Assembly (NCBI RefSeq): GCF_003012055.1
Contig: NZ_JYGE01000003.1
Coordinates: 186,001-250,000 of the forward strand
From: Peptostreptococcus russellii
GTDB taxonomy: Bacteria > Bacillota > Clostridia > Peptostreptococcales > Peptostreptococcaceae
DNA length: 64,000 bases
Direction: 5' to 3'
The notes under the pieces were generated by a model. The model saw only the letters and a program-made list of their open reading frames with translations. It was not told the DNA's origin and did no database searches. Shown one piece after another: positions 1 through 64,000 of this stretch. A program made the position numbers and the translations under genes. Position 1 is the stretch's first letter, and the number at the start of each line of letters is the position of its first letter.

Positions 1-2
1 CA

Positions 3-1307
3 ATATGTGGTCATAAAGTTATGGGGGATACTTCTAAAATTTTAGAGCTAATAAAAGAAGAAGATATTGATGAAATAATATTTTCGATAGCAAATATTAA
101 GAGTAGCAAAAAAAGAGAAATACTGGATATTTGTAAGTCTAGTGGATGTAATACAAGAACTATACCAAGTATGACTGAAATTATAGACTGTAAAGTTGAC
201 TTTAAAATAATAAGAGAAGTTGAAATAGAGGACCTTCTGGGAAGAGATCCCATATCTCTAGACACATGCAAAATTAGTCAACAGATAAAGAATAAAACGA
301 TAATGGTTACTGGTGGCGGAGGTACAATAGGATCTGAGCTTTGTAGACAAATATCAAAGTATGGACCTAAAAAACTTATTATACTTGATAATTTTGAAAA
401 TAATGCCTATGCAGTACAGCAGGAATTAAAAATGAAATATAAAGATGATCTTGATTTAGAGCTTGTGATAGCGACTATAAGGGAAGAAAAGAGACTAGAA
501 AAAGTCTTTGATAAATATAGACCAGACATAGTATATCATGCAGCAGCACATAAGCATGTACCTTTGATGGAGTACAATAAGACTGAGGCAGTAAAAAATA
601 ATATATTTGGTACATTGAATTTATTAAAAGTGGCAGATAATTTCAAAGTTAAAAGATTTGTATTGATATCAAGTGATAAAGCAGTTAATCCAACCAATAT
701 TATGGGAGCTACAAAAAGAGCTGCAGAAATGTTGATACAGACATATAATGATTTAAGTAATACTGAGTATGTGGCAGTTAGATTTGGTAATGTATTGGGA
801 AGTTCTGGATCAGTTGTACCGCTGTTTAAAAAACAGATAGCAGCAGGAGGTCCTGTGACCGTCACACATAAGGAAATAATAAGATACTTTATGACAATAC
901 CTGAAGCAGTGTCTCTAGTGATGCAGGCAGGTGCTATGGCTGAAGGTGGAGAGATATTTGTTTTGGATATGGGAGAGCCTGTCAAAATAGATGATTTAGC
1001 TAGAAATATTATAAAACTTAGTGGATTTGAACCTGATGAAGATATAAAGATAGAATATACTGGCTTGCGTCCAGGAGAAAAACTGTATGAAGAGCTATTA
1101 ATGGCTGAAGAGGGGTTAAAAAATACAGATCATAAAAAGATATTTATAGGAAAGCCAAAAACTTTTAACAAAGAAGAAATATTTTTCTTGTTAGAAAGTT
1201 TAAAAGAGGCAGCTTTTAATGAGAGAGAAGAAGATATGGATCCTATTATGAGAAAATTAGTTACAACTTATATTAGACCAGAAGATGTAAATGAAAGTTA
1301 TATATAA
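3..1307 (+). CDS. CapD/FlaA1-type nucleotide-sugar 4,6-dehydratase/epimerase, 5' end outside window
   Basis: The reading frame is open to the left edge (codons from base 3 precede the first Met at 21), so this is the C-terminal part of a longer protein; family members of about 600 residues carry N-terminal membrane helices that would lie upstream. The visible part has a Rossmann GGGGTIG motif about 98 residues after the first visible Met and the SSDKAVNPTN..MGATKR signature, in which Met replaces the usual catalytic Tyr of short-chain dehydrogenases, as in FlaA1/WbpM/CapD. These enzymes act on UDP-GlcNAc to make 4-keto-6-deoxy sugars for surface polysaccharides. It precedes a MurJ-type flippase by about 100 bases, consistent with a polysaccharide locus extending left of the window. 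The exact product sugar cannot be told from sequence. Confidence 0.85.
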   Translation: MCGHKVMGDTSKILELIKEEDIDEIIFSIANIKSSKKREILDICKSSGCNTRTIPSMTEIIDCKVDFKIIREVEIEDLLGRDPISLDTCKISQQIKNKTIMVTGGGGTIGSELCRQISKYGPKKLIILDNFENNAYAVQQELKMKYKDDLDLELVIATIREEKRLEKVFDKYRPDIVYHAAAHKHVPLMEYNKTEAVKNNIFGTLNLLKVADNFKVKRFVLISSDKAVNPTNIMGATKRAAEMLIQTYNDLSNTEYVAVRFGNVLGSSGSVVPLFKKQIAAGGPVTVTHKEIIRYFMTIPEAVSLVMQAGAMAEGGEIFVLDMGEPVKIDDLARNIIKLSGFEPDEDIKIEYTGLRPGEKLYEELLMAEEGLKNTDHKKIFIGKPKTFNKEEIFFLLESLKEAAFNEREEDMDPIMRKLVTTYIRPEDVNESYI

Positions 1308-1408
1308 TTAAATTATTTAATTTATATATAAATATTTAAGAAAACAAATTAAATTTATATAAAAATATTTAAGAAAGAAAGAATTAGTAATAATTAGAGG
1401 AGAAAAAA

Positions 1409-2962
1409 ATGTCAAAAACAGCAAAAGCGACCTTTCTTTTGATGGTGGTCACTATTTTGTCAAAGATTTTTGGGTTGGTTAGAGACAGTGTTTTGGCAGC
1501 TGCATATGGTACAGGCACCTACGCCGCTGTATATGCAACTGCCAATAATATACCAACCGTTCTATTTGCAGTAATTGGTTCAGCCCTTGCAACGAGCTTG
1601 ATACCACTATATAGTAAGCTTGCAAATGAAGATTCAGAAGAAAGAGCAATGTCTTTTTTGAATTCAATAATAAATATGGTAGTGTTGATTTGTTTGGCTC
1701 TATCTATAGTAGGTATTATATTTGCAGAGCCATTGGTAACTATATTTGCACCTGGATATAAGGGAGAGGTATATACTTTATGTGTCCAATATACAAGGAT
1801 TTTACTTCCGAGTATTATATTTGTAGGACTTGCAAATATATTCACTGCTTATCTGCAAATAAAAAAGAGATTTGTTATACCAGGTTTTATTGGAATGCCA
1901 TATAGTATTATAATAATAATATCAATATTTTTAAGTTTGAAGACTAGTCCTATGGTACTGATAATAGGAACATTAGTTGCAATAGCTTCAAAAGCATTGT
2001 TTCAAGTTCCATTTATCTATAAGGAAGGATACAGATATTCTCCAAAAATTAATTTTCATGATAAAGTTATGAAGGACATGCTTATTTTGGTAGTTCCTGT
2101 AGTAATCGGTGTTGGAGCAAATCAAATTAACTCAGTGGTTGATAAATCGTTGGCATCTTTACTAGGAACAAATGTAGTAGCATCATTTAGTTATGCCATG
2201 AGACTGTATGAGTTTGTACAGGCTTTATTTATCACATCTGTACTGGCAGTTGTATATCCGAAATTTTCTAAGCTAGTTGTTAGTGATAAAATGGAAGACT
2301 TTATGGGAAGTATGTCACAGACTATGAATGTAATAATTGTAGCCTTAGTTCCTATAATAGCTGGTTGTATAGTACTTTCTAAGCCAATTGTAGAAGTTTT
2401 GTTTCAGAGAAATGCATTTACAACAGATGATACTATAATGACAGCAAATATATTGGTAATATATGTAACTGGAATACTGGCATTTGCTTTAAGAGATATT
2501 ATGAGTAGAGGATTTTATTCCTTAGAAGACAGTAAGACACCTATGATTAATAGTATAATAGCGATTATATTTAATATAGTATTAAATCTTATATTTATAA
2601 AACCTCTAGGATACAGGGGACTTGCAATAGCTACTGCTACATCGGCTTATATAGGCCTGATTTTGTTTAATAGAAGTATGAAAAAAAAGATAGATATATA
2701 CACACCAAAAGAGAATATCATTGTATTTATTAAGAGTTTAATATCATCTGTGCTTATGGCTATAGTTGTAAAGTTTGTTTATGGTGCACTAAATCCATAC
2801 CTAGTAGGTGGACTTTTAATGAAGGTAATCAACTTGGGCATTGGAGTTGCTTCAGGAGTGCTAGTATATGCTATAGTAATGTATTTTATGAAAATAGATG
2901 AATATACTATGATGATTAATTTAGGTAAAAATAGTATAAAATCAAAGTTAAAAAAGAAATAG
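1409..2962 (+). CDS. murJ: MurJ/MviN-family lipid-linked sugar flippase (first copy)
   Basis: 517 residues, almost entirely hydrophobic helices, about 14 membrane segments, starting with the family-typical LSKIFGLVRDSVLAAAYG and later GYRGLAIATATS. The start ATG follows AGAGGAG with good spacing. MurJ flips lipid II across the membrane for peptidoglycan synthesis; MurJ-like proteins placed inside polysaccharide loci, such as the MviN of the C. difficile PSII locus, are thought to flip other undecaprenyl-linked repeats. Its position behind a CapD-type dehydratase makes the second role plausible. A second, clearly different copy lies at 46213-47775. Family assignment is firm, substrate is inference. 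A hairpin terminator follows. Confidence 0.85.
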   Translation: MSKTAKATFLLMVVTILSKIFGLVRDSVLAAAYGTGTYAAVYATANNIPTVLFAVIGSALATSLIPLYSKLANEDSEERAMSFLNSIINMVVLICLALSIVGIIFAEPLVTIFAPGYKGEVYTLCVQYTRILLPSIIFVGLANIFTAYLQIKKRFVIPGFIGMPYSIIIIISIFLSLKTSPMVLIIGTLVAIASKALFQVPFIYKEGYRYSPKINFHDKVMKDMLILVVPVVIGVGANQINSVVDKSLASLLGTNVVASFSYAMRLYEFVQALFITSVLAVVYPKFSKLVVSDKMEDFMGSMSQTMNVIIVALVPIIAGCIVLSKPIVEVLFQRNAFTTDDTIMTANILVIYVTGILAFALRDIMSRGFYSLEDSKTPMINSIIAIIFNIVLNLIFIKPLGYRGLAIATATSAYIGLILFNRSMKKKIDIYTPKENIIVFIKSLISSVLMAIVVKFVYGALNPYLVGGLLMKVINLGIGVASGVLVYAIVMYFMKIDEYTMMINLGKNSIKSKLKKK

Positions 2963-2997
2963 TAATTTTATAATAAAAAAATAATAGATTATTAATC

Positions 2998-3026
2998 AGG
3001 AGATTTAATATTAATATTAGATCTCC
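2998..3026 (+). terminator. Hairpin after murJ copy 1
   Basis: AGGAGAT at 2998-3004 pairs with ATCTCCT at 3020-3026, and the AT-rich interior can extend the stem. It is followed by TTTAATTTTAT rather than a clean T run, so termination may be partial. Confidence 0.55.
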
Positions 3027-3431
3027 TAATTTAATTTTATAATAGATAGTTTAGAAAATAAATAAGAAAAGATATTTATATAAAAATACAAATATTTCTA
3101 TTAATTACATAGTGCTTGGAAAATAATTTTGCTAAAAAGATACTAAGAAATAAGATGATTCAAAAATTAAAAAACAATATTAGATAGATATATAAACTTT
3201 AAAAAAACATAAATATTAGCATGAAAATAAGAAAAACTTTAAAAAAAATTGAATTAAAAAAATAAACTTAGTTAATTTTTTGAATATTTGCTTAAAAAGT
3301 TACAAAATAATAAAGAAAAAGCGAAGAATTGTATTCAAAAGTTACAAAATGTAATTTATTCCTTGCATATTGGAATATGATGTGATAAAATTAAATTTGT
3401 CGAATAACAGAAGTGATAAGAGGAGGTTGTG
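3027..3431. other. Intergenic region with operator-like direct repeat
   Basis: About 400 bases of very AT-rich DNA without a credible gene. The first 260 bases show nothing I can name. The last 140 hold two copies of AAAAGTTACAAAAT (3295-3308 and 3337-3350) and a promoter at 3363-3391. Confidence 0.6.
3363..3391 (+). promoter_or_regulatory. Sigma-A-type promoter for the NlpC/P60 gene
   Basis: TTGCAT at 3363-3368 and TAAAAT at 3386-3391 are separated by 17 bases. It ends 40 bases before the start codon at 3432. The second direct repeat ends 12 bases upstream of the -35 box, a normal place for an activator site. Confidence 0.6.
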
Positions 3432-4961
3432 ATGCAGTTTAGTAAAAAGAGAAATAAAAAGATAATAGCTGTAGCCTTGGTTACTATGATGATGGCCTCT
3501 GGTGTAGGGACTTTGGTCTCGTCAGCAGATACTGTAGAGCAGACAGAATATATTACAGAGTTTACGGGAAATCAAGATAGTAATGAAGTTACAGATAACA
3601 ATAGTATAGAAGACAATGCGGCAGATGAGAATATAAGTAATATTAATACAAATGCCAGTTCTGATGGAAATACTAATTTGGGTGGCGAACAAAGCTCAGC
3701 CAATAGGGCAAATAGTATTAATGGAGAAATAATACAAAATGCTCCGGATAATGTAATTGAGGAAAGTTCAGGTTTAGAAGCAAATGATCTTGAGATGGCA
3801 GCCAAGATGAATCCAAAATCTTTTAATGGATTTTCAAAAGAAGATGGAAAGTGGTATTTATACTCTAATGGTGTAAGACAAAAGGGATGGGTTGATTATA
3901 ATGGTGTTAGATATTATATTTTAAATACATATCAACTTCCACAAGATATGTGGAGAATGATTCAGGGTCATAAGTATTACTTCAATAAAGATGGTGTTAT
4001 GATTAGGGATCAGAAGATGAGTATAAATGGAAAGATATATCAGTTTAATAAAGAAGGACATCTGATAGCTAATGATAATACCACACACGTAGGTATTATG
4101 ACAGAAGAGCAAAAAGCATTATATGCCAAAGGTGAGAAGAACCTTATTGATGCTGAAAAGAATTTAAAAAATGGTATATTCCAGGAGAATGGAAAATATT
4201 ATAAATACGTGAATGGTCAAAAGACAAGAGGATGGTATCAGGAAGGAAATAAAAAATATTACTTTCTTAATACTTTAAATAGAGCAGAAAATATGTGGAG
4301 AAAAATAGATGGTAAGTTATACTATTTTGATAAAAATGGTGTTATGTATGCTAATACTATCAAGTATATAGGTACACAGACATACAAGTTTAATCCAGAT
4401 GGCTCTCTAAATGCTAATGCGGCTACGACAATTGCTCTTATGGATATATCTATTAGAACTAAGGCAGATAATAGCTCTCAGATAATAGGTAAGTTTATAA
4501 AAGGTAATGGAGTAGAAGTAATTGATAAAAGTGGAAATTATTCAAAGGTAAGAACTGGTGATGGAGGAATCACAGGTTGGATACCAAGTAACTCTATAGT
4601 TACTTTATCACAAGAAAAAATAAATAGTGTAATATCAGTAGCTAAATCTAAGCTAGGAAGTCCATATGTATGGGGTGCAACTGGACCATCTACATTTGAC
4701 TGCTCAGGGCTTATGTTGTACTCATTTAAAAATGGTGCAAATATCACCTTGCCAAGAGTATCTAAGCATCAAGCTACTGTAGGTAGGTATGTATCTAGAT
4801 CTGAACTTAGACCTGGAGATATGATTTTCTGGGGAAGTCCAGTTCATCATGTAGCTCTTTATATAGGAGATGGAAAGTATATTCATGCTCCTCAGCCAGG
4901 TGACTATGTAAGGATAGCAAACTTAGGTTCATATACTACTGCAAGAAGAGTAATAGAATAG
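3432..4961 (+). CDS. Secreted NlpC/P60 peptidoglycan endopeptidase with SH3 and glucan-binding-type repeats
   Basis: 509 residues from ATG 3432, which has AGGAGG five bases upstream; the GTG at 3429 is too close. A signal peptide ends near residue 32. An Asp/Asn/Ser-rich linker (about 33-125) is followed by two sets of aromatic wall-binding repeats of the CW_binding/glucan-binding type (about 132-215 and 249-330; YYFNKDGV and YYFDKNGV). A bacterial SH3 domain lies at about 335-393 and the NlpC/P60 domain at about 397-509. The catalytic Cys is in FDCSGL (424) and the His in HHVALYIG (473), with a third polar residue, His485, in YIHAP. Such enzymes cut the D-Glu to diamino acid bond in stem peptides, so the likely role is wall turnover or cell separation. 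It is a single-gene unit with its own promoter and terminator. Confidence 0.88.
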   Translation: MQFSKKRNKKIIAVALVTMMMASGVGTLVSSADTVEQTEYITEFTGNQDSNEVTDNNSIEDNAADENISNINTNASSDGNTNLGGEQSSANRANSINGEIIQNAPDNVIEESSGLEANDLEMAAKMNPKSFNGFSKEDGKWYLYSNGVRQKGWVDYNGVRYYILNTYQLPQDMWRMIQGHKYYFNKDGVMIRDQKMSINGKIYQFNKEGHLIANDNTTHVGIMTEEQKALYAKGEKNLIDAEKNLKNGIFQENGKYYKYVNGQKTRGWYQEGNKKYYFLNTLNRAENMWRKIDGKLYYFDKNGVMYANTIKYIGTQTYKFNPDGSLNANAATTIALMDISIRTKADNSSQIIGKFIKGNGVEVIDKSGNYSKVRTGDGGITGWIPSNSIVTLSQEKINSVISVAKSKLGSPYVWGATGPSTFDCSGLMLYSFKNGANITLPRVSKHQATVGRYVSRSELRPGDMIFWGSPVHHVALYIGDGKYIHAPQPGDYVRIANLGSYTTARRVIE

Positions 4962-4974
4962 TAAATAGTTAACT

Positions 4975-5001
4975 AAGGTGAGGTTTTCCTCACCTTTTTT
5001 T
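4975..5001 (+). terminator. Rho-independent terminator after the NlpC/P60 gene
   Basis: AAGGTGAGG (4975-4983), a TTTT loop and CCTCACCTT (4988-4996) are followed by a T run. Confidence 0.88.
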
Positions 5002-5315
5002 AATTATACAAGGGAGATATATAAAACAATTGCTAAAAAACTAATTAAATAAACTTGAAAAGGAAAAAACTTTAAAAATAAAGAATTATTCAAAATAGTC
5101 TTAAAAATTAAAAAAAAACTATTGTTTTTATTTATAATACATGATAACATTGATATAAGATATAAGAAACAACAAAAATACATATAAAATACACTAAGAC
5201 TTTCTCAAAATAATAATAAGATCTAGAATTTTATATTTATTTTCAATTTGCTTGTATTATATTCAACCCTTGTGTTAAATTATATTTAAAAGTATAAATT
5301 TAGGAGGGGAAAAGT
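5002..5315. other. AT-rich intergenic region before the Cwp19-like gene
   Basis: About 310 bases with no gene. TTGTGT at 5270-5275 and TATAAA at 5293-5298 have 17-base spacing but would start the message almost at the ribosome binding site (AGGAGGGG, 5303-5310), so a promoter further upstream is more likely. Nothing else is identifiable. Confidence 0.4.
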
Positions 5316-7436
5316 ATGAAAAAATTAATATCAATAGCGATGTCTATTGTATTAGCACTAGGTATAATTATTATACCTAAATCTCAACAAAGTACTGTTA
5401 AAGCTGATAGTACAGAAATGAGAGCAGCATGGATTTCTACAGTCTATAATATAGATTGGCCATCAGATTCTTCTAAGGGGAATCCAGAGATGCAAAAAAG
5501 ACAGTATATTGAGCTATTAGACAAGCTAAAGCAAGCGGGTATAAATACTGCTATAGTTCAGGTGAGACCAGAGTCAGATGCTTTGTATCGCTCAAAGATT
5601 AACCCATGGTCAAGATTTTTAACTTCTAGTCAAGGAAAAGATCCAGGCTATGATCCACTTGCATTTATAATTCAAGAATCTCACAAGAGAGGTATTGATG
5701 TTCATGCGTGGTTTAATCCATATAGAGCTAGTATTTATGCTGATAAATCAAAGTCAGCTGCTAACAATCCGCTTAATCTACATACAGATTGGACTATAAA
5801 GCACAATAATAAATGGTATTACGATCCAGGTAATCCTGAGGTAAATAAATACATTGTAGATACTGTTGCTGAAGTAGTTAGCAATTATGATGTTGATGGA
5901 ATTCATTTTGATGATTATTTCTATCCAGGAGCAGATTTTCCAGATGAAGCAACTTTCAAAAAGTATGGTTCTGGAAACAAGGATAACTGGAGAAGATCAA
6001 ATATAAATAATATGATTAAAAGTGTAAGAGATAAGGTTCACTCTATAAAGCCAGATGTTTCTTTTGGTGTGAGTCCTGCAGGAATATGGAGAAACTCATA
6101 TAATGATCCAAATGGATCAAACACTTCTGGTGGAGAATCTTACAACAAACAATATGCCGATACTAGATATTGGATAAAAAATGGACTTGTGGACTATGTA
6201 GTACCTCAGGTTTATTGGAGAATAGGACACCCTAAGGCAGATTATGCTACTTTGGTAAAGTGGTGGTCAGATCAAGTAAAGGGCACTGGAGTAGATTTGT
6301 ATATTGGACAAGGAATATATAAACACGGTCAAAGTGAGTATGGTGGCGAAAATGTTGCTAGAGAGATTAAAAAGCAGATAGAGCTAAATAGAAAATATCC
6401 TGAAATAAAAGGAAGTATGCACTTCTCTGCAAAGGATATTATAAATCAGCCTCAGGTATATAGTGACCTAAAAACTCTATACAAAGATCCAAATGAAAGA
6501 CTTCCATATCAAAATGCAGTAATGGGGAAAGATAGATCAGTAACAGCAATAGAGGTAAGTAAAAAGGGATGGGCTAATGGTACTAAGAATGCAATACTTG
6601 TAAATGGCGAAGATTTAATGTCTGGAGTAATTTCAAGCCCATTGGCTGCTAGCTATGATGGACCTATACTTTTAAGTTTCCATAATAAGGTTAGTCAGGA
6701 TACAATTAATGAAATGAAAAGGTTAAAAATAGATAAATTGACTATTTTAGGTAATAGTAATTCAATATCTCAAAATGACATAGAAAACATAGAAAAAAAT
6801 ATACCAAATATATATATAAATAGAGTATTTAGTACAAATCCACAAGATGAATCTACTAAAATAGCAGATTTGCTAGAAAAGGAACATAGAGCAGATACTG
6901 TGTATATAGCAAGTGAAGAAGCGATGGTAGATGTACTATCTATAGCACCTAAGGCTGGAAATGAAAGAAATCCAATACTTATAAGCGGAAAAGATAGTAT
7001 GAGCCAAAACAATATCAATTGGATAAAAGAACGTAATATAAAAAATATTTACTTTATAGGAGGGCCAAATGTTCTTTCCGACAAAGTAGTAAATCAAGTT
7101 GCAAAGGCAACTGGCTTAGATTTAAGTCATAATAGATTCTTTGGTTCAAATAGGATAGAAACAAACTCTAAAATAATTGATAAGTTATACAATGAAAAAT
7201 TCTCATTGAAAGCATTTGTAACTAGAAGTGATGCACCAATAGATGCTATCACAGTAAGTGCCTTTGCACAAAAGACTAACTCACCTGTTATACTTGCTGG
7301 AAATAGTGTTTCTTCTTATCAAAGAAATGTTTTAGAACCAAGAAGTGCAAGCTTAGTTTATAAGGTTGGTGGTGGAATTAACCAAAATTCTTATAATCAG
7401 ATATACAATTTGCTTGGTGGTATAATGAAAAACTAA
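5316..7436 (+). CDS. Cwp19-like wall protein: GH10-like (GHL10) domain plus three CWB2 repeats
   Basis: 706 residues. A signal peptide runs to about residue 31 (VKA). The GHL10/DUF187 domain (about 33-350) begins with EMRAAWISTVYNIDWPS and contains WFNPYR and the DGIHFDDYFYP acidic motif. From about 405 to the end there are three degenerate CWB2 repeats, the module that holds C. difficile Cwp proteins to the anionic polymer PSII. Length and domain order match Cwp19, reported as a lytic transglycosylase, so a peptidoglycan-cleaving role is the best guess. A strong AGGAGGGG site precedes ATG 5316. No terminator is visible between it and the symporter gene, whose leader starts about 20 bases after the stop. 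Ortholog status is inference from architecture and neighbourhood. Confidence 0.87.
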   Translation: MKKLISIAMSIVLALGIIIIPKSQQSTVKADSTEMRAAWISTVYNIDWPSDSSKGNPEMQKRQYIELLDKLKQAGINTAIVQVRPESDALYRSKINPWSRFLTSSQGKDPGYDPLAFIIQESHKRGIDVHAWFNPYRASIYADKSKSAANNPLNLHTDWTIKHNNKWYYDPGNPEVNKYIVDTVAEVVSNYDVDGIHFDDYFYPGADFPDEATFKKYGSGNKDNWRRSNINNMIKSVRDKVHSIKPDVSFGVSPAGIWRNSYNDPNGSNTSGGESYNKQYADTRYWIKNGLVDYVVPQVYWRIGHPKADYATLVKWWSDQVKGTGVDLYIGQGIYKHGQSEYGGENVAREIKKQIELNRKYPEIKGSMHFSAKDIINQPQVYSDLKTLYKDPNERLPYQNAVMGKDRSVTAIEVSKKGWANGTKNAILVNGEDLMSGVISSPLAASYDGPILLSFHNKVSQDTINEMKRLKIDKLTILGNSNSISQNDIENIEKNIPNIYINRVFSTNPQDESTKIADLLEKEHRADTVYIASEEAMVDVLSIAPKAGNERNPILISGKDSMSQNNINWIKERNIKNIYFIGGPNVLSDKVVNQVAKATGLDLSHNRFFGSNRIETNSKIIDKLYNEKFSLKAFVTRSDAPIDAITVSAFAQKTNSPVILAGNSVSSYQRNVLEPRSASLVYKVGGGINQNSYNQIYNLLGGIMKN

Positions 7437-7455
7437 TTTAGATAACTATGTATAT

Positions 7456-7526
7456 ACCCCCAAGTAATAAGCAGAGAGTATTATTCGGAAAGGCCGATTA
7501 ATATAATTTAATAGTACTTTGGGGGT
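7456..7526 (+). promoter_or_regulatory. Structured leader able to sequester the agcS ribosome binding site
   Basis: ACCCCCAA at 7456-7463 pairs with TTGGGGGT around 7519-7526, and the pairing extends to GTA/TAC across one bulged T. The GGGGG at 7521-7525 is also the only Shine-Dalgarno sequence for the GTG start at 7534. Inside are a 7-bp hairpin (7463-7469 with 7479-7485) and a 4-bp hairpin, TCGG-AAAGG-CCGA (7485-7497). The first inner hairpin overlaps the end of the outer stem, so two states are possible. This is the shape of a small translation-controlling riboswitch or thermosensor. I do not recognise a glycine, lysine or other named class. Confidence 0.5.
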
Positions 7527-7533
7527 GTTTTAC

Positions 7534-8883
7534 GTGAGTGATAGTTTATTAAAAATTGTACAATCCATAAACGGTGTTTTATGGGGCTACGTTCTTATCG
7601 TAATGCTTGTAGGTTGTGGAATCTTCTTTACTTTTAATTTAAGAGGCATTCAGATAAGAAAGTTTGGAAAGGCTTTTAAGCAGGCCTTTGGTGGTTTTAC
7701 ACTTAGGGGTAAAAAGGCTGGTAAAGATGGTATGTCTTCATTTCAGTCCCTTGCTACAGCAATTGCAGCACAGGTTGGTACAGGTAACCTTGCTGGTGCA
7801 GCAACAGCAATAGTATCAGGAGGTCCAGGAGCAATATTTTGGATGTGGATAAGTGCCTTCTTCGGTATGGCTACTATATTTGCCGAGGCAGTACTTGCAC
7901 AAACATTTAAAAAAGAGGTGGACGGACAGATTACAGGTGGTCCAGCATACTACTTAAAGTATGGTATGAAGAGTAAGTTCTTATCTTCATTATTTGCAGT
8001 ATCTATTATAATAGCGCTAGGATTTATAGGTAATATGGTTCAGGCCAACTCAATAGGTGTTGCATTTGAATCTGCTTTTAATACGAATCCTTTAATTATA
8101 GGTATAATTTTAGCAATAGTGGCTGGATTTATATTTATCGGCGGAATAGGAAGAATAGCATCTTTCACAGAAAAGCTTGTGCCTATTATGGCTGCTTTTT
8201 ATATAATAGGTGGTATCATTATATTAATAATGATGGGTGGAGCTACAGGAGATGCATTTAGACAGATATTTGTAGGTGCATTTGATCCATCAGCTGTTCT
8301 TGGTGGTGCAGCCGGTGTAGCAGTTAAGGATGCTGTTAGATATGGTGTTGCTAGAGGATTGTTCTCTAACGAAGCTGGTATGGGTTCAACTCCACACGCA
8401 CATGCAGTAGCTAAGGTTGATGATCCAACTCAACAGGGGCTTGTTGCTATAGTTGGCGTATTTATAGATACTTTTGTAGTATTAACAATTACAGCTTTAG
8501 TAATAATTGCAACAGGGGCAAACCTATCTGGCGAAACAGGTATTGCAGCTACACAGAAAGCTTTTGAAATAGGATTTGGTAAATTTGGATTAATATTTGT
8601 TGCAATAGCTTTATTGTTCTTTGCATTTTCTACTATTATAGGCTGGTACTTCTTTGCAGAAGCAAACGTTAAATTCCTATTTGGTAATAAGGCTCTTAAT
8701 CCATTTAGAATAATAGTTTTATTGTTTATAATAATGGGTACAACTATGCATGTTGAGCTGGTTTGGGAACTTGCAGATATGTTTAATGGTATAATGGTAA
8801 TACCAAACGTTATAGGTCTAGTTGGACTATCTAAGATAGTAAAGAAGGCTATGACAAGTGCTGAAGAAAATCATATGATATAA
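7534..8883 (+). CDS. Sodium:alanine/glycine symporter, AgcS family
   Basis: About 450 residues with 10-12 hydrophobic segments and the family signatures QVGTGNLAGAATAI and SNEAGMGSTPHAHA. AgcS proteins import alanine or glycine together with sodium across the cytoplasmic membrane. The longest frame begins at TTG 7519, but that codon lies within the GGGGG ribosome binding site region; GTG 7534, eight bases after GGGGG, gives the usual N-terminus and is preferred. The mRNA leader can fold so that the binding site is paired (7456-7526), implying translational control. A strong bidirectional terminator follows. Substrate (alanine versus glycine) is not determined. Confidence 0.85.
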   Translation: MSDSLLKIVQSINGVLWGYVLIVMLVGCGIFFTFNLRGIQIRKFGKAFKQAFGGFTLRGKKAGKDGMSSFQSLATAIAAQVGTGNLAGAATAIVSGGPGAIFWMWISAFFGMATIFAEAVLAQTFKKEVDGQITGGPAYYLKYGMKSKFLSSLFAVSIIIALGFIGNMVQANSIGVAFESAFNTNPLIIGIILAIVAGFIFIGGIGRIASFTEKLVPIMAAFYIIGGIIILIMMGGATGDAFRQIFVGAFDPSAVLGGAAGVAVKDAVRYGVARGLFSNEAGMGSTPHAHAVAKVDDPTQQGLVAIVGVFIDTFVVLTITALVIIATGANLSGETGIAATQKAFEIGFGKFGLIFVAIALLFFAFSTIIGWYFFAEANVKFLFGNKALNPFRIIVLLFIIMGTTMHVELVWELADMFNGIMVIPNVIGLVGLSKIVKKAMTSAEENHMI

Positions 8884-8956
8884 TTTAAGTTATAGATATA
8901 TATAGCATATAGATAAACTTTTATAAAAATATAGTTATTACAGATATTCCTCAACA

Positions 8957-8994
8957 AAACCCCCAATGAGTTTTAACTCATTGGGGGTTTATTT
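8957..8994. terminator. Bidirectional terminator between agcS and the ydcF-like gene
   Basis: AAACCCCCAATGAG (8957-8970) pairs with CTCATTGGGGGTTT (8977-8990). A runs on the left and T runs on the right serve both convergent genes. Confidence 0.9.
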
Positions 8995-8997
8995 ATC

Positions 8998-9570
8998 TTA
9001 TCTATCAAATATATAGGATTTTACAAGAGCAAGTGCTTCACGTAAATAGGATTTTACTAAGACTGATTTAGGTGTTTTTGCAGGAATTCCATATGCTTCA
9101 AAATTATTTCTACTAGCTAGCATTTTAGATCTTAAGATATGGTATCTATTAGATACAATATTAATTTTGATCATTCCATCTTTTTTTATCATTTTTCTTG
9201 ACAACTTCATATTTTCAAAAGTGTTTTCAGATTTATCTTCTACTAATATTCTATTTTCATTAATTCCTTTTGAAATAAAGTATTTTTTAATTGCCTGACC
9301 CTCAGCAATTGTTTCATCATAACCTTGACCACCTGTAGCAATCAGTATTAGATTTGGATTGCTTTGCATGTATCCTAAAGCGGTATCCATTCTATACTTC
9401 AAGGACCTTGAAGGTCTATCTCCATGTAACTTTGCGCCCAAAACCATTATATAATCAGCATCACTATTATAGTTGTTTCTGCTTCCATATATAATGATAG
9501 CTTCAAGCAAGACTATTGTGGATATAAATATTAAAAACAAAGTCTTTATAAATAAGACAAGTTTATTCAT
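8998..9570 (-). CDS. YdcF/SanA-like DUF218 membrane protein
   Basis: 190 residues from ATG 9570, preceded by AAAAGGAG; the longer frame to 9609 has no binding site. One N-terminal membrane helix (about 5-25) is followed by a DUF218 domain with DYIMVLGAKL, ATGGQG and SENTFEN motifs. The family includes E. coli SanA and YdcF and is linked to envelope integrity, but the reaction is not firmly established. It lies downstream of an LCP gene on the same strand, with a hairpin between them (9590-9621). Confidence 0.75.
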   Translation of the reverse strand: MNKLVLFIKTLFLIFISTIVLLEAIIIYGSRNNYNSDADYIMVLGAKLHGDRPSRSLKYRMDTALGYMQSNPNLILIATGGQGYDETIAEGQAIKKYFISKGINENRILVEDKSENTFENMKLSRKMIKKDGMIKINIVSNRYHILRSKMLASRNNFEAYGIPAKTPKSVLVKSYLREALALVKSYIFDR

Positions 9571-9589
9571 AGTAATTTCTCCTTTTATA

Positions 9590-9621
9590 AATAATAGAGT
9601 CATATTCATGACTCTATTATT
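9590..9621 (-). terminator. Fourteen-bp hairpin between the LCP gene and the ydcF-like gene
   Basis: AATAATAGAGTCAT (9590-9603) and ATGACTCTATTATT (9608-9621) form a perfect stem with a four-base loop. On the minus strand it ends a few bases before the ydcF-like ribosome binding site and is followed by TTTATAAAA, so it may terminate the LCP transcript or shape the next leader. Confidence 0.5.
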
Positions 9622-9762
9622 TCTATTATAGATTTTTTGTTTCTAGCTAATAGTTTTATTTAAGTCTATCTAACAAGGAATATAGTTAGGACAATATACA
9701 GTAAAATATAAAAATATTTAATATATTAATCAATAATCCTTGTGTAATAATAAATATTGCTA

Positions 9763-10737
9763 TTATTTACTTTCATCAAATTCGATATCATTAAAGATAA
9801 AGTCTTTTAAAAACTGTATAGACTCATCTTCAAATCTAATAACCCAACCATAATTACCGTATATTCCACCTGTTGAATACTTTGGAGATGAAACAATAGG
9901 GAATTCCATTTGCTTCATATTATCTGGGCCAATTCTTAATATATCTATACCGTATTTTAGCATATCCATTGTTTTCATATTTGTGCTTACATAAGGAGCA
10001 GCAGCCTTAAGTATGAAAGGATATTTAAGTTTAGGAGTATTTTTCATTTCTTTTATAATGCTCATAACAATCATACGCTGTCTATTATCTCTTCCAAATG
10101 CACTGTCATTATGTCTTATTCTTGCATATGATAAAGCTTGATATCCGTTTAATTTTTGTTCTCCAGTATTTTCTATTAATTTCATCTCGCCCTTGTCTTT
10201 ATTTGTACTCCAATTATAGGTCTCTGGTATAAACTTATTTAATTCATTAATTTCATTTGCTGTAACATCAAGAGTTACGCCATCTAAAGCATCAATAATA
10301 GCTATAAATGACTCGAAATTAATTAAGGCAAAATCATTGATATCAATACCGAAGTTTTGTTCAATTGTTTTGATTAAAAGATCTTCCTTTCCAAATGCAT
10401 AAGCATGAGTAAGTTTTGAATATCCATGACCTGGGATGTCAACAAAAGTATCTCTTGCAAGTGATGTAATCTTTATATCCTTATGTATTTTATCTACTGT
10501 AAGAATCATCATAGAGTCAGTTCTTGCACTTGTATCTCCTGGTCTAGCATCACTTCCCATAATAAGTATATTGTTGATACCTTCTTTATTGGAGTGGGAG
10601 AGGCTGTCTAAGGAGCTAGTCTCAATATTAGAGTCATGCATATCTCCTAGCATGGAGGAGGTTAATCCAAAGGCGGCTATGGGTAGTCCAATTACTAATA
10701 CTAGTAAAAAGACTACTATTTTTTTTAGTTTTGACAT
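9763..10737 (-). CDS. LytR-CpsA-Psr (LCP) family wall-polymer ligase (copy 1)
   Basis: 324 residues from ATG 10737; an ATG four codons earlier (10749) sits directly against the GGAAGG ribosome binding site and is less likely. An N-terminal membrane helix (about 5-30) is followed by the LCP domain with GSDARPG, RTDSMMIL, LARDTFVDIPG and YARIRHND, where the Asp and Arg residues bind the pyrophosphate of the lipid-linked donor. LCP enzymes transfer teichoic acids, capsules or PSII-type polymers from undecaprenyl pyrophosphate to peptidoglycan outside the membrane. A paralog lies just upstream on the same strand. Confidence 0.88.
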   Translation of the reverse strand: MSKLKKIVVFLLVLVIGLPIAAFGLTSSMLGDMHDSNIETSSLDSLSHSNKEGINNILIMGSDARPGDTSARTDSMMILTVDKIHKDIKITSLARDTFVDIPGHGYSKLTHAYAFGKEDLLIKTIEQNFGIDINDFALINFESFIAIIDALDGVTLDVTANEINELNKFIPETYNWSTNKDKGEMKLIENTGEQKLNGYQALSYARIRHNDSAFGRDNRQRMIVMSIIKEMKNTPKLKYPFILKAAAPYVSTNMKTMDMLKYGIDILRIGPDNMKQMEFPIVSSPKYSTGGIYGNYGWVIRFEDESIQFLKDFIFNDIEFDESK

Positions 10738-10749
10738 ATTTTTTATCAT

Positions 10750-11080
10750 CCTTCCTGTTTAATAAGTGAAAGAGTATTTCACTTTCTAGTAATTTCTTTT
10801 GATTTAAATATATAGCTATATACTTAGCCTGTATTCAGTTTTGAAAATTAATAATAGCAATTATATCATAAAATGAGAAAGTTTTATATACATCACATAG
10901 GATGTCCATAATATTTTACAATAAAAAAATTAATTTAAGCATAATAAAATATCATAAAAAAATAATTTAAATATAATAAAAATAAAAAATAATCAGAAAG
11001 AAAATCTAATAAAAAAATTATAAACATAGAAAAGATAATAAAGTTTTATAAAAAATAGCTTACAAGCTTAGAGAATATAA
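10750..11080. other. Intergenic region between the two LCP genes
   Basis: About 330 bases of AT-rich DNA. I see no gene and no convincing structure besides the terminator at 11081. The promoter of LCP copy 1 must lie here, but no -35/-10 pair stands out. Confidence 0.4.
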
Positions 11081-11105
11081 AAAAGACTGCTTTAAGCAGT
11101 CTTTT
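11081..11105 (-). terminator. Terminator after LCP copy 2
   Basis: AAAAGACTGCT (11081-11091) and AGCAGTCTTTT (11095-11105) form an 11-bp stem with a TTA loop. The T run on the minus strand matches the gene that ends at 11111. Confidence 0.88.
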
Positions 11106-11110
11106 AATAT

Positions 11111-12154
11111 TTAATATGAAACGCTTGAATATTCTGGGTCAGATGAGTACTGTGATTCCTCACCACTTTCTTTCCATTTATTGCTGGCACTTTCAATATC
11201 TTCTTTTGTTGGTTTTTTATTATCAAAAATAAATCCATGTAAAAGAGGAACTTCATATTGTTCAAATGGAATAACATAACCAGACTCTGGAAGTCTAATT
11301 TCATTTTCAGGGTGTAGAGGGAACTGCATTGTATTTAGATGTAAGTCTCCAATTCCTAAAACTTCCTTTCCAAGAGCCATTATGGAACCTGGATCCATAT
11401 TTGTTTGAACATATGGTAGAACTGAATTTAATAATTTTGGATATCTTGTAACAGACATTTTACTTACTTTTGTTATAATTGCTTCTATAACCTGTCTTTG
11501 CCTATCATCTCTTTCCATAGTACCATCATTATGTCTTATACGAGCAAAGGCAAGAGCCTGGTATCCTGTAAGACTCTGTACACCAGTTTTCTTCATGTAT
11601 CTAATAGGATCTTTGTTGCTCTTTTTATCCCACTGATAACACTCGTATATAAACTTGTTCATTTCTACAATCTCTGGGTCTGTAATTTCGACTTCTATTC
11701 CACCTACCGCATCTACTATGTCGATAAATGAGAAGAAATCAACCTTCGCATAATTTTGAATATCTAGCTTAAAGTTTTGCTCAATAGTCTCAATGAGCAG
11801 TTTTTCTTTACCATACGCGTAAGCATGAGTTAGCTTCTGAAATCCATGACCAGGAATGTTAACATAGGTATCTCTACCAAAAGACGTTAGCTTTAGGTTC
11901 TTGTGTTTATTATCAACTGTCAATATCATCATTGAATCAGATCTTGATACAGTTTCTCCTGGACGCGCATCGCTTCCGACCAATAAGATATTGGTAATTT
12001 CATTATCATATTTGTATTCGTTTGAAGCAAGCATATCGAAGTTACCATCGATTTGCATGGTTTTAAGTTTTGAGTATACTACTCCAGCACACGAGGCAGG
12101 GATAGCTACTACTAGCACAGCTAGAAAGATTACAAACTTTCTAAGACCGGACAA
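11111..12154 (-). CDS. LytR-CpsA-Psr (LCP) family wall-polymer ligase (copy 2)
   Basis: 347 residues from a TTG start at 12154 with GAAGGTGAT upstream; no ATG is nearby in frame. One membrane helix (about 6-27) precedes the LCP domain with GSDARPG, SRSDSMMIL, FGRDTYVNIPG and FARIRHND. The C-terminus ends in a Ser/Glu/Tyr-rich tail. The gene is divergent from the Cof-type phosphatase gene. As with copy 1, the role is ligation of an anionic wall polymer to peptidoglycan. Two LCP proteins near Cwp19-like and MurJ genes parallel the C. difficile PSII region. Confidence 0.88.
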   Translation of the reverse strand: MSGLRKFVIFLAVLVVAIPASCAGVVYSKLKTMQIDGNFDMLASNEYKYDNEITNILLVGSDARPGETVSRSDSMMILTVDNKHKNLKLTSFGRDTYVNIPGHGFQKLTHAYAYGKEKLLIETIEQNFKLDIQNYAKVDFFSFIDIVDAVGGIEVEITDPEIVEMNKFIYECYQWDKKSNKDPIRYMKKTGVQSLTGYQALAFARIRHNDGTMERDDRQRQVIEAIITKVSKMSVTRYPKLLNSVLPYVQTNMDPGSIMALGKEVLGIGDLHLNTMQFPLHPENEIRLPESGYVIPFEQYEVPLLHGFIFDNKKPTKEDIESASNKWKESGEESQYSSDPEYSSVSY

Positions 12155-12271
12155 AAAATCACCTTCTTTTCATTTTAAGTTACACATTAACTATTATATT
12201 AAATAAACTCATTATAGTAAAGGGATAATATATAAATATTTCTCTATTATGCAAGTAGAAATCTATAACTC

Positions 12272-12282
12272 TATGTTATAAT
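12272..12282 (+). promoter_or_regulatory. Extended -10 promoter for the Cof-type phosphatase gene
   Basis: TATGTTATAAT contains TATAAT with an upstream TG, as in extended -10 promoters. No -35 hexamer is found at the usual distance. The same 11-base string precedes the polysaccharide operon (38781) and tldD (55001). Confidence 0.5.
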
Positions 12283-12313
12283 AATAATGATACTAAAATT
12301 TAAGGAGGATTGA

Positions 12314-13108
12314 ATGGTAAAATTAGTAGTTGTTGATATGGATGGGACTTTTTTAGATGATAGTAAAAAAATGAGTCCAGAATTTGATAAGGTCTTTAAA
12401 AGCTTAAAATCCAAAGGAGTATACTTTTGTGTTGCAAGTGGAAGACAGATGGCGAGTTTGAAAAAAGAATTTGCAGGTTATGAAGAAGATATTTTATTTA
12501 TTGCTGAAAACGGTACAGTTGTAGAGTTTGACGGTGAGTTGATATCAGTGGATGAGTTAAGCATAGAAGTCACTGAAAAAATACTAAATAGAATAAAATA
12601 TTTGGGTGATAAAAAGAAGGTAGTATATTGCACTAGAGAGTGCTCTTATATAGATGGATTAGACGATGAGCAGGCTATAAAAAATGCACAACAATATCTT
12701 CCAAGTCATAAGATAGTTGATAGTTTTGATGAAGTAGATTCACTTCCAGTTAAGGTATCATTTTATTCGGAAAATGGATATGATCATGACTTTGAAGCTA
12801 TTGTTGAAGAGTTTGGAGATTTAGCAACAGTTTGTACATCGGGATTTGAATGGTTGGATGTTATCCCTAAAAATGCAAGTAAGGGAAATGGAATTCAAAA
12901 GATACAAAAGTTGTTAAATATAGATGACAGTGAAATTATGGCATTTGGAGATCAGATGAATGATTTTGATATGCTCAGCAAGGTATATTATAGCTATGCT
13001 ATGGATAATGCAATCGATGAAATAAAACAAATTTCAAGATTTAGTGCTCCTTCAAACAATGAGTATGGCGTTATTCAAGTTTTAAAGGAATTCTTTGAGA
13101 TAGATTAG
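12314..13108 (+). CDS. Cof-type HAD-family phosphatase
   Basis: 264 residues. Motif I DMDGTFLD is at about residues 8-15 and the motif IV region FGDQMNDFDML at about 216-226, with a type IIB cap between them, the layout of Cof/YidA-like sugar-phosphate or flavin phosphatases. AAGGAGG precedes the ATG. The degenerate amidase gene starts eight bases after the stop, so the two are probably cotranscribed. The substrate is unknown. Confidence 0.85.
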   Translation: MVKLVVVDMDGTFLDDSKKMSPEFDKVFKSLKSKGVYFCVASGRQMASLKKEFAGYEEDILFIAENGTVVEFDGELISVDELSIEVTEKILNRIKYLGDKKKVVYCTRECSYIDGLDDEQAIKNAQQYLPSHKIVDSFDEVDSLPVKVSFYSENGYDHDFEAIVEEFGDLATVCTSGFEWLDVIPKNASKGNGIQKIQKLLNIDDSEIMAFGDQMNDFDMLSKVYYSYAMDNAIDEIKQISRFSAPSNNEYGVIQVLKEFFEID

Positions 13109-13116
13109 GAGTAGCT

Positions 13117-14157
13117 ATGAAAGAAAAAAATAGAAGCAGAAAAAGAAAGAGGATAAATAAGAAAAAGCTTTTACTAGTTTTTATTGTATTGGCTCTCTTG
13201 ATTTTCCTTATTTTTAAATTGGCAATTGGAATAAAAGGAATAGTTAAACCTAAGGAAAAAGAAAGTCTGCCTGTAAAGTCTGAACAGGATATAAATCAAG
13301 AAGAGAAGAAGATAATAAATATTATGATAGATCCAGCAAAGGGTGGATCAAATGCTGGAATGTCAAATCCAAATAAAACTATGAGTGAAAAAGAGATAAA
13401 TTTAGATATTGCCAAAAAGATGCAAGCTTATATTTTAAAACACAAAGATGTAAGGGTAATGCTTACAAGAGAATATGATGATGATAAAAGTTTGAAAAGT
13501 AGAGCAGACCTTGCAAAAGAAAATGAAACTGATATATTTGTATCTATAAGGTTAAATGCTCAAGGCTCATCAGATCAGGCAGAAGGACTTGATACATATT
13601 ATATTGCTCCAAAGGCTAAAGTATTGAAGTCATCTAATAAGTCTCAAAAAAAAGAAGACAAAGGTTCAGAGTCAGATAAAAATGATGAAAGTAGTTCTAA
13701 GTTGGAAAAAACAGATAAAAATAAATCAGAAGATGAGAGGTCAGATAAAGAGTCTGCTGAAAAAGAATCTTTAGATAAAGAAAGCTCAGATGAAGTATCT
13801 TCAGACAAAAAATCCTCAGAGAAAGAAAGTTCAAATGAGGACTCTTCAGAGAAACAAACTGTTATAAAAAGAAAAAATTTATCAGAAGGTCTTGCAAAGT
13901 CTATTCAGTCTACAACTTTATCTTTTGTAGAGATGAAAGATAGAGGGGTGATACAAAATAGTTTTGATATTTTAAATTACACAGAGATGCCAGCAGTTAT
14001 AGTTCAGTGTGGATTTATATCAAATAAAAAAGACGCTGAAAAGCTCTCAAATGAGGCTTTTAGACAGGAGTTAGCTGATGGCATAAGTGAAGGACTTCTT
14101 TGCTTTATAGATGAAAATAGAAATGAAATAATTAAAGATAGGGTAAATTATAGATAA
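13117..14157 (+). CDS. Membrane-anchored amidase_3-fold protein, probably catalytically dead
   Basis: 346 residues. A membrane anchor (about 17-40) is followed by an N-acetylmuramoyl-L-alanine amidase (Amidase_3, CwlD-like) fold split by an insert of about 85 residues rich in Ser, Lys, Glu and Asp (about 168-252). In active members DPGHGG supplies a zinc His, SIHLNA a second zinc His and VECGF the catalytic Glu. Here these read DPAKGG (Lys75), SIRLNA (Arg145) and VQCGF (Gln297). Only the zinc-ligand Glu of the SEKE segment (Glu91) remains. Surrounding fold residues are well kept, as is the TREYD region. This looks like a pseudoenzyme that may bind wall or regulate a partner rather than cut it. 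It sits directly before the CamA-like gene. Confidence 0.82.
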   Translation: MKEKNRSRKRKRINKKKLLLVFIVLALLIFLIFKLAIGIKGIVKPKEKESLPVKSEQDINQEEKKIINIMIDPAKGGSNAGMSNPNKTMSEKEINLDIAKKMQAYILKHKDVRVMLTREYDDDKSLKSRADLAKENETDIFVSIRLNAQGSSDQAEGLDTYYIAPKAKVLKSSNKSQKKEDKGSESDKNDESSSKLEKTDKNKSEDERSDKESAEKESLDKESSDEVSSDKKSSEKESSNEDSSEKQTVIKRKNLSEGLAKSIQSTTLSFVEMKDRGVIQNSFDILNYTEMPAVIVQCGFISNKKDAEKLSNEAFRQELADGISEGLLCFIDENRNEIIKDRVNYR

Positions 14158-14176
14158 TTTTGGAAGGAGATAATTC

Positions 14177-15889
14177 GTGGATCTTTACAACACTTCAAGG
14201 GACTATAGAGAACGATTGAGTAAAGAAAAGTGTAAGGCAAATGGTATATACTACACTCCAGAGCCAATTGTAAAACTAATGGTAAAAGAAGTTCTACAAG
14301 AAAAAGAAGAGTATAAAAATTTAAAGATATTGGATATAGCTTCTGGTTGTGGTGTTTTTTATAGTGAGATTTTAAACTATTTAATTGATGATAAAAGTGA
14401 TATTGAAGAGATGCTTGATATCAAATCTTTTATATCGAGCAATTTATATTCAATAGAAAAAGATAAGGGATCTGTTGAAGTGTTGAAGAATTATCTTCAA
14501 AAAAGATTCGGCTTGGAAAAAGATTATAAGAATAATATAATTACTGATGATGCTCTATTTCCAAAGAATAAGAAAATAAAAGAGGGGATGTTTGATATTA
14601 TTATCGGCAACCCCCCATATGTTGGGCATAAAAGTATAGATGTTGATTATTCTAAAAAGCTGAGAAAATATTATCCGGAAGTCTATGTCAATAAGTCAGA
14701 TATATACTATTGTTTTTTTAAGATTGCAATTGATTACTTAAAAGAAGGTGGTGTGGCATCTTTAATTGTCCCGAGATATTTTCTGGAGTCACAATCAGCC
14801 CTACTAGTAAGAAAATTCATAGAAAAGAATGTTGAAATAATTAGCATTGTTGACTTTAGAAATAGTAATGTTTTTTTGAATGGAATAGGAGTATCTCCTT
14901 GTATCATTACTTTTAAGAAAAATATTTCGAGATTACTAGAAAAAGATAATAAAGAAAAGGAAGTAGTGGACAATAAAAAGGAAGTTTTACTATTGAATTT
15001 ACCGAATATTCGTATTATAAAAAATAAAAAAGATTTAGACTTGCTTTTATCGGGTAAACTAATAAGAGCTAATGGGTATATGGATATTGATGATACTTCT
15101 TGGTCTCTTCTTACCAATAGTGAAAAGGGGATAATGGATGCAATTAGAAAAAAGCAAAGTTATAGATTGGCTGATATTGTCGACAACTATCAAGGAGTAA
15201 TAACTGGTTGTGATAGAGCCTTTATAGTGGAAAAAGACTCAGAGCTTTTAGAGGGGATGGATAAAGAAACGATAAAAAGATGGATTAAATCCAAGGATAT
15301 CAACCCATACTTTATTAATGATTCAGATAAAGTAATTGTATATACTGATGATATGAAGTATTCGGATATACCAAATATTTACAAAGCACAGCTTAAAAAA
15401 TATGAAGAAAGATTAAAATCTAGAAGAGAAGTATTAAGAGGGATTAGAGCCTGGTATAAACTTCAATGGGGCAGAGAATCTATGATATTTGAGCAAGAAA
15501 AAATAATATATCCATTTAAATCTAAAACAAATAGATTTGCTTTGGACTTAGATAAATCTTTTTTTAGTGCAGATGTATATTTTTTTACCATAAAAGATGA
15601 GTTTAAAGAAAAAATTTCTTATATTTATCTTTTATCTATTTTAAATTCAAGAATATATCAAATATATATGCAGTCTTTTTTGAAAAAAATGGGAAACTCA
15701 ATATATGAATATTATCCATATCGTTTATTGGAGACATATATATTTATAGATGATTCTTATAAAGAAATAGAAAATTTGGGCAAAAAAATACTTTTGGAAG
15801 AAAATGAAAGTAATATACAGATTTTGATGAATAAAATAGATATTATTTTAGAAAAAAGTTTAAATATAACAGACTTTATAAAAAAATAG
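14177..15889 (+). CDS. Orphan N6-adenine DNA methyltransferase, CamA-like
   Basis: 570 residues. The N-terminal methyltransferase domain has YYTPEPIV, an AdoMet site ILDIASGCG (about 51-59) and catalytic NPPY at 145-148; the C-terminal half is a TaqI/Eco57I-like target recognition domain. No restriction endonuclease gene lies nearby, so it is an orphan. Size, class and position next to ptsH and ptsI match C. difficile CamA (CD2758 by memory), which methylates CAAAAA and affects sporulation and colonisation. The start codon is GTG 14177 after GGAAGGAG (14161-14168), eight bases upstream. The gene is 19 bases after the degenerate amidase, so cotranscription is likely. Recognition specificity here is inferred, not shown. 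Confidence 0.82.
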   Translation: MDLYNTSRDYRERLSKEKCKANGIYYTPEPIVKLMVKEVLQEKEEYKNLKILDIASGCGVFYSEILNYLIDDKSDIEEMLDIKSFISSNLYSIEKDKGSVEVLKNYLQKRFGLEKDYKNNIITDDALFPKNKKIKEGMFDIIIGNPPYVGHKSIDVDYSKKLRKYYPEVYVNKSDIYYCFFKIAIDYLKEGGVASLIVPRYFLESQSALLVRKFIEKNVEIISIVDFRNSNVFLNGIGVSPCIITFKKNISRLLEKDNKEKEVVDNKKEVLLLNLPNIRIIKNKKDLDLLLSGKLIRANGYMDIDDTSWSLLTNSEKGIMDAIRKKQSYRLADIVDNYQGVITGCDRAFIVEKDSELLEGMDKETIKRWIKSKDINPYFINDSDKVIVYTDDMKYSDIPNIYKAQLKKYEERLKSRREVLRGIRAWYKLQWGRESMIFEQEKIIYPFKSKTNRFALDLDKSFFSADVYFFTIKDEFKEKISYIYLLSILNSRIYQIYMQSFLKKMGNSIYEYYPYRLLETYIFIDDSYKEIENLGKKILLEENESNIQILMNKIDIILEKSLNITDFIKK

Positions 15890-15977
15890 GAAAAATGTGG
15901 AAATTTTTCTGTAAATGTTATAAAATGAAATTATAGGTTTTAATTTGATATGCTTTTAAATAAATAGGGACATAAGT

Positions 15978-16001
15978 TGACCATGAGGGTCAGCGGTGCT
16001 G
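15978..16001 (+). promoter_or_regulatory. Two stacked small hairpins in the ptsH leader
   Basis: TGACC-ATGAG-GGTCA (15978-15992) and CAGC-GGT-GCTG (15991-16001) are two short stems sharing two bases, about 40 bases before the ptsH start. This GC-rich patch stands out in AT-rich leader DNA. No known class is recognised. Confidence 0.35.
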
Positions 16002-16040
16002 AATAAAAGTTAATAATGAATATATGATGGAGGTTTTATT

Positions 16041-16304
16041 ATGAAGAAGGAAGTAACAATAATCAATGAGACAGGTTTACATGCTAGACCAGCAAGTATG
16101 TTTGTAAAGAAGGCATCAGAATTTAAGTCTTCTGTTGAATTAATTCATGAAGACGAAAAGGTAAATGCAAAATCAATAATGGGAATAATGAAGCTTGGTT
16201 TAGCCAAGGGAACAACTGTTACTATAGAAACTAATGGTGAAGATGAAGAATTAGCACTAAATTCTATGGTAGAATTAATAGAAAACGGCTTTGGCGAAAA
16301 GTAA
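16041..16304 (+). CDS. ptsH: Phosphocarrier protein HPr
   Basis: 87 residues, the normal HPr length. The phosphorylation site GLHARPAS places His14 as acceptor of phosphate from enzyme I, and VNAKSIMG places Ser45 at the site that HPr kinase/phosphorylase modifies in Gram-positives. HPr relays phosphate to sugar-specific PTS permeases in the cytoplasm. ATGGAGGT precedes the ATG. A strong terminator separates it from ptsI, so ptsH can be made in excess. Confidence 0.97.
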   Translation: MKKEVTIINETGLHARPASMFVKKASEFKSSVELIHEDEKVNAKSIMGIMKLGLAKGTTVTIETNGEDEELALNSMVELIENGFGEK

Positions 16305-16320
16305 TATAAATAAGACTGAA

Positions 16321-16350
16321 TGTTAAGGGCTGAGCCCTTAACATTTTTTA
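16321..16350 (+). terminator. Terminator between ptsH and ptsI
   Basis: TGTTAAGGGC (16321-16330), a TGA loop and GCCCTTAACA (16334-16343) are followed by TTTTTT. Read-through or a separate promoter is needed for ptsI. Confidence 0.92.
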
Positions 16351-16442
16351 TAAATTTTAAAGTTTTATAGAGATTAAATTTTGAATGTACAGAGGCAAGT
16401 AATTTTTCTTCTGTCTGATACAGAAAATTTGGAGGTAGAATT

Positions 16443-18158
16443 ATGATGAAAGGTATAGGAGCATCACCAGGAATAGCAATAGGAAAAGCTTTGGTAGTAG
16501 AAGAGAGTGAAATAGTAATAGAAAAAAAATCGATATCAGATATAGATTCTGAGCTTAAAAAACTTTCTGATGCTGTATTGATATCAAAAGAAGAGCTAAC
16601 TAAAGTAAAGGAAAAAGTTGCTCAAGAAGTTGGTGAGGAAGAGGCAGAAATATTTGGAGCTCACTTACTAGTTCTTGAAGACCCTGAATTTATTGGCGAA
16701 GCAGAAAATAAGATAAAAAATGAAAATATAAATGCGGAATATGCATTAAATGAAGTTAAAGATATGTTTGTATCTATATTTGAATCTATGGATAATGCAT
16801 ATATGAAGGAAAGAGCAGCAGATGTAAAGGATGTTACTAATAGAGTGCTAAGACATATATTAGGAATAAAGGTAGTAGATTTATCATCTTTATCTGATGA
16901 AATAGTACTAGTAGCTCATGATTTAACTCCATCGGATACTGCAACTATGGATAAAGCAAAAGTTTTAGGATTTTTAACTGATATTGGAGGCAGAACATCG
17001 CATACAGCTATTATGTCAAGAACCCTTGAGATAGCAGCTATAGTTGGGCTAAGTGATGTAACTAAGCAGGTAAATGATGGCGATATGATAATCTTTGATG
17101 GTGATGTTGGAGAAGTGTATATTAATCCAGATCAGAAACTTATTGAAGAATATGAAGAAAAGAAAAGACTGTTTGAAGAGGAAAAGAAGGCTCTTGAAGA
17201 ATTAAAGGGCAAGGAATCCGTAACACTAGATGGAAAGCGCGTTGAGTTAGCCGGTAATATAGGAACTCCTAATGATGTTGAAGGTCTTATCAAAAATGAT
17301 GCTGAAGGAGTAGGGCTATACAGAACAGAATTTTTATATATGAATAATGATAAATTCCCAGAGGAAGAGACACAGTACGAAGCTTATAAGGCTGTTCTTG
17401 AAGGAATGAAGGGCAAGCCTGTTGTAATAAGAACTCTTGATATAGGTGGGGACAAAAAACTAAGTTACTTTGAAATGGAAGAGGAGATGAATCCATTTTT
17501 AGGTTATAGAGCAATCAGACTTTGCCTTGATAGAACAGATATATTTAAAACTCAGTTAAGAGCCCTATATAGATCTTCTGTTCATGGAAAATTAAGAATA
17601 ATGTTTCCTATGATATCTTCACTAGAAGAGTTATTAAAGGCTAAGGAAATCTGTGAAGAAGTGAAATCTGAGCTAAGAGATGAAAATATAGCATATTCAG
17701 ATGATGTTGAAGTTGGTATGATGATAGAGATACCTTCAGCAGCGATTATCTCTGATGTTCTTGCAAAACACGTAGATTTCTTTTCAATAGGAACAAATGA
17801 TTTAATTCAGTATACTTGTGCAGTTGACAGAATGAACCAAAAAATAAGTTATTTATATAATCAGTTTAATCCAGCCGTTCTTAGATTGATAAATTTAGTA
17901 ATTAAAAATGCTCATGCTGAAGGAAAATGGGTTGGCATGTGTGGTGAATCTGCAGGAGACCAAAAAATGATACCAATTTTACTAGGATTTGGTTTAGATG
18001 AATTTTCTATGTCACCAATATCTATCTTAAGAGCAAGAAGATTGGTAACATCAGTAAGCCAAGCTGATATGAAAAAATTATCTGATGAGATTCTTGGACT
18101 TACAAGAGCAGAAGAAATAGAAGCCTATATGGATAAATTTATAGAAAATAATAAATAA
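16443..18158 (+). CDS. ptsI: Phosphoenolpyruvate-protein phosphotransferase (PTS enzyme I)
   Basis: 571 residues, the full family length. The phospho-His domain has GGRTSHTAIMSR with His187 as acceptor; the C-terminal PEP-binding barrel has GLYRTEFLYM and the WVGMCGE active Cys. Enzyme I moves phosphate from PEP to HPr in the cytoplasm. GGAGG lies seven bases before ATG 16443; ATG 16446 is also possible. It follows ptsH by 138 bases with a terminator in between, unlike the overlapping ptsHI of many Firmicutes. Confidence 0.97.
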   Translation: MMKGIGASPGIAIGKALVVEESEIVIEKKSISDIDSELKKLSDAVLISKEELTKVKEKVAQEVGEEEAEIFGAHLLVLEDPEFIGEAENKIKNENINAEYALNEVKDMFVSIFESMDNAYMKERAADVKDVTNRVLRHILGIKVVDLSSLSDEIVLVAHDLTPSDTATMDKAKVLGFLTDIGGRTSHTAIMSRTLEIAAIVGLSDVTKQVNDGDMIIFDGDVGEVYINPDQKLIEEYEEKKRLFEEEKKALEELKGKESVTLDGKRVELAGNIGTPNDVEGLIKNDAEGVGLYRTEFLYMNNDKFPEEETQYEAYKAVLEGMKGKPVVIRTLDIGGDKKLSYFEMEEEMNPFLGYRAIRLCLDRTDIFKTQLRALYRSSVHGKLRIMFPMISSLEELLKAKEICEEVKSELRDENIAYSDDVEVGMMIEIPSAAIISDVLAKHVDFFSIGTNDLIQYTCAVDRMNQKISYLYNQFNPAVLRLINLVIKNAHAEGKWVGMCGESAGDQKMIPILLGFGLDEFSMSPISILRARRLVTSVSQADMKKLSDEILGLTRAEEIEAYMDKFIENNK

Positions 18159-18195
18159 GACTAGTATAAAATATTATAAAGTTTAAATTATAAAA

Positions 18196-18219
18196 GACAG
18201 CATTTGCTGTCTTTTTTTT
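18196..18219 (+). terminator. Terminator after ptsI
   Basis: GACAGCA (18196-18202), a TT loop and TGCTGTC (18205-18211) are followed by a run of eight T. Confidence 0.9.
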
Positions 18220-18894
18220 ATAGAAATATTTAAAAGTTATAAAAAATAAGTATAAAAAGCTTGTAGACAGCAATAAATATAAAAAGATTATGAGAATATA
18301 ACTATAAAAATAGAGATAAATAAAGTAAAACTATAAACAGTGCTATCAAAACAGATATCTAAAACAAATGTATCAAAATAGGGATCTAAAACAGATATTG
18401 TAAAATTGAGATTAAAAGATACACATAAAAAATAGAGATATATAGATATCTAAAAGAAATATAAAAATAAAAAAAGATTATAAAAAATATATAAATTATT
18501 AATTAGAAATAAAAAAGAGTATAGCATAATAAGCCCTAGTAGAATAAAAACAAAATAATTAAAATAAAAAATATTGATTTTTTTCTTTTAAAAAATAAAC
18601 TACTTGTAAGTATTGGAATTTCAATATGCAATTTTTTAACTAAAATTAATGGTCAAAAAAAGTCCATTAGGGACAAAAAATACACTAATAGAATATATAT
18701 TAGTCTTTTTATTTATTTTAGACTATATATGATATACTATATATCAAAAGTAGGCATATATGATAGTATATATAGCTTTAAATTTGATTAAAAGTATAGA
18801 CAAGTAGAAAAAACTATGCTAATATAAAATTATAAAAGAAATCAAACAGATTTAACATTACAAATAAAATATATTAAATTACGGGAGGCACAAC
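18220..18894. other. Long AT-rich intergenic region before the 217-residue unknown gene
   Basis: About 675 bases with no plausible gene. It contains degenerate GATATCTAAAA-type repeats around 18350-18460, an inverted repeat ACTAATA/TATTAGT (18684-18704) followed by T-rich DNA, two copies of ATATATGATA 31 bases apart (18725 and 18756), and a promoter at 18797-18825. Confidence 0.5.
18797..18825 (+). promoter_or_regulatory. Promoter of the 217-residue unknown gene
   Basis: TAGACA (18797-18802) and TAATAT (18820-18825) are 17 bases apart, with TGC immediately before the -10 box. Confidence 0.55.
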
Positions 18895-19548
18895 ATGCTA
18901 GGAGATATTGTAAGATATAATTTTTTCGCGTTGGACGATGCTAGTGAGGAGACTTACTTATTAGATTATGCCATAGTTTTAGATGGTGATGATGAAAACG
19001 ATAACATCAAGATATTGCCATTTACGAGCAGTTATCATAAGGACTCTATAGAATCTTTTTGCATTGGATGTATTCCTGGTTTTGTAGAAGTAAAAAATGA
19101 GGGATATGTAAATAACAGACAGTATGTACACTTTAATAAGATACTTGATGTAAAGAGAGATGAATTATATCCAGTTCATCACCAAGATGTATATGGACGT
19201 ATTCAAAAAAATAATACTGGTAATCCTATGAATGTAAGATTAGCTCAAGAACAGTTAGATAAAATAGTGGATAGATATGGAATTTATGAGGAAGGTGAAG
19301 AAAAAAATCTTATCAACTTACTTATAAAATCTGATGCAGCCTTTGCTTTGAATAATGAAGAAAATAATATTGCTGAGTTAAGAGAAGTTTCTGCTAAAGA
19401 AATGGATAAGTATAGAGAATATAATTTTACTGATAAAAAGGTAGTAGTTTTCTTTGTAGACGGTAAAAGGTATTCAGTAGTTATGAACGCTACAAATAAT
19501 AAAGATTTAGATAGTAGAAATAATAGTTTAAAAAAACTACTAAGTTAA
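18895..19548 (+). CDS. Protein of unknown function, 217 residues
   Basis: I do not recognise this protein. It is soluble, acidic and has no signal peptide or membrane helix. The N-terminal part (GDIVRYNF, then a YAIVLDGD strand and a short Cys pair region) faintly resembles small SH3-like barrels such as PemK/MazF, but the catalytic pattern is not clear and no antitoxin gene is adjacent. The C-terminal part ends with a VVVFFVDGKRYSVVM strand pair. GGGAGG precedes the ATG. It stands alone with its own promoter and terminator between ptsI and an XRE regulator. The gene call is sound but the function is open. Confidence 0.7.
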   Translation: MLGDIVRYNFFALDDASEETYLLDYAIVLDGDDENDNIKILPFTSSYHKDSIESFCIGCIPGFVEVKNEGYVNNRQYVHFNKILDVKRDELYPVHHQDVYGRIQKNNTGNPMNVRLAQEQLDKIVDRYGIYEEGEEKNLINLLIKSDAAFALNNEENNIAELREVSAKEMDKYREYNFTDKKVVVFFVDGKRYSVVMNATNNKDLDSRNNSLKKLLS

Positions 19549-19621
19549 TATAAAAATAAGCTTATAAGAAAAAACAATAATTTACTAATACGTTTTGTTT
19601 ACAAAACTACCATAATCACTC

Positions 19622-19654
19622 AAAAAATAGTCAGTTGCCAGCTGGCTATTTTTT
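19622..19654 (+). terminator. Terminator after the 217-residue unknown gene
   Basis: AAATAGTCAG and CTGGCTATTT pair, with one G-T, around a seven-base loop (19635-19641), followed by T residues. It may work in both directions. Confidence 0.75.
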
Positions 19655-20141
19655 ATATTCAAAATAATATTCAATATACAAAAAATAAAGAAAATATCTA
19701 GAAACTATGACAATTAATTATTGTATGAAAAATAAAAAAGATAATATTTGTATGAAATCAAATTATATAAAAGAGCAAATTGTAGAAAAAGAGAAAATTG
19801 CATGTAAGAGTAAGTCAGGTTGAGAATAAAAGAATATCATTAAAAAAGCAGGAAAAAGAAAGTAACAAACAAGTAAAAAAATAAGTGATATATCTAATAT
19901 AAAAGTAAAATTGAAATTTTGAGTGAGGAAAAATAAATAAAAACACAAATTATAAGAGTATAAAATATAAGAATTTATAAATAAATACAATTTAAATGAG
20001 TGTGAAAGCCTTGGAATAACTAAGTGCAACCAATAGTTGACAAATTGACATGTATGCTTGCTTGCTATCAACTAGATAAATTTATATAATTAATGCAAGA
20101 GTTAAAATAAAAAACACACTATATTGAGAGGGGTATTAAAA
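19655..20141. other. Intergenic region before the XRE regulator
   Basis: About 490 bases of AT-rich DNA without a gene I can support. The last 110 bases contain an inverted repeat (TAGTTGA 20034-20040, TCAACTA 20068-20074) and the regulator's promoter. Confidence 0.5.
20062..20090 (+). promoter_or_regulatory. Promoter of the XRE regulator with an inverted repeat
   Basis: TTGCTA (20062-20067) and TATAAT (20085-20090) are 17 bases apart. TCAACTA, one arm of a 7-bp inverted repeat, starts at the first base of the spacer, so a protein bound there could block RNA polymerase. Confidence 0.6.
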
Positions 20142-21164
20142 ATGATACTGGCAGATAAATTAATTCTACTTCGTAAAAAAAATGCTTGGTCACAAGAGGA
20201 ACTTGCCAACAAACTTGATGTTTCTAGACAGGCAGTTTCAAAATGGGAAGGTGCTCAGTCCACACCTGATTTAGAAAAAATAATAAAACTATCTGAAATA
20301 TTTAATGTAAGTACGGACTATCTACTAAAAGATAACTTGGAATTTGATCAAGACACTTTAGGGACAGAAGATAATACAATAGGATTGCAAGGTGAGTCTA
20401 GAACAAAAGAAGAAAGTTTAGTAAGGTGGATATCAATGGAGGAAGCTTCGGAGTTTCTGAGCATAAAAAAGAAAAATTCAAAAAAAGTTTCATATGCAGT
20501 ATTTTTATGTATCATATCCTCAATAACACTAATCGTACTTAGCTCTATTAGTGAAAATAATAAGTATCTACTTTCTGAAAACCTTGCAAGCGGGATAGGA
20601 CTTAGCGTGTTATTTATATTTATATCTATAGCAATTGCCATATTTATGTCTAGTTCTAGCAAAAGTGCACGCTTTGATTTTTTAGAAAAAGAAACTTTTA
20701 AAACTAGCGATGGAGTTACTAGTATGGTAAATAAGTATAAGGAAGATTATAGAGAGAAATACTCTAGAAATAACATTATAGCAAGTATTATGTGTGTTCT
20801 AGGTGCCTTACCCATAATTATTGGATCTTTGATAGATGGAGAAGATGAAGTATTTATTTCTATAATGCTTTCTTTTACACTAATAATTGTGGGAGTTGCT
20901 GTTTTAATATTTGTTAGGAATGGAATAATTTGGACAAGCTTTGAAAAGTTGTTAGAAGAAGGGGACTATTCGAAAGAAAAGAAAGAAGAAGGAAAGAAAT
21001 TTTCTAATATAAGCACAGCTTACTGGCTTATTGCGACAGCTATATATTTGGCTTATAGCTTTATTAGCTATAGTTGGGCTTTGAGTTGGATTGTATGGCC
21101 AGTGGCAGGAGTGCTATACCCAGCTATGATAGCTATATTAAAATTATTTACTAATAAGAAATAA
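20142..21164 (+). CDS. XRE-family regulator with C-terminal membrane domain
   Basis: 340 residues from ATG 20142; the upstream TTG (20124) lies in the GAGAGGGG ribosome binding site. An HTH_3 domain (about 5-60) contains WSQEELANKLDVSRQAVSKWE, the common Gram-positive XRE signature. The rest holds about six hydrophobic helices in three pairs, the last ending WIVWPVAGVLYPA. Such HTH-membrane proteins are common in clostridia and may sense membrane or envelope state. The inverted repeat in its own promoter suggests autoregulation. Targets are unknown. Confidence 0.82.
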   Translation: MILADKLILLRKKNAWSQEELANKLDVSRQAVSKWEGAQSTPDLEKIIKLSEIFNVSTDYLLKDNLEFDQDTLGTEDNTIGLQGESRTKEESLVRWISMEEASEFLSIKKKNSKKVSYAVFLCIISSITLIVLSSISENNKYLLSENLASGIGLSVLFIFISIAIAIFMSSSSKSARFDFLEKETFKTSDGVTSMVNKYKEDYREKYSRNNIIASIMCVLGALPIIIGSLIDGEDEVFISIMLSFTLIIVGVAVLIFVRNGIIWTSFEKLLEEGDYSKEKKEEGKKFSNISTAYWLIATAIYLAYSFISYSWALSWIVWPVAGVLYPAMIAILKLFTNKK

Positions 21165-21165
21165 A

Positions 21166-21197
21166 AAAACACCTATCTGATATCAGATAGGTGTTTT
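21166..21197. terminator. Bidirectional terminator between the XRE gene and the lipoprotein gene
   Basis: A perfect palindrome (ACACCTATCTGAT and its complement), centred at 21181/21182 and flanked by A and T runs, serves both convergent genes. Confidence 0.9.
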
Positions 21198-21227
21198 AAA
21201 TTCATTGATTTTAAAAGAAATTACTAA

Positions 21228-22295
21228 TTAATTTCCATTGTATCCTTGTTTAAATGCACTTACAAATATTGATCTAGCTTCTGCAACTTGACCACCCTGT
21301 ATTGGATTATCTCCTTCAAGGTCATTAAATAGTTGGGACGCAAATTGATCAACATTAGAAGGGCTGCCTCCACTTTGCTTGTAGTTAACACCCTCTCTAT
21401 ATCCAGTGCTTCTTATTTCACTTTTAATATTATTATTTAGACTTGAAACAGGTGGTACAAATTCATCTCCACCGCCAGAACCTCCAGAGTTACCTCCGCC
21501 AGAGTTTCCACCACCAGAACCTCCAGAGTTACCTCCGCTAGAACTTCCTCCTCCAGAACTACTTCCGCCAGAATTATTATTTCCACTAGAATTGTTATTT
21601 CCTGAGTTATTCGAGCTGTTAGATCCAGATTTATCATCATCATCGTCGTTTTTATTTTTGCTAGAATTCTTAGAACTGTCTTTATCGTTTGAGTCCTTAT
21701 CAGAATCATCATTTAAAGAGTTGATATCAGAATTTTTCTTTCCATCCGTATCCTTACCTTCAGAATTCTTGTCATCAGTAGGTGACTTTCCACGAACCTT
21801 CTCAACGTCAGAACGTATCTGGTCCATCATATCCTTAAACTCTTCGAATAACTTATCGTATTCTTTTTGCTTTTCCTGATATTTACTAGGATCTGTTACC
21901 ACTGTATCTGCTAGTTCTAGAGATATACCATACATCTTCACTAAAACAGATTTGGCCTCAACTAAAGGCTTATATAAGGTTTGAGTATTCTTTAGCAGCG
22001 TAACACCATTTTTGATAGAGTCTTTAGCAGTGACTGCATCTCTTTCAAGGTCAGGGTTTTTGCTGACATCATTTATTGTCTTTAGATTATTTTTCAAATC
22101 ATTGTAATAAGAAAGAATTTCCTTATACTCAATTACAACCTCTTCAACATTATCTTTTGTTATTTCAGTTATATATTCAATTTTTTGATTAGCCTTGTCT
22201 GTATTGTTACTTTTCTTTTTTGGACCACACGCAACCATAGTTGCAGACATAGTCAAAGCAAGCAACGTTACCATCGATTTTTTGAATAATTTCAA
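21228..22295 (-). CDS. Lipoprotein with Gly/Ser/Asn-rich C-terminal half
   Basis: 355 residues from TTG 22295. The ATG at 22310 belongs to the GGAGGTGA ribosome binding site. A lipobox ends in MVAC near residue 23, so the protein should be lipidated and exposed outside. Residues about 40-170 are helical and probably coiled (VIEYKEILSYYNDLKNNLK). Then follow an Asp/Ser/Asn/Lys stretch and a Gly/Ser/Asn-repeat stretch (GGSGGG units) encoded by near-identical 39-base repeats. A conserved-looking tail of about 70 residues ends the protein. I do not recognise the family. The repeat may be a flexible spacer across the wall. Confidence 0.78.
   Translation of the reverse strand: MKLFKKSMVTLLALTMSATMVACGPKKKSNNTDKANQKIEYITEITKDNVEEVVIEYKEILSYYNDLKNNLKTINDVSKNPDLERDAVTAKDSIKNGVTLLKNTQTLYKPLVEAKSVLVKMYGISLELADTVVTDPSKYQEKQKEYDKLFEEFKDMMDQIRSDVEKVRGKSPTDDKNSEGKDTDGKKNSDINSLNDDSDKDSNDKDSSKNSSKNKNDDDDDKSGSNSSNNSGNNNSSGNNNSGGSSSGGGSSSGGNSGGSGGGNSGGGNSGGSGGGDEFVPPVSSLNNNIKSEIRSTGYREGVNYKQSGGSPSNVDQFASQLFNDLEGDNPIQGGQVAEARSIFVSAFKQGYNGN
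21475..21538. repeat. Imperfect tandem repeat inside the lipoprotein gene
   Basis: A 25-base string occurs identically at 21475-21499 and 21514-21538 (period 39 bases), with further degenerate copies to about 21580. It encodes 13-residue Gly/Ser/Asn units and could change length by recombination. Confidence 0.75.
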
Positions 22296-22611
22296 AATAT
22301 TCACCTCCATTTGTACATATGTATCATTATAACATAGAATTTTAATTTAAAATATAAAAAATGTCAAATTGAGGATCTTCTAAGATGTAAGAAATATAAG
22401 TTGAAATATATTAAAAATAAGTAGAGCAAAGGCTTTAACAGTAGATATACTTCATATTAATAACAATATATAAAAAATAGCAAAAATATATAAATATTTA
22501 TAAGAAACTGCTTTTTAAATTATATGAATTTCCTATTATTTTTAAAACCCTTGTATATTTATGATATAATGTTATTTGAATGATTTATAGAAATTAAAGG
22601 AGGAATATATT
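22296..22611. other. Intergenic region upstream of the SCIFF maturase
   Basis: About 315 bases. It holds the divergent starts and a likely extended -10 element TGATATAAT at 22562-22570. There is no Cys-rich short frame, so the expected SCIFF precursor is absent. Confidence 0.55.
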
Positions 22612-23985
22612 TTGAAAATGATACATAAGTATAATATGAACGGCTACAACATAGTAGTGGACGTAAATGGCGGTGCAGTTCATGTTGTAGATGATGTGAC
22701 TTATAGAGTTTTAGACTTTTATGAAGATAAAAATTTAGAAGAAATAATATCACTATTAGCAGATGAATTTGACAGACAAAAAATAGAGGAATCATACAAT
22801 GAAATAGAAGAGTTGGTTAAAGAAGGTCTTTTATATACAGAAGATGAATATGAATTTCATCCAAGTTTTGTAAATAGAGAACCAGTAGTAAAGGCTCTCT
22901 GTTTAAACGTTGCTCATGATTGTAACTTAAAGTGCAAGTACTGCTTTGCAAAGCAGGGTGACTTTGGAGGAAATGCTGAGCTGATGTCTTTGGATGTTGG
23001 TAAAAAGGCAATGGACTTTCTAGTAGCAAACAGTGGAAATAGAAGAAATCTAGATATTGACTTTTTCGGTGGGGAACCACTTATGAATTGGGAAGTTGTA
23101 AAAGAGTTGGTTAAATATGGTAGAGAAATTGAAAAACCAGCTGGAAAGAATATGAGATTTACGATTACTACAAATGGTGTTTTATTAGATGATGAAAAAA
23201 TTGATTTTATAAATGAACATATGCATAATGTAGTACTTTCTCTAGATGGTAGAAAAGAAATAAATGATCAAATGAGATTAACTATAAATGATAGAGGTAG
23301 CTATGATACTATAGTACCGAAGTTCCAAAAATTAGTTAGCCAAAGACCTAAGGATAAATATTATTATGTAAGAGGAACATTTACAAGAGATAATCTTGAC
23401 TTCTCAAAAGATATTAATCATTTTGCAGACTTGGGATTTGAACTTACATCTATAGAGCCTGTTGTGGATGACGAGTCAAATCCATTTGCTCTTAGAGAAG
23501 AGGATTTACCTAAGATATTTGAAGAGTATGAAAGCTATGCAGCTGAACTTGCACAAAGACAGTTGGAAGGCGAAAAGTTAAAGTTCTTCCACTTTATGAT
23601 TGATTTAAATCAGGGTCCTTGTGTAATTAAGAGAATTACTGGTTGTGGAGCTGGTAATGAATATGTATCAATTGTTCCAAATGGTGATATATATCCATGC
23701 CATCAGTTTGTAGGTAAAGAAGAGTTTGTTATGGGAAATGTTCATGAAGATGAGATAACACTTCCAGAATCAATGAGGGAAATGTTTAGAGAAGCTCATG
23801 TATATAATAAAGAAAGTTGTAAAACTTGTTGGAATAAGTTCTATTGTTCAGGTGGCTGTCATGCAAATGCAATTAACTTCAATGAAGATATTAGAAAGCC
23901 ATATGAATTAGGTTGCGAAATGCAGAAAAAGAGAACAGAATGTGCAATAATGATACAAGCAAAACTATTAACTGAAGGAAAATAA
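22612..23985 (+). CDS. scfB: SCIFF peptide radical-SAM maturase (thioether-forming)
   Basis: 457 residues from TTG 22612 with AAAGGAGG seven bases upstream. An N-terminal RRE-like peptide-binding region (about 1-90) precedes the radical-SAM site CNLKCKYC (Cys104, 108, 111), followed by FFGGEPLMN. The SPASM region near the end has CGAGNEYVSI and CSGGCHANA for auxiliary 4Fe-4S clusters. It agrees closely with the clostridial maturase that cross-links Cys to Thr in the 45-residue six-cysteine SCIFF peptide, as I recall that family. The cognate scfA gene, usually just upstream, is not here. A terminator follows. Confidence 0.88.
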   Translation: MKMIHKYNMNGYNIVVDVNGGAVHVVDDVTYRVLDFYEDKNLEEIISLLADEFDRQKIEESYNEIEELVKEGLLYTEDEYEFHPSFVNREPVVKALCLNVAHDCNLKCKYCFAKQGDFGGNAELMSLDVGKKAMDFLVANSGNRRNLDIDFFGGEPLMNWEVVKELVKYGREIEKPAGKNMRFTITTNGVLLDDEKIDFINEHMHNVVLSLDGRKEINDQMRLTINDRGSYDTIVPKFQKLVSQRPKDKYYYVRGTFTRDNLDFSKDINHFADLGFELTSIEPVVDDESNPFALREEDLPKIFEEYESYAAELAQRQLEGEKLKFFHFMIDLNQGPCVIKRITGCGAGNEYVSIVPNGDIYPCHQFVGKEEFVMGNVHEDEITLPESMREMFREAHVYNKESCKTCWNKFYCSGGCHANAINFNEDIRKPYELGCEMQKKRTECAIMIQAKLLTEGK

Positions 23986-24001
23986 TTTAAACATAAATAT
24001 G

Positions 24002-24055
24002 AAAGACTGCAATCTTGTATAATTAAATAGATTATTATAGGTGCAGTCTTTTTTT
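24002..24055 (+). terminator. Long-loop terminator after the SCIFF maturase
   Basis: AAAGACTGCA (24002-24011) pairs with TGCAGTCTTT (24042-24051), followed by T residues. The 30-base loop is AT-rich. Confidence 0.75.
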
Positions 24056-24121
24056 ATATCAATTAACTTTTGAGTAGTAGTTCTTGCTTTAATAAATATT
24101 TTAAAGGGTGAAGATTAGAAT

Positions 24122-25798
24122 ATGAGAGTAAGCTATAAGTATTTAGGCAGGTATAAGGAAATTGCTACGGTTTTGATCAAGTATGGATTTGGATTTGTAG
24201 TAGAAAAACTAAATAAAGACGCAGTTGCCTCCAAAGTAAATACACATTCTCCAAAAGGTGAAGTAAAATCGATGACTACAGGCCAGAGGATGAGATACGC
24301 ATTTGAAGAATTAGGTCCTACCTATATTAAAATTGGTCAGATTTTAAGTACAAGAAAAGATATTTTTGATGATGAAATAATATCAGAGTTATCAAAATTG
24401 AGGGATCATGTAGTAGCAATAGATAATGATACAGCGATGGCTATATTAAAAGAAGAGCTTGGCTGTGAATTAGGAGATGTATTTAAACGTATTAGCAAAG
24501 AGCCACTTGCAGCAGCTTCTATAGGCCAGGTATATGAAGCCCAACTATTGGATGGAACAGTGGTAGTAGTTAAAATACAAAGGCCAGAGATTGAAGAAAC
24601 TATAAAGGCAGACTTGAATATATTAAAAAGATTGGCTGACAATCTTAGTTTTTTAAATAAAGATTGGAATATAGATGCTCAAGAGATGATAGCTGAGATG
24701 GAGATTCAACTACTAAGGGAATTGGATTATAAATTTGAAGCTATAAATGGCATAAAATTAAGAAAAATATTTAAAGATAGTAAGGAAGTTTTTATTCCTA
24801 GAATATTTGATGAATATACTACAAAAAAGTTATTAATAATGGATAAGGTAGAAGGAATCTGTTTATCTGATATTGATGAATATCAGCTTAGTGAGTCAGA
24901 TAAAAAAAACATTGTAGATATAGGAGTGAGGTCATTTTTTAGGCAGGTTATGACTTGTGGCTTTTTTCATGCGGATCCTCACCCAGGTAATATATTTATT
25001 GTTGGGAATGGCAATAATAAAAAAATTTCCTATATAGATTTTGGTATGATTGGACTGATAGATGAAAAGACTTTAAAATATTTAAATCAGTTAATAGTAG
25101 CTTCAACAAATAAGAATATATATAAAATTGTAAGGATATTAACAGATATGAAAGCCATGCCAGCTGAATCAAATAGTGAGACACTGAGAAGAGATTTGCT
25201 TTATTTGATACACTATTATTATGATATTCCTTTTGATAAAATAAGTATTGCAGAAATTTTAAATGAAGGATTTAGATTTATGAGAACTCATAATATAACA
25301 CTTCCGTCTCAGTTGGTTCTATTGGGTAAGACAGTTATTACCTTGGAAGGGACTTCTAGAGGTCTATATCAAGATTTTAGCGTTGAGACTATAGCAAAGT
25401 CATATATGAAATACTACAGAGATGAAAAGTTAAATCTAAAAAGAAATATATCAAGGCTAAAGTCAGATTTAGATGAATATTATTATGATATGGTGACAGT
25501 TCCAGGGCAACTAAAAAACATCTTAAATATATTAGAAAAAAATAAGTTGAAACTTGAAATAGGCGAAGTAAAAGCTCCTAAAATGGAGGAAAATATTACT
25601 AATTTTACAACACAAGTATCTATGAGTATAATGCTTGCTGCTTGTATAGTTGGATCCTCACTTATACTATCATCTGGCAATATAAAATCAAATAAAATGA
25701 TTAAATATATAGGGATTATGGGATTTATTCTATCCTTTATAATAGGTATAGCACTAGTTATTTTGATACTTAAAAGCAACTACAGAAAAAATAAATAA
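24122..25798 (+). CDS. ABC1/UbiB-family atypical kinase-like membrane protein
   Basis: 558 residues. It has the family KxGQ motif in GPTYIKIGQILSTR (about 60-73), AAASIGQVYEA (the Ala-rich loop, about 137-147), and the metal-binding region HADPHPGNIF and IDFGMIG. Two hydrophobic helices end the protein (about 500-550). In aerobes UbiB/COQ8 supports quinone synthesis through ATPase activity; in a fermentative anaerobe that role is doubtful and lipid handling is an alternative. It lies between scfB and recJ. Family assignment is firm and function is open. Confidence 0.85.
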   Translation: MRVSYKYLGRYKEIATVLIKYGFGFVVEKLNKDAVASKVNTHSPKGEVKSMTTGQRMRYAFEELGPTYIKIGQILSTRKDIFDDEIISELSKLRDHVVAIDNDTAMAILKEELGCELGDVFKRISKEPLAAASIGQVYEAQLLDGTVVVVKIQRPEIEETIKADLNILKRLADNLSFLNKDWNIDAQEMIAEMEIQLLRELDYKFEAINGIKLRKIFKDSKEVFIPRIFDEYTTKKLLIMDKVEGICLSDIDEYQLSESDKKNIVDIGVRSFFRQVMTCGFFHADPHPGNIFIVGNGNNKKISYIDFGMIGLIDEKTLKYLNQLIVASTNKNIYKIVRILTDMKAMPAESNSETLRRDLLYLIHYYYDIPFDKISIAEILNEGFRFMRTHNITLPSQLVLLGKTVITLEGTSRGLYQDFSVETIAKSYMKYYRDEKLNLKRNISRLKSDLDEYYYDMVTVPGQLKNILNILEKNKLKLEIGEVKAPKMEENITNFTTQVSMSIMLAACIVGSSLILSSGNIKSNKMIKYIGIMGFILSFIIGIALVILILKSNYRKNK

Positions 25799-25853
25799 GG
25801 GGAAAAATTAAAAAAGCTTGAACTGGGATTTGAACTGGGAAGGGAGGTGCTTT

Positions 25854-28370
25854 ATGAAGAAATGGAAACTATTAAATAAGACAAGTGCAAGTGGAAATGA
25901 AGTTACAAGGAAGTTAAATATAGATGATAATATTGCACAAATAATGCTAAATAGAAATATCTCAGAATATGAAGACATAGAGATGTATATAAATCCTTCA
26001 TTTGATTTTTTGAGAGACCCTTTCTTATTAATGGATATGGAAAAAGCAGTCACTAGAATAAAAAGTGCAATTAATAATAATGAGAAAATATGTATATATG
26101 GGGACTATGATGTTGATGGAGTATCTTCGACATCAGTTTTAAAGATATATTTTGATTCTATTGGATATCCTGTTGAATACTATATTCCAAATAGATTAGA
26201 AGAAGGTTATGGACTAAATAAAGATGCTATAGATTATATTCATAGTATGAAAGCAGATCTTATGATAACTGTTGACTGTGGGATTACATCTATATCTGAA
26301 GTAGATTATGCAAATAAATTGGGTATAGATGTAATAATAACAGACCATCATGAGTGTCAAGGTCAAATACCAAATGCCTATGCTGTAATTGATCCTAAGA
26401 GAGATGATTGTAAGTATCCATTTAAGGGGCTATGTGGCTGTGGAGTTGCATTTAAGTTAATAAGTGCCCTTAGTGGAGAAAATAAACTTAAGGAAAATAT
26501 AAATGATTATCTTGAGATAGTATCCTTGGCTACAATTTGTGATATTATGCCAGTCTTAGATGAAAATAGAATAATTGTTAAGAATGGTCTGGAAATATTG
26601 GCAAGTGGAAATAATGTTGGAATGAAGGCCTTGATAAAGGTTTGTGGGCTAGAGGGTAAGAAAATAAAAAGTTCTCATCTTGGTTTTGCAATAGGGCCCA
26701 GAATAAATGCTTGTGGAAGGTTAGGTTTTTCAAATTTAGGAGTAGAATTATTTACAGAGAAAAATCCAGACAAAGCAGAAAAATTAGCAGAATTAATGGA
26801 TTTGAAAAATCAGGAAAGACAGGATATAGAAGCTAGAATATATAAAGAGGCAGAAAACTTGATAAGTTCAAATCAAGTACATCAAGACGGAAAAGTTATC
26901 GTTTTGGCAGCTGAAAACTGGCATCATGGAATAATAGGTATAGTAGCTTCTAAACTAACAGAAAAATACTATAAACCATGTATTCTTCTTTGCATAGAAG
27001 GTGAAAGTGCAACTGGCTCAGCTAGATCTATTAAGGGATTTGATTTATTTAGTGCCCTTTATGAATGCAGAGATTTGATGGAGAAATTTGGAGGTCATGA
27101 GCAGGCAGCGGGGTTAACCATAAGTGTAGATAATATAGATGAGCTTAGAAATAAAATAAATGGCATAGCGGACTATCAACTAGAAGTAGAAGATTTGATT
27201 GAAGAAATAAAGATAGAGTATGAAATAGATGCAAAAGATGTTACTTTGGATTTTGTAGATAAACTACATATGCTAGAGCCGTTTGGAATCAAAAATCCAA
27301 CTCCATACTTTATGATGAGAGACTGCTATGTGAAAAATGTATACTTGATAGGAAAAGATAAAAGCCATCTTAAAATGACTATATCTAAAGACAAGGACAT
27401 TGAATGTATTGGATTCTCTTTAAGCTATTTAATGGAGAAGTTTAATATAGAGGATATGGTTGATATAGTATTTCAGGTAGATGAAAATACTTACAATGGA
27501 AATACTAAAGTTCAGCTATTAATAAAAGATATTAGGTTAAATAGACCAAAAGATATTTTAAAAAGACCAACTTACTTAAAAGAAATTGATAAACTTCTAA
27601 ATCTTGATAGAGCTTATTTAAAAGAAGAAGATTCTTTAGAACTTGAGAAATCTAATATAGCTAAAAAAGAAAAAAAGAAAAAAATAGAAGATAATAACGA
27701 AAAAATTGAAGTCAATAAGGATATTGATATAGAATATATAAATAATAAAATAAGTGAATATCTGTATAGATCAAATATAAACATATCTAGGATAGCAAAT
27801 ATAGTCGATATACTAAGCAAAGATACATTATTAGTTATAAATAGTATGAATGGATTTTTTAGGGCTATTTCCGATATAAACATAGCTTCAGATGAAAAAA
27901 TCGACTACATATTTTTATCCAATATTGATAAAATTGATTTAAAAGTATATAATAAAATTATTATGTATGATTATTTTGATAATTATCAAGAAATAGAATA
28001 TATTTCGAAAAATAAAAAAGATAATTCGGAAATTTTAATTAATTTCAATAGTAGTGATTATATATATATAAGGAATAAATTTAGGGAGATTGACTTTGTG
28101 AGAGACAATTTTGTATTAGCTTATAAGTTTTTTATGTTAAATAAGAAAAAAACTATGGGTTATAGCGAATTTATCGAGATACTAGGACTTTCTCCTATTA
28201 AAGTTTATACTATATTAAAAGTATTAGAGAGTGAAAAATTACTTAAATATAAGATAGACTATGATAAAGATTTATTTGAATTTGAGTTATTGCCAAAACC
28301 AGATAAAAAGTTGGATTTAGAGCAAAATAAAATTGTTAAGTTTCTCAATTCGAAAATACAAATTGACTAA
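25854..28370 (+). CDS. recJ: Single-stranded-DNA-specific exonuclease RecJ
   Basis: 838 residues from ATG 25854, preceded by GGGAGGTG; the frame to 25818 has no binding site. Catalytic DHH motifs are visible: YGDYDVDG (about 82-89), VDCGITS and ITDHHEC. A DHHA1/substrate region contains GGHEQAAGLT. An extra C-terminal region of about 270 residues is Lys/Asp/Ile-rich, as in other Firmicutes RecJ proteins of nearly 800 residues. RecJ digests ssDNA 5' to 3' with Mn/Mg in repair and recombination. It starts the recJ-apt-relA run. Confidence 0.95.
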   Translation: MKKWKLLNKTSASGNEVTRKLNIDDNIAQIMLNRNISEYEDIEMYINPSFDFLRDPFLLMDMEKAVTRIKSAINNNEKICIYGDYDVDGVSSTSVLKIYFDSIGYPVEYYIPNRLEEGYGLNKDAIDYIHSMKADLMITVDCGITSISEVDYANKLGIDVIITDHHECQGQIPNAYAVIDPKRDDCKYPFKGLCGCGVAFKLISALSGENKLKENINDYLEIVSLATICDIMPVLDENRIIVKNGLEILASGNNVGMKALIKVCGLEGKKIKSSHLGFAIGPRINACGRLGFSNLGVELFTEKNPDKAEKLAELMDLKNQERQDIEARIYKEAENLISSNQVHQDGKVIVLAAENWHHGIIGIVASKLTEKYYKPCILLCIEGESATGSARSIKGFDLFSALYECRDLMEKFGGHEQAAGLTISVDNIDELRNKINGIADYQLEVEDLIEEIKIEYEIDAKDVTLDFVDKLHMLEPFGIKNPTPYFMMRDCYVKNVYLIGKDKSHLKMTISKDKDIECIGFSLSYLMEKFNIEDMVDIVFQVDENTYNGNTKVQLLIKDIRLNRPKDILKRPTYLKEIDKLLNLDRAYLKEEDSLELEKSNIAKKEKKKKIEDNNEKIEVNKDIDIEYINNKISEYLYRSNINISRIANIVDILSKDTLLVINSMNGFFRAISDINIASDEKIDYIFLSNIDKIDLKVYNKIIMYDYFDNYQEIEYISKNKKDNSEILINFNSSDYIYIRNKFREIDFVRDNFVLAYKFFMLNKKKTMGYSEFIEILGLSPIKVYTILKVLESEKLLKYKIDYDKDLFEFELLPKPDKKLDLEQNKIVKFLNSKIQID

Positions 28371-28394
28371 AAAGCCAATATTATGGAGGAAGAA

Positions 28395-28916
28395 ATGAAT
28401 TTAGAAAAAAAGATTAGAAATATACAGGATTTTCCAAAGCCTGGTATAGGATTTAAGGATATTACTACTTTACTAGAAGATGGAGAAGCTTTTGAATACA
28501 CTATAAAAAAAATAGCAGAGAATATAAAGGATCTAGGGGTAGATGTTATAGTTGGACCTGAAGCTAGAGGCTTTATATTAGGAACTCCTGTAGCATATGA
28601 ATTAGGGATAGGTTTTATACCTATAAGAAAGCCTGGAAAACTTCCTGCAGAAGTAGAATCATATGAGTATAGTTTAGAATATGGAACAGATCGTCTTGAG
28701 ATACACAGAGATGCAATAAAGCCAGGTGATAGGGTTGCAATTGTAGATGATTTATTAGCAACTGGCGGGACAATAGCAGCAGCCACTAAGTTGGTAGAAA
28801 ACTTAGGTGGTGAAGTAGTAGCGATAGAATTTTTAATAGAGCTAGATTTCTTAAATGGTAGAGGCAAATTAGATGGGTATAATGTAAACTCACTAGTACA
28901 TTATTCAGAAGAATAA
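28395..28916 (+). CDS. apt: Adenine phosphoribosyltransferase
   Basis: 173 residues from ATG 28395; the ATG at 28383 is part of the GGAGGAAG ribosome binding site. The PRPP-binding loop [13 protein letters not shown] is at about 116-128 and the N-terminus [15 protein letters not shown] is typical. The enzyme salvages adenine to AMP using PRPP in the cytoplasm. It lies 24 bases after recJ and is followed by relA, the common clostridial order. Confidence 0.96.
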
Positions 28917-28974
28917 TTTTGGGTCCTGTTACTTTTTGTTTGAATTAGCGAAATATAATAAGAGGGGTGACATT

Positions 28975-31200
28975 ATGTATGATGAAGATTTAAAAAAATT
29001 AATAGAAAAGATAAAGACATATTCACCAAATGCTGATTTTGATAAGGTGGCAAGGGCTTATAATTTAGCAAAAGAAGCACATGAAGGTCAGTTTAGAAAA
29101 TCGGGTGAACCGTACTTTATACATCCAAAAGCTGTTGCCAATATACTGGCAGATATGCAATTAGATGAGGATACAATTTGTGGTGGCCTTTTACATGATG
29201 TAGTTGAGGATACTGATTATGAGTTGGATTATATAGAAGAACAATTTGGTAAAGACGTTGCGATATTGGTTGATGGAGTCACTAAGTTAGGTAAAATCAA
29301 GTATATGACAAAAGAAGAGTCACAATCTGAGAATTTAAGAAAAATGTTTTTGGCTATGGCTAAGGATATGAGAGTAATACTGATAAAATTAGCTGATAGA
29401 CTTCATAATATGAGGACTCTTGAATATATGAATCCAGAAAAAGCTAAATATAAGGCTCAAGAAACACTTGATATCTATGCGGGGATTGCTCACAGATTAG
29501 GTATTTCTAAGATTAAATGGGAATTAGAAGATCTTTCTTTGAGGTATCTTAATGGCGAAGGATATTATGAATTAGTAAACATGGTAAAAATGAAGAGAGA
29601 GCAAAGAGAAAAGTATATAAAAGATATTGTGGATTTGCTTGAAAAGACCTTCAGTGATATGGATATAAATTGTGAAGTGTATGGAAGACCAAAACATTTT
29701 TATAGCATATATAAAAAGATGCAAAAAAAACATAAAAGTTTCGATGAAATATACGACTTGACAGCGGTTAGAGTATTGGTAGATTCAGTAAAAGATTGTT
29801 ATGCTGTGCTGGGGGTAGTTCATACTTTATGGAAGCCGATTCCTGGTAGATTTAAAGACTATATAGCTATGCCAAAGCCAAATATGTATCAATCACTTCA
29901 TACAACAGTAGTAGGACCAGATGGAGAACCTGTAGAGATACAGATTCGCACTCATGAAATGCATAACATTGCTGAGTATGGTATAGCGGCTCACTGGAAG
30001 TACAAAGAAGGTAGAGCTGATGATGAAATGTCAAAGGCTGATGAGAGATTACAGTGGCTAAGAAGAATGATGGAATGGGAAAAAGATGTTACAGATCCTC
30101 ATGAATTCTTAGATGCCCTAAAAGATGATGTCTTTAGTGCACAAGTTTATGTATTTACACCACAGGGAGATGTAATTGAACTTCCTAATGAAGCGACACC
30201 AATAGATTTTGCCTATAGAATTCACTCAAAAGTTGGTAATGCTTGTGTTGGTGCAAAAGTAAATGGAAGAATTGTTCCACTTGATTATAAGTTAAAAAAT
30301 GGAGAAATAGTAGAAGTACTAACTTCATCAAACTCTCCAGGACCAAGTAGAGACTGGCTAGGACTTGTAAAAACACCAAATGCAAGAAATAGAATAAGAC
30401 AGTTCTTTAAAAAAGAAAGAAGAGAAGAAAACATTGAACGTGGAGTAGAGATACTAGATAAAGAGTTCAAGAGAAATCATATAAATAAAAATGATGTAGA
30501 AACAATAAATATTCTAAAAGAAGTGGGTAAAAAATTCAATCAGCCAGATTACGATGACTTTTTGGCCACTATAGGATATGGTGGAATAGCTGCAAACCAC
30601 GTTTTGACCAAGGTAAAAGATGTATTGCTTAAAGAAGAAAGAAAGCAAGAAAAAGAAGAAAGAGCAACTCAAGAAGAGGACCTTGAAAGACATAATATTG
30701 GTGAAACAGATAAGGCAAAGAACAAGTCTAAGAGAACAGAAAAAAGACACACAGGAGTACAGGTTGATGGACTTGAAGGTATATATGTTAGATTTGCCAA
30801 GTGTTGTAACCCACTTCCAGGAGATGATATAGTTGGTTATATCACAAGAGGTAGGGGAGTAACTGTTCATAGAGTAGACTGTGAAAATATCATTCGCGAT
30901 AAAAAAGAAAATCAGAGCAGAATGGTAAAAGTTTCGTGGATAGATGATAATAAATCTAGATTTGAAGCTGAAATAGAAGTAAAAGCTGCAGATAGAAGAG
31001 GAATTGTAAATGAAATTACTCACGTTATATCTAATGAAAAGATTGGTCTTGCAGGAATATATGCAAGAAAGGGTCATGAACTTGGAATAACTGTAAATAT
31101 AATACTAGAAGTAAATGGTATTGAGGAGTTGCAGCATATAATAAAGAAAATAAAAAATGTACCAGGTGTTGAAGATGCATTTAGGGTACATGGAAAATAA
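28975..31200 (+). CDS. relA: Bifunctional (p)ppGpp synthetase/hydrolase (RSH)
   Basis: 741 residues from ATG 28975 with GAGGGGTGA upstream. The HD hydrolase domain has GEPYFIHP and LLHDVVEDT; the synthetase domain has YDLTAVRV and GRFKDYIAMPKPNMYQSLHT. RFKD, rather than an EXDD form, is the mark of synthetases in bifunctional enzymes. A TGS domain (VFTPQGDVIELP), a conserved Cys region (FAKCCNPLPGD) and a C-terminal ACT domain follow. It should make and degrade (p)ppGpp in the stringent response. dtd starts 18 bases later. Confidence 0.96.
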   Translation: MYDEDLKKLIEKIKTYSPNADFDKVARAYNLAKEAHEGQFRKSGEPYFIHPKAVANILADMQLDEDTICGGLLHDVVEDTDYELDYIEEQFGKDVAILVDGVTKLGKIKYMTKEESQSENLRKMFLAMAKDMRVILIKLADRLHNMRTLEYMNPEKAKYKAQETLDIYAGIAHRLGISKIKWELEDLSLRYLNGEGYYELVNMVKMKREQREKYIKDIVDLLEKTFSDMDINCEVYGRPKHFYSIYKKMQKKHKSFDEIYDLTAVRVLVDSVKDCYAVLGVVHTLWKPIPGRFKDYIAMPKPNMYQSLHTTVVGPDGEPVEIQIRTHEMHNIAEYGIAAHWKYKEGRADDEMSKADERLQWLRRMMEWEKDVTDPHEFLDALKDDVFSAQVYVFTPQGDVIELPNEATPIDFAYRIHSKVGNACVGAKVNGRIVPLDYKLKNGEIVEVLTSSNSPGPSRDWLGLVKTPNARNRIRQFFKKERREENIERGVEILDKEFKRNHINKNDVETINILKEVGKKFNQPDYDDFLATIGYGGIAANHVLTKVKDVLLKEERKQEKEERATQEEDLERHNIGETDKAKNKSKRTEKRHTGVQVDGLEGIYVRFAKCCNPLPGDDIVGYITRGRGVTVHRVDCENIIRDKKENQSRMVKVSWIDDNKSRFEAEIEVKAADRRGIVNEITHVISNEKIGLAGIYARKGHELGITVNIILEVNGIEELQHIIKKIKNVPGVEDAFRVHGK

Positions 31201-31218
31201 ATTCTAAAGGAGTATCTT

Positions 31219-31668
31219 ATGAGAGCAGTAGTTCAAAGAGTAGTATCATCAAATGTAAAGGTAGATGGTGAAACTACAGGTGAAATTGACAAAGGTTTAT
31301 TGGTTTTGCTAGGAGTAGGTGAGGATGATACTCCCAAAGATACCGCTTATATGGTAGATAAAATAGTTAACCTTAGAATATTTGAAGACGAAGATGAAAA
31401 GATGAATTTGTCTTTAAAAGATGTTGGCGGGGAACTTTTGGTAGTTAGTCAGTTTACCCTTTATGGTGATTGTAAAAAGGGTAGACGTCCAGGTTTTAGT
31501 GACGCAGCTAGACCTGACAAGGCTGATGAATACTATATAGATTTTGTAAATAAGGCAAGAGAGCTAGGAGTCAAAACAGAAACTGGAAAATTCCAAACAC
31601 ATATGATGGTGGAATTAATCAATGATGGACCTGTTACACTTCTTGTTGACTCTAAGAAAAATTTTTAG
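31219..31668 (+). CDS. dtd: D-aminoacyl-tRNA deacylase
   Basis: 149 residues, full length. Signature [18 protein letters not shown] (about 77-94) and C-terminal GPVTLLVDS fit Dtd. It removes D-amino acids mischarged on tRNA in the cytoplasm. AAAGGAG precedes the ATG, and it is tightly spaced between relA and an MBL hydrolase. Confidence 0.96.
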
Positions 31669-31677
31669 GAGGAAAGA

Positions 31678-32304
31678 ATGAAGATAAAAGTATTTGTAGA
31701 CTCGGTTATGCAGGAAAATTCATATATCTACTATGATGAAAAAACTTTGGAAGCGGTAATAATAGATCCTGCACTTTGCTTGGAAAAAGAAAAGAAGTTT
31801 ATTGATGATAATAAACTAAACGTTAAATATATAATGCTTACACACTCACATGCGGACCATGTAGCAGATGCAGAGGCACTGAAAGAATATACTGGTGCAG
31901 CTATAATTGCTAACAAGGATGAAAGAGAGATGTTAATAGACGCTAAAAAGAATTTGAGTAGCGACTTTTTTACACATGGCATTGAGTTTGAGGCGGATAA
32001 GTATGTTTCTGAAGGTGATAAAATTCAGTTAGGAAATAATACTTTTACCTTTATAGATACTCCAGGTCATACAACTGGTGGAATGTGTATAAGGTGTAAT
32101 AATGACTTATTTACAGGGGATACACTTTTTATGGGATCTATAGGTAGAACGGACCTATATGGTGGTAACTATGACAAAATGTTGAAATCACTTAAAAAGC
32201 TAAGCAAGCTAGAAGATGATTTAAATATATATCCAGGTCATGGGCCAGCCAGTACTATAGGGACAGAAAAAGCAAGTAACTATTATATGAAATTGGTGAT
32301 TTAA
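31678..32304 (+). CDS. Metallo-beta-lactamase-fold hydrolase, glyoxalase II-like
   Basis: 208 residues. THSHADH (about 56-62), DTPGHTTGG (about 128) and YPGHGP supply the di-zinc site. The closest group is the YqgX/GloB-like hydrolases of Firmicutes that cleave thioesters. The gene is ten bases after dtd and its stop codon overlaps the hemZ start by one base, so they are translationally linked. The substrate is not known. Confidence 0.88.
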   Translation: MKIKVFVDSVMQENSYIYYDEKTLEAVIIDPALCLEKEKKFIDDNKLNVKYIMLTHSHADHVADAEALKEYTGAAIIANKDEREMLIDAKKNLSSDFFTHGIEFEADKYVSEGDKIQLGNNTFTFIDTPGHTTGGMCIRCNNDLFTGDTLFMGSIGRTDLYGGNYDKMLKSLKKLSKLEDDLNIYPGHGPASTIGTEKASNYYMKLVI

Positions 32305-33980
32305 TGATAAAAGTACTATTGCAAGGACATAATTATAGCTATGAAATTGCAGAGTTCTTGAAGTTATTTTCTTCTGAGTTTTCCTTTTTGGATGGCTCAG
32401 AAGTTTTTACTGTTAATCAAGATATGCAAGATTCAGAAGTATTAGTAAATAAGTTAGAAATTATAAGGAAAAGAGATAGAGTAGATATCTTTACAAATAC
32501 TAAAGTTTTTCTAGGTGGGACTGAGTTATACAATAGAGAAATAAAAGAAAGTATTGATATAGAAACTCTTGATAAAAGCTTTGTAGATATTGATAAAAAT
32601 TCAAATGACAGTGAAAATATAAAAGATAATACAGAAAAATATTTAGTAAAAAAAGTAATAGAAACAGAACACAATAAAAAAATATTTGCAAAAACCAACA
32701 AAAAATTAGATAATAATATTAAGACAATATCAAAGCGAATAATTCAAAGGAGTATGTATTACTATCTACTGGATAGATTTGATGCAAACGTTCCGTGGGG
32801 GATACTTACTGGGATTAGACCCGTAAGTATTGTAAACGCGCTATTTGATATGGATATGACAGAAGACGACATCAGAGAAAATATGAAAAGAGAGTATCTT
32901 ATAAAAGAAGAAAAGCTAGATTTAATTATAGAAATAGCTAAGAGGGAAAGAAAATATATCTATCCTCTTTCAGAAGATAAGATTTCTTTATATGTAAGTA
33001 TACCTTTTTGTCCAACAAGATGTCTATACTGTTCATTTCCATCACATCCTTTAGCTAAATTTGGAAGTCTAAGACATAAATATATAGAGACACTATTAAA
33101 AGAAGCAAAGGGTGTAGCTGAACTAATAAAGATGCAATCAAAAGAGATAGAAACTCTTTATATAGGTGGAGGAACTCCAACAGCATTAGAAGCAGATGAT
33201 TTGAATTATTTAATTACAGGTCTATTTAATATATTTGATTTATCTAAAATAAAGGAATTTACTGTGGAGGCTGGAAGACCAGATACTATTACTGAGGAAA
33301 AGCTAAGAACTCTTAAAAAGCACAATGTTTCTAGAATAAGTATTAATCCACAAACTATGAATCAAGAAACTCTAGAGACTGTTGGAAGAAATCACAGTGT
33401 AGAAGATATTAAAGATTGCTTCTATATGGCTAGAAAACTAGATTTTGATAATATAAATATGGATATAATACTGGGACTTCCTGGTGAAACTCCAGATATG
33501 GTAGATAGTACAATGAAAGAAATCATTGCACTAGATCCAGAAAGTGTAACAGTTCACACTTTGGCTCTAAAAAGAGCATCTGATTTAAATATAAATATGA
33601 ATAGTTATAAGGATGCCTTGGCTAGTTATCAAAAAATGATAGAGATGATAGCAATTTCAAGAAAACATATGAAAGATAATAATTATAATCCATATTATAT
33701 GTATAGGCAAAAACATATGCTTGGAAACCTAGAAAATATTGGTTATTCAAAAGAAGGATATGAATCCCTTTATAATATGCAGATTATGGAAGATAGACAA
33801 TCCAACTATGCAATAGGTGCTGGTGCAGTATCAAAGTTTGTTTATTTGGATGAAACAAGAATTGAAAGAGTAGATGACGTCAAGAATCTAGAGATATATC
33901 TAGAGAGAGTAGACGATATGATAGATAAAAAATACAGGGAGGTAGAAAAAAATGCTAACAAAAGCTCCAAGAGGAACTAA
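32304..33980 (+). CDS. hemZ: HemZ-type coproporphyrinogen dehydrogenase, radical SAM
   Basis: 558 residues. The radical-SAM motif CPTRCLYC (about 235-242) is followed by SFPSHP and YIGGGTPTAL; INPQTMN and the C-terminal MYRQKHMLGN are typical of HemZ. The N-terminal 200 residues are less conserved and include a charged stretch. The family relates to oxygen-independent coproporphyrinogen III oxidase, but HemZ activity is not always proven and heme-chaperone-like roles exist. It overlaps hisS by 29 bases. Confidence 0.85.
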   Translation: MIKVLLQGHNYSYEIAEFLKLFSSEFSFLDGSEVFTVNQDMQDSEVLVNKLEIIRKRDRVDIFTNTKVFLGGTELYNREIKESIDIETLDKSFVDIDKNSNDSENIKDNTEKYLVKKVIETEHNKKIFAKTNKKLDNNIKTISKRIIQRSMYYYLLDRFDANVPWGILTGIRPVSIVNALFDMDMTEDDIRENMKREYLIKEEKLDLIIEIAKRERKYIYPLSEDKISLYVSIPFCPTRCLYCSFPSHPLAKFGSLRHKYIETLLKEAKGVAELIKMQSKEIETLYIGGGTPTALEADDLNYLITGLFNIFDLSKIKEFTVEAGRPDTITEEKLRTLKKHNVSRISINPQTMNQETLETVGRNHSVEDIKDCFYMARKLDFDNINMDIILGLPGETPDMVDSTMKEIIALDPESVTVHTLALKRASDLNINMNSYKDALASYQKMIEMIAISRKHMKDNNYNPYYMYRQKHMLGNLENIGYSKEGYESLYNMQIMEDRQSNYAIGAGAVSKFVYLDETRIERVDDVKNLEIYLERVDDMIDKKYREVEKNANKSSKRN

Positions 33981-35214
33981 GGATATTACACCTTCAGAAT
34001 CATATAAATGGAATTACTTAGAGTCGAAGTTTAAGAATCTTTGCTCACTATATGGATATGAAGAAATTAGAACTCCAATATTCGAGAATACAGAACTATT
34101 TCAAAGAGGCGTAGGAGATACGACAGACATTGTTCAAAAGGAGATGTACTCTTTTAAGGATAAGGGAGATAGAAGTATCACTCTAAAGCCTGAGGGAACA
34201 GCAGGTGTTGTGAGAGCCTTCATAGAAAATAAGATGTATGCAGATGCTCAACCAACAAAATTATTTTATATCACACCATGTTTTAGATATGAAAGACCAC
34301 AATCTGGTAGACAGAGACAGTTTCATCAGTTTGGTATAGAAGCGATTGGAAGTGATACACCTTCACTTGATGCAGAGGTTATAGAACTAGCAACTCAATT
34401 TTTAGGGGAAGTAGGTCTAAAAGATTTATCTGTATCTATAAATTCAGTGGGTTGCCCTGTATGTAGGGAAAGCTACAATGAAAAATTAAAAAAATATTTA
34501 GCTAGTAAAGAGGATGTTCTTTGCGACTTATGTAATGAAAGACGTGAAAAAAATCCTATGAGAGTTATAGATTGTAAAAATGAAACTTGTCAGGCTAATA
34601 TTCAGGATATACCTCTTATAGCTGACAATCTATGTGAAGACTGTCAAAATCATTTTGACACTCTTAAGAGTTATCTTGATGAAATGAATATCAAGTATGA
34701 GGTTGACAAAAAGATAGTAAGAGGACTAGACTACTATAAGAGAACTGCTTTTGAGATTATTTCAAATGATTTAGGAAGTCAGTCAACTGTGTGTGGTGGT
34801 GGAAGATATGATGGACTAGTAGAACAGATAGGTGGCCCAGAAGGATTCAGTGGTATAGGATTTGGATTAGGTGTAGAAAGACTATTGTTGACATTAGCAG
34901 CCAATAATATTGAGATAGCTAAGCCAGATAGCACAGATATATTTATAGTTACTATTGGTGATACTGCAAAGCTGAAGGCATTTAATATTTTAAAAGCACT
35001 AAGAAGCAATCATATATCTGCAGATAAGGATCACCTTGATAGAAGTGTAAAAGCTCAGTTTAAGTATTCTAATAAAGTAGATGCAAAATATACAATAGTA
35101 ATTGGCGATGATGAACTTGAAAAAGATGAGGCAACGCTTAAAAATATGAACACTGGTGAACAAAGATTAATTAAGCTAAGTGAACTGGTTGAAGAACTAA
35201 AAAAGGAACTATAA
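33952..35214 (+). CDS. hisS: Histidyl-tRNA synthetase
   Basis: 420 residues, class II. Visible are the N-terminal APRGTKDI, RYERPQSGRQRQFHQFGIEAIG (motif 2 region), the His-specific VRGLDYYKRTAFE, GGGRYDGL and the C-terminal anticodon-binding domain. It charges tRNA-His. The ATG lies inside the end of hemZ with GGGAGGTAG before it. No T-box leader exists, since the start is within hemZ. Confidence 0.97.
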   Translation: MLTKAPRGTKDITPSESYKWNYLESKFKNLCSLYGYEEIRTPIFENTELFQRGVGDTTDIVQKEMYSFKDKGDRSITLKPEGTAGVVRAFIENKMYADAQPTKLFYITPCFRYERPQSGRQRQFHQFGIEAIGSDTPSLDAEVIELATQFLGEVGLKDLSVSINSVGCPVCRESYNEKLKKYLASKEDVLCDLCNERREKNPMRVIDCKNETCQANIQDIPLIADNLCEDCQNHFDTLKSYLDEMNIKYEVDKKIVRGLDYYKRTAFEIISNDLGSQSTVCGGGRYDGLVEQIGGPEGFSGIGFGLGVERLLLTLAANNIEIAKPDSTDIFIVTIGDTAKLKAFNILKALRSNHISADKDHLDRSVKAQFKYSNKVDAKYTIVIGDDELEKDEATLKNMNTGEQRLIKLSELVEELKKEL

Positions 35215-35229
35215 TTCGGAGGTAACTAA

Positions 35230-37023
35230 TTGGATAATTTAAAGGGATTTAAAAGAACTTGTTATGCAGGAGAATTGAGATCTTCTGATATCGGAAAAGA
35301 AGTAATAATAATGGGCTGGGTCCAAAAGAAGAGAAATCTTGGTGGACTTGTATTCGTTGACCTAAGAGATAGAGGCGGAATATCACAGGTTGTATTTGAC
35401 TCTGATGTGAGCCAGGAAGCATTTGAAAAGGCCGAAAAGCTAGGAAGTGAGTACGTAATAGCTGTAAGAGGTAAGGTATGTGAAAGACAGTCTAAAAACC
35501 CAAATATTCCTACAGGAGAAATTGAAATATTCGCTGAAGAACTAAGAGTATTAAATGAGTCTCAGACACCACCAATATATATAAAAGATGATGATGATGT
35601 AAGTGAAGCTTTAAGACTTAAATATAGATATTTAGATCTTAGAAAACCTAAGATGCAGAGAAATTTAATGTTAAGACACAAGGTTGCAAATGTTGTAAGA
35701 AACTATCTATCAGACAATAATTTCTGTGAAATAGAAACACCTTTCCTAGTGAAGCCAACTCCAGAAGGTGCTAGAGATTACTTGGTACCATCTAGAGTGA
35801 ATCCAGGAAGATTTTATGCACTTCCACAGTCTCCTCAGCTATATAAGCAGTTGTTAATGGTTAGTGGAATGGATAGATATTTCCAGATAGTAAAATGTTT
35901 TAGAGATGAAGACCTTAGAGCAGATAGACAGCCAGAATTCACTCAGATAGACTGTGAGATGTCCTTTGTTGAAGAAGAAGATGTTATGACAATGATGGAA
36001 GGTATGTTGAAAAAGATATTCAAAGATGTAATGGATAGAGAGATAAGTATACCTTTCCCAAGAATGACATATGCAGAGGCAATGAGCAGATATGGATCAG
36101 ATAAACCAGATACTAGATACGGATTAGAATTTGTAAATATCACTGATAAGGTTGCAAATTGTGGATTCAAGGTATTTTCAGGATGTGCTAAAGAAGGATA
36201 TTCTGTAAGAGGAATAAATGTTGAAGGTGGAGCAGATGAGTTTACTAGAAAGGGAATTACCCATCTAGAAGATCATGCTAAAACTTATAAAGCAAAGGGA
36301 CTTGCTTGGATGAAAATTACTGATGAAGGCGTAACTTCACCAATAGCAAAGTTCTTTAATGAAGAAGAATTAGATTCAATAATAAAATCAATGAATGCAA
36401 AGGTTGGAGATTTACTTTTATTTGTAGCAGACAAAGATTCAGTTGTATTTGATGCTTTGGGACAGGTGAGAATAGCTGTTGCCAATAAATTAAATCTAGC
36501 TGATAAAAACCAATTTAATATGCTTTGGGTAACTGAATTCCCAATATTTGAAGAAGATGAAGAAAATGGTAGATTTACAGCTATGCACCATCCGTTTACT
36601 TCACCATTAGATGAAGATGTAGATCATTTAGAAAATGGTGATAAGTTAAAACTAAGAGCAAAGGCGTATGATATAGTAATGAATGGATATGAAGTAGGTG
36701 GAGGGTCAATTAGAATATCAGACTCAAATGTTCAGCAAAAGATGTTTAGAGCTCTTGGATTTACAGATGAAGAAGCTTATAACAAGTTTGGTTTCTTAAT
36801 TGATGCATTTAAGTTTGGAACACCACCACATGGTGGATTAGCATTTGGTTTGGATAGACTAGTAATGCTTCTTGCAGGAGCTGATAATATTAGAGAAGTC
36901 ATTGCTTTCCCTAAGAATCAAAATGCAGTTTGTCCAATGACAAATGCACCTTCATTAGCAGAAGATGAACAATTAGAAGAATTAAGCATAAAGATAGATA
37001 TAAACGAAGAAATAGAAGATTAG
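35230..37023 (+). CDS. aspS: Aspartyl-tRNA synthetase, bacterial type
   Basis: 597 residues from TTG 35230 with GGAGGT upstream. An N-terminal OB anticodon domain (to about 110) has VQKKRNLGGLVFVDLRDR; the catalytic core contains TPEGARDYLVPSR, the bacterial GAD insert, and the C-terminal GLAFGLDRLVMLLAG (motif 3). It charges tRNA-Asp and may also charge tRNA-Asn in organisms with GatCAB; this cannot be settled here. It follows hisS by 15 bases. Confidence 0.97.
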   Translation: MDNLKGFKRTCYAGELRSSDIGKEVIIMGWVQKKRNLGGLVFVDLRDRGGISQVVFDSDVSQEAFEKAEKLGSEYVIAVRGKVCERQSKNPNIPTGEIEIFAEELRVLNESQTPPIYIKDDDDVSEALRLKYRYLDLRKPKMQRNLMLRHKVANVVRNYLSDNNFCEIETPFLVKPTPEGARDYLVPSRVNPGRFYALPQSPQLYKQLLMVSGMDRYFQIVKCFRDEDLRADRQPEFTQIDCEMSFVEEEDVMTMMEGMLKKIFKDVMDREISIPFPRMTYAEAMSRYGSDKPDTRYGLEFVNITDKVANCGFKVFSGCAKEGYSVRGINVEGGADEFTRKGITHLEDHAKTYKAKGLAWMKITDEGVTSPIAKFFNEEELDSIIKSMNAKVGDLLLFVADKDSVVFDALGQVRIAVANKLNLADKNQFNMLWVTEFPIFEEDEENGRFTAMHHPFTSPLDEDVDHLENGDKLKLRAKAYDIVMNGYEVGGGSIRISDSNVQQKMFRALGFTDEEAYNKFGFLIDAFKFGTPPHGGLAFGLDRLVMLLAGADNIREVIAFPKNQNAVCPMTNAPSLAEDEQLEELSIKIDINEEIED

Positions 37024-37080
37024 TTTATATAGATCTATTTGCTTTTGTAGCTATAATTATTTTAGAAAAAGAGGTTGCAA

Positions 37081-37539
37081 ATGGATCAGAGAGGATATAT
37101 TGTAGACGTTGTAGACGATAAGACTGCGAAATTTAAGATGCAAAGACAGTCAGCCTGTGCAAAGTGTGGAAAGTGTTTTGGATCAAAAAGTAGTGAGTCA
37201 CAAGATATAGTTGTTGAAGTAGACAATGAGCTAGGTGCGAAAATAGGAGACTATGTTGAAGTAAGTATGGAGCAAATAAACGTTATGAAGGCGATTGGAA
37301 TTGCTTATGGCATACCTTTGATAGCACTATTAGTAGGAACAATAGGATCATACTATGTATTACAGAATTTTGTAGGTGGAGGAAGACTAGAACTTTATAG
37401 TATTGGAGTGGGTCTAGTACTTACTGCACTTGCATATCTAGGAATAAAGCTTAAAGATGCGTCAATTAGAAATAGTAGGAAATATATGCCTACAATAACA
37501 CGCATTATGATAGATTTAAGTACACAAAGTGCAAAATAA
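37081..37539 (+). CDS. RseC/MucC-family membrane protein
   Basis: 152 residues from ATG 37081; the frame could begin at TTG 37075, but that overlaps the AGAGGT ribosome binding site. A Cys cluster CAKCGKC (about 24-30) is followed by two membrane helices (about 72-95 and 105-125). RseC-like proteins are linked to SoxR reduction and to the Rnf electron transport complex; the Cys cluster suggests metal or redox function. It lies 57 bases after aspS and 35 before pta. Confidence 0.85.
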   Translation: MDQRGYIVDVVDDKTAKFKMQRQSACAKCGKCFGSKSSESQDIVVEVDNELGAKIGDYVEVSMEQINVMKAIGIAYGIPLIALLVGTIGSYYVLQNFVGGGRLELYSIGVGLVLTALAYLGIKLKDASIRNSRKYMPTITRIMIDLSTQSAK

Positions 37540-37574
37540 GATTTTGTTACTAAATAAAAATTTGGAGGGAAAAC

Positions 37575-38546
37575 ATGGAATTAATTGATAGCTTAAAAGC
37601 TCAAATTGAAGGTAAAAACGTTAGAATCGTATTACCAGAAGGAACAGAACCTAGAATTATAGAGGCTGCTTCTAGACTACATAAGGAAGGAATACTAGTA
37701 CCAGTATTAGTTGGTAGTGTTGATGCTGTTAAGGCTGTTGCTAATGAAAAGAATATAGATTTAGATGGAGTTGAAATACTTGACCCAGCAAACTATGATG
37801 AATTTGACGCTATGGTTGCAGCTTTTGTAGAAAGAAGAAAGGGCAAGGCTACAGAAGAAGATGCTAGAAAGAAACTTTTAGATGAAAACTATTTCGGAAC
37901 AATGCTTACATATATGGGTAAGGTTGACGGTATGGTAAGTGGTGCAGTTCACTCAACTGGTGATACTGTTAGACCAGCTCTACAGATAATAAAGACTAAG
38001 CCAGGGGTATCTAGAACTAGTGGTGCCTTTGTAATGATAAAGGAAGACACTAAGTATATATTTGGTGACTGTGCTATAAATATAGAACTAGATGCTGAAG
38101 GTCTAGCAGGTGTAGCTGTAGAAAGCGCAAAGACTGCTAAGATGTTTGGAATAGATCCAAAGGTAGCAATGTTAAGTTTCTCTACTAAGGGATCAGCAAA
38201 GCATGATCTTGCAACTAAGGTTGAAGAAGCAACTAAGTTAGCTCATGAATTAGACCCAGAATTAGCTTTAGATGGTGAATTACAGTTTGATGCTGCTATA
38301 GTAGAATCAGTTGGACAGCAGAAGGCTCCAGGATCTAAGGTAGCAGGTAATGCAAATGTATTTATATTCCCTTCTCTAGAAGCTGGTAATATAGGATACA
38401 AGATTGCTCAGAGATTAGGTGGATTTGAAGCTTTAGGTCCAATACTTCAGGGATTAAACAAGCCTATAACTGACCTATCAAGAGGTTGTAATGCTGAAGA
38501 TGTATATAAGTTAAGTATAATAACTGCTTGTCAGAGCGTTATATAA
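37575..38546 (+). CDS. pta: Phosphate acetyltransferase
   Basis: 323 residues, the short single-domain form. VLPEGTEPRI near the N-terminus, STGDTVRPALQIIK (about 132-145) and the C-terminal NVFIFPSLEAGNIGYKIAQR are characteristic. It interconverts acetyl-CoA and acetyl phosphate for ATP generation with acetate kinase, a central fermentation step. GGAGGG precedes the ATG. No ackA gene is adjacent. A strong terminator closes the housekeeping run here. Confidence 0.95.
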   Translation: MELIDSLKAQIEGKNVRIVLPEGTEPRIIEAASRLHKEGILVPVLVGSVDAVKAVANEKNIDLDGVEILDPANYDEFDAMVAAFVERRKGKATEEDARKKLLDENYFGTMLTYMGKVDGMVSGAVHSTGDTVRPALQIIKTKPGVSRTSGAFVMIKEDTKYIFGDCAINIELDAEGLAGVAVESAKTAKMFGIDPKVAMLSFSTKGSAKHDLATKVEEATKLAHELDPELALDGELQFDAAIVESVGQQKAPGSKVAGNANVFIFPSLEAGNIGYKIAQRLGGFEALGPILQGLNKPITDLSRGCNAEDVYKLSIITACQSVI

Positions 38547-38556
38547 TTTAATATCT

Positions 38557-38587
38557 AAACAGTACCCCTAGGGGTACTGTTTTTTTA
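38557..38587 (+). terminator. Terminator after pta
   Basis: AAACAGTACCCC (38557-38568), a TA loop and GGGGTACTGTTT (38571-38582) are followed by T residues. Confidence 0.93.
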
Positions 38588-38859
38588 TATAAATATATTT
38601 TATAATTTTTACTTTTGAGAGTATGAATAAGTAAAATATACCATAAAAAACAAAATCTTCAATCATAAAAAATATAAAAAGAGCATTTAAAAGAAAAAAG
38701 TTAGTACTTATTAGTATTTTTCAGAAAAAATTAACTAAGTAATAACACATTCTAAAATCGGCTCAAAATAGTAGTTAATTTATGTTATAATATAAGAGGT
38801 TAACTTATGAAGATTTTTAGTTAAAATATATTTTGAGAAATAGGACAGGTTAGAAATTT
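38588..38859. other. Intergenic region before the polysaccharide cluster
   Basis: About 270 bases without a gene. An extended -10 element TATGTTATAAT lies at 38781-38791, with a leader of about 60 bases before the first start codon. No clear -35 box or riboswitch is seen. Confidence 0.5.
38781..38791 (+). promoter_or_regulatory. Extended -10 promoter of the polysaccharide operon
   Basis: TATGTTATAAT, the same string as before the Cof-type phosphatase (12272) and tldD (55001). No -35 hexamer is found 16-18 bases upstream. All genes from 38860 to 50297 could be read from here, since no terminator is seen between them. Confidence 0.5.
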
Positions 38860-40068
38860 ATGGGAATTAAAAATAAATTGGAAAAAATTGCCAGATTAGC
38901 TATGCAGTCTGTCAATATGATATACTATAATTTTAAGGCAAAAGCATACAAAAATGATTCCAAGTATAGGGACCTTTGGATAATATCTGAAAGAGGTACA
39001 GAGGCTAAGGATAATGGCTTTTGCTTTTTTGAATACCTTTGTAAGAATCATCCAGAAATAAATGCAAGGTATGTAATTGATAAAAAAGCAGCCGGAGAGG
39101 ATTATAAAAAGCTTCTTCCATATGAAGATAGATTGATAGAATATGGTGGAGAAGAGCACAAGATAGCCTATATTTTGGCCAGCCATGCAATATCGTCTCA
39201 TGCAGGTTTTTTAGAGCCTTGGAGCTATAGATTATACAAGCTTTTACTTGATAGAAATGATAAAAAAATATTTGTATTTTTACAACATGGTGTGATTTTA
39301 CATGACCTTAGTGATTTTGTATCAAAGGAAAAAATAAGAGCAGATCTATTCATAACTACGACGAAAAGAGAGTTTGAATCTATATCATCAGATATATATG
39401 GATATAATGATGGAGAAGTTGTTCAAACAGGAATTGCAAGATATGACAAACTTAATGAATTTAAATTGAAAAATGAAATACTGATAATGCCTACTTGGAG
39501 AGAAAGTATTATTACTCCATCGTATAAAAAAAGTGATAAGAGAGATGTTGATTTATTTATTAATAGTGAATACTATAAGAGATTTAATTCACTTATAAAT
39601 AATAAGCGTTTAGAGTCTGCTTTAAAAAAGAACAATATAAAGTTGGTGTTTTATCCTCACTATGAAATACAGCCATATTTGCAGTGTTTTAAGAAGTTAA
39701 ATAGTGAGCTGATACTAGCTTCAAAGGAAGAATATGATGTTCAGGGGCTTTTGAAAAGTTCAAAGGCTTTGGTTACAGATTTTTCTTCAATACAATTTGA
39801 CTTTGCCTATATGAGAAAGCCACAAGTATACTATCAATTTGATTCTATAGAAGAGCATTATAAGATGGGTTATTTTGAATATGACCGCGATGGATTTGGT
39901 CCAGTCTATGATAAAGAGGAAGAAGTCGTTGACTATTTAATAGAATTGATGGAAAGTAACTTTGAAATAGAAAAAAAGTATCTTGAGAGAATCAATAAAG
40001 ATTTCAATATTAGAGATTCACACAATTGTGATAGAATATTTGATGAAATAATGAAGATAAAAAAATAA
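38860..40068 (+). CDS. CDP-glycerol glycerophosphotransferase-family protein
   Basis: 402 residues. It matches the TagB/TagF family: SERGTEAKDNG near the start, LQHGVILHD (about 140-148), and VTDFSSIQFDFAYMRKPQVYY (about 305-325), the nucleotide-binding end. Such enzymes transfer glycerol phosphate or ribitol phosphate from CDP-alcohols to lipid-linked sugar acceptors, giving teichoic-acid-like polymers on the cytoplasmic side. It is first in the polysaccharide operon. Which alcohol phosphate is used is not evident, and no CDP-glycerol synthase gene is in the window. Confidence 0.85.
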   Translation: MGIKNKLEKIARLAMQSVNMIYYNFKAKAYKNDSKYRDLWIISERGTEAKDNGFCFFEYLCKNHPEINARYVIDKKAAGEDYKKLLPYEDRLIEYGGEEHKIAYILASHAISSHAGFLEPWSYRLYKLLLDRNDKKIFVFLQHGVILHDLSDFVSKEKIRADLFITTTKREFESISSDIYGYNDGEVVQTGIARYDKLNEFKLKNEILIMPTWRESIITPSYKKSDKRDVDLFINSEYYKRFNSLINNKRLESALKKNNIKLVFYPHYEIQPYLQCFKKLNSELILASKEEYDVQGLLKSSKALVTDFSSIQFDFAYMRKPQVYYQFDSIEEHYKMGYFEYDRDGFGPVYDKEEEVVDYLIELMESNFEIEKKYLERINKDFNIRDSHNCDRIFDEIMKIKK

Positions 40069-40111
40069 ATTAGAAAAAATGAAATAGATTTAAAAAGAAA
40101 GAGGAGATTAT

Positions 40112-41416
40112 ATGAGGATTGCTATTGCTGGAACAGGATATGTCGGCCTAGTGACTGGCGTATGTTTAGCACATAAGGGCATTCATAATGTCGTTTGTGT
40201 TGATGTAGACGAAGAAAGAATTGAAAAGTTAAAAAGAGGCGAATCTCCAATATATGAAAAAGATTTGGAAGAATTGTTGATAGATAGCCTAGAAAAAGAG
40301 AGTATAGAGTTTAGTAGTGACAGTAAGTCTGCCTATGAGGATGCAGACGTGATTTTTATAGCTGTAGGAACACCTGAAAGATCAGACGGCTCAGCCAATT
40401 TAGAATATATCAAGCAAGTAGCACGTCAGATAGCAAACTTTGCTCAAAAGGATTGTTTGGTAGTAATTAAATCAACTGTTCCAGTTGGAACGAATGAAGA
40501 AATTGAAAACTATATAAAAACACACCTTAAAAATAATATTTGGGTGGAACTTGCTTCTAATCCAGAGTTTTTGGCGCAAGGAACTGCTGTGAAAGATACA
40601 CTACATGCATCAAGAATAGTAATAGGAGCAGAAAGTCATAGAGCCAGAGAAATACTTGAAAAGGTATATGAAGGTTTTGAATCTCCAAAAGTAATTACAA
40701 ATAGAAACTCTGCAGAGATGATTAAGTATGCCTCAAATGATTTTTTGGCTCTTAAGATATCTTATATGAGTGATATAGCAAATCTGTGTGAAATAGTTGG
40801 AGCAAATGTTGAAGATGTAGCTCACGGTATGAGTTTTGATGATAGAATTGGATCTAAATTTTTAAGAGCAGGTATAGGATATGGTGGTTCTTGTTTTCCA
40901 AAGGATACAAAGGCACTTCACTGGCTATCAAACTCAAATGGATATGAGCTTAAAACTATAAGTGCTGCAATTGAAGTAAATGAAGCTCAAAAGTTAAAAC
41001 TTATAAGAAAAGCAGCTCAAGAGATAGATAACTTTGATGGATTAAAGGTTGCTGTTTTGGGAGTGACGTATAAGCCAGGAACAGATGACTTAAGAGAGGC
41101 ACCATCAATTGTAAATATCAATAATTTACTGGAAAGAAATGCCTCTGTATATGCGTATGATCCAGTTGGTTTAGATAATGCAAGAAAAATTTATGATGAT
41201 AAAATAAATTACTGTGATAACATAGAAGAAGCTCTTAAAGATGCAGATATGTGTTTTATAATGACTGAATGGGAAGACATTAAATCTATAAAGCCTGAAG
41301 AATTTTTGGAATTAATGAATGAAGCGCTTATATATGATGGAAGAAATTGCTATGATCCAAAGGTTATGGCAGATAATAATATCAAGTACTATTCTATAGG
41401 TAGAGCAAGTTACTAA
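40112..41416 (+). CDS. ugd: UDP-glucose 6-dehydrogenase
   Basis: 434 residues. The Rossmann start IAGTGYVGLVTGVCLA, EFLAQGTAVKDT, and the catalytic Cys segment GYGGSCFPKDTKAL (about 250-263) are those of UDP-glucose dehydrogenases of the TuaD/Ugd type. It oxidises UDP-glucose to UDP-glucuronate with NAD. AGAGGAG precedes the ATG. Together with wecB and wecC it implies a polymer with two different uronic acids. UDP-Glc specificity is inferred from motif type. Confidence 0.87.
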   Translation: MRIAIAGTGYVGLVTGVCLAHKGIHNVVCVDVDEERIEKLKRGESPIYEKDLEELLIDSLEKESIEFSSDSKSAYEDADVIFIAVGTPERSDGSANLEYIKQVARQIANFAQKDCLVVIKSTVPVGTNEEIENYIKTHLKNNIWVELASNPEFLAQGTAVKDTLHASRIVIGAESHRAREILEKVYEGFESPKVITNRNSAEMIKYASNDFLALKISYMSDIANLCEIVGANVEDVAHGMSFDDRIGSKFLRAGIGYGGSCFPKDTKALHWLSNSNGYELKTISAAIEVNEAQKLKLIRKAAQEIDNFDGLKVAVLGVTYKPGTDDLREAPSIVNINNLLERNASVYAYDPVGLDNARKIYDDKINYCDNIEEALKDADMCFIMTEWEDIKSIKPEEFLELMNEALIYDGRNCYDPKVMADNNIKYYSIGRASY

Positions 41417-41438
41417 AAAGTGGAAGAGGAAATATATA

Positions 41439-42596
41439 ATGAATGTATTAATAATAAGAAATGCTGAAGCAAGTACAAATGCAAATATTCGTAGGGTGGT
41501 TTCAGCTCTTTTATCAGCTGGACATAAGCCTATTATTTTATCTAGGGCAAGAATCTGCCAAGAAGATGAGCCTGTATATATGAAAAAAGATATATTAATT
41601 GACGGTGTTAGAGTAGACAACTTCGAACTTCAATTAAAAGGTAAAACTGAAAAGGGTCTAAAGAATATAACAACAGTGTATACATATATAAAGACCGTAA
41701 CAAGATGGATGATGGAAAATATAGATAGCTTTGATGCCATACATGCCTTTGACTTAGATAGTGGGCTAGCTGCTCATAAACTTGCTGGCAAAAAATACTT
41801 TATTTATCATATAGCAGATTTTTATGCAGATAGTAGAGCAAAAATACCAAAGGTTCTAAAAGATATGATTAAAAAGATGGAGTTTGATCTTATAAAAAAC
41901 GCTGATCATACAATAATATGCACAGATGAAAGAAGAAAGCAAATAGAGGGTTCTAAGCCTAAAAAGCTTAGTGTTGTATATAACTCCCCAAGTATAGACA
42001 AAGAAATAAGAGAAAAATTAAATGAGAATATAAATAAAAAACCAAGTGAAATGAAGAAGTTGAAGCTTTCTTACATAGGTATGCTTTCAAAAAGAAGATT
42101 TATTGATACTGCCTTAGAAGTAATATCAGAGTTTGATGATGTTGAACTAACACTTGCTGGAAGTGGCGACTTGGTGGATATGAGCAAGGAATATGCAGAT
42201 AAATATAAAAATATACATTATCTTGGTCAAATTCCTTATGAGAAAACTTTCGATATATATAAAGATTGTAACCTTATGTTTGCTATTTATAATCCAAATA
42301 TAAACAATCATAAGTATTCTGCTGCAAATAAGATTTATGAGGCAATGCTTTTAAAGAAGCCTATAGTAGTTGCAAAGAATACATCTATGGATGAGATAGT
42401 TGATAAGCATGATATTGGATTTAGCATTGATTATTCAAAGGAAAGTTTTAGAGACTTGATAGAAAAATTAAGAAATAATTTAAATATATTGGATGAAAAA
42501 TCCGACAATATGGAAGCTGTATATGAGGACTACTCTTGGGAAAAAATGAAAGAAAGACTAGTTAATATATATGCTGAATTAGGAGATGAAAATTAA
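41439..42596 (+). CDS. Glycosyltransferase, GT4-like
   Basis: 385 residues, soluble. The C-terminal half has LSYIGMLSKRRFIDTALE, LTLAGSGD and AANKIYEAMLLKKPIV, the usual GT4/GT-B donor-site pattern. The N-terminal half (IRNAEASTNANIRRV) is the acceptor domain. It likely adds one sugar to the lipid-linked repeat in the cytoplasm. It is in the operon between ugd and wecC, with only two bases before the latter. Donor and acceptor are unknown. Confidence 0.83.
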   Translation: MNVLIIRNAEASTNANIRRVVSALLSAGHKPIILSRARICQEDEPVYMKKDILIDGVRVDNFELQLKGKTEKGLKNITTVYTYIKTVTRWMMENIDSFDAIHAFDLDSGLAAHKLAGKKYFIYHIADFYADSRAKIPKVLKDMIKKMEFDLIKNADHTIICTDERRKQIEGSKPKKLSVVYNSPSIDKEIREKLNENINKKPSEMKKLKLSYIGMLSKRRFIDTALEVISEFDDVELTLAGSGDLVDMSKEYADKYKNIHYLGQIPYEKTFDIYKDCNLMFAIYNPNINNHKYSAANKIYEAMLLKKPIVVAKNTSMDEIVDKHDIGFSIDYSKESFRDLIEKLRNNLNILDEKSDNMEAVYEDYSWEKMKERLVNIYAELGDEN

Positions 42597-42598
42597 AT

Positions 42599-43807
42599 AT
42601 GGTAAATGTGGTTGGTTTGGGCTATATAGGACTTCCTACATCTTTGATGCTTGCTGCACATGGAATAGAAGTTGTGGGAACCGATGTAAATATAGATATA
42701 GTTAAAAAATTAAAAAATAAAGAAATAACATTTAAAGAAGAAGGTTTAGAAGAACTTCTTGATAAAGCAATTGAAAAAGGAATAGTATTTAGCAATGAAT
42801 ATCAAAGCTTTGATTATTATATAATTGCAGTGCCTACTCCATATGACTCTATTACAAAGAGAGTGGACACTATATATCTTAAAAAAGCAGTAGAGTCAGT
42901 ACTGAAAGTATGTAATGAGAATGCTACAATTATAGTTGAGTCAACTGTATCTCCTGGAACAATTGATAGAGTAGTAAGGCCTATTGTAAGTTCTAGCCAT
43001 AAAAAATGTAATATAGTGCATGCTCCTGAAAGAATACTTCCAGGAAATATGCTATATGAGTTGGAAAATAATTCGAGAACAATCGGTGCAGATTCAAAAG
43101 AAGTAGCAAAAAAAGTAAAGAAAATATATGAATCATTTTGTAAGGGTGAAATAGTTATAACTGATATAAGAACTGCTGAAATGACAAAAGTGGTAGAAAA
43201 TACATATAGAGATATTAATATTGCTTTTGCAAATGAACTGGCCAAAATATGCAGATATGACAATATGGATGTATATGAAATAATAAAAATAGCAAATAGA
43301 CATCCTAGAGTAAATATATTAAGCCCTGGGCCTGGAGTAGGTGGGCATTGTATATCAGTAGATCCTTGGTTTTTAGTTGGTGACTATCCAAAGCTTTCAG
43401 AACTTATATCTACTGCTAGGCATATAAATGATTCGATGCCGCTATATGTAATTGATAGAATTAAAGAAATAATGGACAATAACGATATAAAATCATTTTC
43501 TGATGTAGGTCTATATGGATTAACATATAAACCAAATGTAGATGACACAAGAGAATCACCAACTATTCAGTTATTGAATAACTTGGATGAAGATAGCAGA
43601 GATAAAATAAAAATATATGATCCAATGATTCAAAAAAAGATGTACAAAAGTCAGGTAGAAGATCTACAGGATTTTATCGATGATATAAAGCTTCTTGTGG
43701 TAATGGTTGATCATAGAGAAATACTTGAATCAGAAAAAATCTTAGAAAATAAAATAATATTAGACACTAAAAATGTAATAAAAAGCTTACCAACATATAA
43801 ATTATAA
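42599..43807 (+). CDS. wecC: UDP-N-acetyl-D-mannosamine dehydrogenase (WecC type)
   Basis: 402 residues. VVGLGYIGLPTSLMLA at the start, HAPERILPGN (about 140-149) and GPGVGGHCISVDPWFLV (about 243-259) with the catalytic Cys mark the WecC/WbpA branch, distinct from the Ugd at 40112. It oxidises UDP-ManNAc to UDP-ManNAcA, the product expected from the neighbouring wecB step. It begins two bases after the upstream stop. WbpA-like UDP-GlcNAc dehydrogenase is the main alternative. Confidence 0.87.
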   Translation: MVNVVGLGYIGLPTSLMLAAHGIEVVGTDVNIDIVKKLKNKEITFKEEGLEELLDKAIEKGIVFSNEYQSFDYYIIAVPTPYDSITKRVDTIYLKKAVESVLKVCNENATIIVESTVSPGTIDRVVRPIVSSSHKKCNIVHAPERILPGNMLYELENNSRTIGADSKEVAKKVKKIYESFCKGEIVITDIRTAEMTKVVENTYRDINIAFANELAKICRYDNMDVYEIIKIANRHPRVNILSPGPGVGGHCISVDPWFLVGDYPKLSELISTARHINDSMPLYVIDRIKEIMDNNDIKSFSDVGLYGLTYKPNVDDTRESPTIQLLNNLDEDSRDKIKIYDPMIQKKMYKSQVEDLQDFIDDIKLLVVMVDHREILESEKILENKIILDTKNVIKSLPTYKL

Positions 43808-43913
43808 ATATAGCTAGAAGTATTATTTATAGTTTAAGCACCAAATAAAATTGTGTTGAAATATGTTAGAGAATCGAATTTTTAATTTTGGTGTCAAAAT
43901 GTGAGGTAAATAT

Positions 43914-45014
43914 ATGAAAAAAATAATGTTGGTTTTTGGAACCAGACCTGAAGCAATAAAAATGGCTCCTTTAGTAAAAGAATTAGAAAAACGTGATGGT
44001 ATAAAAACTTTAGTTTGCGTTACAGCTCAACATAGAGAGATGCTAGATCAGGTATTGGAGATATTCAATATAGTTCCTGACTACGATCTAGATATTATGA
44101 AAGAATCACAGACTTTAAGTTATATTACGAGTAGCATATTAGCTAAGATAGATGAAATAATGAAAAAAGAATTGCCAGACATTGTTGTTGTGCATGGAGA
44201 TACGACAACTACATTTGCAACTTCCTTGGCAGCTTTTTATAACAAAATAAAGATAGCACATGTCGAGGCTGGACTAAGAACTTACAAGAAATATTCTCCA
44301 TATCCAGAAGAGATAAATAGACAGATGGTGTCTTTAGTATCTGATTATAATTTTGCTCCAACAGAGTTGACAGCGGATAATTTAATCAAAGAGGGCAAAG
44401 ATGCTAGCTCTATATTTATAACTGGAAATACAGCTATAGATACACTATCTTACACGGTGAATGAAAATTATGAAGATGATAATACGAAATGGGTAGGGGA
44501 TAGTAGGCTGATATTACTCACAGTACATAGACGTGAAAATATTGGAAAGTCAATGGAAGATATATTTGATGCTGTAAAAGATATAGTAGAAAAATTTGAT
44601 GATATTAAGGTAATTTATCCTCTACATAAAAATCCTGAGGTAAGAAAATATGCCAGAAAATATTTTGAAGGTATGGAGAGAGTAAGATTGATAGAGCCTT
44701 TAGATGTTATTAAATTTCATAACTTAATAAATAAATCATATCTGATAATGACAGATAGTGGCGGTATTCAAGAAGAAGCTCCAGCACTTGGAAAACCAGT
44801 ATTGGTACTAAGAAATGATACTGAAAGAAAAGAGGGTGTCGAATCTGGAACACTAATACTTTTGGGTACAGATAAAAATAATATCTTTAAAAATACTTGT
44901 GAAATTTTGGAAGATGAAAATATATATCAAGAAATAGCTCAATCAAAAAATCCTTATGGAGATGGTAGGGCAAGTAAAAAAATAGCTGATATTTTGCAAA
45001 GAGAGGATATATAG
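43914..45014 (+). CDS. wecB: UDP-N-acetylglucosamine 2-epimerase
   Basis: 366 residues. VFGTRPEAIKMAPLVKEL at the N-terminus, VHGDTTTTFA and HVEAGLRT (about 97-126), TVHRREN (about 203) and the C-terminal TDSGGIQEEAP are diagnostic of non-hydrolysing WecB/MnaA. It makes UDP-ManNAc from UDP-GlcNAc. UDP-ManNAc may feed wecC and, in other organisms, teichoic acid linkage units. A 106-base gap with weak hairpin potential precedes it, longer than other gaps in the operon. Confidence 0.94.
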   Translation: MKKIMLVFGTRPEAIKMAPLVKELEKRDGIKTLVCVTAQHREMLDQVLEIFNIVPDYDLDIMKESQTLSYITSSILAKIDEIMKKELPDIVVVHGDTTTTFATSLAAFYNKIKIAHVEAGLRTYKKYSPYPEEINRQMVSLVSDYNFAPTELTADNLIKEGKDASSIFITGNTAIDTLSYTVNENYEDDNTKWVGDSRLILLTVHRRENIGKSMEDIFDAVKDIVEKFDDIKVIYPLHKNPEVRKYARKYFEGMERVRLIEPLDVIKFHNLINKSYLIMTDSGGIQEEAPALGKPVLVLRNDTERKEGVESGTLILLGTDKNNIFKNTCEILEDENIYQEIAQSKNPYGDGRASKKIADILQREDI

Positions 45015-46223
45015 ATGAATATATTGTATTTAGTGAATATGAATGAAAATAATATAAAAGGTCTCTTTACTGCTAATCATGAAAAAATAATGGCTATCAA
45101 AACTTTATTAGATAAAGATGATGTTTTAAATATGTACTCTGTTCAATTTTATGATGTTGGGCTAGGTAAAATATTTAAGAAGTTAAGTGGGAAAAAAATA
45201 TTTGTAAATAATGGCGATTCATTTGTAAAAGATGGAATAACTTATAGAAAAGAGTATTTGAAAGTCAACCTTAGAAATAGACTAATAGAAAAAGAAGACA
45301 ATGACTATGAAAAATACAAAGATTTTATAGAAAAACATGAAAAGGAAATTTTAGAGTGTGATGCAGTTGTAGCTATGTGGGGTTACCCTCATGGTAGACT
45401 TGCCTATCATATCGGTAAAAGATACAATAAACCATACTTTGTTCAGTATTATGGAAGTGATATTCATACTAATCCATATAAAAATGAAAATGTAAAAAAG
45501 AAGATTGTAGAAGTATTAAATAATGCTGAGAATAACTTTTTTGTAAGTAATAAGCTAAAAGAAAGTGCAAATGGACTAGGTTGGAATAAAGATAACTGGT
45601 CAATAACAAAAAACGGAGTAAATTTCGAGAAGTTCTATCAGATAGATAAAAGTGAGAAAGAAGAACTAAAAAAGAAACTATCTATTAAAGATGAGTTAGT
45701 AATTGGCTATGTAGGTAGCCTAACAGAAGTAAAAAGATCAGATTCTTTGGTAAAGATATATTCGAAAGTAAATGAAAAAAAGAAGTGCAAATATATTTTT
45801 GTTGGTGATGGAGATATGAGATCTCAAGTAGAAAAAGAAGCAAATGAAAATAATTTGGATAGTATTTTTACAGGGAATGTAGATATTACAGATGTAAATA
45901 AATATATGAATTTAATGGATATAATGATACTCCCAAGTAGAAGAGAGGGCTTTGGTAGTGTAATTGTAGAAGCCAATTCACTAGGCGTATTAACTATTGG
46001 ATCAGATGCTGGTGGAATACCTGAAGTAATAGGTGATGAGCGTTACATAGTCAAGGAAGGCGAAGATTTTGAAAAAAGATATGCTGATACAATAATTAAG
46101 TTTATTAATTCTGGTTGGGATAAAGAAGAATTAATAAACAGGGTTAAAATGGAGTATGATTGGAAAAATATTGCAAGGAATGATTTGGATATAATCAGGA
46201 GAGTAGTTAAAGATGAAGAGTAA
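45015..46223 (+). CDS. Glycosyltransferase, GT4 family
   Basis: 402 residues. QYYGSDIHTNPYK (about 146), VIGYVGSLTEVKRSD (about 230-244), and LPSRREGFGSVIVEANSLG (about 306-324) with its E-x7-E pattern are typical GT4 features. It begins at the base after the wecB stop codon and overlaps the flippase gene by 11 bases, so it is tightly coupled. It probably adds a sugar to the lipid-linked repeat. Donor unknown. Confidence 0.87.
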   Translation: MNILYLVNMNENNIKGLFTANHEKIMAIKTLLDKDDVLNMYSVQFYDVGLGKIFKKLSGKKIFVNNGDSFVKDGITYRKEYLKVNLRNRLIEKEDNDYEKYKDFIEKHEKEILECDAVVAMWGYPHGRLAYHIGKRYNKPYFVQYYGSDIHTNPYKNENVKKKIVEVLNNAENNFFVSNKLKESANGLGWNKDNWSITKNGVNFEKFYQIDKSEKEELKKKLSIKDELVIGYVGSLTEVKRSDSLVKIYSKVNEKKKCKYIFVGDGDMRSQVEKEANENNLDSIFTGNVDITDVNKYMNLMDIMILPSRREGFGSVIVEANSLGVLTIGSDAGGIPEVIGDERYIVKEGEDFEKRYADTIIKFINSGWDKEELINRVKMEYDWKNIARNDLDIIRRVVKDEE

Positions 46224-47775
46224 AAAAATGGTTAAAAATGTAGTCCTTCTTATGGCTTTAACATTGTTATCAAAATTTATTGGTTTTTTTAGGGAAATAG
46301 TGATGGGCTATTGCTATGGTGCATCTATGCATAGTGATGCTTATTTTACAGCTTATGATATACCAAAAGTACTTTTTTCCCTGATTGCTACGGCTATTGC
46401 GACTACATTTATACCACTTTATTACAAATCTAAGGAAGAAAAAGGCGAACAGGGTGCTATAGATTTTACAAATAACATAATAAGTATTACTTTGTTATTT
46501 GGTATCATAATATCAGTGTTTGCCTTTATATTTATGGAAAAACTGGTAAATGTATTTGCAATAGGTTTCAAGGGAGAAATACTTCACGAAACAGTATTTT
46601 TTGCAAGAGTTATGCTTCTGGGATATATATTTTCTGGATTAAGCAGTATTATGAGCGCCTATCTTCAGAGTAATGAGGAATTTTTTATACCAGGAATTAT
46701 AGGTATTCCCTACAATTTGATAGTAATTACATCTATGATTGTAAGTGCATATACGAAGAATATCTATATACTACCTGTAGGTGCTTCTTTGGGCTTGATA
46801 TCTCAATATTTAGTCCAAATACCTAAATCTATAAAGTTAGGATATAGACCAAAATTAAAGATTGATTTTAGAGATGAATACATAAAAGAAATGATGATCT
46901 TAGTTTTGCCTGTATTAATTTCAGTATCCGTCACTCAGATAAATACGGTAGTAGATAGAACATTGGCATCTACTTTAGTAGTTGGAAGTATGTCATCTTT
47001 AAACTATTCCAATAAATTAATGGGATTTTTCATTGGATTATTTATAACAACAATTAGTATAGTTATATATCCTCAACTGTCTGAGTTATCAAGTAAATCA
47101 AATAAAGATGAATTTAATGAGCTTATAAGAAAGTCAATAAATATAGTATTTATTTTAATGATGCCTATAACTTTTGGATGTATAATCTTGGCAGAACCAA
47201 TTGTATCAGTCCTATTTATGAGAGGGGCTTTTGATACACAAGCAGTGAAGCTTACAACCAATGCCTTGATGTTTTACTCGGTAGGTATGATAGGTCTTGC
47301 TGTTAGAACAGTTATTACAAAGATATACTATTCTATAGGAGATACTAAAACACCAATGATTAACTCTACACTAGCAGTATTGATAAATATTGTTTTGAGT
47401 TTAATCCTTATAAAACCTATGCAAAATGGTGGTCTAGCCTTTGCTACAAGTATATCCTATATTATAAGTATGACTATGTTATTGATAAAGTTAAAGGGCA
47501 AGGTTGGAAATTATGGAGTATCAGAAGTAAGGAAAACAATAATTAAAACAACTCTAGCATCGATTATTATGGCTCTTGCAATAAAATTAGAGTATACTTT
47601 CTTATTTGATATGTTTGGAAATGGTAAGTTGGAAAATCTTATATATCTGATTATCGCGGCGGGCACAGGAATAGTCGTATACTTTATTTCTTCAAATATA
47701 CTTAAAATAAAAGAAATAAAATATATTATATCTGAGTTTAAAAATATAAAAACAAAAATAAAGAAAAAAAATTAG
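46213..47775 (+). CDS. MurJ/MviN-family lipid-linked oligosaccharide flippase (second copy)
   Basis: 520 residues, about 14 hydrophobic helices. LSKFIGFFREIVMGYCYGAS and ISYIISMTM show the MurJ/MviN family, and the overall pattern parallels the copy at 1409, though the two are well diverged. Placed after the last glycosyltransferase and before a surface lyase, it takes the position that Wzx holds in other capsule loci, so flipping the repeat unit made by this operon is likely. It could instead be a lipid II flippase paralog. It starts inside the preceding gene. Confidence 0.85.
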   Translation: MKSKKMVKNVVLLMALTLLSKFIGFFREIVMGYCYGASMHSDAYFTAYDIPKVLFSLIATAIATTFIPLYYKSKEEKGEQGAIDFTNNIISITLLFGIIISVFAFIFMEKLVNVFAIGFKGEILHETVFFARVMLLGYIFSGLSSIMSAYLQSNEEFFIPGIIGIPYNLIVITSMIVSAYTKNIYILPVGASLGLISQYLVQIPKSIKLGYRPKLKIDFRDEYIKEMMILVLPVLISVSVTQINTVVDRTLASTLVVGSMSSLNYSNKLMGFFIGLFITTISIVIYPQLSELSSKSNKDEFNELIRKSINIVFILMMPITFGCIILAEPIVSVLFMRGAFDTQAVKLTTNALMFYSVGMIGLAVRTVITKIYYSIGDTKTPMINSTLAVLINIVLSLILIKPMQNGGLAFATSISYIISMTMLLIKLKGKVGNYGVSEVRKTIIKTTLASIIMALAIKLEYTFLFDMFGNGKLENLIYLIIAAGTGIVVYFISSNILKIKEIKYIISEFKNIKTKIKKKN

Positions 47776-47783
47776 GGGGGCAT

Positions 47784-50297
47784 ATGAGTAAAAAGATAAA
47801 AGTTTTATTATGCTCTGCTCTTCTATCTTGCAATTTTGTGTTATCTGTATCCGCAGTAGAAAGTGATACAGATGAAGCTTTTGAAAACAAGATGGAAGTG
47901 AGAGACAGTTTAAATCCAGAGTCATTAAAAGCGTATAATAAATCTAAGGATATAAATTTTAATATAGTAACAGGAAGAGATAGATATGAAACTTCAATAA
48001 ATATATCGAAAAAAACATTTCATTCTTCAAGATATCTAGTCTTAGTGAATGGTGATAAATATCCAGATTCTATAAGCTCTATAGCGGTGTCAGCCAAGCT
48101 AGAAGCACCTATTATATTGACAAGAGGGCAAGAACTAGAAGAAGATATAAAAAAAGAAATAGGGAGACTCGGTGTAGAAAAGATCTATATAATTGGAGGT
48201 AGCAACTCTGTATCCGATAATATGGAAAGAGAATTAAAAGAGTTAAAAGAAGACAAAATAGAAGTAGAGAGATTTAGTGGACAAAATAGATATGAAACTA
48301 ACAGAAAAGTAGTCGATGAGATCTTTAATCAAGAATTTGATAAGTGTGTATTTGCAAGTGGTGAAAACTTTGCGGATTCAATATCTATAGCCAGCTATGT
48401 ACATAAAGAGAGAATACCGATACTTTTAATAGCAGACTGTGAAGAAAAGAATGATTTTGAATATATTGCAGAAAAAAAGATTAGAGACTCACTTGTTATA
48501 GGTGGAGAAAAAGCAGTATCCAAGGCAGATTTTGATAAATTAGAAAACCCAAAGAGATATAGCGGAATGAATAGATATGAAACTTCTGAAATAATTAATA
48601 GAACATTTTTTAAAGGAAAATCTAATTTAACAATGACTACTGGAGATAGCTTTGCAGATGCCTTATCTGGTGCCCCATATGCAGTTAAAAATAACTCTAA
48701 TCTTGTTTTATATAATAGAAATCCAAAAACTTATCCATCAGTAGAATCCTATGAAACTATTAATGTAGTTGGCGGCTCCCTGGCTCAAAAGATAAAAGAT
48801 CTTGTTCAGGGGAAAATTCTATATAATGATGATTATATAAAATATGCAGATTTATTACTTAAAAACAAAATAGCAAAAGATGCCAATATGGATGAGTTCT
48901 TTGTATTTGATGGTGACTTTAAAAAAGCCTATAGTGAGACTCGTACGGATCAAAGAAGAATTTATGGCTTTTTCTTTTTAAATGATTTAACTAATGCTTA
49001 TAATGATACTGGAAAAAGAGAGTATATAAGAGCAGGTATTGAATATATAAAAGCATTTGAAAGTCAAAATAAATTTGATTTATCAAGTATGATGTGGCAC
49101 GATGAAACTGCTGGAAGAAGGCTAAATTATTATCTGAATTTTTATAAGTCAGGCTATAATGTGATGACTGCAGGCGAATTGGATTTACTTAAAGAAAAAA
49201 TGTCGGATATAGCAAATAAGATTGCCTATACAAATTTCTGGGCTGGAATTAATAATCACGGAATGTTCCAAGACTTGGCACTTTTATACTATGCAGATGA
49301 CTTTGAAGACAAGGCAATGTATAGGTTGGCAGCTAGGAGATTAGAGACTTACTTTGAAAAGTGTTTTGACAAGGACGGGGTACATCTTGAAAATTCACCA
49401 GAGTATCATTTTGTTATTCTAGGTGAATTAAAACATGTGATAGATGATGTTGATAAAAATGCATTTAAAGATTATAATCATCTTTATAAAACCTACAAAA
49501 ATTCAGAAGAATTTTCTAGGGCAATAATACTACCAAGTGGATACCTTCCTAATATTGGTGATACGAAAACAGAAAAAATAAATTTGAGTGATTACTATGA
49601 TATAGATAGTAATAAGGAAAAGTTTTCTGGTAGAAAAACGTTCTATGACGCAGGTTATGATATAGTGAAAAATAATCAGTCTTACTTACTATTTAGAGCA
49701 GGTTATAAAAATGATGTTCATCATCACAATGACGACCTATCAATATGGCTTTATAAAAATGGAAATATAATTACTGAGGTAGGCTCTTTTGGATATGAAT
49801 ATTCAAATCCTTATGCAGATTACTCAACTTCATTTGAAGCACACAATAACCTAGTTGTAGATGGTAAAAATATAGCAAGGGGAAAAGATGTAGTATTAGA
49901 AGAATCTTCAGCAGACAATATTATGAAGGGTGTAAGCAATAGAATAGAGAATATAAAATTTGAAAGAGAAGTAGAATATAACTCAGATCTTACAAATATT
50001 AAAATATCTGATAATATAAAAGCATTTGATAAAAAAGAGCATACTTATGAGTTGAGATTCCATTTAGATCCATCAATAAAGGCGGAAGTAGTTAGCGACT
50101 CTAGTGGGAAAAAGTCGATTCAATTATTTAGAGGAAATATCCTTATTGGGCAAGTAAAGGTAGATAAAGGGGATCTTTCTATAATAAATGATGTTTATTT
50201 CCCATACTATTATGCTAAACCAGAAACAACAGACGTTGTTTATATTAAATTAAGGGCAAAAGATACAAGTATAGAGACAAATATAGAGTTAAAATAA
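47784..50297 (+). CDS. Secreted wall-bound heparinase II/III-like polysaccharide lyase with CWB2 repeats
   Basis: 837 residues. A signal peptide ends near VSAV (about 24). Three CWB2 repeats (about 60-340; GRDRYETS, GQNRYETN, GMNRYETS mark the repeat starts) are followed by an alpha-toroid region (about 350-610, with NNHGMFQDLAL and LENSPEYHF) and a heparinase II/III beta-sandwich (about 630-837) with VHHHNDDLSIWLY. The His and Tyr residues fit the usual catalytic set of uronate lyases that cut by beta-elimination. It follows the flippase by eight bases behind a TTAGGGGGGC site and ends the operon that makes uronic-acid sugars, so its substrate may be that very polymer. CWB2 with this lyase domain is not an architecture I know. 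Confidence 0.85.
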   Translation: MSKKIKVLLCSALLSCNFVLSVSAVESDTDEAFENKMEVRDSLNPESLKAYNKSKDINFNIVTGRDRYETSINISKKTFHSSRYLVLVNGDKYPDSISSIAVSAKLEAPIILTRGQELEEDIKKEIGRLGVEKIYIIGGSNSVSDNMERELKELKEDKIEVERFSGQNRYETNRKVVDEIFNQEFDKCVFASGENFADSISIASYVHKERIPILLIADCEEKNDFEYIAEKKIRDSLVIGGEKAVSKADFDKLENPKRYSGMNRYETSEIINRTFFKGKSNLTMTTGDSFADALSGAPYAVKNNSNLVLYNRNPKTYPSVESYETINVVGGSLAQKIKDLVQGKILYNDDYIKYADLLLKNKIAKDANMDEFFVFDGDFKKAYSETRTDQRRIYGFFFLNDLTNAYNDTGKREYIRAGIEYIKAFESQNKFDLSSMMWHDETAGRRLNYYLNFYKSGYNVMTAGELDLLKEKMSDIANKIAYTNFWAGINNHGMFQDLALLYYADDFEDKAMYRLAARRLETYFEKCFDKDGVHLENSPEYHFVILGELKHVIDDVDKNAFKDYNHLYKTYKNSEEFSRAIILPSGYLPNIGDTKTEKINLSDYYDIDSNKEKFSGRKTFYDAGYDIVKNNQSYLLFRAGYKNDVHHHNDDLSIWLYKNGNIITEVGSFGYEYSNPYADYSTSFEAHNNLVVDGKNIARGKDVVLEESSADNIMKGVSNRIENIKFEREVEYNSDLTNIKISDNIKAFDKKEHTYELRFHLDPSIKAEVVSDSSGKKSIQLFRGNILIGQVKVDKGDLSIINDVYFPYYYAKPETTDVVYIKLRAKDTSIETNIELK

Positions 50298-50317
50298 ATA
50301 ATTTAAACTATTTAAAT

Positions 50318-50350
50318 AAAAAAATCCTAGATGAATGTCTAGGATTTTTT
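50318..50350. terminator. Bidirectional terminator between the lyase and the Abi-like gene
   Basis: AAAAAATCCTAGA and TCTAGGATTTTTT pair around TGAATG (50332-50337). The right arm's T run reaches the stop codon of the minus-strand Abi-like gene. Confidence 0.92.
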
Positions 50351-51311
50351 ATCTTCTGAGATTTTTTATAAAGTCTTGAAAATCAGATATTGATTGAGCA
50401 TTTTTAAATCCATATCTTCTGGCTATGTGATCACTATCATTAATTAGTTTCTTTATAGGATTACATATGTTATCAAAAGAGCTATTAGGATTAATTTCAT
50501 GAGCTAGGTAAATAATTATACATATTACAAGGGCAACTCTATTTGTGGGAGCATTATTTTTAAATAAAAACATAAAATCTTTCCATTCTTCTCTAACAAT
50601 AGGCATTGTATTTATCTTTAAATCAATTCCATTTTTATTATGAGCACATATATTTCTCACTATTTTTATTAAATTCATCCAAGTAACAAGCTCATTTTTT
50701 GTACAACGATAATGGTTGGAAATCTCCTTTAAATTAGCTGTTGACATGCAGTCTAAAAGTTTAATAACTTCTCCAAATGAAATTATATCTACCATAACCC
50801 AAACAGTAGGGAACTCTCCTTCTATTTTGTAATGCTCAAATTCAGATTTTTTTACTCTTTTTACAGAGTTACGCAAGGTATATTTAAATTGTTTTTCAAT
50901 AAGTTTGATAGTTTTTTTATTATATACCTCTCTATTTGACCAAGAAGAAAAATTAAGATAACCCATAGCTCCGTAACGTGCACTCAGTGTATGTGCAATT
51001 TGAGTCTTGATAGAAACCTCAATATCCTCGATTGAATGTAGCAAAGAGAGCCTGAAGTCTTTATCTTGATTATATCTAAAAATGACCTCATTAAAGGAAA
51101 TATTGCTATATCTAATTTTTAGTTTTTTATCATATGTATCTGAAATGCTTGCAAATGGATATGTAAAATCTTTGAGTTTATAATATCCTATGTCTTGTAA
51201 TATATTTGCAGCTCTTTTTCTATCTTCAACATACATCCCCCTGTCAATTAACAAGTCAATCTGTTCTTCAAAAGTAAGATGCTTTTCATATTCTTGGTAG
51301 TTTTTAGTCAT
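50349..51311 (-). CDS. Abi_2/AbiF-like abortive-infection HEPN protein
   Basis: 320 residues. LTFEEQIDLLIDRGM near the N-terminus, IGYYKLKDFTYPF (about 41-53) and the F-rich middle are characteristic of the Abi_2 (AbiD/AbiF) family. RNICAH at 219-224 fits the RxxxxH motif of HEPN ribonucleases. The start ATG 51311 has GAGGATAA upstream. A short RNA gene with its own promoter and terminator lies 86-163 bases upstream on the same strand, where abiF RNA motifs occur in relatives. Family knowledge: phage defence by abortive infection, with the RNA reported to act as antitoxin in some AbiF systems related to Cas13. Activity here is inference. Confidence 0.87.
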   Translation of the reverse strand: MTKNYQEYEKHLTFEEQIDLLIDRGMYVEDRKRAANILQDIGYYKLKDFTYPFASISDTYDKKLKIRYSNISFNEVIFRYNQDKDFRLSLLHSIEDIEVSIKTQIAHTLSARYGAMGYLNFSSWSNREVYNKKTIKLIEKQFKYTLRNSVKRVKKSEFEHYKIEGEFPTVWVMVDIISFGEVIKLLDCMSTANLKEISNHYRCTKNELVTWMNLIKIVRNICAHNKNGIDLKINTMPIVREEWKDFMFLFKNNAPTNRVALVICIIIYLAHEINPNSSFDNICNPIKKLINDSDHIARRYGFKNAQSISDFQDFIKNLRR

Positions 51312-51396
51312 AAATTTATCCTCAAATTCTTTTTAAAATTAAGATTATAATAAAGAATTAAATATTTAAAGAAACTTTAAGTATAATCTTTTGCAT

Positions 51397-51474
51397 AAAA
51401 AAACCTCCACATCAGAGCGTATCTGTAATTTGGTGGAGGTATTGAAATCTTTTATAAAAACTATATCTTTTATT
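51397..51474 (-). ncRNA. Candidate abiF-type small RNA upstream of the Abi-like gene
   Basis: On the minus strand, a promoter at 51509-51481 should start an RNA near 51474. It ends in a hairpin, ACCTCCAC (51440-51433) with GTGGAGGT (51410-51403), followed by at least six T. Inside that hairpin is a second, CAGA-TACGC-TCTG (51424-51412 region), and the 5' part carries AAAGAT twice. The predicted length is about 78 bases. Its position directly upstream of an Abi_2 gene matches the published abiF RNA motif as I recall it. The end points are predictions. Confidence 0.65.
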
Positions 51475-51480
51475 AATTAA

Positions 51481-51509
51481 ATTATACTACAAAAAAGTAT
51501 TTTTTGCAA
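51481..51509 (-). promoter_or_regulatory. Promoter of the candidate abiF-type RNA
   Basis: On the minus strand TTGCAA (51509-51504) and TATAAT (51486-51481) are exactly 17 bases apart, one of the best promoters in the window. Confidence 0.75.
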
Positions 51510-52289
51510 TAGTATTTAAATATTGAAAATTAGGAATATTATAGTAGAAACTATAGCAACTAGTTGACATTGATTCCTTAGGGAAAGAGTAGGATATATC
51601 AAGATCAAGAGACATTATTAGTAAGTAGATAATTATCTAAAATGTATTTTTGATAGTTAAGATAATAGTAAATTGTATAATTGTAAAGATAAAAATAGCA
51701 TTGAAAGTAGTAAATAAAGACTATGACTCGACATATAGTAATACTAGAGGCACAGACATATATTAAGATGAAAATAGATGGGGCTAAATAATAGAAAAGG
51801 AAAATATAATAATATATTCCAAATACATATTTAAGCATATTGATTTTTATTAAAATCAGTGTAACTATTCCAATATCATTTGAATTTATATATTATTATA
51901 GTAATATAGGAGTATGCATAGTTGAAAATATTTAATAAGTAGTTAGTAAGAAAGCAATCTATAAAAGTAAAACTATTATAGTTTATAGTTAAGATTTCAA
52001 TAATTATAATAATTATAATTTAGAAAATAATTTGCGTTTTCTGAATAATATGATATAATATATTTATAATTCATTTTAAGAGTTCCTTTAAAAAATTGTT
52101 TTTTTGTTTAAAAGTAAAGGCTGTCCATTTTGGGCAGCTATTTTTCTGTTTAAAGATAGAAAATATATAATTGATTATACTTTTTTAAAATATAAATTAA
52201 AAATTGTATTTTGGGGTATTATTATATTATAGATAGAATTAACAGAATATTTATTCGAAAGTATAGTAAGTTGAAAATGGAGGATTATT
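51510..52289. other. Intergenic region between the Abi-like RNA promoter and pirin
   Basis: About 780 bases without a convincing gene; a 77-codon minus frame (51605-51838) has no ribosome binding site. The right part contains a promoter and a hairpin-terminated transcript candidate (52032-52146). The remainder is featureless AT-rich DNA. Confidence 0.5.
52032..52146 (+). ncRNA. Candidate small RNA or attenuated leader upstream of pirin
   Basis: TTGCGT (52032-52037) and TATAAT (52054-52059), 16 bases apart, should start an RNA near 52066. It would end at a hairpin GGCTGTCC (52119-52126) with GGGCAGCT (52132-52139), followed by ATTTTTC. CCTTTA (52085-52090) can pair with TAAAGG (52115-52120), which overlaps the terminator arm by two bases, so two exclusive folds are possible. 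It is either an independent RNA of about 80 bases or a leader for pirin (start at 52290). Confidence 0.45.
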
Positions 52290-53132
52290 ATGAAAAGAAA
52301 CATATTATCTGAAGTTAAAGGATTTGAAACTACAGATGGAGCAGGTGTTCGTTTGACAAGGGTTCTAAGTAGAAGGTCTTCTGAAATGTTTGACCCTATA
52401 CTTATGTTAGACTCTTTTGATAGCAAGGATCCCAAGGATTATATAGCAGGATTTCCTATGCATCCACATAGAGGTATAGAAACAATTACATACGTTTATA
52501 ATGGGAATATGATACATAAAGATAGCTTAGGTAATCAAGATGCCATTACAGATGGAGAGTTACAGTGGATGACTGCAGGGTCTGGTATTTTACACTCAGA
52601 AGAAATACCAGCATCTGAAAGAATGTTAGGTGTTCAGCTTTGGTTGAATTTACCAGCAAAAGACAAAATGGTGGCCCCAGAATACCATGCTATTAAAAAT
52701 AAAGATATTGAAGAAATAAAAATAGATGGTGGTAAGTTGAGATTATTGGCAGGCAAATATAAGGATAAAAAAGCTTATAAGTCAAAATATCTACCACTAA
52801 ACTACTATGATATACATTTGGCTCCAAATAAAAGCTTTAATATTGAAACTGAAAAAGATTCATCAGTCTTGTTATTTACTCTAGTTGGTGAAGCCTTAGT
52901 AAATGGCAAACATATAGGAGAAAAAACAGCAGTTAAACTTGCTGAAGGTGATGAAGTTTTAGTTTCAAGCACTGATAAGTATTTGCAACTACTTTTTATA
53001 GAGTCAAGATATCTAGGAGAAGAAATAGCTTGGGGAGGGCCTATAGTAATGAATACTAAAGAAGAGCTAGATAAGGCCTTTGAAGAATTAGAAAATGGTA
53101 GTTTTATAAAAGATGAAATGAAATATGAATAA
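52290..53132 (+). CDS. Pirin-family cupin protein
   Basis: 280 residues. FPMHPHRGIETITYV (about 55-69) supplies the metal-binding His residues of the N-terminal cupin, and LQWMTAGSGILHSEE (about 90-104) adds His and Glu; the C-terminal cupin has WGGPIVMN. Pirins bind Fe or Mn; some have quercetinase activity and others bind regulatory proteins, so the role is undefined. GGAGG precedes the ATG. It stands alone, before a nitroreductase, in a direction opposite to the Abi-like gene. Confidence 0.88.
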   Translation: MKRNILSEVKGFETTDGAGVRLTRVLSRRSSEMFDPILMLDSFDSKDPKDYIAGFPMHPHRGIETITYVYNGNMIHKDSLGNQDAITDGELQWMTAGSGILHSEEIPASERMLGVQLWLNLPAKDKMVAPEYHAIKNKDIEEIKIDGGKLRLLAGKYKDKKAYKSKYLPLNYYDIHLAPNKSFNIETEKDSSVLLFTLVGEALVNGKHIGEKTAVKLAEGDEVLVSSTDKYLQLLFIESRYLGEEIAWGGPIVMNTKEELDKAFEELENGSFIKDEMKYE

Positions 53133-53319
53133 TTATAGTAAAAACTATCATATATAATGAGCTTAAGAGTAATTATTTATTTGGATATAATTATAACTAA
53201 GTAGCTTGATATACTTTATAATTTAGATTATCTTTTAGAAGATATTAGCTTTTAAAAAATTTATAGATTAGCGAAGATAGTAGCTAGTAAAAAGATAAAG
53301 AAAATAAGGAGGTCATTTT

Positions 53320-53895
53320 ATGACAAAAATAAATGAATCATTAAGAAAAAGAAGAACCTACTACAATATAAACGGAGAATCTCCGGTGTCAGAAGAAAAG
53401 ATAGTAGAAACTATAAAAGAGCTTACAGAATTAGTTCCAGATGCTTTTAATATGAAGTCTCAGAGGGTAGTAGTAGCTTTGGGTGATAAGCATAAAGAAT
53501 TGTGGGATGGAGTCTATGATGCATTTGATGGACAAGTTTCTAGAGAAAAGCTAGATTCATTCAAGGTAGGTGTTGGAACAGTATTATTTTTCTATGACAA
53601 TAAGACTGTACAGGCAATGAGAGAAAAATATTCTTTATATGAAGCTCAGTTTGAAAAGTGGGCATTGCAGTCAAATGGAATGCTACAAATATCTGTATGG
53701 TCAGCACTTGAAGAGCTAGGTTTTGGAGCATCTTTACAGCATTATAATCCAGTAATTGATGAAATGGTTAGAAAAATGTTTGATGTTGATGAAGATTATA
53801 TTATGCTTGGTCAGATAGTCTTTGGTGGAATAGAAGCTGATGCTGATCCTAAGGATGGAGAAGATATTGATAAGAGATTTAAGTTAGTTAAATAA
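53320..53895 (+). CDS. Nitroreductase-family FMN oxidoreductase
   Basis: 191 residues. SLRKRRTYYNINGE at the N-terminus, a middle QSNGMLQISVWSALEELGFGASLQHYNP (given here in parts as QSNGM, ALEELGFGASLQHYN) and a C-terminal QIVFGGIEADAD resemble the HBN1-like nitroreductases. It binds FMN and reduces nitro or similar compounds with NAD(P)H. AGGAGG precedes the ATG. The 187 bases before it hold nothing recognisable. A hairpin follows the stop codon. Confidence 0.87.
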   Translation: MTKINESLRKRRTYYNINGESPVSEEKIVETIKELTELVPDAFNMKSQRVVVALGDKHKELWDGVYDAFDGQVSREKLDSFKVGVGTVLFFYDNKTVQAMREKYSLYEAQFEKWALQSNGMLQISVWSALEELGFGASLQHYNPVIDEMVRKMFDVDEDYIMLGQIVFGGIEADADPKDGEDIDKRFKLVK

Positions 53896-53936
53896 GTATA
53901 GATACATATTTTTAAATTAATATATAGAAATATTTT

Positions 53937-53965
53937 AAAGTGGTCTTAATTGATAAGGCCACTTT
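53937..53965 (+). terminator. Hairpin after the nitroreductase gene
   Basis: AAAGTGGTCTTA (53937-53948) pairs with TAAGGCCACTTT (53954-53965) with one G-T; the downstream T run is short. Confidence 0.65.
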
Positions 53966-54446
53966 AATTATATGTAAACATAAATAATATAAGAACTAAT
54001 ATAAGAAACAATAAAATACTATATATAAAAATTCAATAAAAGATTAAGTGCTAGTAATATAGCTTTAATAAAAAATAAATATTATAAAATAGCAGTTTTT
54101 TATTAAATATCTATATAACAAATTTTTATACAAGATCTTTTTATATAGAAAAATAATAGTCAAACTTATTTTAAGAAAAATCTGTATAGTTTTAAAAAGA
54201 AAAAAATATTTCTTATTAATAAGTAATATTAAATACAATTTTCTAAAAAAAGTTAATAGATTATTATATAATGATAAAAGTTTAATAAAGTATAATTGCT
54301 AAATTGATAATAGAATATCTATTTTTTATTTAATAAAAAACATTTTCCTTAAAAATCAAAAATACTATTTACAAAACTATAAAAGAGAGAGTACAATATA
54401 AAGAGACATAAAAAGATGTATTATAATGTGAAATTTGGGGGTGCTT
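53966..54446. other. AT-rich intergenic region before the 102-residue unknown gene
   Basis: About 480 bases without a gene. Only the promoter near the end (54368-54397) is identifiable. Confidence 0.5.
54368..54397 (+). promoter_or_regulatory. Promoter of the 102-residue unknown gene
   Basis: TTTACA (54368-54373) and TACAAT (54392-54397) are 18 bases apart, 50 bases before the start codon. Confidence 0.5.
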
Positions 54447-54755
54447 ATGAAAATTTCAAGTATAAATAAAAGTATAGCAATTTCATTTAGAGAGCTTATG
54501 TCAGAATTACGCCCAGAGATTGCGATAGAAATTTTGGATGAAGATTATGAGTTATTGAGATTAGGAATGATTGAAGAGGATGCTTCTTGCACGGTGGAAA
54601 TCGATATTTCAGATGACGAAGTAGAGTCTTTATGTGATGAAATTGTACAGTTTCAGGCAGATTCATATAATGTCTTGGAAGATATTCCTGACTTTAGTAG
54701 TGAAAACTATAAAAAATATGAAAGATATAGATGGTTACCTAGTATGTTTTTATAA
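54447..54755 (+). CDS. Small acidic protein of unknown function, 102 residues
   Basis: The start ATG 54447 has GGGGGTG upstream; a frame extending to 54435 begins inside that site. It is soluble, strongly acidic, with a central IEIDISDDEVESLCDE-like acidic stretch (VEIDISDDEVE) and an aromatic C-terminus YRWLPSMFL. No family is recognised. It is a single-gene unit with promoter and a distant terminator. Its good ribosome binding site, promoter and acidic, structured composition support a real gene. Confidence 0.65.
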   Translation: MKISSINKSIAISFRELMSELRPEIAIEILDEDYELLRLGMIEEDASCTVEIDISDDEVESLCDEIVQFQADSYNVLEDIPDFSSENYKKYERYRWLPSMFL

Positions 54756-55254
54756 GGTTATATTAAGATTATAGCTTTATATAAAAATAGATTGTATATT
54801 TATATAACTTTAATGTATTTATCATTAAAACTATATAAAGAATGTTGAGAGTATCTATAAGAGACTTATAAGTACTTGATTAATAAAAGGCTAACAAATA
54901 TATGGTTTAAAAGCAAACTCTGATTAATAGAGTTTGCTTTTTTATTTATGATAATTGGGTAATAATATATAATAGTAGACTAAGCTTAAGCAAAGAAGTC
55001 TATGTTATAATAATTATAAATTAACTAATAATTATAAATACAGTAGTAAATTATCCTAGAAAGTAATATTAAATAAGAATATAATAATAGGTTATTATAT
55101 GCAATAAAATAAGAATACAGCAATAAGCTACTAAAAAAGGTAAAACAATAATTTATTATAGAAAACTAAATTTAAAAACGATAATAATACATTGTAGAGG
55201 ATGAAAAGAAATAAAAATGAAATAAAAAGAATAAGATAAATAGAGGAGGAAGTT
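54756..55254. other. Intergenic region between the small acidic gene and tldD
   Basis: About 500 bases. It contains a terminator (54909-54943) and an extended -10 element TATGTTATAAT (55001-55011), about 240 bases before tldD. The intervening DNA repeats AATAATTATAA-like words and shows no gene. Confidence 0.5.
54909..54943 (+). terminator. Terminator downstream of the small acidic gene
   Basis: AAAAGCAAACTCT (54909-54921) pairs with AGAGTTTGCTTTT (54929-54941), loop GATTAAT, followed by T residues. It lies 150 bases after the stop codon. Confidence 0.88.
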
Positions 55255-56640
55255 ATGTTAGATAAAAGAATTTTATTCAATGTTATTACTTCTGCTATGC
55301 AAAATGGTGCAGACTTTGCAGAAGTATTTGTTGAAGATAGAAAAAATACTACACTGGTATATTCTGATAAAAAAATAGAAAATGCTGTGTTGGGAAATGA
55401 TTTTGGAGTTGGAATTAGAGTTATTAAAGATTTCAATAGAGTATATGCTTATACAAATGATGTAAGTGAAAAAAATCTAATAAAGGTTGCAAAAGATGCA
55501 GCATTAGGATTGAAATCTGGATCTTTAAATAAAGTTATGGACTTTACAAATAAAAATATTGAAAGAAATAATACTCCTATTAAGATATATCCAGCTGATA
55601 TTGATCTATCTAAAAAGCTTGATATAATAAAAGAAACTCATGATACTATTATGAATTATGACGATATTATAGTACAGGCAAGCACTGGATATCTTGATTC
55701 TGATCAAATGGTTCAAATAGCAAATAGTGAGGGTTTGATGGCAAGTGATAGAAGAGTTAGAACTAGGTTGATTCAAAATGCGGTTGCATCATATTGCGGA
55801 GAAATACAGTCTGCTGGATCAAATCCAGGTGCTGCTATGGGATTTGAATTTTTTGATACAATAGATATAAATGATGTAGCCAAAGAGGCAGCAAGAATCG
55901 CAGTTACAATGGTGAAATCACCTTTTGCACCTTCAGGAGTGATGCCTGTAATAATGGATAATGCCTTTGGTGGAGTTTTATTTCATGAAGCTTGTGGACA
56001 TGGATTAGAAGCTGAATTTGTATCAAAAGGATCTTCTGTATATGCAGGAAAGATGGGTGAAAAAATCGCATCTGATTTAGTAACTGCAATAGATGATGGA
56101 ACGCTTGAAAATCAGTGGGGAAGTACAAATATAGATGATGAAGGAAATGAAACTCAAAGAAATATTTTAATTGAAAACGGCATATTAAAATCTTATCTAG
56201 TGGATGAGTTTAACGGAAAAAGAATGGGAATGAAGTCTACTGGGTCAGCTAGAAGACAATCATATAGATATGCACCTACTTCAAGAATGAATAACACATT
56301 TATAGATAGAGGAAATTCAAGTTTTAGTGATATGGTATCAGGAGTGGACTACGGTCTATATGCATCAAAACTTGGTGGTGGATCTGTAGATGTAGTAACA
56401 GGTGAATTTAATTTTGCAGTTATGGAAGGCTATATAATTAAAAATGGTAAGATTGATCACCCAGTTAGAGGAGCTTCCTTAGTAGGTACAGGATTAGAAG
56501 TTCTTCAAAATATTGATATGGTAGGTAAAGATTTAAAACTTGGCGAAGGAATGTGTGGAGCTAGTTCAGGAACTATAGCAGCAGGCGTTGGACAGCCGCA
56601 AGTTAGAATAAAGGGTCTTACTGTTGGTGGAAGAGATTAG
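55255..56640 (+). CDS. tldD: Metalloprotease TldD subunit
   Basis: 461 residues. The zinc site HEACGH at 244-249 is the HExxxH of TldD, and the C-terminal GMCGASSGTIAAGVGQPQVRIKGLTVGG is typical. TldD with TldE forms a heterodimeric peptidase that cleaves unfolded peptides and trims some RiPP and toxin precursors. GGAGGAAG precedes the ATG. It is followed after 11 bases by the TldE/PmbA partner. A RiPP maturase (scfB) lies 32 kb away but no link is shown. Confidence 0.93.
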   Translation: MLDKRILFNVITSAMQNGADFAEVFVEDRKNTTLVYSDKKIENAVLGNDFGVGIRVIKDFNRVYAYTNDVSEKNLIKVAKDAALGLKSGSLNKVMDFTNKNIERNNTPIKIYPADIDLSKKLDIIKETHDTIMNYDDIIVQASTGYLDSDQMVQIANSEGLMASDRRVRTRLIQNAVASYCGEIQSAGSNPGAAMGFEFFDTIDINDVAKEAARIAVTMVKSPFAPSGVMPVIMDNAFGGVLFHEACGHGLEAEFVSKGSSVYAGKMGEKIASDLVTAIDDGTLENQWGSTNIDDEGNETQRNILIENGILKSYLVDEFNGKRMGMKSTGSARRQSYRYAPTSRMNNTFIDRGNSSFSDMVSGVDYGLYASKLGGGSVDVVTGEFNFAVMEGYIIKNGKIDHPVRGASLVGTGLEVLQNIDMVGKDLKLGEGMCGASSGTIAAGVGQPQVRIKGLTVGGRD

Positions 56641-56651
56641 GAGGAGTAATT

Positions 56652-57980
56652 GTGAAACATACTGAATTAAAAGATAAAGTTTTTGATAGAGCTAAAGAAA
56701 AATTTGATGATTATGAGATTTTTATAAATAATATAAATACAAGTGTTGTATCTACATATAATGAACAGTTAAATAAATATACAATCTCTGAAAGTGGTGG
56801 AATATCTTTTCGTGGAATAAAGGGAAATATGGAAGGTTATGCCTATAGTGAGAATATATCTGAAGAATCTATTGATTACTTAATAGAAATGGCTTATCAA
56901 AGTATGATAGCTGTTGGAGAAAAAGAAAATATTTATATTTATAATCCGAAAGAAAAGGAAGAAGCTAATATTCTATCTAAAAAAAGCAATTTGAGTTCTG
57001 ATAAAAAAATAGAAAAAATACTTTCTATGTATGATATTGCTAAATCTGAATCAGATGAAATTCATCAAGTAGATGGACAGGGAGTTGAAATTTTTGAAGA
57101 AAAATATATAGCTAATAGTCACAAATTAGAAAAATATGAAGAAAATACATATGCCTATGTATATGCTTATGTGATATTGAAGAGAAATGACGAAATGAAG
57201 TCAGGTATAGAGTTTGCATTTAAAGATAACTTTATGGATTGTGACTTTGAATATATTGCAAAAAGTGCTGTAAATAAAGCAAAAAGAGAATTTGGAGCAA
57301 GAGCAGTGGACAGTGGTAAGTATGATATAGTTCTTATAAATGAAGAGGTATCTAGCCTAATATCTTCACTTAGCCCTGCATTTTCAGCAAAAAATGTTCA
57401 AAAGAAGATGTCTCCACTTGAAGGGAAATTAGGTGAGTCTATTGCATCAGATAAACTAACAATTAGAGATCTAAGGTCCCTACCTGAAACAAAAATCACT
57501 GAAAGTTTTGATGATGAAGGTATTGAAACTAAGGATTTTGAGATAATAAAAAATGGAAAGCTGCTGTCTTATGTTCATAATATGGAAACAGCAGAAAAGG
57601 ATAATATAGAAACTACTGCAAATGCTTCAAGGTCATATAAATCTGTTTCTAGCCCATCTATTAGAAATATGGTTATAGATGAAGGTAGTCTAGACTTTGA
57701 AGGCCTATTAAAGAAGCTAAATAATGGTCTACTTATAACATCTTTGCAGGGGCTTCATTCTGGATTGGATCCAGTATCGGGGGTATTTTCTCTTCCTTGC
57801 AATGGTTTTTTAGTAGAAGAGGGCAAAATCAAAAGAGCTGTAAATCAAATTATAATATCATCGAATATAGAAGAGTTTATGAAGTCAATTGATGAAGTAG
57901 GAAATGATAGAAGAATTACTTTAGATGGATCTTATGTTGCGAGTTTATTGATAAAGAATATAAGTATTTCGGGAATATAA
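56652..57980 (+). CDS. pmbA: Metalloprotease subunit TldE/PmbA
   Basis: 442 residues from GTG 56652 with GGAGGAG upstream. It has the TldE/PmbA fold without HExxxH, as expected for the non-catalytic partner; ETTANASRSYKS (about 316) and the C-terminal VSGVFSLPCNGFLVEEGKIKRAV match the family (written here only in part: LPCNGFLVE). It completes the TldD/E heterodimer. The gene pair is ended by a strong terminator. Confidence 0.9.
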   Translation: MKHTELKDKVFDRAKEKFDDYEIFINNINTSVVSTYNEQLNKYTISESGGISFRGIKGNMEGYAYSENISEESIDYLIEMAYQSMIAVGEKENIYIYNPKEKEEANILSKKSNLSSDKKIEKILSMYDIAKSESDEIHQVDGQGVEIFEEKYIANSHKLEKYEENTYAYVYAYVILKRNDEMKSGIEFAFKDNFMDCDFEYIAKSAVNKAKREFGARAVDSGKYDIVLINEEVSSLISSLSPAFSAKNVQKKMSPLEGKLGESIASDKLTIRDLRSLPETKITESFDDEGIETKDFEIIKNGKLLSYVHNMETAEKDNIETTANASRSYKSVSSPSIRNMVIDEGSLDFEGLLKKLNNGLLITSLQGLHSGLDPVSGVFSLPCNGFLVEEGKIKRAVNQIIISSNIEEFMKSIDEVGNDRRITLDGSYVASLLIKNISISGI

Positions 57981-57999
57981 TAGATTAGAAATTTATAAA

Positions 58000-58040
58000 T
58001 ATCTTGATAGAACTTTAAAGTTCTATCAAGATATTTTTTT
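58000..58040 (+). terminator. Terminator after tldD-pmbA
   Basis: A perfect palindrome of 34 bases centred at 58016/58017 (TATCTTGATAGAACTTT and its complement) is followed by seven T. Confidence 0.92.
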
Positions 58041-58420
58041 GCAAAAAATCCTATAAAAAATCGTCTAAAGAATTAAGTTAGACAAAGTTTATTTGATAAT
58101 AAAGAGAAAAGATAAGAATTATTCTAATAAAAATATATTTATGATAGTTATACTATTTTTTTGCTTATAAAAGTTTATAGGTATTTTTACTTATAATAAG
58201 ACTAAAAGAAAGCAAAAAAATAAAAATCCTTCTTAAAAGTAATTCAAAAAGGAAAAAACGCTTTTTCTGACTTTAATATGCATTTAATGTAGGAGAAATG
58301 AATAGGTTACAGTTTTAAAAAACTATTGAAAAATAAATAGAAAATTGATAAAATATAAAAATAATAGTTAGAAATAAGGTATTATTTTTTAAAAATAACA
58401 TAAAGATAGGAGTGGTGTAA
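58041..58420. other. AT-rich intergenic region before the GNAT gene
   Basis: About 380 bases without a gene or a clear promoter; nothing I can name beyond the ribosome binding site GGAGTGG (58410-58416). Confidence 0.45.
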
Positions 58421-58954
58421 ATGTTAGCGTTGGAGTATTTTAATCGCACAGATTTTGGTCAATTGATTAGTTGGATTGACTCTCCAGCATTCTTACTTCA
58501 TTGGGGTGGTCCTAAGTTTGATTATCCAGTAGATGAGTTACAACTGGAAAAATACATTAAAGATTCAAATAATAGTAATTCAGAAAATTTGATTTACAAA
58601 GTAGTAAGTGTGGAGACTGGAGAGGTTATTGGACATATTTCTTTAGGAGAAATTGATAGAAAGAATAAGTCAGCAAAAATAGCCAAGGTTTTGATTGGAA
58701 ATAAAGATGTTAGAGGCAAGGGAATAGGTCAAAGAATGATAAAGGAAATATTAAGAGTAGCATTTGAGGAACTAAATCTTCATAGAGTAAATTTAGTAGT
58801 ACTAGAGACCAATAAGTCTGCTATTGAATGCTATAAAAAAGTTGGATTTGTTGAAGAGGGCAGAATGAGAGATGCAAGAAAAAAGGATGATAAATACTAT
58901 AGTTTGATAGAGATGAGTATCCTAGAGGATGAATATTATGCAAGCAAAACCTAA
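58421..58954 (+). CDS. GNAT-family N-acetyltransferase
   Basis: 177 residues. The acetyl-CoA loop VRGKGIGQRMI (about 103-113) and the C-terminal NKSAIECYKKVGFVEEGRMR (about 131-150; NKSAIECYKKVGF) place it in the RimJ/RimL-like GNAT branch. The N-terminal SPAFLLHWGGP is seen in small-molecule or protein acetyltransferases of Firmicutes. Substrate unknown. It stands alone with a palindromic terminator downstream. Confidence 0.87.
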   Translation: MLALEYFNRTDFGQLISWIDSPAFLLHWGGPKFDYPVDELQLEKYIKDSNNSNSENLIYKVVSVETGEVIGHISLGEIDRKNKSAKIAKVLIGNKDVRGKGIGQRMIKEILRVAFEELNLHRVNLVVLETNKSAIECYKKVGFVEEGRMRDARKKDDKYYSLIEMSILEDEYYASKT

Positions 58955-59033
58955 GAGAGTTAACTTGTAAAAATAATTGAATCATCTAAAAAGTAATAGA
59001 AAATATCTGAAAATTATAATTGAAATTTATTTT

Positions 59034-59065
59034 AAGTAGAAGCTATATATAGCTTCTACTTTTTC
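59034..59065 (+). terminator. Terminator after the GNAT gene
   Basis: AAGTAGAAGCTATA and its complement form a perfect 28-base palindrome (59034-59061), followed by TTTTC. Confidence 0.88.
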
Positions 59066-59464
59066 TTGCTAAGAAAAATTAAAATATATTTATAGTTATA
59101 TTTCAAACAATATTTTTTCATGAATTTCAAAAAAACTAAAGTATATTTAAATTTAAGTAAGAAGAAATTTAAATATATTGCACTAAAAAATAGAAAAAAC
59201 TATTTAAATATAAAGATATATAGTGATTTTCAATAGCATTTTTCTTTTGATATAAGCTTTTAAAGGTATATTAAAATATTGCTTAAAACTTAACAAAAAT
59301 AGGGTAAAAAAATATTTTTTCTATAAAAAACGTATTAAAAACAACTTGCTTTATTTTTAAAAATAAAAATAGATTTAAAATAAAGTATTTGAAAAAGAAA
59401 GGTATTTATTTAATAAAAAAAGAAAAATGATAATGTTTTCTTTCTTATTAATCGAGGTAAAAAA
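59066..59464. other. AT-rich region upstream of the broken permease gene
   Basis: About 400 bases without a gene. It contains a 13-bp inverted repeat, TATATTTAAATTT (59142-59154) and its complement (59165-59177), with a ten-base spacer and no T run. Confidence 0.45.
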
Positions 59465-59518
59465 ATGTTATTATATTTAATATTATTTAGCGGTAGTATA
59501 GTTACTGTAATAAAATAA
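59465..59518 (+). CDS. Possible 17-residue leader peptide
   Basis: ATG 59465, nine bases after GAGG, opens a 17-residue hydrophobic peptide (MLLYLILFSGSIVTVIK) that ends 20 bases before the permease start. It may be a leader peptide for the permease or chance; the frame is too short to judge by codon use. Confidence 0.25.
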   Translation: MLLYLILFSGSIVTVIK

Positions 59519-59538
59519 AAAGGAAAGAGGGTTTTTAT

Positions 59539-60935
59539 ATAGAAAAGAAAATCGGTTTAAAAAGCTTGGTTTTTATGAATGTTTCTGTCCTATACGGAAT
59601 TAGATGGATAACAAAATCTACATCTAATAGTTTCGGACTAGGTCTAGGAGCAATACCTACATGGTTTATTTTTGCAATAGTATACTTTATACCAGGATCA
59701 TTAATATGTGCTGAATTAGCAGCTACATTTAAAGATAAAGATGGTGGACTTTACGATTGGGTAAAGGAAGCTTACGGTGAAAAATATGGATTTATGATTT
59801 CTTGGTTGAACTGGGTAGCTAAGATATTTTGGACTCATCATTCCTTACATTTTTGGCTATAAATGTATCTTATACTTTGGGAATACCAGCTCTTGCTGAT
59901 AATAAGTACTTTACAATTATATTCTCTATAGCAATTTTCTGGGTATTATCAATATTATCTACAAGAGAAATAAGTTTTGCACAGATATTCACTAATACAG
60001 GAGCTTTAGGTTCTACAATTCCTAGTTTAGTATTAGTTATATTTGCTGTTTTAGGAGTATTAGTTCTTCAAAAGCAAGCTCCAGCATCTGTATATAGTGT
60101 CCATACATTAGTTTCAAAGATGAATGCAGATTTTTTTGTTGCGATTTCATCTATTATGTTTGGTTTTGCTGGTGCAGAAACATTGGCTCCTTTCATAAAA
60201 AATATTGATGAGCCAGAAAAGAATTTCCCTAAGGCTATATTAATGTCAGCACTTTTAGTTGCAGTTTTATATGTAGTTGGAACAATTTCTATAACACTTC
60301 TTATTAGTCCTGATGAAATAACAGCTTCTAAGGGCTTACTAGATGCGATAGGTAGAGGTTCAGCTTTACTTGGAATAGGACCATTCTTCCTACAAATAAT
60401 TGCAGCAGGAATTTCATTCTCTGTAATTGGAGCTATAATACTATACATATCATCTCCTATTAAGATGTTATTTGGTTCTGTTGATGGAGTATTTAGTGAG
60501 AGATTAACTAAGACTAATAAGTACGATATACCTGCAAATGCAGTATATGGTCAAGCGGCCTTAGTAACTATAATATTGCTTCTTACAAACTTAATGCCAT
60601 CAGTAGATGCAATATACAATGTATTATTAACTATGACAGCTCTTGCTTCTTTATTCCCATACATTATTTTATATGCTAGTTATATAAAATTAAAGAAGGA
60701 AAAGCCAGAATTAGAAAGACCTTATAAGATGGTTAAAAATGATAGTACAGCAATATGGATAGCAAGATTTTTATTGACAGTTACAATAATAGGTCTTGTA
60801 CTTACAGCTTCTCCAGTTATGAACACATTTGCAGAAAATGTAATATATGAAATAGAAATGATAGGTGGAGGTATATTAATAATAATATCAGGCCTATTAA
60901 TGTGGAGACGTAAAGAGAAAAAAGCAATCAATTAA
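59539..60935 (+). pseudogene. APC-family amino-acid permease (glutamate/GABA antiporter-like), frameshifted and without a normal start
   Basis: The two frames 59566-59862 and 59829-60935 together give one permease of about 465 residues with 12 helices (start KKIGLKSLVFMNVSVLYGIRW; later MFGFAGAETLAPF). The frame breaks after Trp at 59830-59832: the first frame runs to a stop at 59860. Adding one T before AC at 59833 restores FWYSSFLTF. The expected start codon, seven bases after GAGGG, reads ATA (59539) instead of ATG. Two separate lesions point to a real pseudogene rather than a read error, though ATA can rarely initiate. Intact relatives exchange glutamate with GABA or similar in acid resistance. 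Confidence 0.82.
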
Positions 60936-60947
60936 TATTATATAATG

Positions 60948-60978
60948 AAAATAGCGCATATATATGCTCTATTTTTTT
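60948..60978 (+). terminator. Terminator after the permease pseudogene
   Basis: AAAATAG-C-GCATA and TATGC-T-CTATTTT form an imperfect stem (60948-60975), followed by T residues. Confidence 0.8.
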
Positions 60979-60998
60979 GTCACTTTATAAAAAATAGT

Positions 60999-61028
60999 TT
61001 GTAAGTTAATGAATTTATATAGTATAAT
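60999..61028 (+). promoter_or_regulatory. Promoter of aroD
   Basis: TTGTAA (60999-61004) and TATAAT (61023-61028) are 18 bases apart and end 25 bases before the start codon at 61054. Confidence 0.6.
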
Positions 61029-61053
61029 GAACTTGTTTTCGAAGGGAGTGAGT

Positions 61054-61782
61054 ATGATTTTGAAAATTAGAGGACTGGAATTAGGGGGATCCTTACCCAA
61101 AATATGTGTTCCAATAACTGGAAAGAATAGATTAGAAATACTAGAGTTAGCAAAAAAAATAAAAGATGAAAATGTTGAGATTATAGAGTGGAGAAGTGAC
61201 TATTACGAAGATATACTAGATTGTGATAAGGTAATATCTTTATTGAAAGAATTAAGAGTGATACTAGATAATACGGTAATAATATTTACTCTTAGAACAC
61301 TGGATGAAGGTGGAAATATTAATATAGATAATAAGTACTATGAGAGGCTTAATCTGAGGGTAGCAGAAAGTTCTTTGGTGGATATAATCGATATAGAGTG
61401 CCTGAGAAAAGATCAATCCTTCAAATTATTAATAGAGGGGATTAAGCATAGAAAGGTTAAAGTTATCGGATCGAGTCACAATTACGATTTTACTCCAAGT
61501 ATAGAAATTATAGAAGAAAATTTAATGAAAATAAATAGTTTTGGAGTAGATATCCTAAAAATAGCCACTATGTCAAATAGTGAAGAAGATTCATTAAATA
61601 TGCTTTTGGCCAATAAAAATATATCTGATAAGCTATCTAATAAGGCGATTATTTCAATTTGTATGGGAAGTTATGGTATGTCAACAAGACTTTTGGCATC
61701 AGCTATAACTTTTGCACATATTGGTGAAAAATCTGCACCTGGTCAGCTTTCAGTTTTAGATTTAAGAAAAATATTAAAATAG
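61054..61782 (+). CDS. aroD: 3-dehydroquinate dehydratase, type I
   Basis: 242 residues from ATG 61054, which has GAAGGGAG upstream; the longer frame from 61009 overlaps the promoter. Schiff-base Lys169 lies in VDILKIATM, catalytic His142 in GSSHNYDFTP, and EWRSDYYED (about 45-53) is the substrate-binding stretch. It converts 3-dehydroquinate to 3-dehydroshikimate in aromatic amino acid synthesis or quinate use. No other shikimate genes are nearby. A perfect palindromic terminator follows. Confidence 0.93.
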   Translation: MILKIRGLELGGSLPKICVPITGKNRLEILELAKKIKDENVEIIEWRSDYYEDILDCDKVISLLKELRVILDNTVIIFTLRTLDEGGNINIDNKYYERLNLRVAESSLVDIIDIECLRKDQSFKLLIEGIKHRKVKVIGSSHNYDFTPSIEIIEENLMKINSFGVDILKIATMSNSEEDSLNMLLANKNISDKLSNKAIISICMGSYGMSTRLLASAITFAHIGEKSAPGQLSVLDLRKILK

Positions 61783-61797
61783 ATATTATAAAACACT

Positions 61798-61827
61798 AAA
61801 AATAGCAGTGATATCACTGCTATTTTT
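61798..61827 (+). terminator. Terminator after aroD
   Basis: A perfect 30-base palindrome, AAAAATAGCAGTGAT and its complement, ends in TTTTT. Confidence 0.92.
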
Positions 61828-62166
61828 AGTATTAATTAAATTATTATATAGAAAATAACCCTTATATATATAATGTTTGCATCACACTATAAATATAATA
61901 AGTATATTACTCTTGCATCAAAGATATTTTTTAAGTACAACAAATTATAATGTTGATATATTCTCTATAAATAAATATATATATAGAAAAATATTTTAAA
62001 TCAGGATAATATGTAAAGATATATCTATAAAATACTTTATAGTAATATAATCTAAAAAAATATTACAAACATATTATACTAGAAAAAGATATTACTTGCA
62101 AGAATATAGCATAGATATAGAATATCTTGATAGTAAGTTGCTAGTTTATATCTATTTCAATAAAGT
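61828..62166. other. AT-rich intergenic region between aroD and the M42 peptidase gene
   Basis: About 340 bases in which I see no gene, promoter or repeat that stands out. Confidence 0.5.
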
Positions 62167-62198
62167 AAAGACAGCTCTTTTTATTTTGAGCTGTCTTT
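62167..62198 (-). terminator. Terminator after the M42 peptidase gene
   Basis: AAAGACAGCTC (62167-62177) and GAGCTGTCTTT (62188-62198) form an 11-bp stem with a ten-base T-rich loop. The minus-strand T run serves the gene ending at 62237. Confidence 0.82.
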
Positions 62199-62236
62199 AT
62201 TATACTAAAATATTTTAAATTAAGTCTTATTAGTTT

Positions 62237-63295
62237 TTAATCTTCAAGGTAGGCTTGAATTAATCTAAATGTATTTTCAGCACCTTCAATATGGCTTCTT
62301 TCATAACCGTGAGAAGCATAAACTCCTGGTCCTATAAGTCCGTGCCTAATATCATGACCTGCTGCTAGAGTAGCTTCGACATCAGAGCCATAGTAAGGGT
62401 ATATATCAACTGCATATCCTATATCATATTTATCTGCCAAATCAATCAGTCTATTAACTACATCATAATTATATGGGCCACCTCTATCTTTTGCGGCTAT
62501 TGATACTTCTTTTTCTGTACAATTTAATTCTTCGCCCACACAACCCATATCTACTGACCAAGCTTCTGTAACTCCATCTGGACAAGGTGAAGCACCGCCG
62601 TGACCAACTTCTTCATAGATAGTAAAGTGCATATAAACAGTTCTATCTAATTCAATTTTATTATCTGAGACATACTTTGCATATCCAAGAAGTACAGCAG
62701 CAGAAAGTTTGTCATCTAAAAATCTACTTTTTATATAACCTGACTTTGTAACTCTAGTTCTTGTTTCAAAACATACATAGTCTCCAGATCTTATTCCTAA
62801 TTTTGTAACATCTTCCTTTGAAGATACATCTTCATCAATTACAATCTCTATACTATCCCAATTACGTTCTGTCTTATTGTATTCGCCATTTACATGAAGA
62901 GAGGCATTTATTAACTGGCAAGTACCTTCGTATATATCGCCCTTTCTTGTAATAATTCTTACATTTTCAGCTTCAGCATTATTTGGGTTCATTCCTCCAA
63001 TATTAGTCATTTTTAGACGTCCATTAGACTTAACTTGATGAACCATAGCTCCTAATGTATCACAATGAGATTCAAATAGTATTGCATCATTTTGATCTTT
63101 ACCATCAAGTCTTGCAACAACACCGCCTTTTATAGTCTGGTAGGCATATACACCCATATTACTTAGTTCTTTCATAAGATAGTCCATAACAAATTTTCCA
63201 TAACCTGATGGACTGTCAATGTTAAGTAAGTTTTTTGCCTCTTGGATTATATAGTCGCTGTAATCCTTATAAGCATCTTTTTTAAAATTATTCAA
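62237..63295 (-). CDS. M42-family metallopeptidase (glutamyl aminopeptidase/endoglucanase M type)
   Basis: 352 residues from TTG 63295 with AGGAGGA upstream. Metal ligands are visible in FESHCDTLGAMVH (about 73-85), RFLDDKLSAAVLLG (about 188-201), the EEVGHGGA Glu pair (about 229-236) and the C-terminal HGYERSHIEG. M42 enzymes form dodecameric tetrahedral shells that trim peptides with two zinc or cobalt ions in the cytoplasm. Substrate preference is not determined. Stands alone, with a terminator on its 3' side. Confidence 0.9.
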   Translation of the reverse strand: MNNFKKDAYKDYSDYIIQEAKNLLNIDSPSGYGKFVMDYLMKELSNMGVYAYQTIKGGVVARLDGKDQNDAILFESHCDTLGAMVHQVKSNGRLKMTNIGGMNPNNAEAENVRIITRKGDIYEGTCQLINASLHVNGEYNKTERNWDSIEIVIDEDVSSKEDVTKLGIRSGDYVCFETRTRVTKSGYIKSRFLDDKLSAAVLLGYAKYVSDNKIELDRTVYMHFTIYEEVGHGGASPCPDGVTEAWSVDMGCVGEELNCTEKEVSIAAKDRGGPYNYDVVNRLIDLADKYDIGYAVDIYPYYGSDVEATLAAGHDIRHGLIGPGVYASHGYERSHIEGAENTFRLIQAYLED

Positions 63296-63484
63296 AATAA
63301 AATCCTCCTGTAATTAATAAATTAGTAAATTCCAGTTTATATAATTGAAAAAATGGAATACTTAAGTTATATTTTTTATTAATAAGTATAATAATAAATA
63401 TAACCTAATTATATAATACTACTTATTGTAGTATATTTATATAGATATTTCTAAAAATTTAGAAAAATATATATAAAGAAAATA
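63296..63484. other. Intergenic region upstream of the M42 peptidase gene
   Basis: About 190 bases of AT-rich DNA containing the promoter region of the minus-strand peptidase; no -35/-10 pair is clear. Confidence 0.4.
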
Positions 63485-63515
63485 AAAAAGCTCAACAGTA
63501 AAATGCTGCTGAGCT
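63485..63515 (-). terminator. Terminator after the right-edge membrane protein gene
   Basis: AGCTCA-A-CAG on the left and CTG-C-TGAGCT on the right pair; on the minus strand a TTTTTT run follows. Confidence 0.8.
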
Positions 63516-63522
63516 AATAAGT

Positions 63523-64000
63523 TTAATTATTTTTTTTGTCGTCTTTTTCTTTGATAGATATATCATTGCTTTCATCTAAGTGTTGACTTTTTTTGCAAGT
63601 AGAATTTGAACATTGCTTATCTTCTTTAATATTTTTTTCAATACAATTTTTTTCCTGGCAGACTTGATCAGGCTTACAAGTACATTTTGGAATATCTTCA
63701 TTTTTTTTATGTTTTTTGTTTTTTGATAGACCTAAATCTACTGCAAAGTCTTCAGTTCTACTTCTTTCCATTTTTTCTATATCTTCTCTTTCTCTAGAAG
63801 CAACATCTATATTTAAACTATTTAAAGATTCGTTCATTTCTTTTCTATCAAGAATAAATCTATTTCTAGTTCTGTTCTTTCCAAGATTCACCCAATTTTC
63901 ATACTTAAAAGAGTCATTTTTCATAAATGCTTTTTTAAGCTGATAGAGGTTTAATACCTTTGACATAGAAGACATTACTAGTATTCCAAGTGCTATACCA
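63523..64000 (-). CDS. Membrane-anchored protein with Cys-rich tail, 5' end outside window
   Basis: The frame continues without a stop past the first internal Met (63975) to the window edge, and the codons before it encode the hydrophobic stretch GIALGILVMSS, probably the end of a membrane helix, so the start lies to the right. The visible part (about 158 residues) is charged; residues after MSS include an Arg-rich segment (NRTRNRFILDRKE). The last 60 residues carry six or more Cys in CTCKP, CQEKNC and CSNSTC, then Asp/Lys-rich residues. I do not recognise the family. The Cys cluster could bind metal or an Fe-S centre. Confidence 0.65.
   Translation of the reverse strand, partial: GIALGILVMSSMSKVLNLYQLKKAFMKNDSFKYENWVNLGKNRTRNRFILDRKEMNESLNSLNIDVASREREDIEKMERSRTEDFAVDLGLSKNKKHKKNEDIPKCTCKPDQVCQEKNCIEKNIKEDKQCSNSTCKKSQHLDESNDISIKEKDDKKNN

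Follow-up and report, generated by a model that had tools for sequence, protein, structure and literature searches.

An AbiF-like HEPN gene of Peptostreptococcus russellii and its upstream structured RNA, a candidate antitoxin outside the Rfam abiF family

In the window, the whole 64,000-nucleotide stretch of Peptostreptococcus russellii DNA that was analysed (contig NZ_JYGE01000003.1, positions 186,001 to 250,000), an abiF-like gene is accompanied by a small RNA gene on the same strand, and the two probably constitute a two-part RNA-controlled toxin module, in which a single RNA hairpin would be both terminator and antitoxin. The clade of the window toxin is a subfamily defined twice, by its protein and by its RNA, because the type of RNA tracks the protein clade in a tree as well as in the matches of two covariance models, R1 and R3.

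The gene, identified by an ORF call and profile searches, occupies 50349..51311 of the minus strand and encodes an Abi_2/AbiD-F HEPN protein of 320 aa, which belongs to Abi_2 (E 5.5e-40, 138.1 bits against a curated cut-off of 25.6) and was labelled AbiD by PADLOC (1e-48). The RNICAH motif that a sequence-only reading had placed at residues 219-224 of an Abi_2 protein was borne out, R219-N-I-C-A-H224 being encoded by the codons at 50640..50657 (minus strand), as was evident from the sequence and from the alignment to PbAbiF, whose structure has been solved with its ncRNA (PDB 8VZ6; reported in PMC12373285 and PMC12737573). R219 and H224 align with R210 and H215 of PbAbiF, which puts RNxxxH at its known place, and both the fold and the catalytic pair equal those of PbAbiF, in agreement with the HEPN fold that the same reading had proposed to check by structure. 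The two proteins share 20% identity, and it is the proteins to which this comparison applies. GAGGA at 51319..51323 (minus strand), as read from the sequence, is the likely ribosome binding site. The protein carries one RNxxxH motif in its 320 aa; Cas13 is characterized by a pair of HEPN domains within a single polypeptide, together with a CRISPR array. It is regarded as highly improbable that the RNA guides the protein to specific targets in the manner of a pre-Cas13 guide system.

The polysaccharide-side neighbours of the gene encode a glycosyltransferase, a MurJ-type flippase, and a CWB2-heparinase protein, while those of the other side encode a pirin, a nitroreductase, a protein of 102-106 aa without a Pfam match, and a TldD/PmbA protein. 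An inverted repeat with T-runs on both sides (50310-50345), located between the convergent abiF and CWB2-heparinase genes, is likely a shared terminator, and about 800 very AT-rich bases without a convincing gene (51510-52290) lie between the RNA promoter and the pirin gene. A homologue of 72% identity is present on the P. russellii contig NZ_FODF01000007.1, where it is flanked by polysaccharide genes on one side and by a homologue of the small protein, with 75% identity, on the other, an order that agrees with that of the window; one of its polysaccharide-side neighbours was read as a putative UDP-glucose dehydrogenase. Mismatches between the window gene and this homologue amount to 0.21/0.12/0.47 at the three codon positions over 319 codons, a pattern which argues for purifying selection within the genus. 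The locus would be a decayed remnant without function in a further reading, which draws on its presence in just two of nine genus genomes and on the truncated abi genes of some phage relatives, but this appears extremely unlikely in the face of an intact ORF, all family-wide catalytic residues, the purifying codon pattern, and the neighbourhood shared with the P. russellii homologue.

The small RNA gene (51397..51474, minus strand, as are the following features) is predicted from its promoter and U-tract to yield an RNA of about 78 nt, on the basis of sequence, fold, and a promoter survey. According to alignment A4, stem P1 is formed by 51433..51440 (5' side) and 51403..51410 (3' side), the latter running into the terminator U-tract (51397..51403, from sequence and T-run survey), and encloses the hairpin P3, CAGA-UACGC-UCUG, at 51413..51425. 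The conserved core of the RNA family covers 51395..51452 and matches R1 with 64.0 bits (E 6.3e-11), the window being one of the 15 seeds of that model. The nested hairpin with T run and the RNA of about 78 bases that had been proposed earlier agree with a fold of -14.5 kcal/mol (z -2.71), which was equalled by one of 200 shuffles, and the distance from this same-strand unit to the gene, claimed as 86 bases, was measured as 85 bases from RNA end to start codon (85-153 bases across Peptostreptococcus). The promoter TTGCAA-17-TATAAT (51481..51509), formerly described as near-ideal, is present with a score of 10 of 12 and is kept in relatives, but on its own it does not rise above chance, with three promoter-like sites in the stretch against 2.6 expected. 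The sequence TTTAAA-15-TATAAT at 51344..51370, which scores 10 of 12 but has a short spacer, may be a second promoter that serves the toxin alone. R1 matches the genome once, which corresponds to a single RNA copy without tandem repeats.

The identity of this RNA with the Rfam abiF motif, RF03085, which the earlier reading had suggested, did not hold. The whole window gave no gathering-level match against Rfam, two focused scans of the locus gave no RF03085 match up to E 10 (membership begins at 37 bits), and none was obtained across the whole genome or in the control genomes. The model works on the control phiC2 (37.6 bits), and RF03085 was found beside Abi_2 genes in phiC2, in a genome of the same genus (L008), and in L005 and L015; a scan of another 18 loci added gathering-level matches in L103 and L110. 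An abiF-type model built in the course of this work, R3 (seven sequences from six loci), likewise matched none of 33 loci of the window's clade at E up to 1. What the sequence-only reading had stated of the wider field, namely an abiF RNA motif beside such genes and a kinship of AbiF and Cas13, is indeed published, RF03085 and AbiF as a Cas13 ancestor having already been described (PMC12165695, PMC12737573). For the second RNA type, no description was found in the open-access literature searched or in Rfam 15, and an earlier mention in the Cell 2025 AbiF paper or the Weinberg paper is possible.

Upstream of the closest homologues, a common pattern was recognized, which consists of CAA, P1, a variable hairpin P2, CAGA-loop-UCUG (P3), two bases, the P1 partner, and a T run, and which is carried by Streptococcus, Lactococcus, and Lactobacillus phages and by Aerococcus, E. 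faecalis, Nicoliella, and Fusobacterium records. Rfam scans of ten such loci, plus L027, L028, L032, and L033, returned no family match at the RNA. R1, built from 15 sequences including the window, was evaluated on 64 IMG/VR loci fetched by protein alignment alone and matched just upstream in 62 of them (E 1.4e-5 or better), which represent 32 distinct sequences and come in many cases from related Streptococcus prophages; in the two loci without a match, L085 and L091, the record begins 9 and 3 bases, respectively, ahead of the aligned protein. When applied to another set of 62 sources, the model matched its 15 seeds and none of the 47 others at E 0.01 or better.

RNAalifold predicted P1, P2, and P3 unprompted from sequence-only alignments of 15 RNAs and of 40 distinct RNAs. 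Over the 40 RNAs, paired cells reached 92.1% versus 74.8% after shuffling and covariation 0.574 versus 0.237, while the check for covarying stems in related AbiF-RNA pairs, as the sequence-only reading had recommended, gave 118 double-change cells versus 31.3; none of 500 shuffles reached any of these three values, and for two coarser measures 12 and 1 of the 500 did. Shifting the partners by one column lowered the paired cells from 92.1% to 43-47%. The P3 pairs are 100% kept, with compensatory changes, and of the 40 minimum-energy folds, 39 contain P1, 33 contain P3, and 31 contain a P2. Of the 40 relatives, counting the window, 34 have a promoter scoring 10 of 12 or higher ahead of the RNA, versus 8.1% of shuffles, and the distance from the -10 box to CAA is 8-16 bases in 36 of 40. 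The T run lies -2 to 22 bases from the start codon in the 26 loci with a start found (31 tested), and the toxin mRNA there is therefore most simply derived from read-through. The Peptostreptococcus RNAs (window and P. russellii homologue) are devoid of P2 and have a leader of 36-38 nt against the 8-16 of most relatives; together with the gap of 85-153 bases, this means that toxin supply in this genus may not depend on read-through.

The U-tract follows P1 in all 40 RNAs, where the two make a good terminator, and the gene is close by, both of which would suit an RNA that is only a cis-acting leader, that is, a terminator or attenuator which senses something and sets toxin transcription and does not bind the protein. 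This reading, which is considered unlikely, also gains from AbiD1 of the Lactococcus lactis plasmid pIL105, where a 50-base transcript seen by Northern blot ends at a terminator that precedes the gene (PMC2661086), but conservation of P3 and the surrounding bases exceeds what a terminator needs, and full RNA copies persist without an abi gene in the record, some at other genome positions. The RNA is instead taken as a trans-acting antitoxin, because gene-less copies cannot regulate in cis and because of the analogy with AbiF-Cd of C. difficile. AbiD1 resembles the window in its Abi_2 protein and in the order of promoter, short RNA ending in a terminator, and abi gene (PMC2661086). In the 2009 study, the terminator reportedly had no role in the translation of lux fusions and a phage protein exerted control at translation (PMC2661086), which counts against the module reading. 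The AbiD1 RNA does not resemble the window RNA family; a weak abiF-type motif (R3 E 0.048) is fused to its terminator at L034:396-438, and cmscan of the upstream RNA against Rfam gave no match. If this weak likeness holds, the 50-base transcript would be an antitoxin candidate seen long ago.

The coupling of RNA and protein was evident from a tree of 74 proteins, in which the new-RNA label is carried by 35 rows, which form one clade (SH-aLRT 100), and the abiF-type label by 18 rows, all placed within a distinct group of 24. Of 48 other loci, R3 matched 18 (E 0.01 or better), a number that includes six seeds of the model. R219, N220, C222, A223, and H224 are common to both clades, which differ at K47, R79, H92, W124, and N225, among others. 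Left out of the tree were 13 fragments or broken frames (L003, L016, L024, L086, L095, L097, L099, L119, L122, L123, L124, L128, L130), duplicate loci of one place, identical rows, and new-type rows more than 90% identical, and AbiD1 (L034) did not reach the search threshold. The new-type label was given to L085 although its record lacks the upstream region, and the abiF-type label to L007 and L104 on weak R3 matches (E 0.018 and 0.2) and a core recognizable on inspection. Many abiF-type RNAs (several of L101-L117) have an outer stem leading straight into the T run, that is, antitoxin and terminator merged, unlike RCd22, the RNA of AbiF-Cd.

The DNA pattern of the RNA core was located in 43 viral stretches. 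The RNA is followed by a full clade gene in 32 of these, by a truncated one in three (L157, L171, L183), and by none in eight. The abi gene is absent behind the RNA in L161, L165, L175, L177, and L182 and ends after a few codons in L148 and L155, while the RNA of L181 is placed elsewhere, inside a structured non-coding stretch. RNA and promoter are intact in several phages with a truncated or lost abi gene (L157, L171, L183, L148, L155). With an E limit of 0.1, BLAST of the 53-base L181 RNA yielded 88 records of phages, some of them abi-bearing prophages already met; 44 cover at least 80%, and about 54 have an S. thermophilus host, with GenBank/RefSeq duplicates counted. Among nine records examined, the RNA is located 3' of lysin genes in S. 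thermophilus-type phages (L187, L188, L189, L193) and in an upstream array in prophages of S. dysgalactiae or S. agalactiae (L190, L191, L195), with further solo copies in Listeria B054 (L194) and Mammaliicoccus phi36 (L192). Model R2 matched 14 of 14 solo records (E 2.6e-12 to 8.9e-8, L190 without the ends), and PF07751 was found in none of the 14, the controls of this search being genomes that gave one sub-cut-off match. The stretches L190:1900-2260, L191:1900-2260, and L195:1430-1790 are dense structured non-coding arrays with tRNA-like pieces; ARAGORN found no tRNA in L181 (same phage as L191), and a tRNA-His is annotated in L195.

In Javan129 (L190), a new-type RNA (2001-2046) is followed by an abiF-type RNA (2052-2094, R3 E 1.3e-5). 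Both types were met side by side nowhere else than in this 181-base stretch, which Javan132 carries without a difference and Javan420 at 91% identity. A solo phage RNA may act as an antidote to an AbiF toxin, for which the escape of phage phiTE from ToxIN by RNA mimicry is a precedent (PMC3475682). In a broader proposal, which is judged somewhat less likely than not, the AbiF toxins would be split into two or more branches, every one of them tied to an RNA antitoxin fold of its own, and phages would carry stand-alone RNAs, in at least one genotype (Javan129/Javan132) both kinds in tandem within a tRNA-like array, as decoys that disarm a resident AbiF of either branch. Against such decoys count the weak promoters of the solo copies examined (6-9 of 12 within 60 bases), although L187-L189 show TGTTATAAT, and the sequence that several share with gene-bearing prophages, because of which some may be leftovers of gene loss.

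For the two-part module, the promoter at 51509-51481 would yield a short RNA ending at its own hairpin, in which P1 enclosing P3 would unite intrinsic terminator and antitoxin. Most transcripts would stop there and supply free RNA, which would bind the AbiF dimer and hold its HEPN RNase site off, while toxin would be made from a few read-through transcripts or from the possible second promoter at 51370-51344. As a guess at the trigger, infection would halt host transcription or alter termination, the RNA pool would drop, and the released AbiF would cut RNA and stop growth. The toxin fold of ToxIN, a type III toxin-antitoxin system, differs from that of AbiF. The type III layout, in which the gene of an RNA antitoxin and then a terminator precede the gene of an RNase (PMC3475682), recurs at the window locus, by sequence and model match, with a candidate antitoxin and a predicted RNase, but the ToxIN antitoxin consists of tandem repeats (PMC3475682) and the window RNA is one copy. 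RNA binding, toxicity, and RNase action of the window protein are carried over from relatives such as AbiF-Cd, the closest relative put to the test, a toxin that a joint change of R202 and H207 renders non-toxic and that its upstream RNA neutralises both in cis and in trans (PMC12373285). The AbiF-Cd/RCd22 pair shares with the window an Abi_2 HEPN protein with RNxCAH, the order of promoter, structured RNA, terminator, and gene, and a read-through transcript (PMC12373285). RCd22 differs in its 88-132 nt, two RF03085 motifs, and separate terminator hairpin (PMC12373285), whereas the window RNA is one hairpin of another family and itself the terminator; the lack of the RF03085 signature proven important in C. 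difficile counts against the module reading. The complete RNA-controlled module of the sequence-only reading thus stands in its protein, promoter, covarying RNA, and clade coupling, not in its RF03085 identity, and takes its binding and toxicity by analogy.

With these results, the AbiF family, a proposed Cas13 ancestor, gains a second, structurally distinct RNA partner, and a covariance model detects members that are invisible to Rfam. It can now be asked which RNA features AbiF reads and how RNA partners get replaced, and the solo copies, many of them in dairy Streptococcus thermophilus phages, make an RNA-only counter-defence directly testable.
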